A DNA stretch of 64,000 bases from NCBI RefSeq assembly GCF_022539665.2, contig NC_081331.1, positions 5,490,501-5,554,500 on the forward strand. Direction: 5' to 3'. The position numbers and the translations under genes are program-made. Position 1 is the stretch's first letter. Each line of letters begins with the position of its first letter. The stretch comes from Daphnia carinata (lineage: Eukaryota; Arthropoda; Branchiopoda; Diplostraca; Daphniidae). Shown here piece after piece: positions 1-64,000 of the stretch. The notes below the pieces were generated by a model that was not told where the DNA came from, did not search any database, and saw only the letters and a list, made by a program, of their open reading frames with translations.

Positions 1-42
1 TCCTGTACGAGAAAATGTAACGCATTCTTTTTGCTGTAATAG

Positions 43-1080
<1,038 letters not shown>

Positions 1081-1314
1081 ATGGGCTACTTTCGGGCTGT
1101 ACCTTCACCTATTTCATCCGGACTAGATTGTTTTTTTAAAACAGACTTTTGGCTCTAAATGAATTATGCACAATAAATTGCTTTCAAATATTCTAAATAT
1201 TTCGAGAGTTTCTTGGTGTTTTTGTTGGGCGTGCCGGTTATCTATGTCCTTGCAATAAGGCGGGCATTTGGGCGTTAGACGTAAGGCAAATTTGGGCTTG
1301 GACGTTGGGCAAAA

Positions 1315-1620
1315 TCCTATCGTAGGAAGGGTACCGTAAAGGATTTCATCCCCATCCTTCTCCATTTTTTAAACCTTTTTTGCGTCAAGTTGCAAACCCT
1401 TCCCTTTTGTACTTACGTTGGGGTACGTTTTTCCATTTCCATAGGAGTTTATGTGAAAAGGTAGGCCGAAGCGGATGCAGTTTACTTTCAGCAACGAGAT
1501 AGCGAGGTGCAGTTTGTACACAGGTACAGTACTCATAGACAGTGCAATGTATGGTGATCATTGACTTAAGTTCTATGGACCAAAATGGGAGTGGCACAAT
1601 TTTAGGTCCCATGTTTTCAC
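1315..1620. repeat. Recurrent cluster repeat, copy 1 of 7
   Basis: The block begins near TAGGAAGGGTACCGTAAAGG, continues through a pyrimidine-rich CCCATCCTT segment, a CAAACCCTTCCCTTTTGTAC segment and a TTTCCATTTCC segment, and ends in AGCAACGAGAT...GAGGTGCAG. The same ordered segments recur near 4450, 8430, 12650, 16890, 21130 and 25445. No coding potential is evident. It could be an old non-autonomous mobile element or a piece of the ancestral duplication unit. Confidence 0.7.
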
Positions 1621-1992
1621 TTGTTTTGTGCTGTCAGACTTCTTAAAATGTGACCGTTCTTTTTCGGATCAACCGAACATAGAACTGACGATCGTTCTCA
1701 ACATTCATTTATTGTATGACAGTTTTCTTATATTTTCACGTTATCGTTTACCGTGTAGAAATCTGTACAGCTAGTGCCGAGCTCAACTTTAAACTTAAGT
1801 TATTCGGCCCTGTAGTCTGCACTTCACTCAACTCAAGTGTTGACGCACACATGCTCTTAATCCTGTAGCCTTAGCCTTATCCCTTAACCTTTAGCCTTTT
1901 AAGGTTAACTCTTGCTTTTCGGCTAGCTGTTAAAAATAGACGCCCACGAATTTGATAACGATTGCGTAACGTAGTGAATCAGTTATCTTGGT

Positions 1993-2046
1993 GTCTATAT
2001 CCAGGTGTCGAACTTTCTGGACTGGATCAACGATAACAGTCACTAA
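1993..2046 (+). pseudogene. Orphan last exon of a serine protease
   Basis: Translates as VYIQVSNFLDWINDNSH followed by a stop, matching the last exon of the flanking proteases ([16 protein letters not shown]). No AG acceptor is in place at the expected boundary, and no GDSGGP exon is found just upstream. It is therefore read as a relic of a third tandem protease. It could be a functional exon only if a distant acceptor were used, which seems unlikely. Confidence 0.7.
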
Positions 2047-2645
2047 GTAACATACGTCGTGCCCCAATGTACTACGTTAGCATCATATACTTACTGCCAA
2101 TACAATGCTTTACTTTAATTCCTGCGTCTCTGCCTTAATTTCTCTTAATTTAGTCATTTCAAATCATCAACGCACGTCTTGTATGGCAGTAAAGCCTGCA
2201 CAGCCCACAAACATAATGCTGTGCCTGGCGTGAGAAATACGTTGAGTACATACGATTGCTCACCAAAGTACTCAGTCGTTGTTTCCGAATTGCAGACCCT
2301 ATTAAAAAAACTATATTCTTCTACGCAATTCGACTTCAGGTGCATCAAAACAAATTCATTCTACCTTTATGATTTTGAGTATACATTTTTTGTAGTAACC
2401 CAACATGAATTGTACTACAGTTCTTGTTGTAATGGGAGATCCTTGACATGCATTTCTGTGCCGACTGGTCGCATATCGATCAAGAAAAATGAGATATCAA
2501 GTTGGACTCTGAGCCAAATGAGTGATTAAAGAAATTTGATGATTGGATTGCTTAATAGTTTCACTTCAAACGGATCTGATCATACTTGACGTCATAGAAG
2601 AAACCCTACGTATACCTGCTTGATAAGAAACGGATACTGAGGAAG

Positions 2646-2651
2646 TATAAA
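2646..2651 (+). promoter_or_regulatory. TATA box of the trypsin-like gene
   Basis: TATAAA lies 72 bp before the ATG at 2718. An arthropod initiator-like ACCAGTTG lies about 40 bp downstream. A short 5' UTR of about 30 bp is inferred. Confidence 0.55.
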
Positions 2652-2717
2652 TGAATGCGATTTTAGTCAAATAAGACACCAGTTGGGACTTGTCTCATAA
2701 AGAAACACGTAGCCAAA

Positions 2718-4231
2718 ATGAATAAGTTGATCGTGCTTGCCGCACTCGTCGCTTGCGCCTTCGGTAAGAAGCTAACGTTATTTATTTTATATCATAGAAA
2801 TTATCAAACTGCTATTGTTCAATGTGGAAATTTTTTGAAAAATGGTTACAGCCGCTCCTCAGCGCATGGTGCTACCCCGTCTGCCATCTTCAGTCATCTT
2901 GAACGGCAAATACCAGCTGATTCCAGAGAACAAGATTGTCGGTGGAACTGAGGTCGTTCCCAACTCGTTGCCGTTCCAAATTTCCCTACAGCGTCGAAGC
3001 TTCGGTGGTTTCTCGCAGTCATGCGGTGGTTCCATCCTCAACGAGAACACCATCCTCAATGCTGCTCACTGTGTCGACGGGTAGGTCATCTTGTCGTCCA
3101 GCTTTTTTTTTTACCTTGTTCTTCTTCCAGCACTGACTATAGATTCATTAGCAATTGAATTTGTTGTCTGAGTGGCATCGTATACGACAAATGTAACACA
3201 TACTTTTTGCTGTAATTAGAGTTAATGATGTAACCATCTTCCGTGTCGTTGTCGGAGAACACGACCTGTCCCAAGTCAGCGGTTTGGAACAAAACCGAGA
3301 TGTTAGCAGCTATTTGATGCACCCGGACTATGATACTAGCACCTCTTCCAACGATATCGCCCTTATCTACGTAACTACTATAGAGTCCAAACGTTTGTTC
3401 TTTTCATCTTCATTTTGAATGTTTGTAGTTGACTGCACCATTGGATTTGAGCGTCCCATCGGCTAAAGCCGTCAACTTGCCACCACCTGTTACGGAGTTT
3501 GATCCACCTGCTGGAACAATCACCACCGTTTCCGGATGGGGTACCACTAGCGTAAGATTCCGATTCCAACTCGTTTTCCGTGAATCCATCATTTATACCG
3601 TTTTTTTTTATTTCGTACCACAGTCCGGCGGCAGCATTTCCAACGTGCTTTTGAGCGTCGATGTGCCCATCGTCTCCGACGCCGACTGCAACGCTGCTTA
3701 TGCTGGTGAGAATTCAAATATGCTTTTAGTATCAAATGCTATGAATGTGGCCGTGTTAATATGTGTACTGTATCTAACTATAATTATTGTTATTCAGGTC
3801 TATTCGATCCCAACCCTATCTTCCCATCTATGTTGTGCGCCGGTGGCCCAGCAGGTCAGTACAAATACAATTTTGAACAGTGCGCGATGTACCGTTCGAC
3901 GAAAACACAAAATGATGAACCTGTACGATTTCTTTTAGGTGGCATCGACTCTTGCCAGGGTGATTCTGGGGGACCTCTTTTCACTGGAACTGGCGCTGAT
4001 GCTGTCCAACATGGTATCATTTCTTGGGGCCGCGGCTGCGCTTTGGCTGATTACCCAGGTATTTATCTTTCTTCATTCATGGGCAGTGCTGGGAACAGCT
4101 GATGCAAGCAACAGCAAATTGACAGATTGATTTTATCATTGTGTTTTTCTAATTATGCCAACCATTTATCTGTAGGCGTCTACACACAAGTGTCTTACTT
4201 CATTGACTGGATCGCAGCCAACAGGCGCTAA
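2718..4231 (+). CDS. Trypsin-like serine protease, complete
   Basis: Secreted S1 endopeptidase, probably a gut digestive enzyme made as a zymogen. Eight exons: 2718-2763, 2852-3080, 3220-3370, 3429-3551, 3624-3705, 3798-3854, 3939-4058, 4176-4231; all phases join without a stop. The signal peptide is [17 protein letters not shown] propeptide follows, and activation is predicted before IVGG (context NKIVGGTEV). The triad is complete: His in LNAAHC, Asp in NDIALIY, Ser in [10 protein letters not shown]. Asp six residues before the Ser, together with SWG, indicates trypsin-type cleavage after Lys/Arg. The polyadenylation signal AATAAA is at 4321-4326. It is a tandem duplicate of the partial gene at the window start, and the introns are recognisably related as well, so the duplication is fairly recent. 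Confidence 0.95.
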
Positions 4232-4975
4232 ATGGACTACTTTCAGGCTGTCCCTTCACTCATTTCATCCGGACTAGACTGTTTCTTAAACAGACTTTTC
4301 GCTCCAAATGAATTAGGCACAATAAATTGGTTTCAAATACTCTAAACATTTCGAGAGTTTCTTGTTGTTGTTGTTGGGCATGCCGGTTATCTATGTCCTT
4401 AAGCCATAAGGCGGGCTGTTACAGAACTTTGAGTTTGGACGTTGGACAAAATCCTATCGTAGGAAGGGTACGATAAAGGATTTCATCCCCGTCCTTCCCC
4501 CTTTTTTTTAACCTTTGTTACGTCAAGTTACAAACCCTTCCCTTTTGTACTTACGTTGGAGTACATTTTCCGTTTCCCATAGGCGTTATTATTTAGAACG
4601 AAAAGCCGAAGTGAACGCAGTTTACTTTTAGCAACGAGGCTGAGAGGTGTTGTTCGTATGCAGGTAATCTTAAACAGTGGAATATGTGGTGATCGTTGAC
4701 TTACGTTCTATGGACAAAAATGGGAGTGGCACAAGTTAAGATCCCATGTTTGTTTGTTTTTTCACTCGTTTTTGATGTTAGACCTGGTACAAAGTGGCCA
4801 TTCCGTTTCGAACGAGAGAACTTGAAGATCTTTCTCAAAATTCATTTATTGGATTATTGGTCATTCTGTCCTGTGATGTGCAGTCCACGCAATTCGACCG
4901 CTGACGCATACATACTCTTGATTCTGTCCCAGGTACTCTACATATTATCTTTATGTAAATGCAAAAGCTGTGCAA
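4232..4975. other. Intergenic stretch, trypsin gene to RetSat copy 1
   Basis: Contains the trypsin 3' flank, the second cluster repeat (4445-4745) and about 220 bp with nothing recognisable. The genes on its two sides converge (+ then -). The ORF at 4696-5004 has no recognisable similarity. Confidence 0.6.
4445..4745. repeat. Recurrent cluster repeat, copy 2 of 7
   Basis: Same ordered segments as the copy at 1315: TAGGAAGGGTACGATAAAGG, then CAAACCCTTCCCTTTTGTAC, then AGCAACGAGGCTGAGAGGTG. It is closest to copy 1, as expected if it was duplicated together with the protease unit. Confidence 0.7.
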
Positions 4976-7693
4976 TTAGAAACACAAATCGTTTCTGTCT
5001 TTAGGCATGCCATATAGTTTCCTATGTAGATTAAAGAGCTCCCATAAAAGAAGGTATCTTTTCTTTAAAACTACGCTGGCACAAAGGAAGCCGCTGTACA
5101 AGCAAGATGCAAATCCACACGACGTGACATCCTGGCCGGTGAAGTATAATCCTTGAAAAATGTAATGAAAGGTTACTTTCTTATCAACAAAGACTTAATG
5201 CTCGTGCGAATGTTGCAAGCGATATAACTTACCTTCAATACCGGACTCGGGTCGCAATAGTGCAGTTTGTTCCTCCCCAAAACGAGTAATGTCGTGTTCC
5301 ATGTTGTACGTGCCCCCTTGTTTAGTAACTAAAAAGTGCTCAATGGTAACTGCGCTACCAACACTAACGTAGTCTATGGCATTCTTTACGAAAAAAAAGT
5401 TAATGTTGTAACAAATAGCAAAAAGAGTTTTGTACCTTCAACTTGGGAAAGAGAGTAGTCACTTCATCGACGATATGTTGTCCGATAGTATTTTTCGTAG
5501 TATTGTAATCATCGCCTCGTTTTTTTGTCGGTAGCCCGGACCATTGAGAAAACCAAGAATATGGGGCACAAGTTAAAACCGATAACGTACTACGATCTGC
5601 AAGATATGAAACACTATCAATGTGTGTATCTTCGAGAAAGAATCGTTTTCTCCGCACTACCTGGATAGCGATCTTTCCAAGACGGATCTTTGGCAGCCGA
5701 AGATGAAAGGAAAAGAGCTGGATAAGGTTTTTCCAGCGCGTCTGGAAGAGTTGATTCAAAAATTTGGTTCACCATTTCCTTTGCAAACATATAGTCTTTG
5801 AAATTTGATATGATCACAGTGTAAGAGATTTACTAAAATTGGAAATTGCTGACGTACTTCCAGATCGGAACCGGCATGCGCCCAAATATTCTGCGCAGTG
5901 AGACCTAACTCTTCGGGTGTGCCCCGAAGTCCAAGGAAGACGCTGAGGTTCCCACACGATGGCCTGATAGTCTTCATTAATGGCCAGGCAGGTGACTTTT
6001 CGGCGACCCTTTCCGGTAGAAGATCCAGCAAAGTGTTGTGCATACCTGCAACAGAGAGCAATCACAGGTCACAAAAAAACTTGCAGCTGTTGAAAAGATG
6101 CGTTGCAGCTGTTGAAAACATGCTTGGTGGTTCTCAATACCTGCATCCGAAATGACAATGGGGGCATGGATATCAACCATTGAGTTTTCTTTGTTGCCGA
6201 CTCGTACACCTACTACTTTGCCTCCTTCTGTCAGAATCTGGGAAACGTTAGCCTTCATTAGAACTCGACCACCTGATCGCTCAATGACCGGCACAATTCG
6301 ATATGGCATTTCGGAAGCTCCACCGATTGGGTAACACGATCCTATCAAAGAAACATTTCTACAATTACATTTTGTTTTTGTTTTTTTGGGGGAATAATTA
6401 ATTTAAGCAGTCGAAAACCGTATTCGCAGCAATGGATGTGAAGTAAAGCCATCATGGGGAGGCTAATGCGACTGGGAGGTACGAGAAATCCGTTTGATGA
6501 ATAGGATAACAGATACCGCAAGTCTTTGTTCTTTACGTGGCTCTGGAATAAGAGGAAGAAGGTAAAATATCAAGTAAAATGAATTATTTCGCATTACCGC
6601 TTTTTAATTCGGAAACAAATCATTATAGGCATTCTGGAAATGCTGTTAGATTACCTCGACGGTCTCTTTTACTGAACATTTGCTCAAGGCAAAGAAGTCG
6701 CTCAGCAAACGTGGCAGACCAAAGAACCGGAGTACGTTAATGAACCAGAGGGGTAATAATTTGAACGAGAAAAAAGACATAGATCCTTGAGGGCTGTACG
6801 CCCGTTTAAGCAAACGGAAGTATTCTTTGATTCCTTGGGCTTCTTCAGGAAATTGCTTAATCAGCTGGTTTTCAAAGGCATCAGGACCTGAAGTAATGGT
6901 GTATTCGCGCTGGGACGGGGACATGGCGTCCATTATTAAACGCTCCACATTGGTATCTATAAAAGAAACATCAGGGGAATATTCCTGAATGGAAACAAGT
7001 TATCGATCAAACTTTGATCGCGTTACCAAATTTAGCAAACTTGATCTGCCCATCACTGATTTGTTCCAGCAAAGTTCGAGTGAGTGTTGGGCGGATGAAA
7101 TTGCCGACGTAGTGTATTCCGACATCGAATTCGTAGCCATATTCCCTAAAGGTATGGCATGCTCCACCACACTTGTAATGCTTTTCAAGAACGAGAACTT
7201 TCAGGCCAGCTTTGCTGAGTAGCGCAGCGGTGGACAGTCCTGATCGAAATACAAAATAGCGTTTATTAATGACTAACAATACAACACTCAAAGCTGGCGG
7301 ATGAAACTAACAAATAGTTGGATCCTCTAACCTCCGATTCCAGAACCAATGACAATAGCGTCCCATTTCTTTTCGTTGGCCAGTTTCTTGGTGAAAGCTT
7401 TAAAAAAAAAAATAGGAGCATATGTGATGTACTGTTCACACCTTTTTGATTGAAGAAATAAAATTAGGTACAACTTTTGTAACTGCACCTCTCTTCATGG
7501 TTTCATCGCGTTTGGCATGGTCAGTTACCAACGGCGTTAGAGGAGTTCTTGAGTCTTCTGCGAACGGAGACTTCCATTTGTCCGTTTCATTTTTGCCAAA
7601 AAGTTTTTTGAAGCAATATGCAAAGATAACGGCTAGGATAATTCCTGTTTGAAGGCGCACTTCGAGAAGCTTTCCTAATGTATGAAATAACAT
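4976..7693 (-). CDS. All-trans-retinol 13,14-saturase-like flavoprotein, copy 1
   Basis: RetSat-type enzymes reduce the 13,14 double bond of all-trans-retinol at the ER membrane. They belong to the FAD-dependent carotenoid desaturase/isomerase superfamily. Eleven exons (transcript order): 7693-7489, 7397-7332, 7239-7027, 6956-6655, 6542-6419, 6341-6141, 6045-5858, 5778-5661, 5596-5436, 5383-5233, 5151-4976. All phases agree and give 634 residues (human about 610). Seen: an N-terminal hydrophobic anchor (TGIILAVIFAYCFKK), the dinucleotide-binding motif DAIVIGSGIGG with LEKHYKCGG, an SCYPIGGASEMPYRIVPVIE segment, and the C-terminal TGQDVTSCG that matches the vertebrate LTGQDIFTCG region. It is the outermost of five copies. 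The exact substrate is inferred only; carotenoid isomerisation or desaturation is an alternative. Confidence 0.9.
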
Positions 7694-7717
7694 GCTGTAG
7701 CAAGCCAAAACGGCACT

Positions 7718-7724
7718 CTTTTAA
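7718..7724 (-). promoter_or_regulatory. Conserved TATA-like box, RetSat copy 1
   Basis: Read on the - strand, CCTTAAAAGAGTGCCGTTTT... lies about 25-35 bp before the ATG. A near-identical block precedes copies 3 and 4, while flanking sequence is less conserved. It is inferred to be the core promoter with a very short leader. Copy 2 lacks it. Confidence 0.4.
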
Positions 7725-8429
7725 GGCATGGATCAAAATGGCACTTGTAGCTCGGATGGAGTAAACGAAACAAATGAAAATGGCTTCTTTGTTGTTGGGT
7801 TGTTATAACTGAAGCTAATGGCGAAGAAAGACGAGCGCCCTTCTCTCTTCAAACTCGTTTTGAGACAGAAAAAATTCTAGCTCCGGGAAGTAGCGCGATT
7901 TCTATTCACATGATGCTCGGTTAAGGCCAACTTTCAAAAACAATGACGACATCATCAAAGATGAAGAGAAAAAAAAACTTGTTTTGTTTTGATCCGTTTT
8001 GTAAAAAAATTATTTTGAGCAGACAGTCGTGCAAATTAATTCATGCAGCCATCAATATTCACGTGATTCTTATCCCTGTTAAATGCAATTTTTTTTCCAC
8101 AAAAAGTGGTATTTAAGAGTTTAAGGGCTAACCCCCATGACCGTTGATATTGTCTGTCATTATACGGCATTCATGACGTATTCGTTACTAAGCTCTTCTA
8201 AGGGAGGAATTTTTGAAACTTGAGTTTGGGCAGCGTGGAGATGAAGCTCAATTACTTGGAAAGCCTTAAAGGAAACCTGGAAACAAAATTTGATGGCTTT
8301 TAATGTAAAAAAATACAAACAATTTTTAACAACAGCATTGCGACTTAATATCACAGCGTTATATATTGTTGTTGTTTCTTTTTAATAGGAGATTAGCGTT
8401 TCAAAAAAATAAAATCCTGCAAAACCTAT

Positions 8430-8730
8430 AGTAAGAAGGATCTGGTAATAAATTTCACCCCCGTCCTTTTCCAGCTTTTCAACCTTTTTTTTACGTCTAG
8501 TTACAAACCCTTCCTTTTTGTACTTATAGTGACGTGCGTTTTTCCGTTTCCATGGGCGTTTTTCTTTAGAACGAAAGGCAAAGCAGGCGTAGTTTGATCT
8601 CTGCAACGAGATCGAGAGGTGCAGTGCGTACGCCGGTTAGCATAGACAGTTAAAATACAAGTGAAGCTTCGACTTAAGTTCTGTGAACGAGACTGAGAGT
8701 GACACAATGTAAGGCCCCATGTATGATATT
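8430..8730. repeat. Recurrent cluster repeat, copy 3 of 7
   Basis: Contains the AGTAAGAAGGATCTGGTAAT version of the leading segment, then CAAACCCTTCCTTTTTGTAC, TTTCCGTTTCCATGGGCG and GCAACGAGATCGAGAGGTGC. The order is the same as in the other copies, but the leading segment is more diverged. Confidence 0.65.
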
Positions 8731-9146
8731 TTTTCGGAATTGTTACGGAAATAGCACCTCATGTAGTAGCACCTCATGTTCAACGGTAGGTTCTCACAAT
8801 TCTTATCAGCCCAATCCTATTTAACCATACACATATATGTTTCAACCATACAAATATGTTCAGATATTACTAAGCTAGCCACCAAATTTTACCTATCTTT
8901 TCCCTGTGCACTAAACTATCCTTAAATGCGCACATACTCTTGACCCTGTCGCAGGTATTCTGCAAATAACGTTACGCTCACTGCTGAATCTGTACCAAGT
9001 GCAGTGCTTCATGTCCATACATTTAGTAGCCAATTGTAACCATAATCCTTCCACAGCATACATAGCTTCAAATAAGGAATAGCTTGAAAGTATTTTATTA
9101 GCTCAACAGCAATATTCAATACATGAAAATTGCAAAGGCTGTGCAA

Positions 9147-11874
9147 TTAAAAACACAAATCGTTTCTGTCTTTAGGTATGCCATATAGTTTCCTATGTAA
9201 ATTAAAGAGTTCCCATGAAAGAAGGTATCTTTTCTTCAAAACTACGCTGGCACAGAGGAAGCCGCTGTACAAACAAGATGCTAATCCACACGACGTCACA
9301 TCCTGGCCAGTGAAGTACAATCCTTGAAAAATTGAATGAACCATGACTTTATTGATAAACAAGACTAAATGCTCATGCAGATGTTGCAAGGGAAGTACCT
9401 TCAATGCCGGATTCGGGTCGCAATAGCGCAGCTTGTTCCGCCCCAAAACGAGTAATGTCGTGTTCCATGTTGTACGTGCCCCCTTGTTTAGTGACTAAGA
9501 AGTGCTCAATGGTAACCGGGGTACCGACGCTAACGTAATCTATGGCATTCTTTCGTTTTAAAAAATTAATAGTAATTTGTTGTTGTTACAAATAGCCGAA
9601 GAGTTTTGTACCTTTAACTTTGGAAAGAGAGTAGTCACTTGATCGATGATATGTTGTCCGAGTGCATTTTTCGTAATACTGTAATCATCGCCTCGCTTTT
9701 TTGTCAGTAGCCCGGACCACTGAGAAAATCAAGAATATGGGGCAAACGCTAAGACCGATAACGTGCTACGATCTGCATGACATGAAATACTACGGGTTTG
9801 TTTAGAGAACGAATCATATTATCGCAATACCTGGATAGCGATTTTTCCACGACGGATCTTTGGCCGCCGAGGACGAAAGGAAAAGAGCTGGATAAGGTTT
9901 TTCCAGTGTTTCCTGAAGAGTTGTCATCATTACTCTGTTCATTGTTTCCTTAAAAAAAAAGCCGAGTCCTTGAAATTGTATACCCTCACTACATATCGGA
10001 GCTACGAAAAAAAGAAAAATGCTTACGTACTTCCATGTCCGAGCCCGCGTGGACCCAAATATTTTGCGCAGTGAGACCTAATTCTTCAGCTGTGCCTCGG
10101 AGCCCGATAAAGATGCTTATGTTCCCATACGATGGTCTGATGGTCTTTATTAGTGGCCAGGCAGGCGACTTTTCGCCGACCTTTTCCGGAAGGAGATCCA
10201 GCAAAGTGTTGTGCATACCTGTGACAGAGAAACAACAGTTGGGCGTAACTTCGATCAGCTTTTTGGTTCAATTTTGGGGTTTCAGATACCTGCATCCGAA
10301 ATGACAATGGGAGCGTGAATATCAATCATCGATGTTTCTTTGTTGCCAACTCGTACACCTATTACTTTGCCTCCTTCCGTCAGGATCTGAGAAACGTTAG
10401 CCTTCATTAGAACTCGACCACCTGATCGCTCAATGACCGGAACAATACGATATGGCATCTCCGAAGCTCCACCGATTGGGTAACAAGACCCTATAAAAAA
10501 GTATCTTTTTTTAGTTGAAATGTTTTCAGTAAACAATATTTGCAACAGGGTACCATATTCGCAGCAGTGGACGTGAAGCAGAGCCATCATGGGTAGGCCA
10601 ACGCGGCTAGGTGGGACGAGAAATCCGCCAGTGGAGTAGGATAATAAAAACTGCAAGTCTTTATTCTTTGTCAAAGTCTATTACGACACAAAAATAGGTC
10701 TAAATTTTACTTAGTTGAAGTATTTGTTATTGGCCTGGATTGCTAGTCCAGTCATTTTGTTTTCCCAATAGATAATTATTGGCTTCCAAAATGCTGTTGT
10801 AGAATTACCTCGGCGGTTTCTTTAACTGAGCGTTCACCCAAGGCATAGAAATCGCTCAAGAGACATGGCAGCCCAAAGAACTGGAGAACATTATTGAACC
10901 AGAGTGGTAATAATTTGACTGCAAACCAAGTCATAGTTCCTCGAGGGTTATATGCCCGTTTAAGTAAACGAAAGAACTCTTTTATTCCTTGAGCTTCATC
11001 AGGAAATTGCTTAATCAGTTGATTTTCGAAGGCATCGGGACCTGAAGAAATAGTGTGTTCTCGCTGCAATGGGGACATGGCGTCCATTATTACACGCTCT
11101 ACGTTGTTGTCTGAACAGAGACATTAAGGGAGAATTTCTGAATAGGAAACAGGTTACAGATCAAACGTTGATTGCGTTACCAAATTTAGCAAACTTGATC
11201 TGTCCATCACTGATTTGTTCCAGCAAAGTTCTAACGAGTGTAGGGCGAACAAAATTGCCGACGTAGTGTATTCCGACATCGAATTCGTAACCATTGTCCT
11301 TAAAAGTATGGCAAGCACCTCCGCACTTGTAATGCTTTTCAAGAACAAGAACTTTCATGCCAGCTTTGCTGAGGAGCGCTGCGGTGCATAATCCTATTAA
11401 ACGTACAGGAAAGCGTTTACTTAACGTATAACCGTAAATCGCTCATGATTAACAGTTATTATTAAGTGGAAACATGAATACGTAACTAAATAACACTAAA
11501 GTTCCGTCTTACCTCCGATTCCTGAACCTACTACAATGGCATCCCATTTCTTTTCGTTAGCAAGTTTCTTGGTGAATGCTATAAAACGAAATAAAGGCAC
11601 ACCGTGTTGCGCTTTTAACACCTTTTTCTGGAAGAAATGAAATTAGGAATGTAACTTTCGGAACTGTACCTTTTTTCATGGTTTCATCGCGTTTGGCATG
11701 GTCAGTAATCAATGGAGTTAAGGGAGTTCTTGAATCTTCTGCGAACGGAGACTTCCATTTGCGTGCTGTATTTGTTCTGAAAAGGAATTTTTTGATGCAA
11801 TATCCAATGAAAACCGCTGGTATGATTCCTATTTGAATTCGTTCGTCTAAAAACTTCTTCGTTTCAAATAACAT
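9147..11874 (-). CDS. All-trans-retinol 13,14-saturase-like flavoprotein, copy 2
   Basis: Second tandem RetSat-like gene. All eleven exon/intron junctions found in copy 1 are present with GT/AG ends. The protein runs from MLFETKKFLDERIQIGIIPA to KLYGIPKDRNDLCF. The FAD motif (AIVIGSGIGG on splicing, then LEKHYKCGGACHTF), the SCYPIGGASEMPY segment and TGQDVTSCG are retained. Differences: Cys replaces Ser after the FAD glycines (GLCTAALL), TLT replaces SHV at the start of exon 5, and the N-terminus is distinct (RTNTARKWKSPF). The promoter block shared by copies 1, 3 and 4 is not obvious here, so expression may differ. No frame break was seen. ER-membrane retinoid or carotenoid reductase activity is inferred from the family. 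Confidence 0.9.
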
Positions 11875-12649
11875 GCTTTTTCAAGCCAATGCTACAGTTT
11901 TTGCAGGTGTGTACAAATAGGACTTAAAGCCAGGACGGACTAAAGAAAACAAATGAGAAATCGTTGGCGAATAATTTTCCCGAAACCTTGTGGAGAGAAA
12001 GCTAAGTGCCCTTCTCTTTTCGATCTAGTTTGCAAATGAAGAAATTTGCAGTCCATTTGAAGTGACACATTTTCCAACTACGTGTCTAGTTTTTGTTCAA
12101 CTTTCAAAATCGCTGGCAGTAATCTTAATAAAAGGAAAAGCAACTGTTGCATTGGCATTGTACGTAAAATGGACACATTTAATGGTGCCGCACCGGTACC
12201 GAACTACCTGGTGTGATATACTGTAGTGGATTGATGATACCCAAAATATTTATGCCCAAATATAGGCTAAAACGCTAAAATACACACAGCAAACGGTTGC
12301 GTTCTGTACGGATTTATGCTCTGGATTCGCACGCATGCCTAGATCTTCTGTTTAGTGTAGTTGCTTGCACATCGAGCTGGTTTTCAGGTGCCCAATCAAC
12401 TTCTTCCTTGCCAACCGGTTTCTGATAATCTGCTTTTCACCAGGTCATTTACCGTACGAATTCCATGCGTGTATGAGTTCTCTGGCTTCGGCATTTTAGC
12501 ACAGTTCCATCAAGCTTTAATAGTTCTCAAAGATTTGTGATTCGTTTGACATATATTTCCTATCACGGTGTCTACATTGTTTGTTATACCTACTAAATGA
12601 AGGGTTCGCTAATGAAACCATCCCATTGAACATTTTTTTCCAAAATATT

Positions 12650-12920
12650 CGTTTTGGGTGGGAGGGGTACAGTAAAGGATTTCCTCCCCGTCCGTTTCCT
12701 TTATTCCGCGCTTTCTACGTCAAGGTGATAACCCTTTCCCTTATGTGTTCATATTTTGGTGTACGTCTTGCCATTCTAGCACGTGTCGTCATTTAGGGGC
12801 AAAATGTATTAGCGAACTAGTTTACGCCCAGCAACGAGATAGAGAGGTGCATTTTGTACGTAGGTGATTACAGAGAGTGATATGTTTGGTGATCGTCGAC
12901 ATTCCCTCTTCGTGTTATCT
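12650..12920. repeat. Recurrent cluster repeat, copy 4 of 7
   Basis: Leading segment GGGTACAGTAAAGGATTTCC, then AACCCTTTCCCTTATGTG, then AGCAACGAGATAGAGAGGTG. Diverged, but in the same order as the other copies. Confidence 0.6.
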
Positions 12921-13060
12921 CCATCAACACTTCTAGTTTCTCGCAATTCTCACGGAAAGTAGCAGTGAACAACATTTTATACGTAGGTTCTTACTCTATC
13001 AGTGTTATATCCTTCTTTTTCGGTCAAATAGAAAGACAGAGGCAAAAGAAAGTTAGATTT

Positions 13061-13078
13061 TGTGTGTGTGTGTGTGTG
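13061..13078. repeat. (TG)n microsatellite
   Basis: Nine consecutive TG units in the spacer between RetSat copies 2 and 3. Confidence 0.9.
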
Positions 13079-13462
13079 ACTACCCTTTATTTATTCATAA
13101 AGTTTGCGTACTTTATTAGCCCTGTCCCAGCTAGCCTGAACAGTAGGTAACTCTCTTCATATGTGTTTTCTTCATTCTGTGTTTCATGTCTATACATCTA
13201 ATATGTGTGTATAGTTAGAATTCGTTCTATGTCGTCTTCATTGAAGCCCAAAGTCACTAGTTCCAAACTGTTATGTACTAGTTTTATGTAATTGGTAAAG
13301 CAAGGAGAGAGCGCATGTGAGCTGGATGAGTGAATTGAAATAAGACATTTTCGGTTTTCTTCGGTTTTCGTCATGCGAGTTTAATTGCAAGTGGAATAGT
13401 TTGAAAACGTTTTGTTATCTAAAAAAATCGTTTAATAGCAAGAATAAGGCAAAGCTAAAGCG

Positions 13463-16155
13463 TTAGAAAAACAAATCGTTTCTGCCTTTAGGCAGGCCAT
13501 ATAGTTTTCTATGTAGATTAAAGAGTTCCCATACAAGACGATATCTTTTTTTCAAAATTATGCTGCCACAGAGGAAGCCGCTGAACAGGCAAGCTGCAAA
13601 TCCACATGATGTCACATCCTGACCGGTGAAGTATAATCCTGTACAATTTCAAAAAATCCCATGTTATCGAAAATAATGACTCAACGTTAAGGGAGGTATC
13701 AAGTGAACAAAGTGTAGCTACCTTCAATGCCGGATTCGGGGCGCAAAAGGGCCGATTGCTCTGGCCCAAAACGAGTCAGGTCGTGTTCCATGTTGTATAG
13801 ACCCCCTTCTCTGGTACTTAGGTAGTGCTCAGCCGTAAGAGGAGTACCGACACTGACGTAGTCTATAGCATCCTTTAAAAAACAATAAAATAATGTTTCC
13901 ATTTGTAACGAAAGCAGAATTATTACTATACCTTTAGCTTAGGGTAGAGAGTAGTCACTTGATCCATAATATTTTGTTCAATACTCTTTTTCAAAGCATC
14001 GTAGTCATCACCTCTCTTTTTTGTCGGTCGTCCCGACCAATTTGAGAACCAAGAATAATAGACGCTCGATAAAATTGATATTGTAGTACGATCTACAAGA
14101 CAAGAAACACGGTGAATTTGTTTTACTGAACAAATCAATTTGTCCATATTACCTGGGTAACGACTTTTCCATGACGGATCTTTGGCAGCAGAAGATGAAA
14201 GGAAAAAAGACGGAATAGGGTTTGATATCATTTGTTCACAGGTCTTATTTATGTTTTCTGCAATTAATTTCTGAGGGGCAAAATGTGATTTTTTAAAATC
14301 ACACATAGTCACGACGTAAGAGTATTAGCAAAAATGGGGGCTGCATACGTACTTCTAGATCGGAGGTCCTGTAAATCCAAACATTCTGCGCAGTGAGGCC
14401 CAATTCTTCCGGTGTGCCACGGAGTCCTACAAAAATATTTAAGTTACCGTATGTTGGTCCGATAATCTTCATTAGTGGCCAGGCAGGCGATTTTTTAGCG
14501 GCATTTTCCGGAAGAAGACCCAGCAAAGTATTGTGCATACCTATAGGGGAACAAAGTAACAATGGAATTGTGCCTTCAGCGAACTTCTGGTTGAACTTCA
14601 AAGCTTCCCATACCTGCATCCGAAATGACAATGGGAGCGTAGACATCAACCATCGATCTTTCTTTATTGCCGACCCGTACACCTATTACTTTGCCTCGTT
14701 CCGTCAGGATCTGGGAAACGTTAGCCTTCATTAGAACTCGACCACCTGATCGCTCAATGACCGGTATAATACGAAATGGCATCTCTGAAGCTCCACCAAT
14801 TGGATAGCACGATCCTGAAGGCAAAACGTTTTTTTAACGCCGTATTTAAGGAAGTTTTTTTAACAATCAGATACCATATTCGCAACAATGAACGTGAAGC
14901 AAAGCCATCATGGATAGAGAAACGCGATTAGGAGGTACGAGAAATCCATTCGATGGGTAGGATAACAGGAACTTCAAGTCTTTGTTCTTTACGCAGCTCT
15001 GTAGTGACAAAAAGAAGGTAAAATATTTAATTAAATTAAGCTTTTGTTTTTGGCGTGGATTGCAGTCCTACAGCTTTTCTTGTTCCAATACCTTATTCTA
15101 GACGCAATTGAAATTTTTCATAAATTACCTCGACCGTTCCGTATACCGAGCGCTCACCCAATGTATAAAAGTCACTCAATAGACGCGGTAGACGGAAGAA
15201 TTGGAGTACATTAACGAACCAGAGTGGCAATAATTTGACTGCAAACCAAGCCATTGGTCCTGGAGGGTTGTATGCCCGTTTAAGCAAACGGAAGTATTCT
15301 TTGATTCCTTGGGCTTCGTCAGGAAATTGCTCAATCAGCTGGTTTTCGAAGGCATCGGGACCTGAAGTAATGGTGTATTCGCGCTGGGACGGGGACATGG
15401 CGTCCATTATTAAACGCTCCACATTGGTATCTATAAAAGAAACATTAAGAGAACATTCTTGAATAGAAACAAGTTATCGACCGAACTTTGATCGCGTTAC
15501 CAAATTTAGCAAACTTGATCTGCCCATCACTGATTTGTTCCAGCAAAGTTCGAGTGAGTGTTGGGCGGATGAAATTGCCGACGTAGTGTATTCCGACGTC
15601 GAATTCGTAGCCATTTTCCCTAAAGGTATGGCATGCTCCACCACACTTGTAATGCTTTTCAAGAACGAGAACTTTCAGGCCAGCTTTGCTGAGTAGCGCA
15701 GCGGTGGATAATCCTGTTGGGCATACAATTTTAAAACACCACAAAATTACTAAAAGCTGACAGATAAAAGTAAAAAGAAAGTTCATCTGACCTCCGATTC
15801 CTGAACCAATCACAATAGCGTCCCATTTCTTTTCGTTGGCAAGTTTTTTGGTGAAAGCTTTAAAAAAACAAAAACAGAAGCACCGTGATGTACTGTTAGC
15901 ATCTTTTTGGTAAAGATATAAAATTAGAAATACAACTTTTGTAACTGTACCTCTTTTCATGGTTTCATCGCGTTTGGCATGGTCAGTTACCAACGGCGTT
16001 AGAGGAGTTCTTGAGTCTTCTGCGAACGGAGACTTCCATTTGCCCGTTCCATTTTTGAAAAAAATTTTTTTGAAGCAATATGCAAAGAAAACGGCTAGGA
16101 TAATTCCTATTTGAATTCGCCCTTCGAGAAGCTTTCCTAATGTATCAAATAACAT
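13463..16155 (-). CDS. All-trans-retinol 13,14-saturase-like flavoprotein, copy 3
   Basis: Third tandem copy with all eleven exons and GT/AG junctions. It starts MLFDTLGKLLEGRIQIGIIL and ends KLYGLPKGRNDLFF. FAD motif, SCYPIGGASEMPF and TGQDVTSCG are present. The 5' half (exons 1-4 with their introns) is almost identical to copy 1. The 3' half (exons 8-11) is clearly diverged: KLIAENINKTCEQM replaces EMVNQIFESTLPDA in exon 8, and the C-terminal exon has CLFSGFLCGSIILKKRY. This mosaic points to gene conversion or unequal crossing-over. No frame break is seen. Substrate specificity could differ from copy 1 because the C-terminal half differs. Confidence 0.9.
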
Positions 16156-16179
16156 GCTTTAAGAAGCCAAAACGGCACT

Positions 16180-16186
16180 CTTTTAA
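16180..16186 (-). promoter_or_regulatory. Conserved TATA-like box, RetSat copy 3
   Basis: On the - strand CCCTTAAAAGAGTGCCGTTT, about 25-35 bp before the ATG, is the same block as upstream of copies 1 and 4. Confidence 0.4.
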
Positions 16187-16889
16187 GGGATGGGTCAAAA
16201 TGAGCACTTGCACCTCAAATGGAGGACGAATAGCAAATGAAAATGCCTCCTTCGTTGTTGGGCTGTTAATAAGTAAAGATAATGGCAAAGAAAGACGAGC
16301 GCCCTTCTCCTTTCAATCTCGTTTTTAGACGAAAAAATGCACATCTGGGAAGTAGCGCGATTTCCCAACACGTGGCTTGATTAAAGCAAACTTTCAAAAG
16401 AACTGCCATGAAAAATAGAGAGAAAAACGAAACTTGTTTTATTGTAATCAATTTTTAAAAAATATTATTGGTGCAGGGAGTCGAGGAAACTGGTTCAAGT
16501 AGTCTTCATTACGCTTGCAACTCTGGTCTCTATCACAGGAAAAAAAGCGGATTTTCCGGAAGCTGTAGAGGTCACGAGTTTAACGACATTCGTTCATTAT
16601 AGTAGATATTGTTTTGTTTACTATGCGGTTTTTAAGGCGTATCGATTATTTAAGCACTAACTATGGAGGCAGTTTTAGAAATTAGAGTTTGGGCGTAGAG
16701 ATGAAGTTCTGATACGAAGAAAGCCTGAAAGGAAATGGGAAGACAAACTTGTTGGCTTTGAATCTCGAAAACAATTCCTAACAACTGTAGTACATAGTCT
16801 ACAGACTTAAGCTATCATGGCATCATACAATGTTAGCTGAATCTTTGAAAGGGGAGGTAACATTTAAAAAATTCAAAGCAATCCAAGTG

Positions 16890-17130
16890 TAGGGTAGGAA
16901 GGGTCCGATAAAGGATTTCTACCCCGTCCTTTTCTAGGGTTACGTTTTTCCGTTTCCATGGGCGTTATTATTTAGAACCATCGGCGAAGCGGACGCAGTT
17001 TACTTTAGGCAACGAGATGGAGAGGTGCAGTTCGTACACAGGTGATTATGGAATGTGAAATATTTAGGGAATCGTCGACTTTTACCCTGGGTGTGATCTA
17101 CTTCAAGTTCTTCGCGATTCTTGTTACAGA
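16890..17130. repeat. Recurrent cluster repeat, copy 5 of 7
   Basis: GTAGGAAGGGTCCGATAAAG, TTTCCGTTTCCATGGGCG and GGCAACGAGATGGAGAGGTG in order. The CAAACCCTTCC segment present in most other copies is deleted here. Confidence 0.65.
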
Positions 17131-17735
17131 TGCCAATCTACAGCATTTCAACGGTAGGTGCTTCCTTAATCGATTCTCGTCTTTAAAGCCAAATAGAAAT
17201 AAAGGAAACGAAAGAAAGTTAGGTTTTCGGTTAGTTCAACGTCCGCCAGTAAGATTGTCCTTTATGGAATCACCCAGTTTACGTGCCTTAAAGGCCTTGT
17301 CCACTGTAGCCTAAACGAAATGTAACTTTCTCTGCTTATGTGTTCTCTGCATTCGGGTTTTCCTGTCTATACATCTACTACGTGTCTATAACTAGAATTC
17401 GTTTGATATCGTCTGGATTGTTTCCAACAGCTTTTGGTGAAAACTATAACGAACCGATTTTACATAATTATTAAGACAGGACATAGCCAGAGGAGCGAGT
17501 GAACGAATTCGAGCACGGAACTTTCAGTTTCCAAAGATAGCCATAATCTTTTAAAGGGGTGGTTGGTTCAAAAACTTCGTAAGTGAAGAGTCGAATCGTA
17601 ATTATATTCTACGTGCAAGTGACGTCGAATGCGGTGAATCGGTAGAATTGGAGTGAACCAGCAAATAGCTTCAAAACCTTTTATTATTGCCGGAAAAAAA
17701 TCGCTGAATACCCAAAATTTTACAAAACTTGAGCG

Positions 17736-20429
17736 TTATAAAAACAAGTCGTTTATGTCTTTAGGCATGCCATATAGTTTCCTATGTAGATTAAAGAGTT
17801 CCCATGAAAGAAGGTATCTTTTCTTCAAAACTACGCTGGCACAGAGGAAGCCGCTGTACAAGCAAGATGCAAATCCGCATGATGTCACATCCTGACCGGT
17901 GAAGTACAATCCTTGTACAATTCAATGAAACAAAACGTTATTGAGAACAAAAACTTAATGCTCTTGCAGATGTCGCAAGGGATATACCTTCAATGCCGGA
18001 TTCAGGTCGCAATAGCGCAGCTTGTTCTGCCCCAAAACGATTGATGTCGTGTTCCATGTTGTATGTGCCTCCTTGTTTAGTAACTAAGTAGTGCTCCATG
18101 GTAACCGGGCTACCGACACTAACGTAGTCTATGGCATTCTTTCGTTTAAAAAATAATAAGTTACTGTTGTTACAAATAGCAAAGAGAGTTTTTTACCTTC
18201 AACTTGGGAAAGAGAGTAGTCACTTGATCAACGATATGTTGTCCGAGAGCATTTTTCGTAGTATTGTAATCATCGCCTCGCTTTTTTGTCGGTAGCCCGG
18301 ACCATTGAGAAAACCAAGTATATGGGGCAAACGCTAAAACCGATAACGTACTACGATCTGCAAGATATGAAACCCTATCAATGTGTCTTCGAAAAAAGAA
18401 ATGGTTTTCTCAGCAATACCTGGATAGCGATCTTTCCAAGAAGGATCTTTGGCAGCTGAAGATGAAAGGAAAAGAGATGGATAAGGTTTTTCCAGTGCGT
18501 CTGGAAGAGTTGTTTTGAATATTCGAGTCATTACTTCCTTAAAAAAAAATAGATTCCTTACAATCGATAAGCTCACAACATAAGAGATCTACAATAATAG
18601 GAAATTGTTGACGCACTTCCAGATCGGAGCCGGCGTGTGCCCAAATATTCTGCGCAGTGAGCCCTAATTTCTCTGGTGTACCTCGGAGCCCTATGAAGAC
18701 ACTTACGTTCCCATACGATGGCCTGATAGTCTTCATTAATGGCCAGGCAGGTGACGTTTTTGCCACCCTCTCCGGAAGAAGGTCCAGCAGAGTATTGTGC
18801 ATACCTGTGGCAGAAAGCAACGTTTGATTGTGTCTCCTACCAACTTTTGATTCAATTTTGTGGTTTCAGATACCTGCATCCGAAATAACAATGGGGGCGT
18901 AAATATCAACCATTGAGTTTTCCCTGTTGTCGACTCGTACACCTACTACTTTGCCTCCTTCAGTCAGGATCTGGGAAACGTTAGCCTTCATTAGAACTCG
19001 ACCACCTGATCGCTCAATGACTGGCATAATTCGATATGGCATCTCTGAAGCTCCGCCAACTGGGTAGCACGATCCTGTCAATGAAAAATGTCTACAATTA
19101 TATTTTATTTTTTTACAAAAAACTATTTTTAGCAGCCCAAAACCGAATTCGCATAAATGGATGTGAAGCATAGCTATCATGGGGACGCTAACGCGACTGG
19201 GAGGTACGAAAAGTACGTTTGCTTGATAGGATAACAGATACCGTAAGTCTTCGTTCTTTACGTGACTCTGTTATGATATGATACGAAAAAGTAAAATTTT
19301 AGTGAAATGAATCATTTTGCATGAAGGCTTTTAAATTTTGAAACAAATCGTTATAGGCAAGCTGGAGTTTTTCTTAACTTACTTCGATGATCTCTTTTAG
19401 AGAGCGTTTGTTCAGTCCATAGAAATCGCTCAGCAAACGTGGCAGACCAAAGAACTGGAGTAAATTATTGAACCAGAGTGGTAATAATTTGACTGCAGAA
19501 AACGACATAGATGCTTGAGGTTGGTATCCTCTTTTAAGCAAACGGAAGTATTCTTTGATCCCTTGGGCTTCGTCAGGAAATTGCTTAATCAGTTGGTTTT
19601 CGAAAGCATCGGGACCGGAAGAAATGTTGTATTCTCGCTGCGACGGTGACATGGCGTCTACTATCAAGCGGTCTACGTTGGTATCTATAAAAGAAACAAA
19701 GGGATATTCCCTAAACTGGAAACAGATTAGCCTATAGACTTAACATGGATCTTGTTACCTAATTCAGCAAACTTGATCTTCCCATCGCTGATTTGTTCCA
19801 GTAAAGTTCGAATGAGTGTTGGGCGGATGAAATTGCCGACATAGTGTATTCCAACATCGAATTCGTAACCGTTTTCCATAAAGGTATGGCAAGCACCTCC
19901 GCACTTGTAATGCTTTTCAAGAACGAGAACTTTCATGCCAGCTTTGCTGAGTAGCGCTGCGGCGGACAAACCTGTTCAGAATGAAAAAAGGCGTTTACTT
20001 ATGACTAACAACAAAATACTCTAAGTTGATGACAGATGAAAGTTAAAGGTAATTTGACCCTCTGACCTCCGATTCCTGAACCAATAACGATAGCGTCCCA
20101 TTTCTTTTCGTTGGCCAGTTTCTTGGTGAAAGCTTTAAAAAAAGAAAATAGGAGAATGTGATGTACTGGTCACACCTTTTTGATTGAAGACATCAAATTA
20201 TAAATACAACTTTTGTAACTGTACCTTTTTTCATGGTTTCATCGCGTTTGGCATGGTCAGTTATCAACGACGTTAGAGGAGTTCTTGAGTCTTCTGCGAA
20301 CGGAGACTTCCATTTGCTCGTTTCGTTTTTGGGAAAAAGTTTTTTGATGCAATATGCAAAGAAAACGGCTAGGATAATTCCTATTTGAATTCGCACTTCG
20401 AGAAGCTTTCCTAATGTATAAAATAACAT
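17736..20429 (-). CDS. All-trans-retinol 13,14-saturase-like flavoprotein, copy 4
   Basis: Fourth tandem copy with eleven exons and compatible splice signals; one donor (after exon 7) is GTGCGT instead of GTACGT. It starts MLFYTLGKLLEVRIQIGIIL and ends with an altered tail KDINDLFL. The FAD motif, LEKHYKCGGACHTF, SCYPVGGASEMPYRI and TGQDVTSCG are all present. Exon 4 carries its own variant (RGYQPQASMSFSAVKLLPLW). The 3' exons resemble copy 1 closely (EVMTRIFKTTLPDALEKPYP), whereas copy 3 differs there. Inferred to be an ER-membrane flavoprotein acting on retinol or a carotenoid; no disruption was found. Confidence 0.9.
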
Positions 20430-20453
20430 GTTTTAGCAAGCCAAAGCGGCAAT

Positions 20454-20460
20454 CTTTTAA
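20454..20460 (-). promoter_or_regulatory. Conserved TATA-like box, RetSat copy 4
   Basis: On the - strand CCCTTAAAAGATTGCCGCTT precedes the ATG by about 25-35 bp, the same block as at copies 1 and 3. Confidence 0.4.
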
Positions 20461-21129
20461 GGGATGGATCGCAATGCCACTTGTAGCTCGAACGGACGAA
20501 ATAAAGCAAATGAAAACGCCAACTTTGTTGTTGGGTTGTTTATAACTAAAGCTAATGGCAAAGAAAGACAACTTCCCTTCTCTTTTCAATCTCGTTTTTA
20601 GACGAAGAAAATTCTAGCCCTAAGAAGTAGTGCGATTTCCCAACACGAAATGCTCGGTAAAAGCCAACTTTCAAAATAACTGACGACTACATCAAAAACG
20701 GAGAGAAAACAAAACTTGTTTTATTGTAATCCATTTTGGTGAATTATTATTGTTGCAGGGGGTCGTGTAAAATGGTGCAAGCAGTTTTCATTATGCTTGC
20801 AACTGTTGTCTGTATCAATGGAAAAAAAGCGGTTGTTGTCCGGAAACGGTAGAGGTCTCGAGTTTAAGTATCCTCTTCCATGACGGTAGATGTTATTTTG
20901 CTATTATACGGTTTTTAAGGCGTATCGCTTATTTAAGCGGTAGCAGTGGAGGCAGTGTTAGAAATTAGAATTTGAGATAAGAGGTTGTATATCGAAAACA
21001 ATTATTATTAACTGTAGCACGTAGTCTACGTACCCTATACTATCGTGGTGTCATGCAGTATTTGCTGAATCTTTTAAAAGCGAGGTTAACATTGAACAAA
21101 ATTCCCAAACAAATTTTCCCACATCCTAG

Positions 21130-21400
21130 TGTACGGTAGGAAGGGTCCAGTAAAAGATTTCCTACCCTTCCTTTTCCTTCTTTTCAAGCTTTTTTTACGT
21201 CTAGTTGCAAACCCTTCCCCTTTGTACTTAGGGTTACGTTTTTCCGTTTCGATGGGCGTTATTATTTGGAACAAAAAGCCTAAGCGGACGTAGTTTACTT
21301 TAGGCAACGAGATCGAGAGGTGCAGTTCGTACACAGGTGACGTATTTGATGTGACAATTGTATGTGACATATTTGGTGATCGTTAGTGGATCGTCGACTT
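21130..21400. repeat. Recurrent cluster repeat, copy 6 of 7
   Basis: GTAGGAAGGGTCCAGTAAAA, CAAACCCTTCCCCTTTGTAC, TTTCCGTTTCGATGGGCG and GGCAACGAGATCGAGAGGTG in order. Closest to copy 5 but keeps the CAAACCCTTCC segment. Confidence 0.7.
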
Positions 21401-22054
21401 TCATCCTGGGTGTGATCTACTTCAAGTTCCTCGCAATTTTCATGAAAGATGTCAATCCACAGCATTTCAACGGTAGGTTCTTCGTCAATCAATTCCCCTC
21501 TTTTAAGCCAAATAGTAAGAAAGGAAGCGGATGAACGTTAGATTTTGTGTTAGTTCAATGTCCGTCAGTGTGGTTGTCCTTCGTCGAATCATCCAGTTTA
21601 CGCACCTTAAAGGCCCTGTCCTTCGTAGCCTATACATTATATTCCTCTTTCTGCTTATGTGTTTTCTGCATTCGTTTATTTAGTCTATACATCTAATGGG
21701 CGTCTATAACTAGAATTCGTTTTATAGCGTCTGGATTGGTGCCAACAGCTTTTAACTGAAAACTATGACGAACCGATTTTACGTAATTATTAGGTTAGAA
21801 CAAGTCAGAGGGCGAGTGAACGGATTCGAGCACGACACTTTCAGTTTTCGAAGGTAGCCATAACTTTTTAAAGGGTTGATTGGTTCAAAAACTTCGTAAG
21901 TGAAGAGTCGAATCGTCATAATACTCTACGTGCACGTCACATCGATTGAGGGCAAGCGGTAGAATTGGAGTGAACCAGCAAATAGCTTGAAAATCTTGTA
22001 TTTTTACCTGAAAAAAAAGTCGCTGAATACCCAAAAGATTATCAAACAGTAGCG

Positions 22055-24752
22055 TTAGAAAAACAAATCGTTTCTGCCTTCAGGCAGCCCATATAGTTTT
22101 CTATGTAAATTAAAGAGTTCCCATAATAGAAGATATCTTTTCTTCAAAACTACGCTGGCACAGAGGAAGCCGCTGTACAAGCAAGCTGCAAATCCACATG
22201 ATGTCACATCTTGACCGGTGAAGTATAATCCTTGAAAAATGTTATAAAACACTAAGTTAGCGAAAATAATGACTATACACGATCGGAGACTTTGCATGGC
22301 ATAATGTACCTTTAATGCCTGATTCCGGACGCAAAAGAGCCGCCTGTTCCGGGCCAAAACGAGTAATGTCGTGTTCCATGTTGTACGAGCCCCCTTCTCT
22401 GGTACTTAGGTAGTGCTCAATCGTAACAGGACTGCCGACATTAACGTAGTCTATGGCATTCTTAAAAAAAAAAATTACTCTTGTAACTAAAACAAAAAGA
22501 CTACCATACCTTCAATTTGGGAAACAGAGTGGTCACTTCATCGACAATATGCTGTCCTATAGCATTTTTCAAAGTATTGTAATCATCGCCTCGCTTCTTT
22601 GTCGGTAGTCCAGACCACTGGGTGAACTCAGAATATGGAGCGAACGATAATATTGTTAAGGTGCTGCGATCTACGAGATATTCAGCACCGTGAATTTCGC
22701 CTTGGAGAAGGAATCATTTTGTGCACAGTACCTGGATAGCGATTTTTCCATGAAGGGTCTTTGGCAGCCGATGATGACAGCAGAAGAGCCGGATAAGGTT
22801 TTGCTAATAATTCTGGAAGAGGTTTAACCAAACTTTCGGCAAACATTTTCTATGCAAAAATCGTGAATTTTTGTTATTCTTCTATTTGACGACATATAAG
22901 AATAAGCAAAAAAGAAAAAAAATAAGGGCTGATAACGTACTTCCAGATTGGAGCCGGCGTGGACCCAAATATTCTGCGCAGTGAGACCTAATTCTTCTGT
23001 CGTGCCACGAAGTCCAACAAAGACGCTTAAGTTCCCGACCGATGGTCTGATAGTTTTCGTGAGTGGCCAGGCAGACGACTTTTCGGCTTCACTTTTCGGA
23101 AGAAGATCCAGCAAAGTGTTGTGCATACCTGTGACAGAAAACAATAAGAATTGATTGTGCATTCTGCCAATTTTTGTTTCAATTTTGCGGTTTCAGATAC
23201 CTGCATCCGAAATGACAATGGGAGCGTGAATATCAACCATTAAGTTTTCCTTGTTGCCAACTCGTACACCTATTACTTTGCCTCCTTCCGTCAGGATCTG
23301 GGAAACGTTAGCCTTCATTAGAACTCGACCACCTGATCGCTCAATGACCGGCACAATTCGATATGGCATCTCAGAAGCCCCACCAATCGGGTAGCACGAC
23401 CCTGTAAACAAATTCTTTTAAAACGCGCCGGGTTTTTTTCGAAAATTTTGTTTGAAACCAGATACCATATTCGCAGCAATGGACGTGAAGCAAAGACATC
23501 ATTGGGAAGCTTATACGACTAGGAGGTACAATAAATCCAACTGTTGAATAGGATAACAGGATCTGCAAGTCTTTGTTCTTTATATGGCTCTAGTGCGAAG
23601 AGAAACAGTTCAAAAATCCCATAGAATAAAACATTTGTTACTGGCTTGGATTGCATGCATACTTCTTTTGTTATTCCAATAACTTATTCTAGACACACCA
23701 AATGTTTTTGCTGAATTACCTCGATAACTTCTTTTACTGAGCGTTCACCCAATGCATAGAAATCACTCAATAGACGTGGTAAGCCGAAAAATCGGAGTAC
23801 ATCAACGAACCAGAGTGGTAGTAGTTTGACTGCAAACCAAGCCATAGTTCCTCGAGGGTTGTATGCCCGTTTAAGCAAACGAAAGAACTCTTTGATTCCT
23901 TGAACTTCGTCCGGAAATTGCTTAATCAGTTGATTTTCGAAGGCATCGGGACCGGAAGAAATGGTGTATTCGCGCCGCGATGGGGACATAACGTCCAACA
24001 TTAAACGCTCTACGTTGTTATCTATAAGAGAAACATTAAGGGAAGATTCCTGATTTGGAAACAGGTTATAGACCAAACTTTAATCGCGTTACCAAATTTA
24101 GCAAACTTTATTTGCCCATCACTGATTTGTTCCAGCAAAGTTCGAGTGAGTGTTGGGCGGATGAAATTGCCGACGTAGTGTATCCCGACATCGAATTCGT
24201 AACCATTCTCTCTAAAGGTATGGCAAGCACCTCCGCACTTGTAATGCTTTTCAAGAACGAGAACTTTCAGGCCAGCTTTGCTGAGTAGCGCAGCGGTGGA
24301 CAGTCCTGTTCGAAATGCAAAATAGCGTTTATTTTTGAATAATCACTTAAAATTAATTGACAAAAAGTAATAGGTAAATCAAACAATATAACAATTTCAT
24401 CTGACCTCCGATTCCTGAACCTATTACAATGGCATCCCATTTCTTTTCGTTTGCAAGTTTCTTGGTGAACGCTAGAAAAGGAAATAGAGGCACCGTGTTG
24501 AACTTTTAATAGAAAAAATGAAATTAGGATTGTAACTTTCGGAACTGTACCTCTTTTCATGGTTTCATCGCGCTTGGCATGGTCAATAATCAATGGAGTT
24601 AAAGGAGTTCTTGAGTCTTCTGCAAACGGAGACTTCCATTTGCCCGTTTCAGTTTTGAAAAGAAGTTTTTTGATGCAATATGCAAAGAAAACGGCTAGGA
24701 TTACGCCTAGTTGAATGCGCACGTTTAAAAGCACTCCTGTATCAAATAACAT
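22055..24752 (-). CDS. All-trans-retinol 13,14-saturase-like flavoprotein, copy 5
   Basis: Fifth and last tandem copy, with all eleven exons and GT/AG junctions. It starts MLFDTGVLLNVRIQLGVILA and ends KLYGLPEGRNDLFF. The FAD dinucleotide motif, SCYPIGGASEMPYRIVPV and TGQDVTSCG are conserved. It differs from the others in exon 7 (LLPKSEAEKSSAWPLTKTIR) and exon 8 (KMFAESLVKPLPELLAKPYP). Exon 10 ends Gly-Ile-Lys where the others have Gly-Ile-Glu. It uses the Asn variant (DNNVERL) at the start of exon 4, as copy 2 does. No frame break was seen. It may be the oldest diverged member on the array edge; this is inference from its differences. Confidence 0.9.
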
Positions 24753-26620
24753 GCTACTGCCACACTTTTAGCGATAAATAAAAATAGGACTGAAAGCCCG
24801 GATGGAGGAAAGAAAACTACTGAAAAGATTCTTGGAGTTGCTTTTGCCTACAGCTAGTTGCATGAAAGACGAGTACCCTTCTCTTTTCGATCTCGTTTTG
24901 ACACTATAACGACTGTGGTCTGTAAGAAGTAGTACGATTTTCAATCGCGTGCTCGTTTCTAGCCAACGTTCAAACTAACTGGCAATAGCGTTCTAAAGGC
25001 AGAAATGGAAACCTGTTACAGTGACGTTTCAAGTTGAAAAGGCTATCGTTACGGGGTATATTTAAGAATATCCTGCTTTCTCATAAGAATATGTTCAAGC
25101 GGGTTTCTTTTAAATTATTGCAATGGGTTTGAACTGTAGATGATAACCGAGTTATAATTAAATGCTATTGCGCTTCTCAAAACAGCGTGACAGACACCAG
25201 TCATCTCGAGTTTAGACATTTAAAAAGTTAAAAAACTAAGTCCTTGTCTCTTGCAGAACCTTTCGTTGAGTACCTACATGTTTATTGGATGTGATAAGGT
25301 AATTATGAATTCGATGTAACTTAACCGCTTACAGTCATTTAACCTTATGTCCTACCACTCTTACGTCGTATGTTGCTTATTGCATGCGTACTAAACAAGA
25401 GGTTAAAAACTACGTATCCATTTCCTTTTCCCTATAATTTATTTGTGCTTAGGGTAGGGTAAAGAATTTCATACCCGTCCTTTTCTTCCGTTTTTCATCT
25501 TTTGCGACAGTTCCACGTCGACTTGCTTACCCTTTTCCCGTCTTTAGTTGTCATTGTCGTTTAGAAAGAAATATAACTAGAAGCAGTTCTCTCTGAGCAA
25601 CGGAGGTTAACAGATATAATTCGTACACGTGTATATCGTACATAGATAGTGAAATATTTCGCTACCGTCGATTTGCGTCACACCTTCAAGAGTTCGAGTA
25701 TTACAGCATGGGGGCTCAAGTTTCTTTCGCACCGCTTTCTGAAGGTAGCAACGCAAAACGTTAACCGTGAATTTACAATCTAACGTTATCATGTCTTTCC
25801 TGTTTAGCTTAACAGAAATTATAGGGAGGTGAAACAAAAGCAAGGTGTTGTTGTTACTTTATTGTCAAAGTGTCACTGCCCTGTATCGAATCACCTGCGA
25901 TTTCAAACCGAATATGGTTCGATAGTGACCTGTTTTATGGTAGCTTTCCTTTATCTTCGCCTTATGCTTTGCCGTGAATAAAACTGACCAGTAACCTAAA
26001 TTTAGGTTACTATATGTTCATTAGAATGCGGTTCATTGAACGACTTAGTTGAAGTGTCTTTTCTCTTTCAAGGATCTTGCTTAAACATTCTGTAAGTGTT
26101 TATAATCCAGCTTTTGTGTGACTGAACTGAAGTAATGCTCCTAGCACTTAGCTATATACAGCTGATGTACCGGTTTTACGCCCTTATGGCATTCTTGTTA
26201 ATCTTACCGTCTAGCATGCTGTCGATACGTATGATTTCACATGTTCAATAACTCGTTCAGTCTGTCCTGGTCGGTTTTCTTTCTTTCCTGTGTCTGAGAA
26301 ACATGGGGATTGTTGATTAAGAATGGTTTTACTGGATGCTGTACACAGATTACAGCATTAGCAATAATGACGTAACATTAGAACAGCGAAGTAAAATGTA
26401 AATAAAAATCTAATGTTGTATGATTCCGTTTTGCGGTAAACTGACGTGATCGTCGGATACATCGACAAGAATGTGCTGTGATAAGCATTCGCTTCAGGTT
26501 ACATTGGAATGTTATTCAATCATACACTATTCTTGCCTTTAAATTACCTTCAAAGACATGTTCTTTCAGAATCAAGATTTAGAATTTTTTAAATTCTGTT
26601 TATTATGATTATGTTTGTTC
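24753..26620. other. Intergenic stretch after the RetSat array
   Basis: No gene is supported in about 1.9 kb. It includes a diverged seventh cluster repeat (25445-25640) and AT-rich sequence. The only recognisable coding similarity is the protease exon relic just beyond its end. Confidence 0.55.
25445..25640. repeat. Recurrent cluster repeat, copy 7 of 7 (diverged)
   Basis: TAGGGTAGGGTAAAGAATTTC, a CCCGTCCTTTTCTTCCG tract, a CTTACCCTTTTCCCG segment and GAGCAACGGAGG follow the same order as the other copies but with many substitutions. Its identity rests on order and spacing. Confidence 0.45.
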
Positions 26621-26810
26621 AGCCGTTCCTCGGCGATCAGCACTGCCTCGTCTGCCGTTGTCCGTCGTACTGAATGGTGACATTGACGCTAATTCGAAGA
26701 ATAAAATTGTCGGCGGAGAGGATGTTGTCCCTTTTTCATTGCATTTTCGGATTTCGTTGCAATGCAAAAGTGGCAACACTTTTTCGCAAATGAGTGAACG
26801 ATCTACGTGA
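26620..26810 (+). pseudogene. Serine protease exon-2 relic
   Basis: Translates as AVPRRSALPRLPLSVVLNG, a short variable stretch, then NKIVGGEDVVPFSLHFRISL. This matches exon 2 of the intact trypsin gene ([17 protein letters not shown], then [20 protein letters not shown]). The CGGSI segment is replaced by MSERST and a stop, and the catalytic His region is absent. No other protease exon is visible nearby. It marks the far side of the RetSat array, so protease sequences flank the array on both sides. Confidence 0.75.
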
Positions 26811-27191
26811 TGGGTATGTTGCATACAATTATTGTAGGCTATTAATTATTAACGCACACATTTTTAAATTCCTCTGACAACGTACTGTTGCTATTTAGTT
26901 TTAACTTGAGTCCTTTCGTAAACGTGGAGGGGGAAATATTTTTCCAACTTATTATTCAGTTTATCCAAACCCGATTAGTTGAATTTATTTATCAAACACT
27001 TTAACGGATGGCCGACAGATGCCGTGGAGACTGGAAACAAGGAAAACAACAGATCCATTTGTCGGCTTTTGACAGTTAGCTTTTCTGAATTCCGGCTGCA
27101 AATTAATTTGCTGCCACTGTTTTACTGTTTTGTTTCCCATGTAAAATTACCAGTGTTTTAAAACACATAAGCATCCAGCTTTTTTCACAAA

Positions 27192-30100
27192 ATGAATGAT
27201 AATCAATTTGGCGAGATCATAAATCTGAATGTCGGTGGAACTCGGTAAGTTTCTGATTGGTTATACAAATATAAGTAGCGCCTTCATCATCCAATCTGCC
27301 GTATTTTCCGGGCTGTTTCAGTTTCAGTACATCTCGCCAAACTTTAACGTGGATCCCAGATACCTTCTTTACATCCCTTTTGAGTGGCAGGATCAACACC
27401 CTCGTGGATGATCAGGGATCCATTTTTGTAGACAGAGACCCTACATTATTCACACATGTGTTAAACTACCTTCGTACCAAAGAAATTCATCTTCCTGAAA
27501 CTGATAGTGGAATCAGAGGACTTGTGCATGAGGCAGAATTCTATGGAATCACTCCTCTCACTCAACAACTAAAACTAGTTCAAGAACTGGATCACTCATC
27601 CTGTGGCAATGTTCTTTACTATGGATGCCTTAATCCACCCAGTACTTCTGAAATTCAAATTTTAATTATGAAGGATTGAATGCAGGCTTTATCTATTGTT
27701 CTATTTAGGTGTTCCATTTCCAGATGCAAGATCTAATAGAGGTGGGGAAGCTAGCATTGCAAGTGAAAGCATGCAACAACAGGCAAATTACACATCAAGA
27801 CAGTCTGTGTTAGATCTCAGAGCGCTGGTGCCCCCGCGAGGCACCAGTAGTTCAAGAAATGGTCACATTGTCATGAACAGGTTTGATTTATTTTTGAATT
27901 ATAAATCCGTGCGGGCACAAATTCGACATGGTAGTTTCTAAGCTATAAATTATTAGGACCCATTCTCGGTCTTCTTCTCTGGATCTACGATGGAACTCTT
28001 TACGAAGACAAGAGGCAGGAGCAGCAGCCGGGAGTCACAATCAATTGGCTGCATGGTTTGGAGGTTTACACGGTAAATTTTTACTATCATTTCTTGTAAT
28101 TTTGTTTTTGAGTTTGACTGTTACGTCAACCCCTATATTTAGTTCGATCATCCATCGATCCTCTGCGAGTGAATCTCATCAAAGCCCACCATAACTGGAT
28201 CTTGATTGCCTATGCTCACATGATAACTTGTCACAAGTAACGGCAGAGTTTGAAGGTTTCATTTTCACAAATTGAAAGTCCAATTATCATTGATTCACTA
28301 TTTATAGATTCAAAGACGCTGGTGGGTGGCATCTCGTATTTACCAGTCCTTGGATGGAGAATCAAATTGACCGCGTAGCTCTAAACGCACGGATGACAAG
28401 TAGCGGGGGTCAAAATCAGACCCCAAATCCTTCATCTGAAACTAAAATGGTCGCTTTGGCGTCAGGTAATATTATATAGTAATTGATTTGTAGTAATCGA
28501 TGTAGAATAGCAGTAATACTGGCAGTAATTCATACCTATACTCTTTACAATTAGGCACCACAATTCGACTGTGGGCGGTCACAGATGATGGCCAGCGCAA
28601 TGACATAGGTACCCAGTTGCTTATGTTGCTTTTGGTTTCACTCGAAGTGTTAATTTGCCTTTCGCACTCTTCGTTTGTTCCAGGAACGTTCAACATGCAT
28701 GTCTCGATAGAATCTCTGTTTTTCATCGGTAGCCAACTAGTAGCTCTTTCACGTCCACCGGTTGGAAAAATTGGAGTATGGCACTCGATGACTCAACATT
28801 GGCAAATCCAAGACGTCACTCCGGTGTCTTCTTATGACACTGCTGGTTCTTTACTTCTTCTAGGATGTAGTAACGGATCCATATGTTACATTGGTGAGAT
28901 GATACCGTCATTCGATAGCCATAGTAGCCTAGTAAATGTGAGCCGGCTTCTATCACAGATATGCAAAAATTTCCTTTGAGAATGAAGGATAATGATCTTT
29001 TAGTCACGGAACTGTATCGAAATCCAACACCTGAGGCCATCACTTCTATCTCAGTTTATCTGACTCCTAAAACAAGTAATATACCTTATATCACTTCATT
29101 TTCGTTTCGTAAGAACCTGATCGTAACAGTAGTGTAATATTTTACAGATCACACAGGCATGTGCGGAAATTGGATAGAGATCGCCTATGGGACCAGTTCA
29201 GGGGCAGTAAGAGTAATTGTGCAACATCCCGAAACAGTTGGTCATGGTCCGCAGCTCTTTCAGACGTTCACTGTCCATCGCTCACCTGTCAATAAAGTGT
29301 GATTAGATATTTGATTTAATTTAACCCTTTTTTAAAAAACATTTTCGCTTAAATTAGGTGAGGCTTTCTGAAAAGTATCTAGTCTCCGTCTGTAGCGAGT
29401 ACAATCACGTACGTACCTGGAGCGTCACGCGCTTCAGGGGGATGATATCCACTCAACCTGGCTCTACACCAGTCTCATCCTTCAAAGTTTTATCGCTGGA
29501 TGAGTACGACGGTTATTCGAATGGCCCTAGTCCTTCACGGAGCGATTGCGGTTGGAGAAATATTCATTAATACTCTACGATAATTCGGCATAATTACCTT
29601 AACATCTCTAGGGCCGTACGGAGAGCAAGATGACGAACAACTCTTTGTTCAACAAATTGTGCCGGACAGTGATGAACTCTACGTTCGTTTGGCGTCGACG
29701 GGAAAGCGGTAAATTCTTATTTTAAAATATAATAGGTTCCATGTCTTATTGTCGACTCGACAGGGTTTGCGTAATCAAATCCGTCGATGGTACAATCATC
29801 ACGTCCTTTTGCGTGCACGAATGTGAAGGATCTAGCCGAATGGGATCGCGTCCTCGTCGAGTTCTTTTCACCGGCCATTCAAATGGCGTGGTCCAAATAT
29901 GGGATTTAAGCACGGCACTTGACCTCTCTAACCGCGGAGATCCACCCCAAGTAGGTGGTCCTACACCCGCTGAATTGGTCCGTGCTCTGGAACAGTGTGA
30001 AGTGGTTGCCTCACGTGGATCCACCCCTGCCCCTACTCCCAATCCCGGTCTATCAGCTGCCTATCTTCACGGCCACTCAAGAATTAAGGCAGCCAATGTA

Positions 30101-30202
30101 CCTCTTCTTCTACAACTACAACGTCCCAACAACGATGCTACCCATCACGATGACACTGAAGCGGATTGCCGTCTGGCCCCCTCTGGTGATGGTGACCATT
30201 AA
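27192..30202 (+). CDS. KCTD3/SHKBP1-family BTB and WD-repeat protein
   Basis: Cytoplasmic scaffold with an N-terminal BTB/T1 domain followed by a WD-like propeller. Vertebrate KCTD3 modulates HCN channels and SHKBP1 binds the SH3 adaptor SH3KBP1. Thirteen exons: 27192-27244, 27322-27641, 27709-27880, 27957-28072, 28143-28236, 28308-28465, 28555-28608, 28684-28893, 28959-29075, 29148-29296, 29358-29550, 29612-29708, 29764-30202. Phases are consistent and give 723 residues. Seen: [16 protein letters not shown], the BTB core [31 protein letters not shown], then [36 protein letters not shown]-like [29 protein letters not shown] and [14 protein letters not shown]. The C-terminal tail is shorter than in vertebrate KCTD3. 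Strong family match; which paralogue it represents is unresolved, as arthropods usually have one. Confidence 0.93.
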
Positions 30203-32234
30203 TACTGGGCTATGTGCACGTTGTACTCTGTAAGTAAACTTTCCTTAAGAACCGAGTCCGGTACTTATGCGTCGAAATCCCTTGATCTGGTACGGATGTA
30301 TCTCATAGATCTTTGAGTCACAAATGTTTGGGATATGAAGGTACAAGTAGAATCAATGCCCTTCTCGTGTTATTTTAGGAAAGCAAACGGTCACGTATTT
30401 TTTACTAGTAGCACTCCATATTGCAACTCCTGTGCCTATTTCTCCATTTCGACGCTTGACCTATCGCAGACTTTTAGATAAGCCACTTTATCGATTAATG
30501 TATGCGTTGTATTACTGTAGGGGCCGTTCTAGCGCAATTCTGACATTCTGGCGTCTTGCGTTTTTCATATCCCCTACCCCATACATGATTAAATCTCGTA
30601 TTAATAACACCTTGCACCATATCCACGGAAAGGGCTAATTGGTTTATCATGTTGCCATCGCTGGTGATCGTGCGCTTCTAAAACAATGTTTTCAGCCACC
30701 GAATGCACGTCTTTGTCTTCCAAATTAAAGTTACGTTTATTCCGCTGAAGCGTTTTTTATTTTTTTTCCCTCTTGCGTTGTTGTCATACGTTTGCAGCAA
30801 ACGCTCGGCGATCGCCATTTTAAAAACTATCTCTTGCTTGTTTTGTTTTTTGTCTGTTTCTTGCGATACAGAATGATCTTTATAAACACCTTAAAAGGTT
30901 ACCGAGATATCCCAGATAGTTTCAGTGATCTTTTGTTTAACCTCTTCTTTAAGGTATGACGGGTAGAGTAGATGTAGAGCTTCGCGTATTAAGAGATAAA
31001 TCTTTTTTTAAGTAACATGAGGATGAAAAGTTACCAGAAACCATGGCCGTAAAAAGAAAGCGGCTTTAACGAACTATATAAATCAAAGCCTTGGTAACTG
31101 GTCTTGGAAAAGATCCATTATGTTTAACCTATGACGGTGTCGCCAAGCCAACGGCAGGTACACCAGGACGTTGTCCCGAGTGCTCTTCGCGGGTAAGGAG
31201 GAACTCCCAAATATTACAGTTTTTGATTCGATTCTTTTATTTCCATGTGTAGTAGAGTTTATTTACGCTAAAGTAGGTTTTCAGCTTTGGAAAAATCAAT
31301 CACCCACATCACCTGATACAAATTTCATCTTGTTAATTCTAGGGACTATTGAATTCAAAAATAACAATGACAGAGTATTCATTATTAGTTGTATCGATTG
31401 TATTTACTTACAAATCATGGTAATCAGCCTTCAAAAATGTGGATAACGGACTTAAAAAATTTGAAAATCCCGTCGAAATTGCTAGTAAAAATGTTGAAAT
31501 ATTTAGCGGAAAGAGGACGATCACCGTACATTTACAAACAGCGGATTGATTTCCTTTTTTTCATCTGGCTTATACTACAATGCAAAAGGTACATTGGCAA
31601 TCGAATCTTGTCGACTTCATTGATAGAATGTTCTTTTCGTCTACAGTGGTACGTCAATCCCCCCTATATTGGATCTTGGACTTGAAGGGCTGCATTTTCA
31701 GTGGCCGTTATTCTTGTAACTCCAGCAGTGAAGAAAAGAAATTGAATAAGATCCCAGAGCTAAGAAGATGCTAGCGGTCACGGTAAAAAAAAAACCTTCC
31801 ATGAAACCTTTCGTGACTGAGCACCTGTTTTGAAGAAACTGTCTCTCAGTAGTATATGGAAGAAATCGAAGTTTTCGGAAAAGATTACACGTACCGATCA
31901 AGGAAGTAAGTCTTACCAACTAATCTTTATACGAGAAATCTTTTATCGAGCAACACTCTGTTTTTCGTAAGTGTTAGAGATGTGTATTGATAGTTGTGAC
32001 CCCTAACATCAACCAAACTACTCTGGACATGTATCGAATGATGGAATCTACTGATTAATTTTACTTAGCGGTGTTCTCCTGCTGCCTTCAGATGAAACGG
32101 CATCGGTTTGCATAGAAACCAATTGACTTTCAGCGACACCGGACACTATCGGTAAGTCAATATCACCGGGCTGAGTAATGGTGACCTGATGGGTGTTTCC
32201 AGTCGTCCTATTAGGTTCACCGACATTTGCTTGG
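30203..32234. other. Intergenic stretch, KCTD3-like gene to opsin gene
   Basis: No gene is supported. Several ORFs of 60-100 codons (30432-30638, 31171-31446, 31389-31685) have no recognisable similarity, and AT-rich low-complexity sequence is common. The downstream end of the opsin gene's second reading frame (32048-32302) is discussed with the opsin. 3' UTRs of both convergent genes must lie here. Confidence 0.5.
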
Positions 32235-33531
32235 CTAAAAGGAAAATGAGGTCCGTTTCGACTGATCTGATGTTGACCCCTCATTAGTTGACTTCTCTCC
32301 ATGTAATGGATACGTATTCATCCGATTTCTCACCTGAGTGTTAAACAAGACGTAAATGACCGGATTGTAGGTGATGGAGGTTTTGGCCAGAAGGGCAGGA
32401 ACGTAGCCACCTATGCCGTTCACATCGATCAGCATAACGGAACTCCCAAGGACGGCGTGGAATACTTTGATTAAAGCGAAGAGCGCGTAGGGCAGCCATG
32501 CAATCAGAAAACAAACCACCATGAGCGTCAACATGCAGACCACCTTTCTTTCAGCTCTTCTAGCAACGGTGACTATTTGACTTTCCCCAGTTGACGTGAT
32601 CTGCAAAACGAATAATTTTGCATCGAAATATATTCGTTCGGCAACCTAATAATTCTTTATGAATCGGGCCAACCTGCCGAATGGCTAAATGGATGCTCAC
32701 GTATGAAATTGATATGATGAGAATCTGAAGAAGGAATCCCATCGTAAATAAAAACGTGATGTACGACAAGGAATTCCATGTGGTAGACATCCAGTTTACC
32801 GAACAACTGCCGATGAACGTTATTGTACAGTAAGTTACATTTGTTTTGATTTGCTTTTGTCGCATTTTTACCTTATGCCTGGGCCTTCCAAAATGAAGTC
32901 TCCCCATCCAAACAATGGTGGTGACGAGACAATGAAAGAGTAGATCCAGAGGACAACAATAATCAGCCGTGTTTCTGGAAGTTTTACTATCCATGTTGAT
33001 TGACATATCTTAAGTGCTCTGTCTAGCGCTAAAATAGCTAAAGTGGTGGCAGAAGCGGTCCCTGGCGTATGCAATCATAAGTTAAACACTGATATCACAT
33101 TCTTGTAAAATCATACTGCGTAATGGTTTTGTTGAATTCAAAGACGACTCATTTCAAATCTACCACTAGGCTTACCTACAACAGTTGTCACGAAAGCATA
33201 GAAATTGCAACCCAAGTCACCGAAGATCCATTGGCGGTGGATTGACGAAGTCAGAGGCATCAGGATGCCAAACGTTGCGTTAAAAAAATCAGCGCAAGCA
33301 ACGTTGACAATTAACATGCATTGCCTATTCCACAACTGTACAAAAATAGCCTTAATGTTAAAGGTTTTTCTGGCGTAAGTGAACAAAAAAACTATTAATT
33401 TTGTGTTTGATTTCAAACCTTACCTTTCTGTTCCTGGCAACGATAATGATGACTGCTAAATTCGTTGAGCTTCCTATTACAGCAATGGTTGTCAAGACAG
33501 CAGCAATCAAGTTGTACCAATGTTCCTCCAT
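32235..33531 (-). CDS. Ciliary-type (pteropsin-like) opsin
   Basis: Seven-transmembrane light receptor binding retinal through a Schiff-base Lys. Five exons: 33531-33424, 33335-33176, 33061-32872, 32806-32674, 32600-32235; phases agree and give 318 residues. Seen: TM1 ending in VARNRK, WIFGDLGCNFYAFVTT with the conserved extracellular Cys, LALDRALK in place of D/ERY, GWGDFILEGPGISCSVNW with the second Cys and the Glu equivalent to E181, and PALLAKTSITYNPVIY with the retinal Lys in TM7. The helix-8 tripeptide is NTQ (ciliary opsins NKQ-like, rhabdomeric opsins HPK), and Tyr occupies the vertebrate E113 counterion site. Pteropsins are known from bee and Daphnia. The start ATG is the only in-frame one after a stop, but an extra upstream exon is possible. 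Confidence 0.88.
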
Positions 33532-33603
33532 CGCGTTATTTGGATGTATTACGGAACAGTCAACAATTTCCGTTGTTTCTATGAGAAAAGGGAGCAGTAG
33601 CAA

Positions 33604-35412
33604 GGTAAGCTTAGCCTAAATTTCTCTTCGACTCCTGTGCGCACGTGCAAGTTAAGCAACAGACTACGTTCATACTATACATCTGTAAATTTCAATAGCT
33701 GTCTTCGTGAAGCTAATAACGTGTTGATTGGAATTCCTCTTCCGTAAACCATAACTGATTTAATTGAGTACAGCTCTTGGTTATGTGTTACGTAGGCTAA
33801 CGGTAAATTATGCCATTTACGTAACTCTGGTGCCCTTTCTGTTGCGCTTAAGTCGTTTAACAAGGGCTACCGTAAGGGACTGTCAGAACTTCGTCTGGGA
33901 ACCGTCCACCACGCAAAATAGAAAAAAGGATATATCCCATCATTAACTTACGCACTTTTGGGTTGAAATTAGAAAAATATTTGCTATAAGAAGACAAATT
34001 CTTGCCGTTTGCAGAGACGGTTACAAGTTTTAAAATCTTGAAATCGTTCCATTTTTTTAATAGACGTAACTTTGGTAGGCTGTGCTGAGCAACCTACACC
34101 ACCTCACAAAATTCTTGTTCGAAAAGTCGTCGTGCAATCCCACATTCTCTAGGAATTTTTGTAATAACGACACGCATAATTCTGGGTTGTGATTAGAAAA
34201 ATCTCACATAGGAATCTCCATCAAAAGATACCAATGTGATCTCACTTGGTTTATTGACATTATTGTATTGTTTATAATACCTTTACAGAGCTTCCATAGT
34301 TTGCTTCGTTGGGTTGCTCGCATAGGTCCTTAGGTTTCTTAGTATTCCTTATTGCATCTTGTCAGAAACAATTTCTATCTCTTAACTCATCGCAGTTTGA
34401 CTACAGAAATATTTCCTTGTTTGCCAATATTGTCAAACTAACATTTGATTCGAAGTATACATAGACTTTTGATTCTACGTTTGAGAATATCTTAAGAGGC
34501 GAAACTTAAGTTGAAATTTCTTAGCATACAGAGATAGTAAAACACAACAAAAAGAACGCACTATACTGCTAATCGCCAGCCACTGCACATCCAAGTGAGC
34601 ATACTCCGTCGTTTATTCTTAGGTTTAAGAATTCTAAAAACATAAAAAAAATATGTTAAGACTTTGAAAGAATTTAGACTTGTTTCTTTTCTAAGTCTTA
34701 ACGGCTTTAAAAACTTTTTTTTTTATTATTTCAACTTGCAACTTTGAGGTTGGAAGTTACATACTGAAGGCAAGGATCAAGAAAACCCTGTGCCGCAACA
34801 TGTCGTTATAAGCCAAAGTTAAATAGGATTTGGAGACAATAGGACAAAAGAATAGATATTCTCATATTCGACGATAAGCTGCGAAACGTATCAAAGCCGA
34901 CCTATTGTCGGCTCATTAGACGTTGGATCGCTTCGTCGGGGTGTTATATGAATATCGAAAAAAAAGATGCATTGAACTTTTCGTGAATGACGCCTTTATT
35001 TTTCAGAGTGAAAGAAGCAATAGCATGCTAGGTACAGTATACATGGTACGGTATCCAAAAGAATTCATACACAGAAGACTTCTAGCATGAAGTGCTAGTA
35101 ACATTGCGGTAGACCGGGATAGTGTGAATGTCCGTGTTCTTTTCTCCTCGTGTGTTGCTCAAATGGGGAAATAGAAAAAAAAAAAAGAAAAAGAAAAAAA
35201 AATGTATGTATATACATATATATGAAATAAAAATGTAATAATAACAAATCGATACTTAGGGTTGTGCAGACGAATCGCTTTTTTCAGCTTTGCATCGTCT
35301 GTGGTCTGTCGCCGCTGTGCATGGTTCTGTTTGTTTTAATTTAACTAAAAATTAATATTATAAAGTCTGTCAATGTAAACTATCTTTTCTCAAAGAAAAA
35401 GAATAGAAAAAC
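33604..35412. other. Intergenic stretch, opsin gene to symplekin
   Basis: Divergent promoters (opsin on -, symplekin on +) must lie here. No coding sequence is recognised; the ORFs at 33675-33863 and 33764-33946 have no similarity. Near 35170-35225 there is a purine-rich A/G tract followed by a short TATATA-type run. Confidence 0.5.
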
Positions 35413-38400
35413 ATGGAACGCGTGAAAATCGAAAAGGAAACTGGTGCGGAAGAAAGGGTTGGTTGATAATTATTCATATTTTTTGGCTTTCATCTAATAC
35501 AGTGCTCTTTGAAAACATATAGATTGTAGAACTTTTGAATTCTGCAGCTACAGATGCTGGTGATCAATCGAGAGTTGATCATCTAATTAAAATTCAAGAA
35601 TTGATCATCCACCAGGAAGCTGGACTCTTGGATAACTTTGTGGATGAAATCACTGCTTTTCAGCATGATCGTTCAGCTGATGTTCGAAAAACTATTGTAG
35701 GTTTCATTGAAGAAGCTTGGTATAAAAATATTAATGTTTCCTAAAATAAAGTAAAATAAATTAGTGTATCGGTTTTACAGTAAAGTAGATCCGGAGTTGC
35801 TTGGTAAAGTCATGCACAGTTTACAGCTTTTATTAGGTGACACATCAATTGCTGTGCAAAAACGTGTAATTCAAGCTTTGACTCAGCTGTATAAAACTAC
35901 TTTGCTATGGCTAGCAAGAGCAAATTCTGTAACTGAGCTTATGGAGAGGACATGGAATATGCTCAGTCAGATGAAATCTCAGATTGCCAAAATGATTGAT
36001 CACGACAATGATGGGTAAACCTTTAAAAATCTAGGCTCCCATAGTGTACTAATCAAATAATCTGGTGGCTGTAGAGTAAGAACGATAGCTGTAAAATTCT
36101 ATGAAATGATTATTGTATCACAAACCTATCCTGAACCAGATAGCGTGCGCAAAGAAAACGAATTTAGTTTAGAAGAGGTACCACTAACACTTAAAGTTGC
36201 CAGACCCAGAAAATTGGAAGAAGAAGCGCAGCTGATGATTGAAGATTTGCTGAAGTTTCATGGCTCCGCACACATAAGCAGTGCAAACCTAATGGCGTGT
36301 ATGGGTTCACTTACTCACATAGCAAAAAGTCGGCCTCAGTTCCTGGATCGCATCGTAACGGCCATGGAAATGCTGCATGCAAACTTACCCCCGACTTTAT
36401 CCAAATCACAAGTGAATTCAGTCCGCAAACACTTGAAATTGCAATTATTGGCAATACTTAAACATCCCGCTTCGTTTGAACGCAGCAGCAACATAAAAAC
36501 TCTTCTTGGGGATTTGGGTGCCACGCCGCAAGAAATCAATAAAGTATGTAGTAATATCATTTTCCTTTTAATGCAATTTTTAGATAAACTTATGTAACAA
36601 TTTTACTTCGAGGTATTGCCTACCGCTGAAGAAATAGCGAAGCATCCAAGACGATCTGAGCGGGCGGAAGATTCCAAAAGCGGTCCAGCAGCTAAACGAA
36701 GAAAGATAGAAGCTGATCCAGTAATTCCAGTTCGCGAGAATACTAAACAGAAAGCTCTTGCTATTACGGAAGAGTTTCTCGTACAACGGCTCACGACAAA
36801 AGGAGCTGTCGATCTCGTAATGGAGACGCTGGTATGCATTTTCGATCCCAATTCCTATTCCACAATCTATAAAGCTTTCTTTTAGCCTGTTTATTTATTT
36901 AAAGTTTTTTTTTTTTTTTTTTTTTTAATATATATATATATATAATCCTTTCGCTGTTGCTAGCCTCACATTACCAGCGGTATGCCTCCACATTTTCCCT
37001 CTATTTATACACCTATCTCGGATGCTGGAACACAAAGCCAAATTCGACACATAGCTCGTCTCATGGCTTCTCAAATGACAAATGCCGGAATTGGACCTGG
37101 AGTTGCAGAAGCCGGTTATGTTCCAAAAATGGTAATTCATATCTCAATATTTTAAAGTAACATGTATGCAGATACTGACTCCTAAAGTTCCCAGGGCAAT
37201 GATTTTGAAGACGAGGATGATGACATGGATGATATCCCTGGTGCAGCTGTAATAACGCCAGGATTTCGAGGTGGGGAAGATCCCGAGTCAGCTAAACCTG
37301 GGGTGGCCTTAATTCAACCTCCAGTACAAATTCGAGCAAGGCAAAGAGCATTAAAACTAGCAGAAATTGCGAAGCCGTTGACGCCACAAATGAACGAATC
37401 CATGGCTCGTTCTGCGCTTCAGCGAGTCTTGAAAGCCGAACGAACTGCCATGCTAGGTGGCGTAGCGGCGAATAGGCAAAAGATTTTGGCCTCACTAGCG
37501 ACCCTTTTTTCGGGAGATTTCAAAGATCGTAAGTTACTTATTTCTACTTTGATGCATGATGAAAATTTATTCATTCTTGGATATGAAAATTCAGTCGTTT
37601 TAGAGTACATTATGGCAGATCCACGCTTGCGAATTGAACTCGCCTTCTCATGGCTCTATGAGGAATATTCTATGGTTATGGGTTTCTGTCGTCAATCGTC
37701 TATTGTAAAAGATGAGTTCCGTCACGCAGCTGTTGACAGTTATACCGACGTGTTTTGCTCTTTAGTGAACGAGTTAAAGAAACAATCCGATTTAAAAGAG
37801 CGAGAAGTGTAAGTATTAGTGTTTGGTCAATGACAAATTCACCGATTTTTCCCATTTTTTAAATAAATTTTTTGTGTTAGGTTACTGAGCCGGTTATTCC
37901 ACGAATCGCCAAACATTCCAGAACAAGGAGTCTCGATATTGCGAACAATGTTATGTGAGGACGCTAAGTTGGTGGATATTTCCATCCAAATTCTTCGCCA
38001 GCTTGTTCACCGTCCATCAAAGCAATTGATCTACCTGAATGTTTTGCTCGAAATCAGTAGCCACGAAAATGAAACTATTCGTTCGGCTGTTCTTTCCTGC
38101 CTGACCGATTTATATGACCGTGGAGCCCTCCGTCGCGTAATTGAGGATTACGCTTTAATGTGCCTCAAGTTTTTGTTGTTAGAGGAACCCCCAGCGCTCC
38201 TCTGCGGGCCTGAAAAGGGCAGAAGTGAAGTGGTCACTACCTGGACCGAAGAGATTATCAAAGCCTGTCTCTATCTGTTCCTTGCCGTGCTTCGTTCCAA
38301 TCACAAGTTGATCCATGAGTGAGTCAAATTCTTCACGTGGCAAACAAAGTTAGTCCTAATGAAATGATTTGGTCTGATTGGTAGACTGGCAGTTGTATAT

Positions 38401-39738
38401 GTCCAAGCAAATGCCGACATCAAGAGAAAAATCTTGCGGATGGTCGAAGGCCCCGTGGAAGGCATGGGAATGGAATCTCCAGAATTACTAAAGTTGGTCG
38501 AAACGTGTCCTAAAGGGGCTGAAACTCTGCTCATCAGGATCATCCATATTCTCACTGATAAATGTAAAGAGCAGAAATGTGCATTTCAGAAAGAATTTAT
38601 CCTGTAAACTTTTTCTGTAGATCCGCCAAGCCCTGCTTTAGTTGAGCATGTGCGCAACATATATCAGCAACGTGTCCCCGATGTTCGTTTTCTTATTCCC
38701 GTCCTCAATGGCCTTGGGAAAAAAGAAGTCCTATCTGTGCTTCCAAAATTGATCAAGCTAAATCCCGATGTCGTCAAAAAAGTATTTAGTCGTCTGTTGG
38801 GCACTCAGGTAAATTTTAGAAATTTTTGACACTATCTAATGATCTTTATTGCCATTTTCACTATTTGTATGTAAAGGGAGACACGACGGTCACGTATCCT
38901 AGCCCGTTGTCTCCGACGGAGCTTTTAATTGCTCTCCATAATATTGACAGCACCAAATGCGACATGAAAACAATCATGAAAGCAACTTCTATGTGCTTTA
39001 TGGAACGAGGAGTTTACACGCAGGAGGTGTTGGCCGTTGTTATGCAACAACTCATGGATCAAAATCCACTGCCAACACTTTTGATGAGAACTGTTTTGCA
39101 GTCTCTATCCCTGTATCCGAGATTATCAGGATTTGTGATGAACATACTGCAAAGGTTGATAGTCAAACAGGTATACTGATACTTAACACAATGTGTATGC
39201 TAGATTTTTTTAAATTTTATTTTTGGATTATTTATCGAAACAAATATTTTATTAATAGGTTTGGAAGCAAAAGAAGGTCTGGGAAGGTTTCATCAAATGC
39301 TGCCAAAGGACGAAGCCGCAAAGTTTTGCCGTTATTCTTCAGCTTCCTCCTCAATTTCTTCAAGAATTACTAAATACATCCCCTGATCTTAAGACTCCAC
39401 TCGTGGAGCATGTCATGACCTTCACCGAAAATCAGGTTTGTATTTGTATTCTTGTTTAATTTTTCTGTTGTTTGAAGTTAAAAAGTAATTTATTTATCTC
39501 CCGTAGCGAATGCATATTCCCAAGCTTACGATGGATGTTCTTAATGGGATTGCTCAGTTTCAAGCGGAAGCAGAAGAACTACACAACGAGGATTCAAAAG
39601 ATAAAGAAGCGGTTGGTGATTTCTTAAACGTAGTATTTGAACAGTCCATTCAAGTTAAGTTCGTTATAGGGATCTCCTGAACCCATTGAGTCTACTTTTC
39701 ATGGCGATATCGAACCACCCGCTCCTGGGGATTCCTAA
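35413..39738 (+). CDS. SYMPK: Symplekin
   Basis: Nuclear HEAT-repeat scaffold that joins CPSF/CstF components and the histone pre-mRNA cleavage complex; its N-terminus binds the Ssu72 phosphatase. Fourteen exons: 35413-35457, 35523-35719, 35781-36014, 36075-36543, 36613-36831, 36964-37131, 37195-37808, 37881-38318, 38395-38573, 38621-38808, 38877-39170, 39259-39435, 39507-39611, 39670-39738. Phases are consistent throughout, giving 1131 residues (human 1274). Diagnostic blocks: [38 protein letters not shown], a basic [10 protein letters not shown] stretch after the HEAT domain, HNWI-free C-terminal core with PWTEE-like [42 protein letters not shown], and [20 protein letters not shown]. The vertebrate Pro-rich C-terminal tail is mostly missing. 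The polyadenylation signal is AATAAA at 39845-39850. First and last introns share the unusual donor GTTGGT. Confidence 0.95.
36905..36945. repeat. Poly-T and (TA)n tract in a symplekin intron
   Basis: About 22 T followed by nine to ten TA units inside intron 5 of symplekin; length-variable simple sequence near the splice acceptor. Confidence 0.9.
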
Positions 39739-39918
39739 CCATTCCTTCGTTGAAGTTAAAACAAGCTCAATGATGATGGATGGCCAGAGCTTGGAATGAA
39801 GAATATTTTGTATTATTTCCTTCTTATAAAAAAAACAAACGTATAATAAAACTTAGCCAAGACAAATGCAATTTTCGGAAGTTTAATTGTAATGCAGTGA
39901 AAGCAGAAAAAATTTTAA

Positions 39919-40150
39919 GCCCGACTAAATAAGCCCGACTTTTCTCGGTCGGGCTTAAATTTTTTTTCTGAAAAAACTGACACTCATCGGAATTGGTTGA
40001 ATATCACAGGGTATACTCAAAATTGAATGCTGATTCCGGGAAAATTGCTGTTTTTAAAATTAAGCAAATCGTTTTTGAAACACACCGAATATTTGACGCA
40101 ATGTTAGCGCGCCAGTACGCTACAGCGCTAGTTCGATGCAGCGGAAATAT
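39919..40150 (+). repeat. Left outer terminal inverted repeat of the foldback element
   Basis: Starts GCCCGACTAAATAAGCCCGA after TTAA. It includes the hairpin AAGCCCGAC...GTCGGGCTT, then GTATACTCAAAATTGAATGC and GCGCGCCAGTACGCTACAGC. The reverse complement of each segment occurs in the same order at 45705-45936. Confidence 0.85.
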
Positions 40151-40440
40151 TCGGTGGGTATATATAGAGAATTAACTATACATCTGAGGTAGATGGCGAT
40201 AGCAGTGAAACGGAAAAAAGGCCGATATATGGCAATCCGTTTTACATAAAAAAAAAAAAAAAAAAAATGGCGGAAAAAAAAAAAAATCGCACTTTTTTCT
40301 CTTTTTTCTACCCGTAGCCATCTATCAGTCGGTTTCGTTATTACAGGCATGTAAGCAATTTTAGTTAATTGTATCCCATTAGCAGTTAATTGAGTAGCGT
40401 GGCTGGAGAACAACGCGTGGCTGGAGGAACAATTGAAAAA

Positions 40441-41423
40441 TGGATAAGATAATAAAACAAAAAAATGGTAAGTATAAACATTATTATATTGGTTTTCAAT
40501 TATTAATTATTGTTTATTAGATCAAATTATGAAGCTGCAGGCCCAGTTATTGGAACAACACAAAATATTAGATAATAAAGCTAAGGATCGTAGGCCTAAC
40601 ACGTAATGATTCTATTTATTTGCTTTTATTCATTCGTGTTTTGTAGCTCAAATTTTGAGTCTTCAAGCTCAGCTAGGGGAAAAGAACAAATTGGAACGGA
40701 ACAGTTTCCAAACAGTGAAGGAGGTTTTTCAAAACTCATCTCTAACTGAGCGTGAGGATGAGTTGGCATTAGGCGAACACAGCCAGGTACCTAAACTTTT
40801 CAAATAAGAATTCAAAATAAGTATAGAATTTTAAAAAACAATTATTTATTGCTTAGTTATTCAGTCCACCACCTGACAGTGTGTTAAATTTAAATTCTGT
40901 TAGTGCTGCACTAAAAGAATCGTTAGTAATAAGCTCATGCAGTGAAGGAACTGAACAATTGTGGGAACGTATTTGGGCCGAAAATGGGTGTGGTACAGAA
41001 ACCCAGAAATGGCACAAGTTCAACATGAAACATGGATTAGGTACTTTTCGGTTTTTTGTCTATCGAAAAAGTATTTTTAATGCTATTATTTTGCATTCAC
41101 AGATTTTAACGGGGGATCAAATCAAGTCTGGAAGTGTTACAGGATGGAAGAGTGAGCCTACAGATGAAAAAACACTGAGAGTGCATTACCGTAAGGTGTG
41201 AGGTAAATTATTAGAGTTATGCAAATTGCCTAATGAGAAGTACCATCTTGTGTTAATGAATCCAGTACAACAGCAATCCTTTATAGTTCTGTCACAGCTA
41301 GAAGCCTCAAATAATTCTGCTTCTCTGTCTAAAGAACAACTTGTCCTTTACGTTCAGAGTGTTGGGGAAACTGGGTACTTAAATGGCCCTAAAGATGTTT
41401 TAATTTTGCTGCTATTGCAGAGA
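40441..41423 (+). CDS. Unrecognised spliced coding unit in the left arm
   Basis: Not recognised. Exons suggested by splice signals: 40441-40468 (MDKIIKQKNG), about 40521-40589 (QIMKLQAQLLEQHKILDN), about 40647-40784 (QILSLQAQLGEKNKLERN...), about 40858-41040 (LNLNSVSAALKES...ENGCGTETQKWHKF) and from about 41103. The second and third exons are related heptad-like coiled-coil segments, apparently an exon duplication. After HYRKV an in-frame TGA (41198-41200 region) interrupts an otherwise continuing frame (GKLLELCKLPNEKYHLVLMN...) that runs to about 41423. Both arms carry the same TGA. It could be an element-encoded protein or a captured host gene fragment; no transposase motif is seen. The 3' end is uncertain. 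Confidence 0.4.
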
Positions 41424-41616
41424 TGAACATCATACATGGACTCTTTAGGTATGAAAGGATTTTTCTTCAAATAATTTTGAATTTATGACGAAGAATTTCT
41501 CCTCCTTTTGCCAACCAGGTCTTATCTACCAAAAAAAATTTTATCCAATAGGAAAGGATTTTCATGTACTGGGAACACAACTATCAACAATGCAACATTC
41601 TACAGGTGCTAGTTTA

Positions 41617-42009
41617 TCATTCAAGAGCCTTATACAATGAAGTTAATCTGCAATTTGTATGTCCTTTCCCAAGCTTCCACCAGAAGTTGAATCTATGAGT
41701 CATGTAAGTTCCATGATCAACAATTGATGTGTTTAACTGTGTTGTTTTTCTTTTCTCAATATAGGTTAATAGTAACATTGGATCTGAAAAGATTCTTGGT
41801 TGGGGCAAGACACTGAATAAATTGTATTGATTGGATGGATGACATGACATTGCTATACTTAATTCGGATTCCCCAGACGGTATTTGATATTTAAAAAATT
41901 GAAGTGCATATCTGGGCTCCCTTCTTTTCTGAAGCCCCGTTTCCCCTTGACTCATAATAAGCCCGTAGGGGGTCATGCCCCTACTGTACGGTATATATAA
42001 AAACAACAT
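41617..42009 (-). CDS. 130-residue ORF of the left arm, antisense to the main unit
   Basis: Open from an ATG (MLFLYIPYSRGMTPYGLIMS) to a stop, identical at protein level to 43480-43872 in the other arm. No family is recognised. It contains FNFWWKLGKGHTNCRLTSLY near the end. It begins inside a GTATATATAAA tract and reads outward. Either a real small gene of the element or an ORF arising by chance and preserved because the arms are nearly identical; no sign of a frame break. Confidence 0.3.
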   Translation of the reverse strand: MLFLYIPYSRGMTPYGLIMSQGETGLQKRREPRYALQFFKYQIPSGESELSIAMSCHPSNQYNLFSVLPQPRIFSDPMLLLTYIEKRKTTQLNTSIVDHGTYMTHRFNFWWKLGKGHTNCRLTSLYKALE

Positions 42010-42179
42010 ATACCGAGGTTTGGAGGGCTCTGGCCGGAAAGGGGACGTGGGGTGCCGCTTCGTCCGATGATGTGTTCACGGAGGGTGACGTGGCTGCCCA
42101 CAAATCCGAACTAAAGGTTAATCGCTCCTGTAAAAATGTTCCAAATCTTCAGCTCTTCTTCCGGCTTCTCTTAGCCAAT

Positions 42180-42237
42180 CACCGGGTAATCTCCCCGGTG
42201 GGTCAACAAGGCAGTGTCTCCCCCTGCCTGGGTTGAC
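42180..42237 (+). other. Two adjacent GC-rich hairpins, left arm
   Basis: CACCGGG pairs with CCCGGTG (42180-42200). Directly after it GTCAAC/AGGCAG pairs with CTGCCT/GTTGAC (42202-42237). The stems are the most GC-rich sequence in the arm. The same pair occurs in the right arm and again at 45353-45410. Confidence 0.6.
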
Positions 42238-42582
42238 GGCAACTTTTGAAAGGGCTATTGTGCCTTTTTAAAGTTGCAAAAATAATTGTAATGTGCAGAG
42301 AATTGTCAATAAATTTTTTTTATAAAATATTTTTTGCAAAATTTGTTTCTTTCATTGTCTTTGTTAGCTGTATTCACACATTACAATTATGAACTTTTTT
42401 TTTTTTTGCTTTGCTTTACTTGTTTTTATCACCTTTGATGGTAAGCATTGTTTCCATTGGTTTATCGTTTATCTGTAAGTATTCAATTTTATTTATTACA
42501 CTCTTTCAATTCTTCAACTTAGATTCAAGGAACAACGTGTAGTATCTGGATATTTTTTGAAGTAATTTTGTATTTTGTTTAC

Positions 42583-42655
42583 TCGTATGGGAACCGATCC
42601 CCAGACAATCAGCGTGCAACGCCGATGCTCTAACATTAAGCCACGAGATATAACT
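42583..42655 (-). other. tRNA-like module 1 in the element spacer
   Basis: On the - strand: CTCGT acceptor half, D-arm-like GGCTTAATGTTAGAGC, an anticodon stem TCGGC/GCTGA with loop GTTGCAC (would read TGC, Ala), and a T-arm-like GGGGATCGGTTCCC, closing with ACGAG. The T loop deviates from the consensus, so it is called tRNA-like and not a gene. Confidence 0.5.
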
Positions 42656-42745
42656 AAATATTTTATTATCGCATATCATATGTTATCGTCTAGGATGTTT
42701 ATGCAGTCTTTCACAATTATATGTTTATCTTTCTATTGCATTTAA

Positions 42746-42815
42746 AAGGTTCATAGCTCTGTGGTAGAGCGTTTAGCTACGACAACTGTTACCCTGGGTT
42801 CAAACCTCAATAGAT
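42746..42815 (+). other. tRNA-like module 2 in the element spacer
   Basis: GTTCATAGCTCTGTGGTAGAGC resembles a D arm and A box. CCTGGGTTCAAACCTC resembles a T arm with the B box GGTTCAAACC. The anticodon stem does not pair convincingly. Degenerate. Confidence 0.4.
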
Positions 42816-42934
42816 GTGTTAAAATGAAGTAGAATTAATGTAGAAGAGTATGTTGCAGAATTGCATTTCATTTTTATTCTAAGTGTAAATGCAAGTCCAC
42901 AAGTGACTAGTAAAAAGACAACTTGACATAACAT

Positions 42935-43003
42935 GATTCATGGCTCATTGGTAGAGCATCGGCGCGGGATGCCGAACATCCAGGGTTCGATCCCTGGATA
43001 ATA
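42935..43003 (+). other. tRNA-like module 3 in the element spacer
   Basis: GGCTCATTGGTAGAGC fits a D arm and the A box TGGCTCATTGG; the anticodon stem TCGGC/GCCGA pairs perfectly but its loop GCGGGAT lacks the usual T before the anticodon. The T arm CCAGGGTTCGATCCCTGG contains a B box. The acceptor stem is poor. Related to module 1 through AGAGCATCGGCG. The internal RNA polymerase III promoter boxes look intact. Confidence 0.55.
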
Positions 43004-43251
43004 ATAGAATGCTTACAGATAAACGATAAACCAATGGAAACAATGCTTACCATCAAAGGTGATAAAAACAAGTAAAGCAAAGCAAAAAAAAAAAAGTTCA
43101 TAATTGTAATGTGTGAATACAGTTAACAAAGACAATGAAAGAAACAAATTTTGCAAAAAATATTTTATAAAAAAAATTTATTGACAATTCTCTGCACATT
43201 ACAATTATTTTTGCAACTTTAAAAGGCACAATAGCCCTTTCAAAAGTTGCC

Positions 43252-43309
43252 GTCAACCCAGGCAGGGGGAGACACTGCCTTGTTGACCCACCGGGGAGAT
43301 TACCCGGTG
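43252..43309 (-). other. Two adjacent GC-rich hairpins, right arm
   Basis: Reverse complement of the hairpin pair at 42180-42237, with all stem pairs kept. Confidence 0.6.
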
Positions 43310-43479
43310 ATTGGCTAAGAGAAGCCGGAAGAAGAGCTGAAGATTTGGAACATTTTTACAGGAGCGATTAACCTTTAGTTCGGATTTGTGGGCAGCCACG
43401 TCACCCTCCGTGAACACATCATCGGACGAAGCGGCACCCCACGTCCCCTTTCCGGCCAGAGCCCTCCAAACCTCGGTAT

Positions 43480-43872
43480 ATGTTGTTTTTATATATACCG
43501 TACAGTAGGGGCATGACCCCCTACGGGCTTATTATGAGTCAAGGGGAAACGGGGCTTCAGAAAAGAAGGGAGCCCAGATATGCACTTCAATTTTTTAAAT
43601 ATCAAATACCGTCTGGGGAATCCGAATTAAGTATAGCAATGTCATGTCATCCATCCAATCAATACAATTTATTCAGTGTCTTGCCCCAACCAAGAATCTT
43701 TTCAGATCCAATGTTACTATTAACCTATATTGAGAAAAGAAAAACAACACAGTTAAACACATCAATTGTTGATCATGGAACTTACATGACTCATAGATTC
43801 AACTTCTGGTGGAAGCTTGGGAAAGGACATACAAATTGCAGATTAACTTCATTGTATAAGGCTCTTGAATGA
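43480..43872 (+). CDS. 130-residue ORF of the right arm
   Basis: Inverted twin of the ORF at 42009-41617 with the same predicted protein. Reads outward from a GTATATATACCG tract near the element centre. Not recognised; low-confidence gene. Confidence 0.3.
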   Translation: MLFLYIPYSRGMTPYGLIMSQGETGLQKRREPRYALQFFKYQIPSGESELSIAMSCHPSNQYNLFSVLPQPRIFSDPMLLLTYIEKRKTTQLNTSIVDHGTYMTHRFNFWWKLGKGHTNCRLTSLYKALE

Positions 43873-44066
43873 TAAACTAGCACCTGTAGAATGTTGCATT
43901 GTTGATAGTTGTGTTCCCAGTACATGAAAATCCTTTCCTATTGGATAAAATTTTTTTTGGTAGATAAGACCTGGTTGGCAAAAAGGAGGAGAAATTCTTC
44001 GTCATAAATTCAAAATTATTTGAAGAAAAATCCTTTCATACCTAAAGAGTCCATGTATGATGTTCA

Positions 44067-45048
44067 TCTCTGCAATAGCAGCAAAATTAAAACATCTTTA
44101 GGGCCATTTAAGTACCCAGTTTCCCCAACACTCTGAACGTAAAGGACAAGTTGTTCTTTAGACAGAGAAGCAGAATTATTTGAGGCTTCTAGCTGTGACA
44201 GAACTATAAAGGATTGCTGTTGTACTGGATTCATTAACACAAGATGGTACTTCTCATTAGGCAATTTGCATAACTCTAATAATTTACCTCACACCTTACG
44301 GTAATGCACTCTCAGTGTTTTTTCATCTGTAGGCTCACTCTTCCATCCTGTAACACTTCCAGACTTGATTTGATCCCCCGTTAAAATCTGTGAATGCAAA
44401 ATAATAGCATTAAAAATACTTTTTCGATAGACAAAAAACCGAAAAGTACCTAATCCATGTTTCATGTTGAACTTGTGCCATTTCTGGGTTTCTGTACCAC
44501 ACCCATTTTCGGCCCAAATACGTTCCCACAATTGTTCAGTTCCTTCACTGCATGAGCTTATTACTAACGATTCTTTTAGTGCAGCACTAACAGAATTTAA
44601 ATTTAACACACTGTCAGGTGGTGGACTGAATAACTAAGCAATAAATAATTGTTTTTTAAAATTCTATACTTATTTTGAATTCTTATTTGAAAAGTTTAGG
44701 TACCTGGCTGTGTTCGCCTAATGCCAACTCATCCTCACGCTCAGTTAGAGATGAGTTTTGAAAAACCTCCTTCACTGTTTGGAAACTGTTCCATTCCAAT
44801 TTGTTCTTTTCCCCTAGCTGAGCTTGAAGACTCAAAATTTGAGCTACAAAACACGAATGAATAAAAGCAAATAAATAGAATCATTACGTGTTAGGCCTAC
44901 GATCCTTAGCTTTATTATCTAATATTTTGTGTTGTTCCAATAACTGGGCCTGCAGCTTCATAATTTGATCTAATAAACAATAATTAATAATTGAAAACCA
45001 ATATAATAATGTTTATACTTACCATTTTTTTGTTTTATTATCTTATCC
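44067..45048 (-). CDS. Unrecognised spliced coding unit in the right arm
   Basis: Inverted twin of the unit at 40441-41423: the same start exon, two coiled-coil exons, the ENGCGTETQKWHKF exon and the same in-frame TGA after HYRKV. A silent-type change (TTGGAATGG here, TTGGAACGG in the left arm) is among the few differences. Two copies facing away from the centre would make hairpin RNA if read through. Function unknown. Confidence 0.4.
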
Positions 45049-45144
45049 ATTTTTCAATTGTTCCTCCAGCCACGCGTTGTTCTCCAGCCACGCTATCAAT
45101 TAACTGCTAATGGGATACAATTAACTCAAATTGCTTACATGCCT

Positions 45145-45182
45145 GTAATAACGACTACCTAACCTTTAATAATAACTAACCT
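45145..45182. repeat. Insertion with (TTAGG)n-like telomeric units in the right arm
   Basis: ACCTAACC...AACTAACCTAACCTAACCG occupies a place where the left arm has only a few bases. Read on the - strand it is GGTTAGGTTAGGTTAG, units of the arthropod telomere repeat TTAGG. Too short to be a telomere. Confidence 0.6.
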
Positions 45183-45239
45183 AACCTAACCGACTGATAG
45201 ATGGCTACGGGTAGAATAAAGAGAAAAAAGTGCGATTTT

Positions 45240-45450
45240 TTTTTTCCGCCATTTTTTTTTTATGGCAATCCGTTTTACATAAAAAAAAAAAATGGCGGAA
45301 AAAAAAAAAAAAATCGCACTTTTTTCTCTTTTTTCTTTTTCTCTTAGTCAATCACCGGGTAATCTCCCTGGTGGGTCAACAAGGCAGTGTCTCCCCCTGC
45401 CTGGGTTGATGGCAACTATTGAAAGGGCTATTATGCCTTTTTAAAGTTGC
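45240..45450 (+). repeat. Extra partial copy of arm sequence next to the right arm
   Basis: Repeats the TGGCGG/A-rich/ATCGCACTTTTTTC segment and then 42175-42280, including both hairpins and GGGCTATTATGCCTTTTTAA. It lies in the left-arm orientation outside the right arm. One hairpin stem pair has changed to G-T and one end to GTTGAT. It looks like a rearranged or nested second element fragment. Confidence 0.6.
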
Positions 45451-45704
45451 AATATGCATGAAGCAGCGCAATATTTGCAGATCGATAATGGCGGTGGAGG
45501 TAAAAACTACAAAAAATAAACGAGATAACGATACCGTTCAGACGAGGGAAACTCAGATACACGTTGTCAACGTAAAAACAAAGTAAACAATGGGAACCAC
45601 ATGACAAAAAAAGTAACAATAGTTCCATTTCACATGCTAGAGGCTGATGAATCTGCAGCGCCATCTAGTGGAAATACTGTTTGGCCAGGTTTTAAAATAA
45701 GCCC

Positions 45705-45936
45705 GACAAAATAAGCATCGTACTAGCGCTGTAGCGTACTGGCGCGCTAGCATTGCGTCAAATACTCGGTGTATTTCAAAAACAATTAACTTCATAAAAA
45801 AAATAGTAATTTATTCAGAATCAGCATTCAATTTTGAGTATACCCTGTAATATTCAACTAATTCCTATGAGTGTCAGTTTTTTCAGAAAAAAAAAATTAA
45901 GCCCGACCGAGAAAAGTCGGGCTTATTTAGTCGGGC
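45705..45936 (-). repeat. Right outer terminal inverted repeat of the foldback element
   Basis: Reverse complement of the left terminal repeat, ending GTCGGGCTTATTTAGTCGGGC before TTAA. A few substitutions and a small indel in the A/T runs separate it from the left copy. Confidence 0.85.
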
Positions 45937-45965
45937 TTAAAAATTTTTTTCGGTCAGTGTATGTT

Positions 45966-46075
45966 GAGAATTAACTAGAAACGTGACCGGTAGATGGCGA
46001 TAGCAATAAAACACAAAAAAAGGCCAATATTTTTTTTTTATTTTGGGTAAAACGGATTGCCATATGTTTACAATA
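45966..46075 (+). repeat. Direct repeat of element-internal sequence upstream of the PHYH-like gene
   Basis: GAGAATTAACTA, GTAGATGGCGATAGCA and AAAAAGGCC occur in the same order and orientation at 40172-40230, just inside the left terminal repeat. ACGGATTGCCATATG, inverted relative to 40225-40245, follows. This stretch lies outside the right end, immediately before the next gene. Confidence 0.55.
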
Positions 46076-46100
46076 TATGGTTTATTGATTTAACCGTAAA

Positions 46101-47316
46101 ATGTTAAGCCAAACGCAACTACAATTCTATAAAGACAACGGGTATCTTTTGTTGGACGAAGTGTACACGACAGCCGAAATCGACGAATGTTCTTCCGAAT
46201 ATGATGATATTTTCGTACTGAAAAAGAACTCAGAACTTGAGGCCACATGGAAAGGCGATTGGAAGGATGAAGCGTTGGTAATTTTTCTTGGCAGTATTAA
46301 TGGAACAACTTTTAACCAAGTTTCGTCTGATAATTTTAGCCAACACAGCTTTTTTCCGTTCACAATCTCCAAAACCATGCTGCAATTTTTACGAAGATGC
46401 TTTTGAAAGACACATTACTTCAAGCAATTGCTGATATTCTTGGAACTAAAGACATCTTACTCCATCATACAAAAGCTCATGTAAAGCCATCTGGTACAGG
46501 TTCGGCATTTCCCATGCATCAAGTTAGCTTCACATTTTTAAAAGATTCTTTTAACAAACAATTGTTTAACATCTATGCAAGGAATTTATCAATTTCCTTA
46601 AATAGGATTACCAATACTTTCCATACAAGAATGATTCTCTGGTTGCTGTTTTTATACATTTGGATGATACTAATATGGAAAATGGGGGTTTAGCTGTTTA
46701 TCCTGGTTCACACCATCTTGGACCATTAGAAGATAGAGGCAACATTCCAGGTAAATTTGATGTTAAATTTCATAGTGCATTGTCAGATCAAATTAAACTA
46801 CTTAACCTGTATTTGCTGTGCTCCATCAAAATTCTAAGGCTGGCATTATGTCGACCAAGTAAGTAAAAGGCTTTTCCTTATATCATTATATTCTTTTTAC
46901 GAGTTCGTCAGAGTATAATGCAAATTGATGCTTCTTTGGTTCCAAGGATAAGTTCCCGATCGACAAGGCAACGCCCATTAACGCAAAGCGAGGTGAGGAT
47001 TTTCCACAAAAGCCACCAAACGTATTTTATCTTTAACTTACATGATCAAGGGCAAGTCGTTATTTTTTCGTATCTACTTGTACATGGCAGCTATCCCAAC
47101 ACGTCTGATGGCGTTCGACGAATGCTGCTCTTTCAGGTGAAAAGGTCAGTTAAAATGGAAGATGAATTATTTTTACCTTTCGTTACAATTTAGATGATGT
47201 CAGCTCACGACGAAAAACTTAAGGAAACCCATCGTTCCCCATGCCAAGGCATGGTTCTGAGTGGAAGAAATCCGCATGCAGAAGCCAGCATTAAAAAACG
47301 GCATGAAGAGTGCTGA
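46101..47316 (+). CDS. Phytanoyl-CoA dioxygenase (PhyH) family oxygenase
   Basis: Non-haem Fe(II)/2-oxoglutarate dioxygenase of the PhyH family; family members hydroxylate acyl-CoA or small molecules. Seven exons: 46101-46277, 46340-46522, 46606-46750, 46839-46858 (only 20 nt), 46947-46992, 47051-47136, 47194-47316; phases agree and give 259 residues. Seen: N-terminal LSQTQLQFYKDNGYLLLDEV, HTKAHVKPSGTGSAFPMHQ joined to DYQYFPYK (the iron-binding His-x-Asp), VAVFIHLDDTNMENGGLAVY and PGSH, distal iron His in SYLLVHGSYPN, and the 2-oxoglutarate Arg in VRRMLLFQ. No peroxisomal PTS2 is apparent and the C-terminus (KKRHEEC) is not a PTS1. More like invertebrate and bacterial PhyH proteins than human PHYH. 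Its promoter is crowded by the foldback element. Substrate not predictable. Confidence 0.88.
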
Positions 47317-47739
47317 GCACAGTGCAGTCATGGAGGATGCTTGTTAGACATGTATTATGTTATTGATTTTGGTCCTTCGGCATGAATTACAAGTTATTTT
47401 TTAAAAAACGTACCTAGGTCTCCGAAAGTATGTACAGTGGTCGAAATAAAAGACAATTACCCAATTTTGTCACAAATGGAGGACTCACCGTCAAATCGAT
47501 CGCCATTTTCTATAGCTAATTTTAGAACTGTAAATCACGAATGCTGCACGCAAACTGGGACAAGTGGTGTACTAATCAATAGCCGAAAAAGTGCCGATTG
47601 TTGAAGGCCATCATACTATTGGGAGCTGTCGGTAGATGCCCGTTGTTGCACGTAATGCCATGTAGTGCCTTGGATGCCATGGAAGGAGAATGGCAGTTTT
47701 TGATGGCGGAGAACTGTACACTGAGAGGAAACACTTAAT
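47317..47739. other. Convergent intergenic stretch, PHYH-like gene to THADA
   Basis: About 420 bp holding the 3' ends of two convergent genes. No coding sequence, RNA gene or repeat is recognised. Confidence 0.6.
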
Positions 47740-50700
47740 TTACACAGATTTTCGAAAAACAAGTTGTTGAATCGAATATGTAAACCAATGCGGGTTTAGC
47801 TGTGAAAGCCAATTATGGATGCATTGGTGAAGAGCGGCAATATTTCCATGAATCGAGTGCAACGATTTCGTCACCAAGAAAAGCTTGATGACATTCACAA
47901 TGTAAACAGTAGCAGATCGTCGATTAGAAGAAAGCAAGTCCACGGCTGTGGTATCACAATTTCCCAGCGATTTCCAATGATTTTCAAGGAGTTCTGCCAA
48001 GATATCCGAATCCGGCGGAGAGGCAACATGTTGTCTGATGCATTGCTCAATGAATTGACAGAGGAGCACGGAGTGCGCTAATGGTTCTCGAAACACATTG
48101 CTGTCACCTGTCTCGAAGGCCTGACTCTCTTCTTCCGATTGCTCGTCTTCCTCCAGAACCATATCGAACAGCAAGAGAATCACCCTCATCGTATAAGTGG
48201 AGCCAATTTTGTCGATTAGATATTTCAAGGCCTTATCAGTGGCGACGGAGGGCTGACTCCAATATCCGGTGCCGAGATCCCCGACGACTGCAGCTGCTGC
48301 CGTTCGTATGTGTTCTTCATCATCGATAAGGCAACGTAACAGACATACCCACAAGTTCGATAAAATTGAACCATGTTCTGTGGAGGCGGCTAGACTTCCG
48401 TCGATTTTCAACAATTCAACGCACCTTGCAACAGATTCGACAACCATCTGGCGAAAGGAGATCGTCGATGACACAGATTCTACCAAATATTCACTCCATT
48501 TCATCACGAGATCGAGGTCGTCGGAATTACTTGGGCACATGATGCGACCCGCGGCACCCAAGGCTGTGCAGCGGAAAATGTCGTCACTTGTTTCTCGATA
48601 GAGCTGAAGCATCCATTCGAGCTGTTCCTTGTTATAGCCTCTAAAGCGACCAACAAGCGCTAATGCTTTGATTCGACATTCTCTCGCCTCTTCTTTGTCT
48701 GCAATGATATAATTCAGCGCAGGCCATATGCAAGTTGGTAAAGCGGCGGCTGTGTCCAAGGATTCCAGCCTTTGCAAAACTTCCAATCTAACTTCGCTAA
48801 CCGGATGCTTTAGCAATTCAATGGCGTTCGCGGTATGAGATATGACGTCGCTAGGTATGGCGATACCTGCAAACTTCTGGGAGGCAAGTGGGTAAAAAGG
48901 TTTGTCTTGAAATACTTGAAACTGGTAGCGAAGTATTCCCAAACACTTGCCAGACACGCTATCCTCGATAGACGTTTCTGAATCAATAACAAGTCTGAGA
49001 ATCTCAGCGGCTTCATATCGAATAAGGTAGCAGCAGCTGCGTAGCCATCCAACCAATCTTTCAATTTTGTTGGTTAACATTCTGAACACCAGATCACGTG
49101 TTTCAGGCGAAAGAGACGAGTCCTTGACGAAATAGTGAATCTAAATCGGTACAATAAAGATAATTTATAAGCAGACAAAGAACAAACGTAAAAGATAATA
49201 ATCTGAACGACTATTCTCCTCACCTGTAATAACGTTCCGTGAAGTTCGTTATGCAACGCACAATTCGGAAGGGAATTCCAGAGTTCTAGAAGCAAACGAT
49301 AGTAGGCCTTTGTAGTCAACAAAGGTGTCAGAGCTTGTGCAGCCAATTGTCTCGTTTTCAGGACGGGTGAAGATCCACAGGCACGAACTAGCGGAATAAA
49401 AGGTTCCAGCTGGAAAGCTGAATCCGAAAATTCGCAAGCTGGTGGATGTAGCCTCCCCAGCAATACCAACATTGGGAACAATGAAGGGTGAAGATGAATT
49501 CCGCCACTTTTGATATCGGCAACACAAATACGTAGACGATCCAATAGAAACGGGTACAACGACGGGTATAATTGAAAGAAGACGCGGCCCGTAAGACTAT
49601 TTTTTTTCTGGAAATCGTGTTTGGATTTCGGTACGCCAAAGATGCGAATCATTAAAGCACCGAACAGCAGGGTAGACGAATTTCGTTCCTAAGGTTGTAA
49701 AACGCATTAAATTTGCTTTGTACGTACACGAAATTATTTATAATTACCGGCCAATCTGGGGCCTCAAAACCTGTTATGGATAAAATCAATCCACGCGCAA
49801 TGTACGGCCCAATCACTTGGTTTAGGCGTGATTCCCGATAAAGATTGCGCAGAATATTAAGAGCGTGAATTCGGCACTCGTTAGATTTCCCGTTACTTGC
49901 GATCTCAAGAAGAGATTCGATGGTATTTTTAAACAGCTCCCCGCTTCCCATTTCTACTTCCGGCGACAGGATGGCCTACAGAAAAAAGCAAAACAAATTA
50001 CCTTTCATTCACTGGAATACATACTCAATTTAAAGAATACCAATCTACCTGGAAGATGAATGGTAAACCTGCTGAACGACGAGTGGCGCATAATTTGGCT
50101 GCCGAATCATTATCCTTTAGATCCTGAACGAGTTCTAGGAGCCAGGACGTAGGACAATTATGAATTTCTGGTTTCGAACTCCTAGAAATAAGATCTTAAT
50201 TAAATAAAAAAGTGTACCATGTTAAAGTTAATAGGCAATACCTCCATAGAGCGTAACAGAGCTGCGAAAAACCACAGTAGACTTGCTCGAACGCTCCACG
50301 ATGTTTTGTTTCGAGCAACAGTAGTTTGAGATGTAGACCTAATTTAAGGATCACATCGTCTTCTATCAATCGAAAATCGCTTTCAAGCATCCAGGCTGAT
50401 ATTTGACCAAATAGAAGAGCCACCTAGTCAACAAACGATTGGATTTGTTCATGAATGATGCGAAATTAACAATGCCTCACCTCTTTTACAGTGCGCCAAG
50501 CGGACACAAGCAGCGTTTGAGCGTTCAAGTTCTGCGACGGTAAATCAGAAAAATCTGTTTGATCAGTTAAATTTTAGCATTTGTGGAAAGTCATCAATAA
50601 AAAACAAGTTCTAATACCACCAGGAAGAAACCCTTCAGGAGATTCGCAGGTAACCACCGGTGATGCAATGGCGCTCGCAGCAAAACAGATTTCTATAACA

Positions 50701-53700
50701 AATGAAAGAATGGATGCCCACGATTCATTTTTCATTTCCTCCGTCCTGAAAAAAATGACACCCAAATATTCGTGCTTCCCTAGACTTATTCATCATATGC
50801 TCCTACCTCGATTGCTGATCGCTTAATAAGAGCCGGACTGATGAAAGCACTCCGTAAATGGGGGCATCAATGGCCAATTGGCCCACATCTTTCCGGGCCG
50901 CATCCAGTTGATCTTTCAATATCTGAATTAATTCGCCAATCAGCGTGAATGTGTTTCTTGTTTTCAGCGACCAATCGTGCCTAAAAGAAAAGAAATTTGA
51001 AATGTATATTTGTATTGGTATAACACAATCTTTGCTGTAACGAAGGCATACTTTCACTATCGCCCACCTACTTAAAAAAGGTAAACAAAACTGACACTGG
51101 AAGTAAGGCAGGGGGAAAGTGTATCGGTTAACTTATATGGTTATCATAGGTCCAAAAGTTGAACAAACGGTCCGTAAAGACGGTTTACAATTCTTCCGCA
51201 CATGTTTGAGAGAAGAAAGCGTGGTAAAATACGAATGTTTACAGTATTTAATAAAATTGGGGAAAAAGGGGAAACCATACAGACTGAGACTAAAACTGTA
51301 TACGGGAATAGTTTGATGTGCAGTCCAAACCCGAATTCAAAGTGCCTTTCAGCTATATCTCAACGATACCGGTCCAAAATCTACTGTATCCAGAGCATTG
51401 TTTTCGAGAAATTACTAATGCGATGGACGAATTTTTAAGAGAGAACATTCAATATTCTTATCACTACAAGGGGGGAAACCCCTAGATATTGCATCATAAC
51501 AAACCTGTGTGCCAACATCCCACTAGCTGAAGTACCAAATAGAAATAACAACACAATCTTACACGACATTGACCAATCAAAATACGTTTACGGCCACGAA
51601 GACTTTCCTCAAACTTTTCCAGTCCAATCACCCCGATGGGGCTAAGATACATTCTAAACAAAGTAGACCTCACCAGGCTACCTGGTATATGATAACGCTT
51701 TACAGCTTTTAAAATACCGTACGTGTAGGTCAATGCAACCTAAATGAGCCTATACTAAACCTACATAAGTAAGGGGAGTCTTCTGAAAGGAAAATTCCAT
51801 GCAAACTACTTGATCTTGTGTCGCTGGGTGCAAGCGCATTTAAATCCTCAGTAAATTTTGACTGCCATCCAAAATAAAGCGAGTATAATGTTAAGGAAAC
51901 GGATATTTGGGATTTCTTTGTGTGTTTGGCCTTAGACGTGATATTCGTATCAAGCCTAGGCGTGATCGATTTTTAGAGGATGCGCAAATTTCAAATACAA
52001 TCTGCAGATTCAATTGCATGTACCTCAAAATGCGGTGTCAATAACAGAAAGGCAATTTTTCTAAAACTTGTTACCATATCACGTTAATCACTGGTTCAAT
52101 GTTTGGACACTATCTGGGACAGAGCCATAATCAAACGGTATAAACAGCATGATTTGCGTAGTTTTCTTGACCTAGTCCTGGAAAACTTTAGACAACTAAA
52201 TGGACTCTTTAAAACAAGCCATGAAATAATAAGTGACAAATTTTTCCCCAATTTTCTAGCTCATCCTGAGGAACAGGTTTTTTTTTTTAAGAAGTCTACG
52301 AGAAAGAGGCAATTTTCAACGCTTTTGATTAAACAAAGAAAACAAAAATGTGGTGAACGCCTATAGAAACATCCGATCTATAGACACGTGTGTAGGTGTG
52401 ACAATGGGAAAATGAAAACCTGCGCATCGAGTATGACACAAGGGCGCAAAAACGAGCTGAGACGGTTGGGCGGGTAAGTTGGCCAACGAAATGAATTTCA
52501 AAGTGGCAGATACAAGTGCGCTAAGTTTCAATCGTTGAATTCTCCTATAAAAGTAGCTCCGACAAGAGAAAGGTCTTCATTCCGATTCCAACCGGCTTCC
52601 ACTGACACGAAGGATCAACCCTTGTCTTTGCCTCTTATTGCCTATCCCACTTTATTCTCTTCCCTTTCCAGAATGTATCACTTTCTTTTCAAAAGATGTC
52701 TGATGGCATTCATTTTGTTCAGTTTAGCTGTCGCCACGCAAGGAGATTCGCCAACCCTTTTGTATTCTCCGACGGAAGAGAATGCAGCCAACAGTCCCAC
52801 TTCGTCCACTGTAGTTCGCCCTGACCCTAACAATTACTCTAGCCACTTTGGACATTGGATCACAACTCGAGGCAACACCCGTTTGGTAAGATCGCTAGAA
52901 AACGCAGGATTGCGTCGATCTTGTGATACCATGGCCTACCACGTGGACAGCCAAATCGGACAGCAAGCCTCTTGCCCATTCGACTGGATGGAAAACTACG
53001 AAGCCCGACGGATACCTAGACGTATCGTGGAACAGGTGTGCCGCAGTTGCAGAGCGTGTGGTTTCAATCACCATTGCGTTCAGCTTAAGGTACGCACTGA
53101 AGTTTTCTTCCGCGACACGGGCGAGTACGGGCACCAATTCGTGCGTGCTGGTTGCGTATGCATGCCGCAAGAGGTCGGATCTACAGCCAACCCTTACGAC
53201 ATTGAAATTTAGAAAAATCCAAACGGTGGAAGACAAGAGCGATGGCGATCTCTCCTTAGCCAATCATTCATTTTTGAGTTGAAAAGCAATTATTTAAAAT
53301 CTTGTTTTAAACGCTTTAACTGTCAAACATTACGCAGTAAATAAATCTATGTGATACACGCCGAACCGTTCAATACAAGTATATGTTATATGTGCAACTT
53401 CAACGAGAATAGTGTTGATTGGTGCTTACCTAGATCGTACTTCTTCTTCGCTGTCGAATTTTAGATGGATGAGCCAACGGAAAAAGAAGTTAGCAGCTAC
53501 TGTATCAGCTGATCGAAGACTTTGACTAAGAGCTGCGCTCGATTTCCTGTAAACGCTTATCAATTCGTATCCTTTCGGGTCCTAGTGAAGGGGACATCAA
53601 GAGTTAATGTTGTTTGAAAATTTGTATTTGTTGCTGCTTACCTGGGTGATGACAGTAATCATAGGAGGGGACTGCAAAAGCTCTAATGCAAGTTCTTTGT

Positions 53701-56307
53701 TGACATCATAAGAATCGAAAAAACAGTCGACGAGCGACGAAATGGCAGGTAAGCCAAGATTAGAACTTATGTTTAGGCCTTTAGGATTGGACTCCAATCC
53801 TATGGTTTCCTGAATCAACTTCAGGAATTGGAGTGACAGAAATCGCCGTGGAAAACTCGAACCAGGTCCCAAATCTATGAGACATTTGACAGTTAACCAG
53901 AAAACAAAACTCCGATAACTGGTCACGATAGTATCGTTACGGCCAATGAGAGGGACACCACCATTGCGTAATTTCAACAGAAACTAGAAAAATTGGCAAA
54001 AACATTTTAGACAATTTTCATACTAGTCTATGCGAAATGAATAGAGGCAACCTTTTTGATGTAGGAGCAGAACTGTTGGCGGAAAGCAGCATTATGGTTA
54101 ACCATATTTCTTGAGATGAATTGGCAAATCCATTGGACTTCCAGCTGAGAATACAACTGGGAAGTTTTCGGTCCTTCGACGATAACGCCAAGCGCATTTA
54201 ATCGCAGCTGAAAATATGAGATGCTCCGTTTCTATTTGCCAAAGATAGAATTTATATCAAATTACCTTCTCATCTTTGTGTTCCAAAGCCTGTTCTAGTA
54301 CGTCCATATTGACGACACTGTTCCAAAGATTTTCATCCGGTGCATCACCATTGGTGGGAAGGAAGCCAAGCTTTCTACATGCAAGCAAAGCCGTTATGTA
54401 TACAGCAAGGCGTGACGCACAGTCCCCTTGGCACCATATTTCGACATTGTAGATAGTCTTAGGATATTGCTTCAATAAATCAACTAATGAACTATCGAAA
54501 CTCTGTCCGTTAGGGTATTGTTCTATCGCACTCAGTAGAGGGTACAACCACCGTCTCATCCATTCATCTGTGTGTTCCGTATCTTTTAACATCAACAGGT
54601 TGAATACCTCTCTGACCTGCTTGTAGAAACTTAAAATGTACATTCTTCCTGGAATAGAGGATAAGGAAGGACTAGATGAAAGCTCACCTGACTAGAAAGA
54701 TCGACATCTGTGGCAACATGGAGAAGCTCTTCTGCCAGGCTGTGTTCAGCACTTATGAGGAACGAAATGAGCTCAGTTTTTGCAAGACAGGCAAGTGCCA
54801 TGTATTTTGATTTCTTGAAACGTGGCATTCCTAAAATGGTGTTCACAATCCGGCTTTTGTCACCTATACGGCGGAAGAGATAATCGAAAATTGGCAGGGC
54901 TTCTTGAAACTTTAATTCTGTCATACCTTGAAGAAGAATGTAGATTTTCACATTATAATGGAATGCTTCTTTGGAAGTGTGGCGTACAACATCCACTTGA
55001 TGTTCGAGGCCGTTTAGGATTAATTCCAAAAGTCGATCACGCGCTCTGTTCCACTCAATTTGCAGCAACGTTGCTTGATGGGCCGTGAAACATTCGTAGC
55101 ATTTCCGCTGCCATTGTTCCATTAGGCGCGCAGTCAGCAGCGCTAATCCAGTTTCGTTGAATCTAAGGAAATATTTAATGAAACAAAATATTAAACATTT
55201 CAATAATACACTAAACGTTAAAGAATAATTACCCATAGCCAGAATTCAGAAGGAATGGAAGAATAACACCACCCAGAATAGTGCCATTTGATGGTTGTTC
55301 TTCTAGCAGTTCTTTAATTTCCAAGCTAGTGAGTATGGCAATTGAGAGGTTCAGTCTGGTTGGCAAAGTATTTTCTAGGGATATCAACATGCTATGGTTG
55401 TTGTCTTCTACAACTGTTATTTTCTCAATTATACATTGTATTCCATTCTGCTGTTGTCTCAACAAGAGAACTAGAATTTTTGAGCAGTTCCCCTGAACCT
55501 CCAATGGGATTCCTTTCAGGTTAAGGACCGATATGATTGAATATAGAAGTTGATGGCTTTGTTCTTCAATACTCGTTATCTCTATGAGCTTAAAGACAGA
55601 CAGTAGGGTTCTTGACAATGAATGGATGTTGGCATGCAGCTTTGCAATTTCAGTTGTTAACTTGGAACAGTGGACTTCCTTGTAGAGTTGATTAAGCAAG
55701 GTGGCAAAGAACTTCAAAACAAAAGTAATATTTCTAACTATCACTTTGCTTCCAAAGTCTGTCTGAAGTAAGGCTGCCACAAGTTCAACACCATTCATTT
55801 CAAACATTGTTTCCAATGTAAGAGAAGACACAGTCCCAAGATCAGCATCGGGTAACTTTCTGATGAGTCCATTGATTGAAGATCTGATGCTATGATTTGA
55901 ATGGCAATAACAGAGACCACTCACAACAATCTCAAGCAGCAAAGGCCATAAATCAGATGAAGCATATGTTGTAAGGTTTTTTGTTATCTGCATCAGATTG
56001 TATTAGCAGAAAACTCAGAAGAAGAAATTTTCATCATCAATTACCTTTTTTAAAACATCCAAATGTTTTCTGGAAAGTGGATTTAGCAATTCGTTAATAT
56101 AATCAATCAAATCATCTACTTCAGACTTGTTACCATTGCTGGTTTTATTTCCATCTATGATACAAAGGAAACGTTGGGTGAATTCATCAAGGAAATATCA
56201 GACACCTCAATGAACGTACTCAATTTTACGGAGACTTTTTCAACTATATCTGCTGGTAACCAGATAACTGGTTCCTTTTTCAGCGGCGAAATATTAACGT
56301 TCTCCAT
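47740..56307 (-). CDS. THADA: THADA (tRNA 2'-O-methylation regulator) homologue
   Basis: Very long HEAT/armadillo-type protein. Family members (yeast Trm732) partner the Trm7/FTSJ1 methyltransferase for 2'-O-methylation of tRNA position 32; fly thada affects metabolism and thermogenesis. Many exons separated by 60-80 bp introns. The start MENVNISPLKKEPVIWL joins, through a 65 bp intron, to NGNKTSNGNKSEVDDLIDY. Diagnostic blocks: KHRGAFEQVYCGFSQLCYAL, CATRRSAGLPFIFQ, CRIHALNILRNLYRESRLNQ, then RNSSTLLFGALMIRIFGVPK, with TGRVFFQLYPSLYPFLL and NELHGTLLQ; all match the most conserved vertebrate THADA segments. The last exon (49140-47740) encodes 466 residues, less conserved. One intron (53429-50981) is about 2.4 kb and hosts an opposite-strand gene. 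No disruption was seen; total length was not fully summed. Confidence 0.9.
51119..52366 (+). other. Decayed coding-like sequence in the long THADA intron
   Basis: Several open stretches (CLQYLIKLGKKGKPYRLRLK, then in another frame VPFSYISTIPVQNLLYPEHC, later DLRSFLDLVLENFRQL) look like a protein interrupted by frame changes and stops. No family is recognised. It may be an old element that lengthened this intron; it may also be chance. Low confidence. Confidence 0.25.
52546..52553 (+). promoter_or_regulatory. TATA box of the IL-17-like gene
   Basis: TATAAAAG lies 127 bp before the ATG. A transcription start near 52575 and a leader of about 100 nt are inferred. It lies inside the THADA intron, on the strand opposite to THADA. 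Confidence 0.6.
52673..53212 (+). CDS. Secreted IL-17-like cytokine, nested in a THADA intron
   Basis: Predicted secreted cystine-knot-like ligand. A single exon encodes 179 residues from the first ATG; an upstream open stretch in frame has no ATG. The signal peptide is about residues 1-24 (MYHFLFKRCLMAFILFSLAV then ATQG), followed by a Ser/Thr/Pro/Asn-rich spacer with an NYSS glycosylation site. The Cys-rich domain shows the IL-17 order: SCPFDWMENYEARRIPRRIV, EQVCRSCRACG, HHCVQLKVRTEVFFRD and FVRAGCVCMPQ. This parallels the IL-17 pattern PW-N-RYP-I-A-C-C followed by VL--R and VGCTCV. Eight Cys fall in the domain. AATAAA lies at about 53339. IL-17 homologues are known in molluscs, echinoderms, nematodes and some crustaceans. 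A Spaetzle-type cystine knot was considered, but its Cys spacing does not fit. Confidence 0.78.
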   Translation: MYHFLFKRCLMAFILFSLAVATQGDSPTLLYSPTEENAANSPTSSTVVRPDPNNYSSHFGHWITTRGNTRLVRSLENAGLRRSCDTMAYHVDSQIGQQASCPFDWMENYEARRIPRRIVEQVCRSCRACGFNHHCVQLKVRTEVFFRDTGEYGHQFVRAGCVCMPQEVGSTANPYDIEI

Positions 56308-59300
56308 GACTTTTTGAACAGAAACACGTGTTCAACTTTGTTGTCTTCACTTCGTCGTCTGCTAGTTCTTCCTCAAATACTCTCACTAGATGGCGTTCAA
56401 CGCAGGGTGTAAAGTGAAGGAAAGTAGGCTAATAGCTAAAGAAGCCGATGAAATATGCCGATAAGGGATTTGCCGGTCATTTCACGAAAAACACACACAA
56501 CAAAAAAAAGAGAAAGTAGCCGTTTAACGAATATGAAGATGATTTTCTAGCGAAAAAAGAAACGTGATAGCATCGTTCTCTTTTGGGTCGTAAAAAAATT
56601 GCAGTCAAAACTAGCCCATCGGAAAAACACTGTAGTAAAAAATAAGGCAGTGATTAACTGTTTCGATAACCTTAGATAGCGGCCCTGGAGACAAGCCGGT
56701 TACAGTTCACCTCGAAAACAATTGGCAAAGAGAATTTTTATCCGCACGTAAAAATTGTCAGACAGGTTTATTATTGTTTTTGCCGCTTGTCTGTCTGCCG
56801 GCTTCATTGATTGGCCTTCATTTTGTTATTGTTGCGAATCGTGTGATTCCCCCCTCTAATTTTTTTTTTTGCGGATATGAAACTAGGAAATATCAAGACC
56901 CGGAAATACCTCGCAAATAAATAAATAAAGAGGGTATTCTGAACGTGGGTGTGGGCGCTTCTATCGAGTCCAACGGATAAGACGCCTGAACACGGATGTA
57001 GTATGTTCTATGTCGTTCCACTTGACTGGGCATTTCAGGCCGGGAAATGGGAGGAGGAGGAAACGAGGTGATGAGGTTACTCATATCAAAAATAAAGAAA
57101 AAGAATACAGACATCTCGAGCCATAGAATCTCCTCTCTCCTTTTCTCCGATAGATGACCTCAATCTAATTGCGACTGCCGTTCTCCTTTTAAAGGTAAAA
57201 GATATATATAAATACATATATACCAGATGTAGGACCAGGACGTTTCTGGTATACTGTACACAAGGTGGTAGTTGGCATCGTCAGAACACACTCCTGTATA
57301 AGACCACCACCACCTTTTGAATGCTGATGAGCCCCCTCTTCACTTGGATGCAACCCCCATCTTCTTCGTTTTGGACTTTCTAACAGTCAGGATATAATAC
57401 AGATGAAAATAACAACAAAACAAACGATTTCAAAATGTGCTTTAGTGGGTCAATCTGGTCTCTTTTTTTTCTTCTCTCTTTTTACTTTTGAGGGCACAGA
57501 CATTCACGCACATACACGTAAGATTGAATGAAAATGTTGGCCTCTCCTTTTCATCCAATCACGTGCATGTCGTTTTCGTTTCTCTGATTCAGTGCTCTGG
57601 GAGTAGAAGTTTTCCACAACCACATCTCATTACTCACTTTGGCGTGTGGTAATAAAACGTCTACGTGGATTTCCCAGAAAACGATGGAAGCTAGTTGAAA
57701 AAGTAGTCACTAGATGGCAGCTACATTAAATGGCGCGCTACTATCACATCGGTAAAAAAACAGACATTTTTATGCAATGCACGCAACAGTATACAATGCA
57801 ATGCAGGCATGCAGCAAAGAAGAATAGTAAACAACAACGCGAGCAAAACGAAGAAAGGAAGAAAAAATGTGTAATAAAAATCCGCGGGTGCCGGTTTTCC
57901 ATTTTCTTTTGGGAGGATGCAGTGGGCGTTGCATGGTCGACGTGAAGGTCACGCACAGGCAGCTGGAACGCTGTATACGTTCTCTGCTAGTAACACATAC
58001 GTTGTATACGCATAAACGAGGGAGATTTTAGGAGTTGTGAACGCTTTTGGACGACGAGAAAAAGAAAAGAAAAGGCAAAAATAAAAAAAGAATAACAAGA
58101 AATAGCTCTTTTAGCTTGTGACTCTTTCCCAAGGAGAAATGATCTTGTTTTTGTTTTTTTCCTTTTTTTCTTTTTTTAAATCAATGTTGACCGAAAACGC
58201 CCAGGTCCCCCGCCTCCTATTTTTCTTTAAAAACGTAGTGGGTGATAATGCGTGATGTCCTCCAACATCCGGTCCACCCCCTCCTTTAGTATTAAATGTA
58301 ATGAGCTACTGCTGTTTGGCTGCGATAGGACACAATTGCAACCAACCAACAACAAAATGAGAGGGGAAATTCACTTTTAATTTGTACTGTCGATTGGAAA
58401 CATTTCACGAAGAGATAGAGAAATCCTCGAGAGCAGAAAATGAATCTTAAACGCGGAAAGACCTTGAGCAGAAAAGAACGTTTTTTAGTGTCTCGTTTTG
58501 GAGCGTGCGGGAGTCCCGACAATACACACGGTACGTCCGCAGTGTTGCGTAATGGTTAGACTGAATAGACGTTCTCCTATCCCACTGAGCGTGATGATGG
58601 CAGACATTTCATGGTCATCGATAGTCAAACAGTTTCCGCATCTCCTCCAAAAGTTTTTAACATGTGCATTAGTGAAAGTAACTAATACCATTTGACGTCA
58701 TTGTCGACTTGGCAAGCTATACGTGATCGAAACCAATTTGGCAAATATGCCAGGGAGAAATAATAAAAAACTTGGTTATATTTAGATGGGGGTAAAAGAA
58801 CAAAGAAACTATTGAAAGTTTTGTTCCATTTTTGTTTTAAACACAAGTCACCCCACTCTGAGTTTTCAGTATCACATTACACACAAACTTGGTGCTTTGT
58901 AGATGGCCCCCTCGACGTTTGTACCAAGAAAACATACACTTTTTCCACCAGTGTTGATGTATTTAAAAATAAGGTCAAACTCTGCGTGGGAAGTTTTTTG
59001 GTCCCTAACAGCAGTTCCCCCCACCAAAAAATGTTTTTAAAATAGATTGTTTCTGACAAACTACCCCCATCTCCATAAGTTTTATTTTGGACACGATGTA
59101 CGAATTCTCATTAGCAATTGTCTTTAGTTTTTTAACAGTTATTCTAATGGGAGGGCGTGTGTGCACTTGTTTCAGGGTCTGCGATTTTATCGACACACGT
59201 ATCAAACATAATTGGAATACGATCAAATAAAGGAGGACATAGTATATCGCGTGTTGCTGTGTCCGTTTCTAGCTTTTCTATTAAATTCTTTTATGTCTTT

Positions 59301-61601
59301 CTATTCGGATGGAGCATTAAATGAAGAACGGCCTTGGATCGCTGCGTCTCTAGAATCTCGTCGGGAGCGAGAAGATGGCGTCGAAGAAGTCCCGAGGCCA
59401 TCCGATATTCCCGCTCTCTTGACACACAGACACACACGCCCAGTTTGTGTGTGTGTGTGTATGCTTAGTTTGTATATATTTATACCATCAACAGAAAAAA
59501 AAGCCGCCATTTTTCAAGGATATTGAGTTGGATATGCGAACAATCGTCTATGTTTGACGTAGGAATTATTCAGGAAGCGTTTTTTTTCGTTAACAATAAA
59601 ACAGTTTTGCTTTTCGTTTTCTATGGGGCAGCGTACGAGAAGACGAACTGAAAGAGGATCAACTTCCTGCTCAAGATTGCCCTGTACATAATATAGATGG
59701 CGTAATAGGGAGGACATGAAGGTAAAGCCAGCAGCATACTATAAAAGTGTAACGCCAAGGTTCTTCCGCCCCGTGAGCCACAGCCCTTCCGCATCATCTC
59801 TCTCTTTTTTGTGATATTACAATATTTTTATTAAAAGCTCATTTTTCGTTTTCCTTTCTCTCTCTTTTTTACGTATCTCCTGCTCACTACCACTTGATCG
59901 CACACAATCAAGGCCAATTGTTGGACTTGCATCCAACAATTGATCCACTTGATGTCCTCACACAAGATCCAATATCCGGTCGCGTGTTCTCTGCCCGTAT
60001 ATATTCATATTAAAACAACCTTGATTGACTGATTTACTACTTTTTTTAAACGACTACGTCTCCTTTTTTTTTAAATTTTTACAACATCGCCAAACAGCTA
60101 AAAGCGGAGCGATAAAGTCTTTTTCAATTAATGGTGGCCTAGTTTAAAGTCGTTGCACTCGACGTTATTCGATTAAAGTTTTATTTAAACAAAATATATA
60201 TATATATATCTTGCGTGCAAACGCTACAGTCTTCCCCTACACCAGCTGAACTGGCTCAACAAAAGCTTTGACAATCTTCTATGTTTAAAAAGACAAAAAA
60301 ACGACCATTTTTGTTTTGTTCGTTCTGGAGAAGATAATGTCAGTTTTCCCTATACCCCCCTCCAATATTTCCAGTTCAAAAAAAAAAGAAAAAGAAAAAG
60401 AGGGTGTGGAGATAACAAGTGTGTCCGGGCAACGTGACTGGGCTCAACACGTGGTCTCCACCCTCTTTCCCCCCTATCAACAGACACAGAACCCCAACTG
60501 TTTATCTTTAGTCAATAGTCAAATCTATCTGTACACTACCAACCAAAAAAAAAAAAAAAAACTGAAAATAAAAACCTATTGGCGAAAATATGTGTACGAT
60601 AAACACTTGTTTCAAAGCCATGTCGTTATCTTTTGGCCTATAGCCCTTGCTTAAATGGGATAAGTCATTTGAAACTGGGCGTCGAATGAAATGTGATCAA
60701 GCCGAGAGTCCGATAGTCGGACGACGTCGACCTGTGTTGCAATGTGAACCTTTTCGGTGTGTGTTGCAACGATTCCAATGCAACGAGCCACAACTTGTAG
60801 AGCACATATGATTTGTAGGAATCTTTTCCAAGCTGCAGTTCTGCTAGACGGACAGATTTCTCTTATGGCTGGAGAAAAACGTTTCCAATGTCTCTTGTTT
60901 AATAGACATATAATGCGATCCTACTGCAAGTCTCATTAAAAACATTTAACATCTTTTTAAACGCTTTTCTAACGTATAGTGTGTGTGAACGTCAGGAAAA
61001 AAGGAGGGCTCCTAATTTGGAAACATTTTTTGAACTGAGAAAAAGGATTTCGATCGTGTAGTCACATAACAATCAGATCTCATCAAATGCGTACCAACGC
61101 GTCCTTCACATTTCGAGTTGGCCGTTTCGTGTCTGTGTTCCAGATGGCCGAGACGCACACACACACATACAAAAAACGGACGAGAAAAAAGTAAAAAGGG
61201 GTTATCTTATTGACGTGCTCTATCAGATACGTTTTTCTAGCCAAACTGTTTGTCGTGGTTTTCTTTTAACTTGCACGTATTTTCATTTATTCTGTATTTA
61301 AATAGCACGTTTTCCAAACGGCTAGCAGACATCTGTCAATGATTTTCTCGGTGTTGTGCGTATGTGGTGATAAAATATTATGGCTGTTAGCCTTCGGAAA
61401 AAAAAAAAGAGCCGCGATCGAGATGGCCCGTTTGAATCTTGACCCTTGACCACGAGTTGATAAGAGAAACTGGTGTAAAAAATGAGATATACCCCCTCTT
61501 TAAAAATACGCTGCTCAGGAACGAGAAAAGCGATAAGACGAAATGTTGTGTGCGCACTTGAAACCGACAAGTAGTCAAGAAAAAAGAAAAACTTGAATTT
61601 C

Positions 61602-61632
<31 letters not shown>

Positions 61633-62943
61633 AGCAAACAATGGTTATGACGAGGCTGTTCAAACCGGTACAGACTCGTCGGGACACGCGCAGGACCCCA
61701 TGGCACACCACCTTCAGTTTGTTAACTAACACGGGCCATCAAACGGCTGGAGGCAGTGAAAGCCTTTGAATCCTACAAATGTATTTCTTTTTTTTTTCAG
61801 GTCAGAGTTCAATGAAATAAGACTAAGCCAATTTTATTTTTAAAATATTATAAACCCTTGTATTGTTTTTCTTTTTTTTTTTCTGCTTTTTTTTGAATTG
61901 TTGCTTATGTCTGGAGAGAAAAATAAATTCATCGAGCCGTATCGTTAAACGCGAGACATGCAAAAAAATATACTAAATTAAAACAAAGTAAACACGAATT
62001 TTCGAGTGGTCCGTTTCCATGGAAACAATCGTACACAAATCGCACATACATTAGGCAAATTCCTCCGATTAATCAATTGATATATTAATAGGGAGATAGA
62101 TGATAAAATGGATGGGGAACCGAAAAAAAAAAGAATTAGATAATAAAGAGAATGCGACGATTTAAAATAAAAACGTCCGTCCGAGGAAAAAAAAATTGTA
62201 ATTGAATGGGTTGTCCAAAATTCTTTGAGTTTAAAAAAAAAATTAGCAGTAGAAAACGAGCAGATCGATGAGGGGAACCAATGAAAAAGAGGAAGACACG
62301 AAACAAAATTTCTGGAAGGAAAAATAAATCTTATGTTTGTTTTTGTTTTTTTGTTTTTTTTTCTTACATGAAATAGTCCCGTTAATTATTAACTTACGCT
62401 CCCTGACTAAATGAAAATAAGGAAGAGAGAAAAAATGAAAGTGTAGTAGAAAAATACCTCAGATATAAATAAACTGCATAAATAACATAACACCTACTAC
62501 GACGATGAAATGGGGGGAATTACACGCGCTTTTTTTTTGGTCCGGGTGGTGGGGCGGTTTGGAGGGGGAGGAGGGTTGAACAATGTTCTTCTTGGTCAAA
62601 ATAACATAACTTACGACACACCCTTGAAAAAAAAAAAACGAAAAAATTCGGAAAGGGGTCAGGGAAGTCAAAAAATCTTTTGCATGTTTTGGTCTGATTT
62701 TTCTTGGAAAAAAAAATTAAACAAAAAGGTATAACTGAATCGATTTTCTATCACAGTGGCATCGAAAATATATAAGGCCACACAAACACGCTCTCTCAAC
62801 GCGCACCCCACGCACTTCCGGATTCTCTTTTCAAGTGTAAATTACCTCAAGAAGATGAGAAAAAAAAATTGATTAGTAAATAGCTTGTGGTTGTTGATAC
62901 GCTAATCCCCCTTGTCCTTTCATAATATTTGAAATTGTCGTTT
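56308..62943. other. 6.6 kb without supported coding genes
   Basis: Between the THADA start and the stop codon of the zinc-finger gene, both on the - strand. Many short ORFs on both strands have no similarity. The THADA promoter should lie in 56308-56700. The portion next to the zinc-finger gene is likely its 3' UTR. Simple repeats: (GT)n at 59446-59460, (AT)n at 60197-60211, (CA)n near 61156-61168 and a poly-A run at 61602-61627. Long A/T and T-rich tracts are frequent. No tRNA, rRNA or known miRNA was recognised by eye. Confidence 0.6.
62464..62486 (-). promoter_or_regulatory. AU-rich elements in the probable 3' UTR of the zinc-finger gene
   Basis: On the - strand two ATTTAT-type motifs (GTTATTTATGC and GTTTATTTATATC) lie about 460 nt after the stop codon. 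Further ATTTA motifs occur at about 62325 and 62878. TTP-family proteins bind UUAUUUAU and often autoregulate. Confidence 0.45.
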
Positions 62944-64000
62944 TTAATCCTCGTTCAGCGTCTCCGAGATGCGGCTGAAGATAGGCAGCCGGAGAGCTCG
63001 AGAAGTATCCATGGGGCTTGATATTGATGGAGGAGGGCTAGCGCTGTTGCTGCTGCTACCCAGACTCAGAGAATCCAGATCAGAAGCCAAAGAACCCACC
63101 GGAGAAGGTGAATCAAGTTCCGGAATAAACTTGCTGCTTCCAGTAGAAACAACTGGACGTTTCAAATTATTATTATTATTATTATTATTGTTGTTGTTGT
63201 TGTTATTGTTGTTCATAAATCCAGACGAATAAGTGTTGCCTTTGGCGGATGAAAAGAGCGGCGATACGAAATCGGTTGATGCGCCAAAAAGGAATGCGGA
63301 CGCATTTCCCAATCCAGACGAAGACTGAGGGGCCATGGGCGAAAATGGGTTACCCGGAAACATGTCGTCCGAGAAGAAAGTGCTCATTGAAGTTGGCGAT
63401 TCGCTCAACGACGATGGAGGCGATGGGGAATCAGCAGTCGATCCGTTGCCACCCATTCCACCAGCCGGAAGAGTGAATTTACCGCGATGCATGTTGTTAT
63501 TCTTGACAGCCGGAGGCGGCGGCGAATTGTTGCGGGCCTCGTCGGCGTTGTGTACGAAATGGCAGCGTGGTCCGTAGGGACAGAAGCCGATGGTATGGAA
63601 AGTGCGGCACAGTTCCGTCTTGTATTTCGGGTGGCGGATGAGACTGCGCAGTTCGTGAAATCCGTGAGCAAATTGGCATTTGTCGCCGTATTTGCACGTT
63701 CCATTCTCTTCGTATGGTCGGCAAAGTTCCGTCTTGTAACGACTCGAATTCGATTGTTGTTGATTTTGTTGTTGCTGTTGAGCCAATTGTTGCGATCGAT
63801 CAACCACCGGCTCGCTGTGGCTCCTGTCCAGTTTACGATGACCACGATGCAATTGCATCATCAACGATGAATGATTGTGTTGTTGCAATTGATTGGTCAA
63901 CAGAGAAGATAACGATGATAGCGAATCAGCTCCAAACAAGCTGCCCTCATCAGAATCTGGGCTGCCTGGAGGATTAGAACGGCGACGACTCAATGGCCTG
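62944..64000 (-). CDS. Tristetraprolin/TIS11-family CCCH zinc-finger protein, 3' part
   Basis: RNA-binding protein that binds AU-rich elements and recruits the CCR4-NOT deadenylase. The frame is open to the window edge without an ATG, so the N-terminus lies outside; about 351 residues are visible. Tandem zinc fingers, each preceded by RYKTELCR or KYKTELCR, fit C-x8-C-x5-C-x3-H exactly ([14 protein letters not shown] and [14 protein letters not shown]) and are linked by [12 protein letters not shown]. Upstream are a Gln-rich tract and the SHSEP motif; downstream are Ser/Pro-rich segments and a run of about 17 Asn. The C-terminal [10 protein letters not shown] is the CNOT1-binding motif of vertebrate TTP proteins. 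Insects usually have one such gene (Tis11). Likely regulated by mRNA decay through its own AU-rich 3' UTR. Confidence 0.93.
63168..63212. repeat. Trinucleotide repeat coding for poly-Asn
   Basis: (ATT)n followed by (GTT)n on the + strand, read as AAT and AAC codons on the coding strand. It lies within the disordered region of the zinc-finger protein and is expected to vary in length. Confidence 0.9.

Follow-up and report, generated by a model that had tools for sequence, protein, structure and literature searches.

The closest described systems are foldback elements such as Galileo and Tetris and the IS3EU/GingerRoot superfamily, and the accounts of them drawn on here are partial. Galileo, a P-superfamily element of Drosophila mojavensis, carries inverted repeats of 18-1,250 bp and makes 7-bp duplications; its chimeric copies lack matching target duplications, and ectopic recombination and conversion have been proposed (PMC3573991). 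Tetris has terminal parts in common with another short element, and a single enzyme probably mobilises both (PMC4079207). IS3EU and most GingerRoot families are described as having TA..TA ends, with 6-bp duplications in the superfamily (PMC10045372).

The locus presented here lies in a window of 64,000 nucleotides from Daphnia carinata (NC_081331.1, positions 5,490,501 to 5,554,500), and the window copy is best read, at a probability of about 0.75, as one of a young, high-copy, probably non-autonomous family of foldback DNA transposons of this species. Hundreds of near-identical 5-kb palindromes (by count) in an animal genome of 108 Mb amount to a natural experiment in gene conversion from arm to arm, in the rearrangement of chromosomes and in how stable palindromes are. 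The family also enters gene annotation, where 8 protein clusters represent 88 member sequences.

Architecture and dispersal of the element

Self-comparison of the window gives inverted arms at 40395-42488 and 43003-45095, which match in blocks of 1115 and 766 bp at 100%, 141 bp at 99% and 93 bp at 98%. The arms of the window copy are ~2.1 kb long with a core identity of 99.95% over 1869 aligned columns, around a spacer of ~0.5 kb, in keeping with a preliminary description of near-identical ~2-kb arms around a ~530-bp spacer. That description had set the limits of the element at 39919..45936; however, other copies align over 40228-45261, and the outer inverted repeats, 89-91% identical to each other, belong to a separate dispersed repeat that is found again at ~72-90% in several of the loci compared, its distance from the element varying. 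The left end of the window copy at 40228 reads TATGGCAATCCGTTTTACAT, and the ends TATGGC...GCCATA are common to copies; the window copy is without ~20 bp of its right terminus, the right arm stopping at ~45260. In window positions, the element and its neighbours are:

40228..45260, no strand: foldback element proper, ~5.03 kb
40228..40244, plus: terminal motif TATGGCAATCCGTTTTA; the 18-mer version adds one C
40228..42492, plus: left arm, subtype A
42493..43002, no strand: central spacer, ~0.5 kb
43003..45260, minus: right arm, subtype A, mirroring the left arm with a core identity of 99.95%
39907..40139, no strand: left outer repeat, a different dispersed repeat outside the element
45715..45948, no strand: right outer repeat, the same dispersed repeat in inverted orientation
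45261..45452, plus: second fragment in direct orientation, comprising another left end and then a 127-bp stretch of the structured block at 92% identity
45965..46067, minus: end of a related element, type C, GGGTAAAACGGATTGCCATA; the terminal motif is shared and the sequence behind it differs

The search for other copies excludes a single-copy case. The 18-nt end has 803 exact sites in the D. carinata genome and an arm 29-mer has 879, with 0 for the reversed control of each, which corresponds to roughly 400 element-equivalents; a 1-kb arm probe gave 719 candidates in a first look, and all 40 that were scored match over its full length at 98-100%. A by-eye count among 100 places listed finds 20 consecutive convergent end pairs 4.3-5.6 kb apart, and reading of 19 loci showed the arm-spacer-arm plan at each, almost always in different flanking sequence. 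With arms of ~2.2 kb in 5.0 kb, long inverted repeats make up most of this dispersed element, and the earlier naming of the locus as a foldback element is borne out.

Target sites and superfamily

Duplications of 6 bp flank 5 of 36 end pairs, 3 found by an automated test and 2 by eye (L019, L042), and the other 31 pairs have no clear 6-bp duplication. The window copy (L009) stands outside both these pairs and the A/B arm classes; 18 of the 36 pairs were read at their ends only, four of these lying 9.3-10.7 kb apart and some ends being of type C, and partial extra ends adjoin 20 of the 36. With partial ends stripped, exact matches number 3/36 at 6 bp (shuffled mean 0.13, maximum 2 in 500), 1/36 at 3 bp (shuffled mean 0.77) and 0/36 at 4, 5, 7, 8 and 9 bp. 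As matches of 4 bp (6/36, shuffled maximum 6) and 5 bp (4/36, shuffled maximum 3) also appear once one base of play is allowed, the duplication length rests on few copies. At L062 a 5-bp match is shifted by one base, and at L018 the duplicated TAATAA falls within known arm sequence of another copy.

Several other boundary types were set aside. The element had been described as lying between TTAA tetranucleotides, and TTAA is the target duplication of piggyBac; however, no pair of the 36 matches at 4 bp at stripped ends, none of the flanks read has TTAA on both sides, and where a duplication is clear its length is 6 bp. The P superfamily makes 8-bp target duplications, and for P or Galileo duplications of 7-8 bp there are 0/36 matches at either length, also with one base of play. 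The 9-bp duplications of Mutator/FB (Tm1) are likewise absent from all 36 pairs, and a TA-only, mariner-like duplication was set aside on account of L018, L046 and L066, whose 6-bp duplications lie beyond the terminal TA.

That the element is a foldback of one of these superfamilies (P/Galileo, Mutator/FB, piggyBac or Tc1/mariner), not of IS3EU/GingerRoot, is possible yet doubtful. As far as the partial accounts extend, long-arm foldbacks occur in both P (Galileo) and Mutator (Tm1), so that a foldback shape does not point to any one superfamily; no transposase that could settle the matter was found, the terminal TA also suits a TA-targeting element, and the 6-bp length comes from 5/36 pairs. 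Weighing on the other side are the exact matches at the ends, with 3/36 at 6 bp and none at 4, 7, 8 or 9, and the TA..TA ends, which are those of IS3EU and most GingerRoot families in the part of PMC10045372 used here.

If the family is a non-autonomous foldback transposon, as preferred here, its units would be mobilised in trans by an enzyme able to recognise their common ends, most likely a transposase of IS3EU/GingerRoot type. Following insertion, the two arms may pair, forming a hairpin or a cruciform, and the element may also recombine with other copies; repair would then copy one arm onto the other, thereby homogenising arms, making chimeras and destroying target duplications. Pfam rva_4, which we take to cover the IS3EU/GingerRoot superfamily, has 26 matches at ~eleven places in the genome. 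At the one rva_4 locus of these that was checked for ends, the 3.0 kb upstream and the 2.6 kb downstream contain no matching ends, and within that scope no autonomous partner of the foldback element was found. Matches to Pfam rve and rve_3 (the best-scoring 150, and 51, respectively) were uninformative, many being in long open frames that are presumably LTR retrotransposon integrases.

Arms, reading frames and the structured block

As the arms are of pure or mosaic A/B type and sit on divergent spacers, sequence comparison indicates gene conversion and recombination. Arm-to-arm identity across 19 elements is at least 99.5% in 7, 92.7-95.0% in 9 A/B elements and 95.7-97.2% in the 3 between, a comparison whose thresholds give 21 A, 12 B and 4 mixed arms and which leaves out partial or nested loci (L012, L014, L020, L022, L025, L029, L033, L035-L041). 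A comparison in 50-bp windows under different thresholds (20 A and 14 B arms, with 3 intermediate arms left out) shows A arms differing by 0-2.5% in every window from 40388 to 42287.

An explanation in which arms are near-identical only through the youth of the family, without conversion between them, is improbable. A-type arms from different loci are ~99% alike, and arm likeness could come partly from recent common descent; however, A/B mosaic arms exist, and in three elements the two arms are each other's closest match among those compared (L015, 100 vs 99.52; L028, 99.95 vs 99.68; L030, 99.51 vs 97.30). Common descent would fit L010 and L011, which tie at 100%, and L019, whose right arm ties with another locus. 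The 19 spacers compared are 86.4-99.8% identical (93.3% for the best match of the window spacer), and with a median difference of 6.3% they are more divergent than the A-type arms. Recent formation or ongoing gene conversion, as first proposed for the locus, agrees with these patterns. Within the arms and spacer, the following features are seen:

40440..41423, plus: broken spliced reading frame, MDKIIKQKND..., exon limits by eye; mirror at ~44067-45050, minus
41617..42009, minus: 130-aa antisense ORF; mirror at 43480-43872, plus
41889..42290, plus: conserved structured block, 3'-end-like, ~390 bp, with hairpins and little A-B divergence from 41938 on
43200..43600, minus: mirror copy of the structured block
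42308..42313, plus: AATAAA, candidate poly(A) signal just downstream of the block, read by eye
42938..42996, plus: tRNA-like unit (Rfam tRNA, 30.4 bits at 42941-42996, gathering score 29)
42755..42817, plus: possible second tRNA-like unit, by eye only from the spacer alignment
42590..42650, minus: possible third tRNA-like unit, by eye only

A mirrored spliced unit, an antisense ORF in each arm and hairpins are present, as reported earlier, and the NCBI models for D. carinata include spliced proteins closely related to the unit (LOC130...). A functional gene family located in palindromes by chance is a very improbable account of the spliced unit. In its favour are the NCBI models (the 8 clusters and 88 sequences above, all 8 named D. 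carinata) and frames that stay open for up to 241 codons around some matches listed elsewhere in the genome, in copies outside the 19 read. Opposing it, the frame is interrupted in 19/19 copies read and variable columns fall over all codon positions (e.g. exon 4: 10, 7, 10; exon 5: 18, 12, 12), substitutions being without codon periodicity, and the duplicated coding units are not confirmed as functional genes. The 130-aa antisense ORF is probably not a gene, and Pfam gave no match in the ORFs tested, this one included. Consistent with the statement that no known transposase is visible, none was found by Pfam in the 19 copies read, across which the longest stop-to-stop ORF is 160 aa; with no frame above 160 codons and no transposase in these copies, the foldback element is therefore probably non-autonomous.

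That the locus is a single inverted segmental duplication, or a palindrome created by assembly, is hardly credible, and for the family both are already refuted. In favour are the near-identity of the arms and locus L011, where the palindrome continues on either side for at least 1.7 kb beyond the element at 99.1%, possibly through misassembly there. Against these stand high copy counts and differing spacers. For the family, the assembly palindrome considered in the preliminary description is unlikely, since the arm-spacer-arm plan recurs at 19 loci, almost all of them differently flanked.

In the spacer, the Rfam tRNA match is absent from six other loci, and ARAGORN reports 0 tRNA genes in the window; 42590..42650 is the least variable of five spacer parts compared (2.3%).

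The element is ordinary in kind, and the structured block is its unexplained part. The block is less diverged than most of the arm and is found again at other loci; Rfam gave nothing at gathering score for it, its sub-threshold scores being 13.2 bits for astro_FSE (70 needed) and 18.5 bits for mir-84 (60 needed). Comparison of sequence upstream of stand-alone blocks with the arm's gene gave no convincing homology, the best (L015) being E 0.009 where shuffled controls reach E 0.0004. A strong L019 match upstream of a stand-alone block is a stray arm piece beside that block. It is rather unlikely that the block is an undescribed structured RNA under selection, serving as a 3'-end or processing module common to several Daphnia mobile or gene families and needed for the spread of the foldback, and its low A-B divergence could come from conversion instead of selection. 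If functional, the block would be a new RNA family, and if the proposal is true, a cis-acting RNA part would lie inside a DNA transposon encoding no working protein.

Comparison with known systems

The foldback kind is known; no search made here recognised the D. carinata family or its structured segment. In comparison to IS3EU/GingerRoot, the TA..TA ends (TATGGC...GCCATA) are the same, and 6 bp is duplicated at 5/36 pairs with none clear at 31/36; unlike in that superfamily, no transposase was found in or linked to the Daphnia element, and the portion of the description consulted mentions neither a foldback form nor a Daphnia family (PMC10045372). Tm1 of root-knot nematodes is likewise foldback-like; a member contains a gene, and a structured (histone-hairpin) motif is found in some members. 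It differs in its 9-bp duplications, Mutator-type transposase and low copy number, as given in the sections of PMC3169594 used.

Tetris/DAIBAM of Drosophila virilis is likewise an apparently non-autonomous foldback, and its sharing of ends is comparable to the A/B and C types seen here; its arms contain internal tandem repeats of ~220 bp, whereas none were noticed on reading the Daphnia arms (PMC4079207, in part). Galileo differs in that the Daphnia element has 6-bp duplications where clear, arms of ~2.2 kb and no P-type transposase found, and most other Galileo copies keep their duplications whereas most Daphnia end pairs are without a clear one. As far as the excerpted account goes, the Daphnia element resembles Galileo in its foldback-like long inverted repeats, its many copies without transposase and its chimeric copies, in which the two arms come from different subfamilies (PMC3573991).

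Limits and abundance of the element

The mirror structure in the window is real. Self-comparison finds inverted arms at 40395-42488 and 43003-45095 that are complementary at 98-100% in four blocks, with 99.95% identity over 1869 aligned core columns, bearing out the near-identical arms of about 2 kb noted in the preliminary description. In an alignment of the region to 20 loci, the window locus among them, most copies extend between window positions of about 40228 and 45261, with ends of TATGGCAATCCGTTTTAC... and its mirror. The window copy is complete at its left end and its right arm breaks off at about 45260, past which lie another left end, directly repeated, and then a 127-bp arm piece. 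The limits first proposed (39919 to 45936, bounded by TTAA) are therefore too wide; both the over-extension and the TTAA boundaries trace to outer inverted repeats at 39907-40139 and 45715-45948, which are only 89-91% identical to each other and are also found elsewhere as a dispersed repeat.

Features in and near the element (window coordinates)
37225-37812: symplekin-like exon, near the element
40228-45260 (approximate): the element, with its spacer at 42493-43002
41889-42290: structured block of the left arm, mirrored in the right arm
42308: AATAAA downstream of the structured block, noted by eye
46101-46406: open reading frame near the element, with a weak phytanoyl-CoA dioxygenase match below the cut-off

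Searching the 108-Mb genome with a 1-kb arm probe gave 719 candidates; all 40 that were scored match the full probe at 98-100%, and there is one partial match besides. Exact copies of the 18-nt end number 435 + 368 genome-wide (reversed control 0), a count that takes in type C ends, which share the 18 nt and differ in the sequence after it; a 29-nt pattern from the structured block occurs 441 + 438 times with at most two mismatches (control 0). As each element has two arms, these motif counts correspond to something like 400 element-equivalents, incomplete elements being counted too. One transposase may be used by several families.

Reading frame, arm types and spacer

No frame is open beyond 160 codons in 19 copies, and neither the tested ORFs nor a hand-joined reading of the frame matched any Pfam model, in keeping with the earlier remark that no known transposase is visible. 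Variable columns show no third-position excess with the seven putative exons pooled, the counts by codon position being 10, 7 and 10 (of 61, 61 and 60) in exon 4 and 0, 4 and 5 in exon 2. With frames so interrupted and lacking this excess, the duplicated coding units proposed earlier are not supported as functional genes, and the reading frame is read as a pseudogene common to the copies. NCBI annotates it as proteins, in eight clusters with 88 member sequences, all eight named Daphnia carinata in a search restricted to proteins between 0.55 and 1.75 times as long as the query; this pseudogene family is a likely source of false D. carinata gene models. Around matches in copies outside the 19 read, frames stay open for as many as 241 codons, and thus an intact relative may exist.

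Two arm types, A and B, are told apart by 88 diagnostic sites, and the 37 arms of the window copy and 18 other elements comprise 21 A, 12 B and four mixed, with clean A/B tract switches in several. Arm-to-arm identity within the 19 elements is at least 99.5% in seven, 92.7-95.0% in nine A/B elements and 95.7-97.2% in the three between. At three loci (L015, L028 and L030) an element's two arms are each other's nearest match among the arms compared, and the window arms are 99.95% identical mutually versus 99.7% to the nearest other element; between L010 and L011, separated by about 14 kb, there is a tie, as there is between the L019 right arm and another locus. The mosaic arms and the three self-similar pairs support gene conversion, which the preliminary description proposed, alongside recent formation, for the arm homogeneity. 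The B arm lies on the same side of the spacer in eight of nine A/B elements, and its opposite placement in L027 fits exchange between arms. At L011 (contig C3:3735000-3743500) the palindrome arms reach at least 3.9 kb, including at least 1.7 kb of flanking DNA per side, which fits either arm-templated repair that continued beyond the element or a local assembly fault.

Spacers are far more divergent than A arms (n=19, median identity 93.7%, the window's best match 93.3%). One Rfam-supported tRNA-like unit and two further candidates seen by eye lie at 42590-42996; variation in two of these units (2.3% and 4.7%) is below that of their surroundings (7.6-8.6%).

Conservation of the structured block

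The segment 41930-42300 folds better than shuffled sequences on both strands (z -4.1 and -4.8). A-B divergence is 0.1-2.5% across seven 50-bp windows at 41938-42287, 6.0% in the window at 41888 and mostly 4-13.6% in the remaining core, where low values also occur at 40488 (1.2%), 40638 (2.7%), 41038 (3.1%) and two windows near 3.9%. The 301-bp block core has 100% identity at each of the 40 places scored, the best 40 of 1018 candidates; the 37 arms contain it in 18 distinct versions, with 16 arms sharing the commonest, whereas a control stretch of equal length has 27 versions and 11 arms with the commonest.

The block is common to foldback arms and other loci, L078-L081 included. A version about 76-77% identical adjoins elements, rather than lying within them, at L015:8367-8745 and L019:8527-8880. 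The L015 version matched at 95-100% at 40 scored places (best 40 of 1055 candidates), 17 of them on contig C9 at 2.2-5.9 Mb, with 16 at 3.6-5.9 Mb spaced 70-260 kb apart. Its pattern finds 83 sites; since two site pairs are in facing orientation at a distance of about 1.6 kb (C1:4938388/4940005 and C8:4195842/4197472), some foldbacks probably carry this version too. Most other sites have no partner within the 83, a small number of them having been read together with their surroundings.

An alignment of three lineages has 252 invariant columns in 363. Runs of invariant columns reach 33 in length, and those of at least 12 take in 144 columns (shuffled mean 18.7, maximum 76), so that conservation is bunched. 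Compensatory change occurs at only 4 of 91 predicted pairs in four sequences, with a slightly unfavourable covariation energy term (+1.44), and Rfam gave no match at gathering score; an RNA role for the block is a candidate one.

Target duplications and comparison with known systems

Flanks were compared in 36 end pairs, 18 from elements read whole and 18 read at the ends only (spacing 4.4-5.6 kb in 14 and 9.3-10.7 kb in four, some ends being type C), after stripping extra partial ends and with 500 shuffles as control. Identical 6-mers directly adjoin both ends in three pairs (L018, L046, L066; shuffled mean 0.13, maximum 2). Exact matches number one at 3 bp (shuffled mean 0.77) and 0/36 at 4, 5, 7, 8 and 9 bp, the 4-bp result again telling against TTAA. 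One base of play gives 6, 6, 4 and 3 pairs at 3, 4, 5 and 6 bp (shuffled maxima 8, 6, 3 and 2) and 0/36 at 7-9 bp. Two further 6-bp cases were found by eye, L019 (GTTTTA) and L042 (GACGAA, outside extra ends), and L062 has an ACGAC match one base out of place. A clear 6-bp duplication is thus present in 5 of 36 pairs and absent from 31.

L018 and L019 sit inside other copies of the family, and the end pairs L066/L067 and L050/L051 appear by eye to be centred in short palindromes of unrelated sequence. In 20 of 36 pairs (L046, L042, L050, L052, L068 and 15 others) partial terminal repeats, TATGGCAA and TATGGCAATCCGTTTTA, are stacked as extra ends outside the element, some symmetrically. In L046 and L042 they lie within the duplication, and therefore either travelled with the unit or formed at the site.

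Among the open-licence papers listed on foldbacks in Daphnia, foldbacks with long inverted repeats, 6-bp duplications in Daphnia, the transposable elements and assembly of D. carinata, Galileo, IS3EU and GingerRoot, none describes this family in its title or displayed abstract. PMC3573991 reports for Galileo chimeric copies and, in these, lost target duplications; in the sample compared here, lack of a duplication is seen among both same-type and A/B elements. Matches to rva_4-type integrase cores number 26, at about eleven places on contigs C4, C6, C8 and C9; most have an internal stop, and some pairs have identical scores. As described in PMC10045372, IS3EU has TA..TA ends and 6-bp duplications, and GingerRoot has 6-bp duplications with TA..TA ends in most. 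The element has TA..TA ends, and 6 bp is the length in the 5 of 36 end pairs with a clear duplication, but no element-type ends lie near the one rva_4-type locus checked; it is therefore not filed as a member of that superfamily, and is described as working like a trans-mobilised foldback of probable IS3EU/GingerRoot type.
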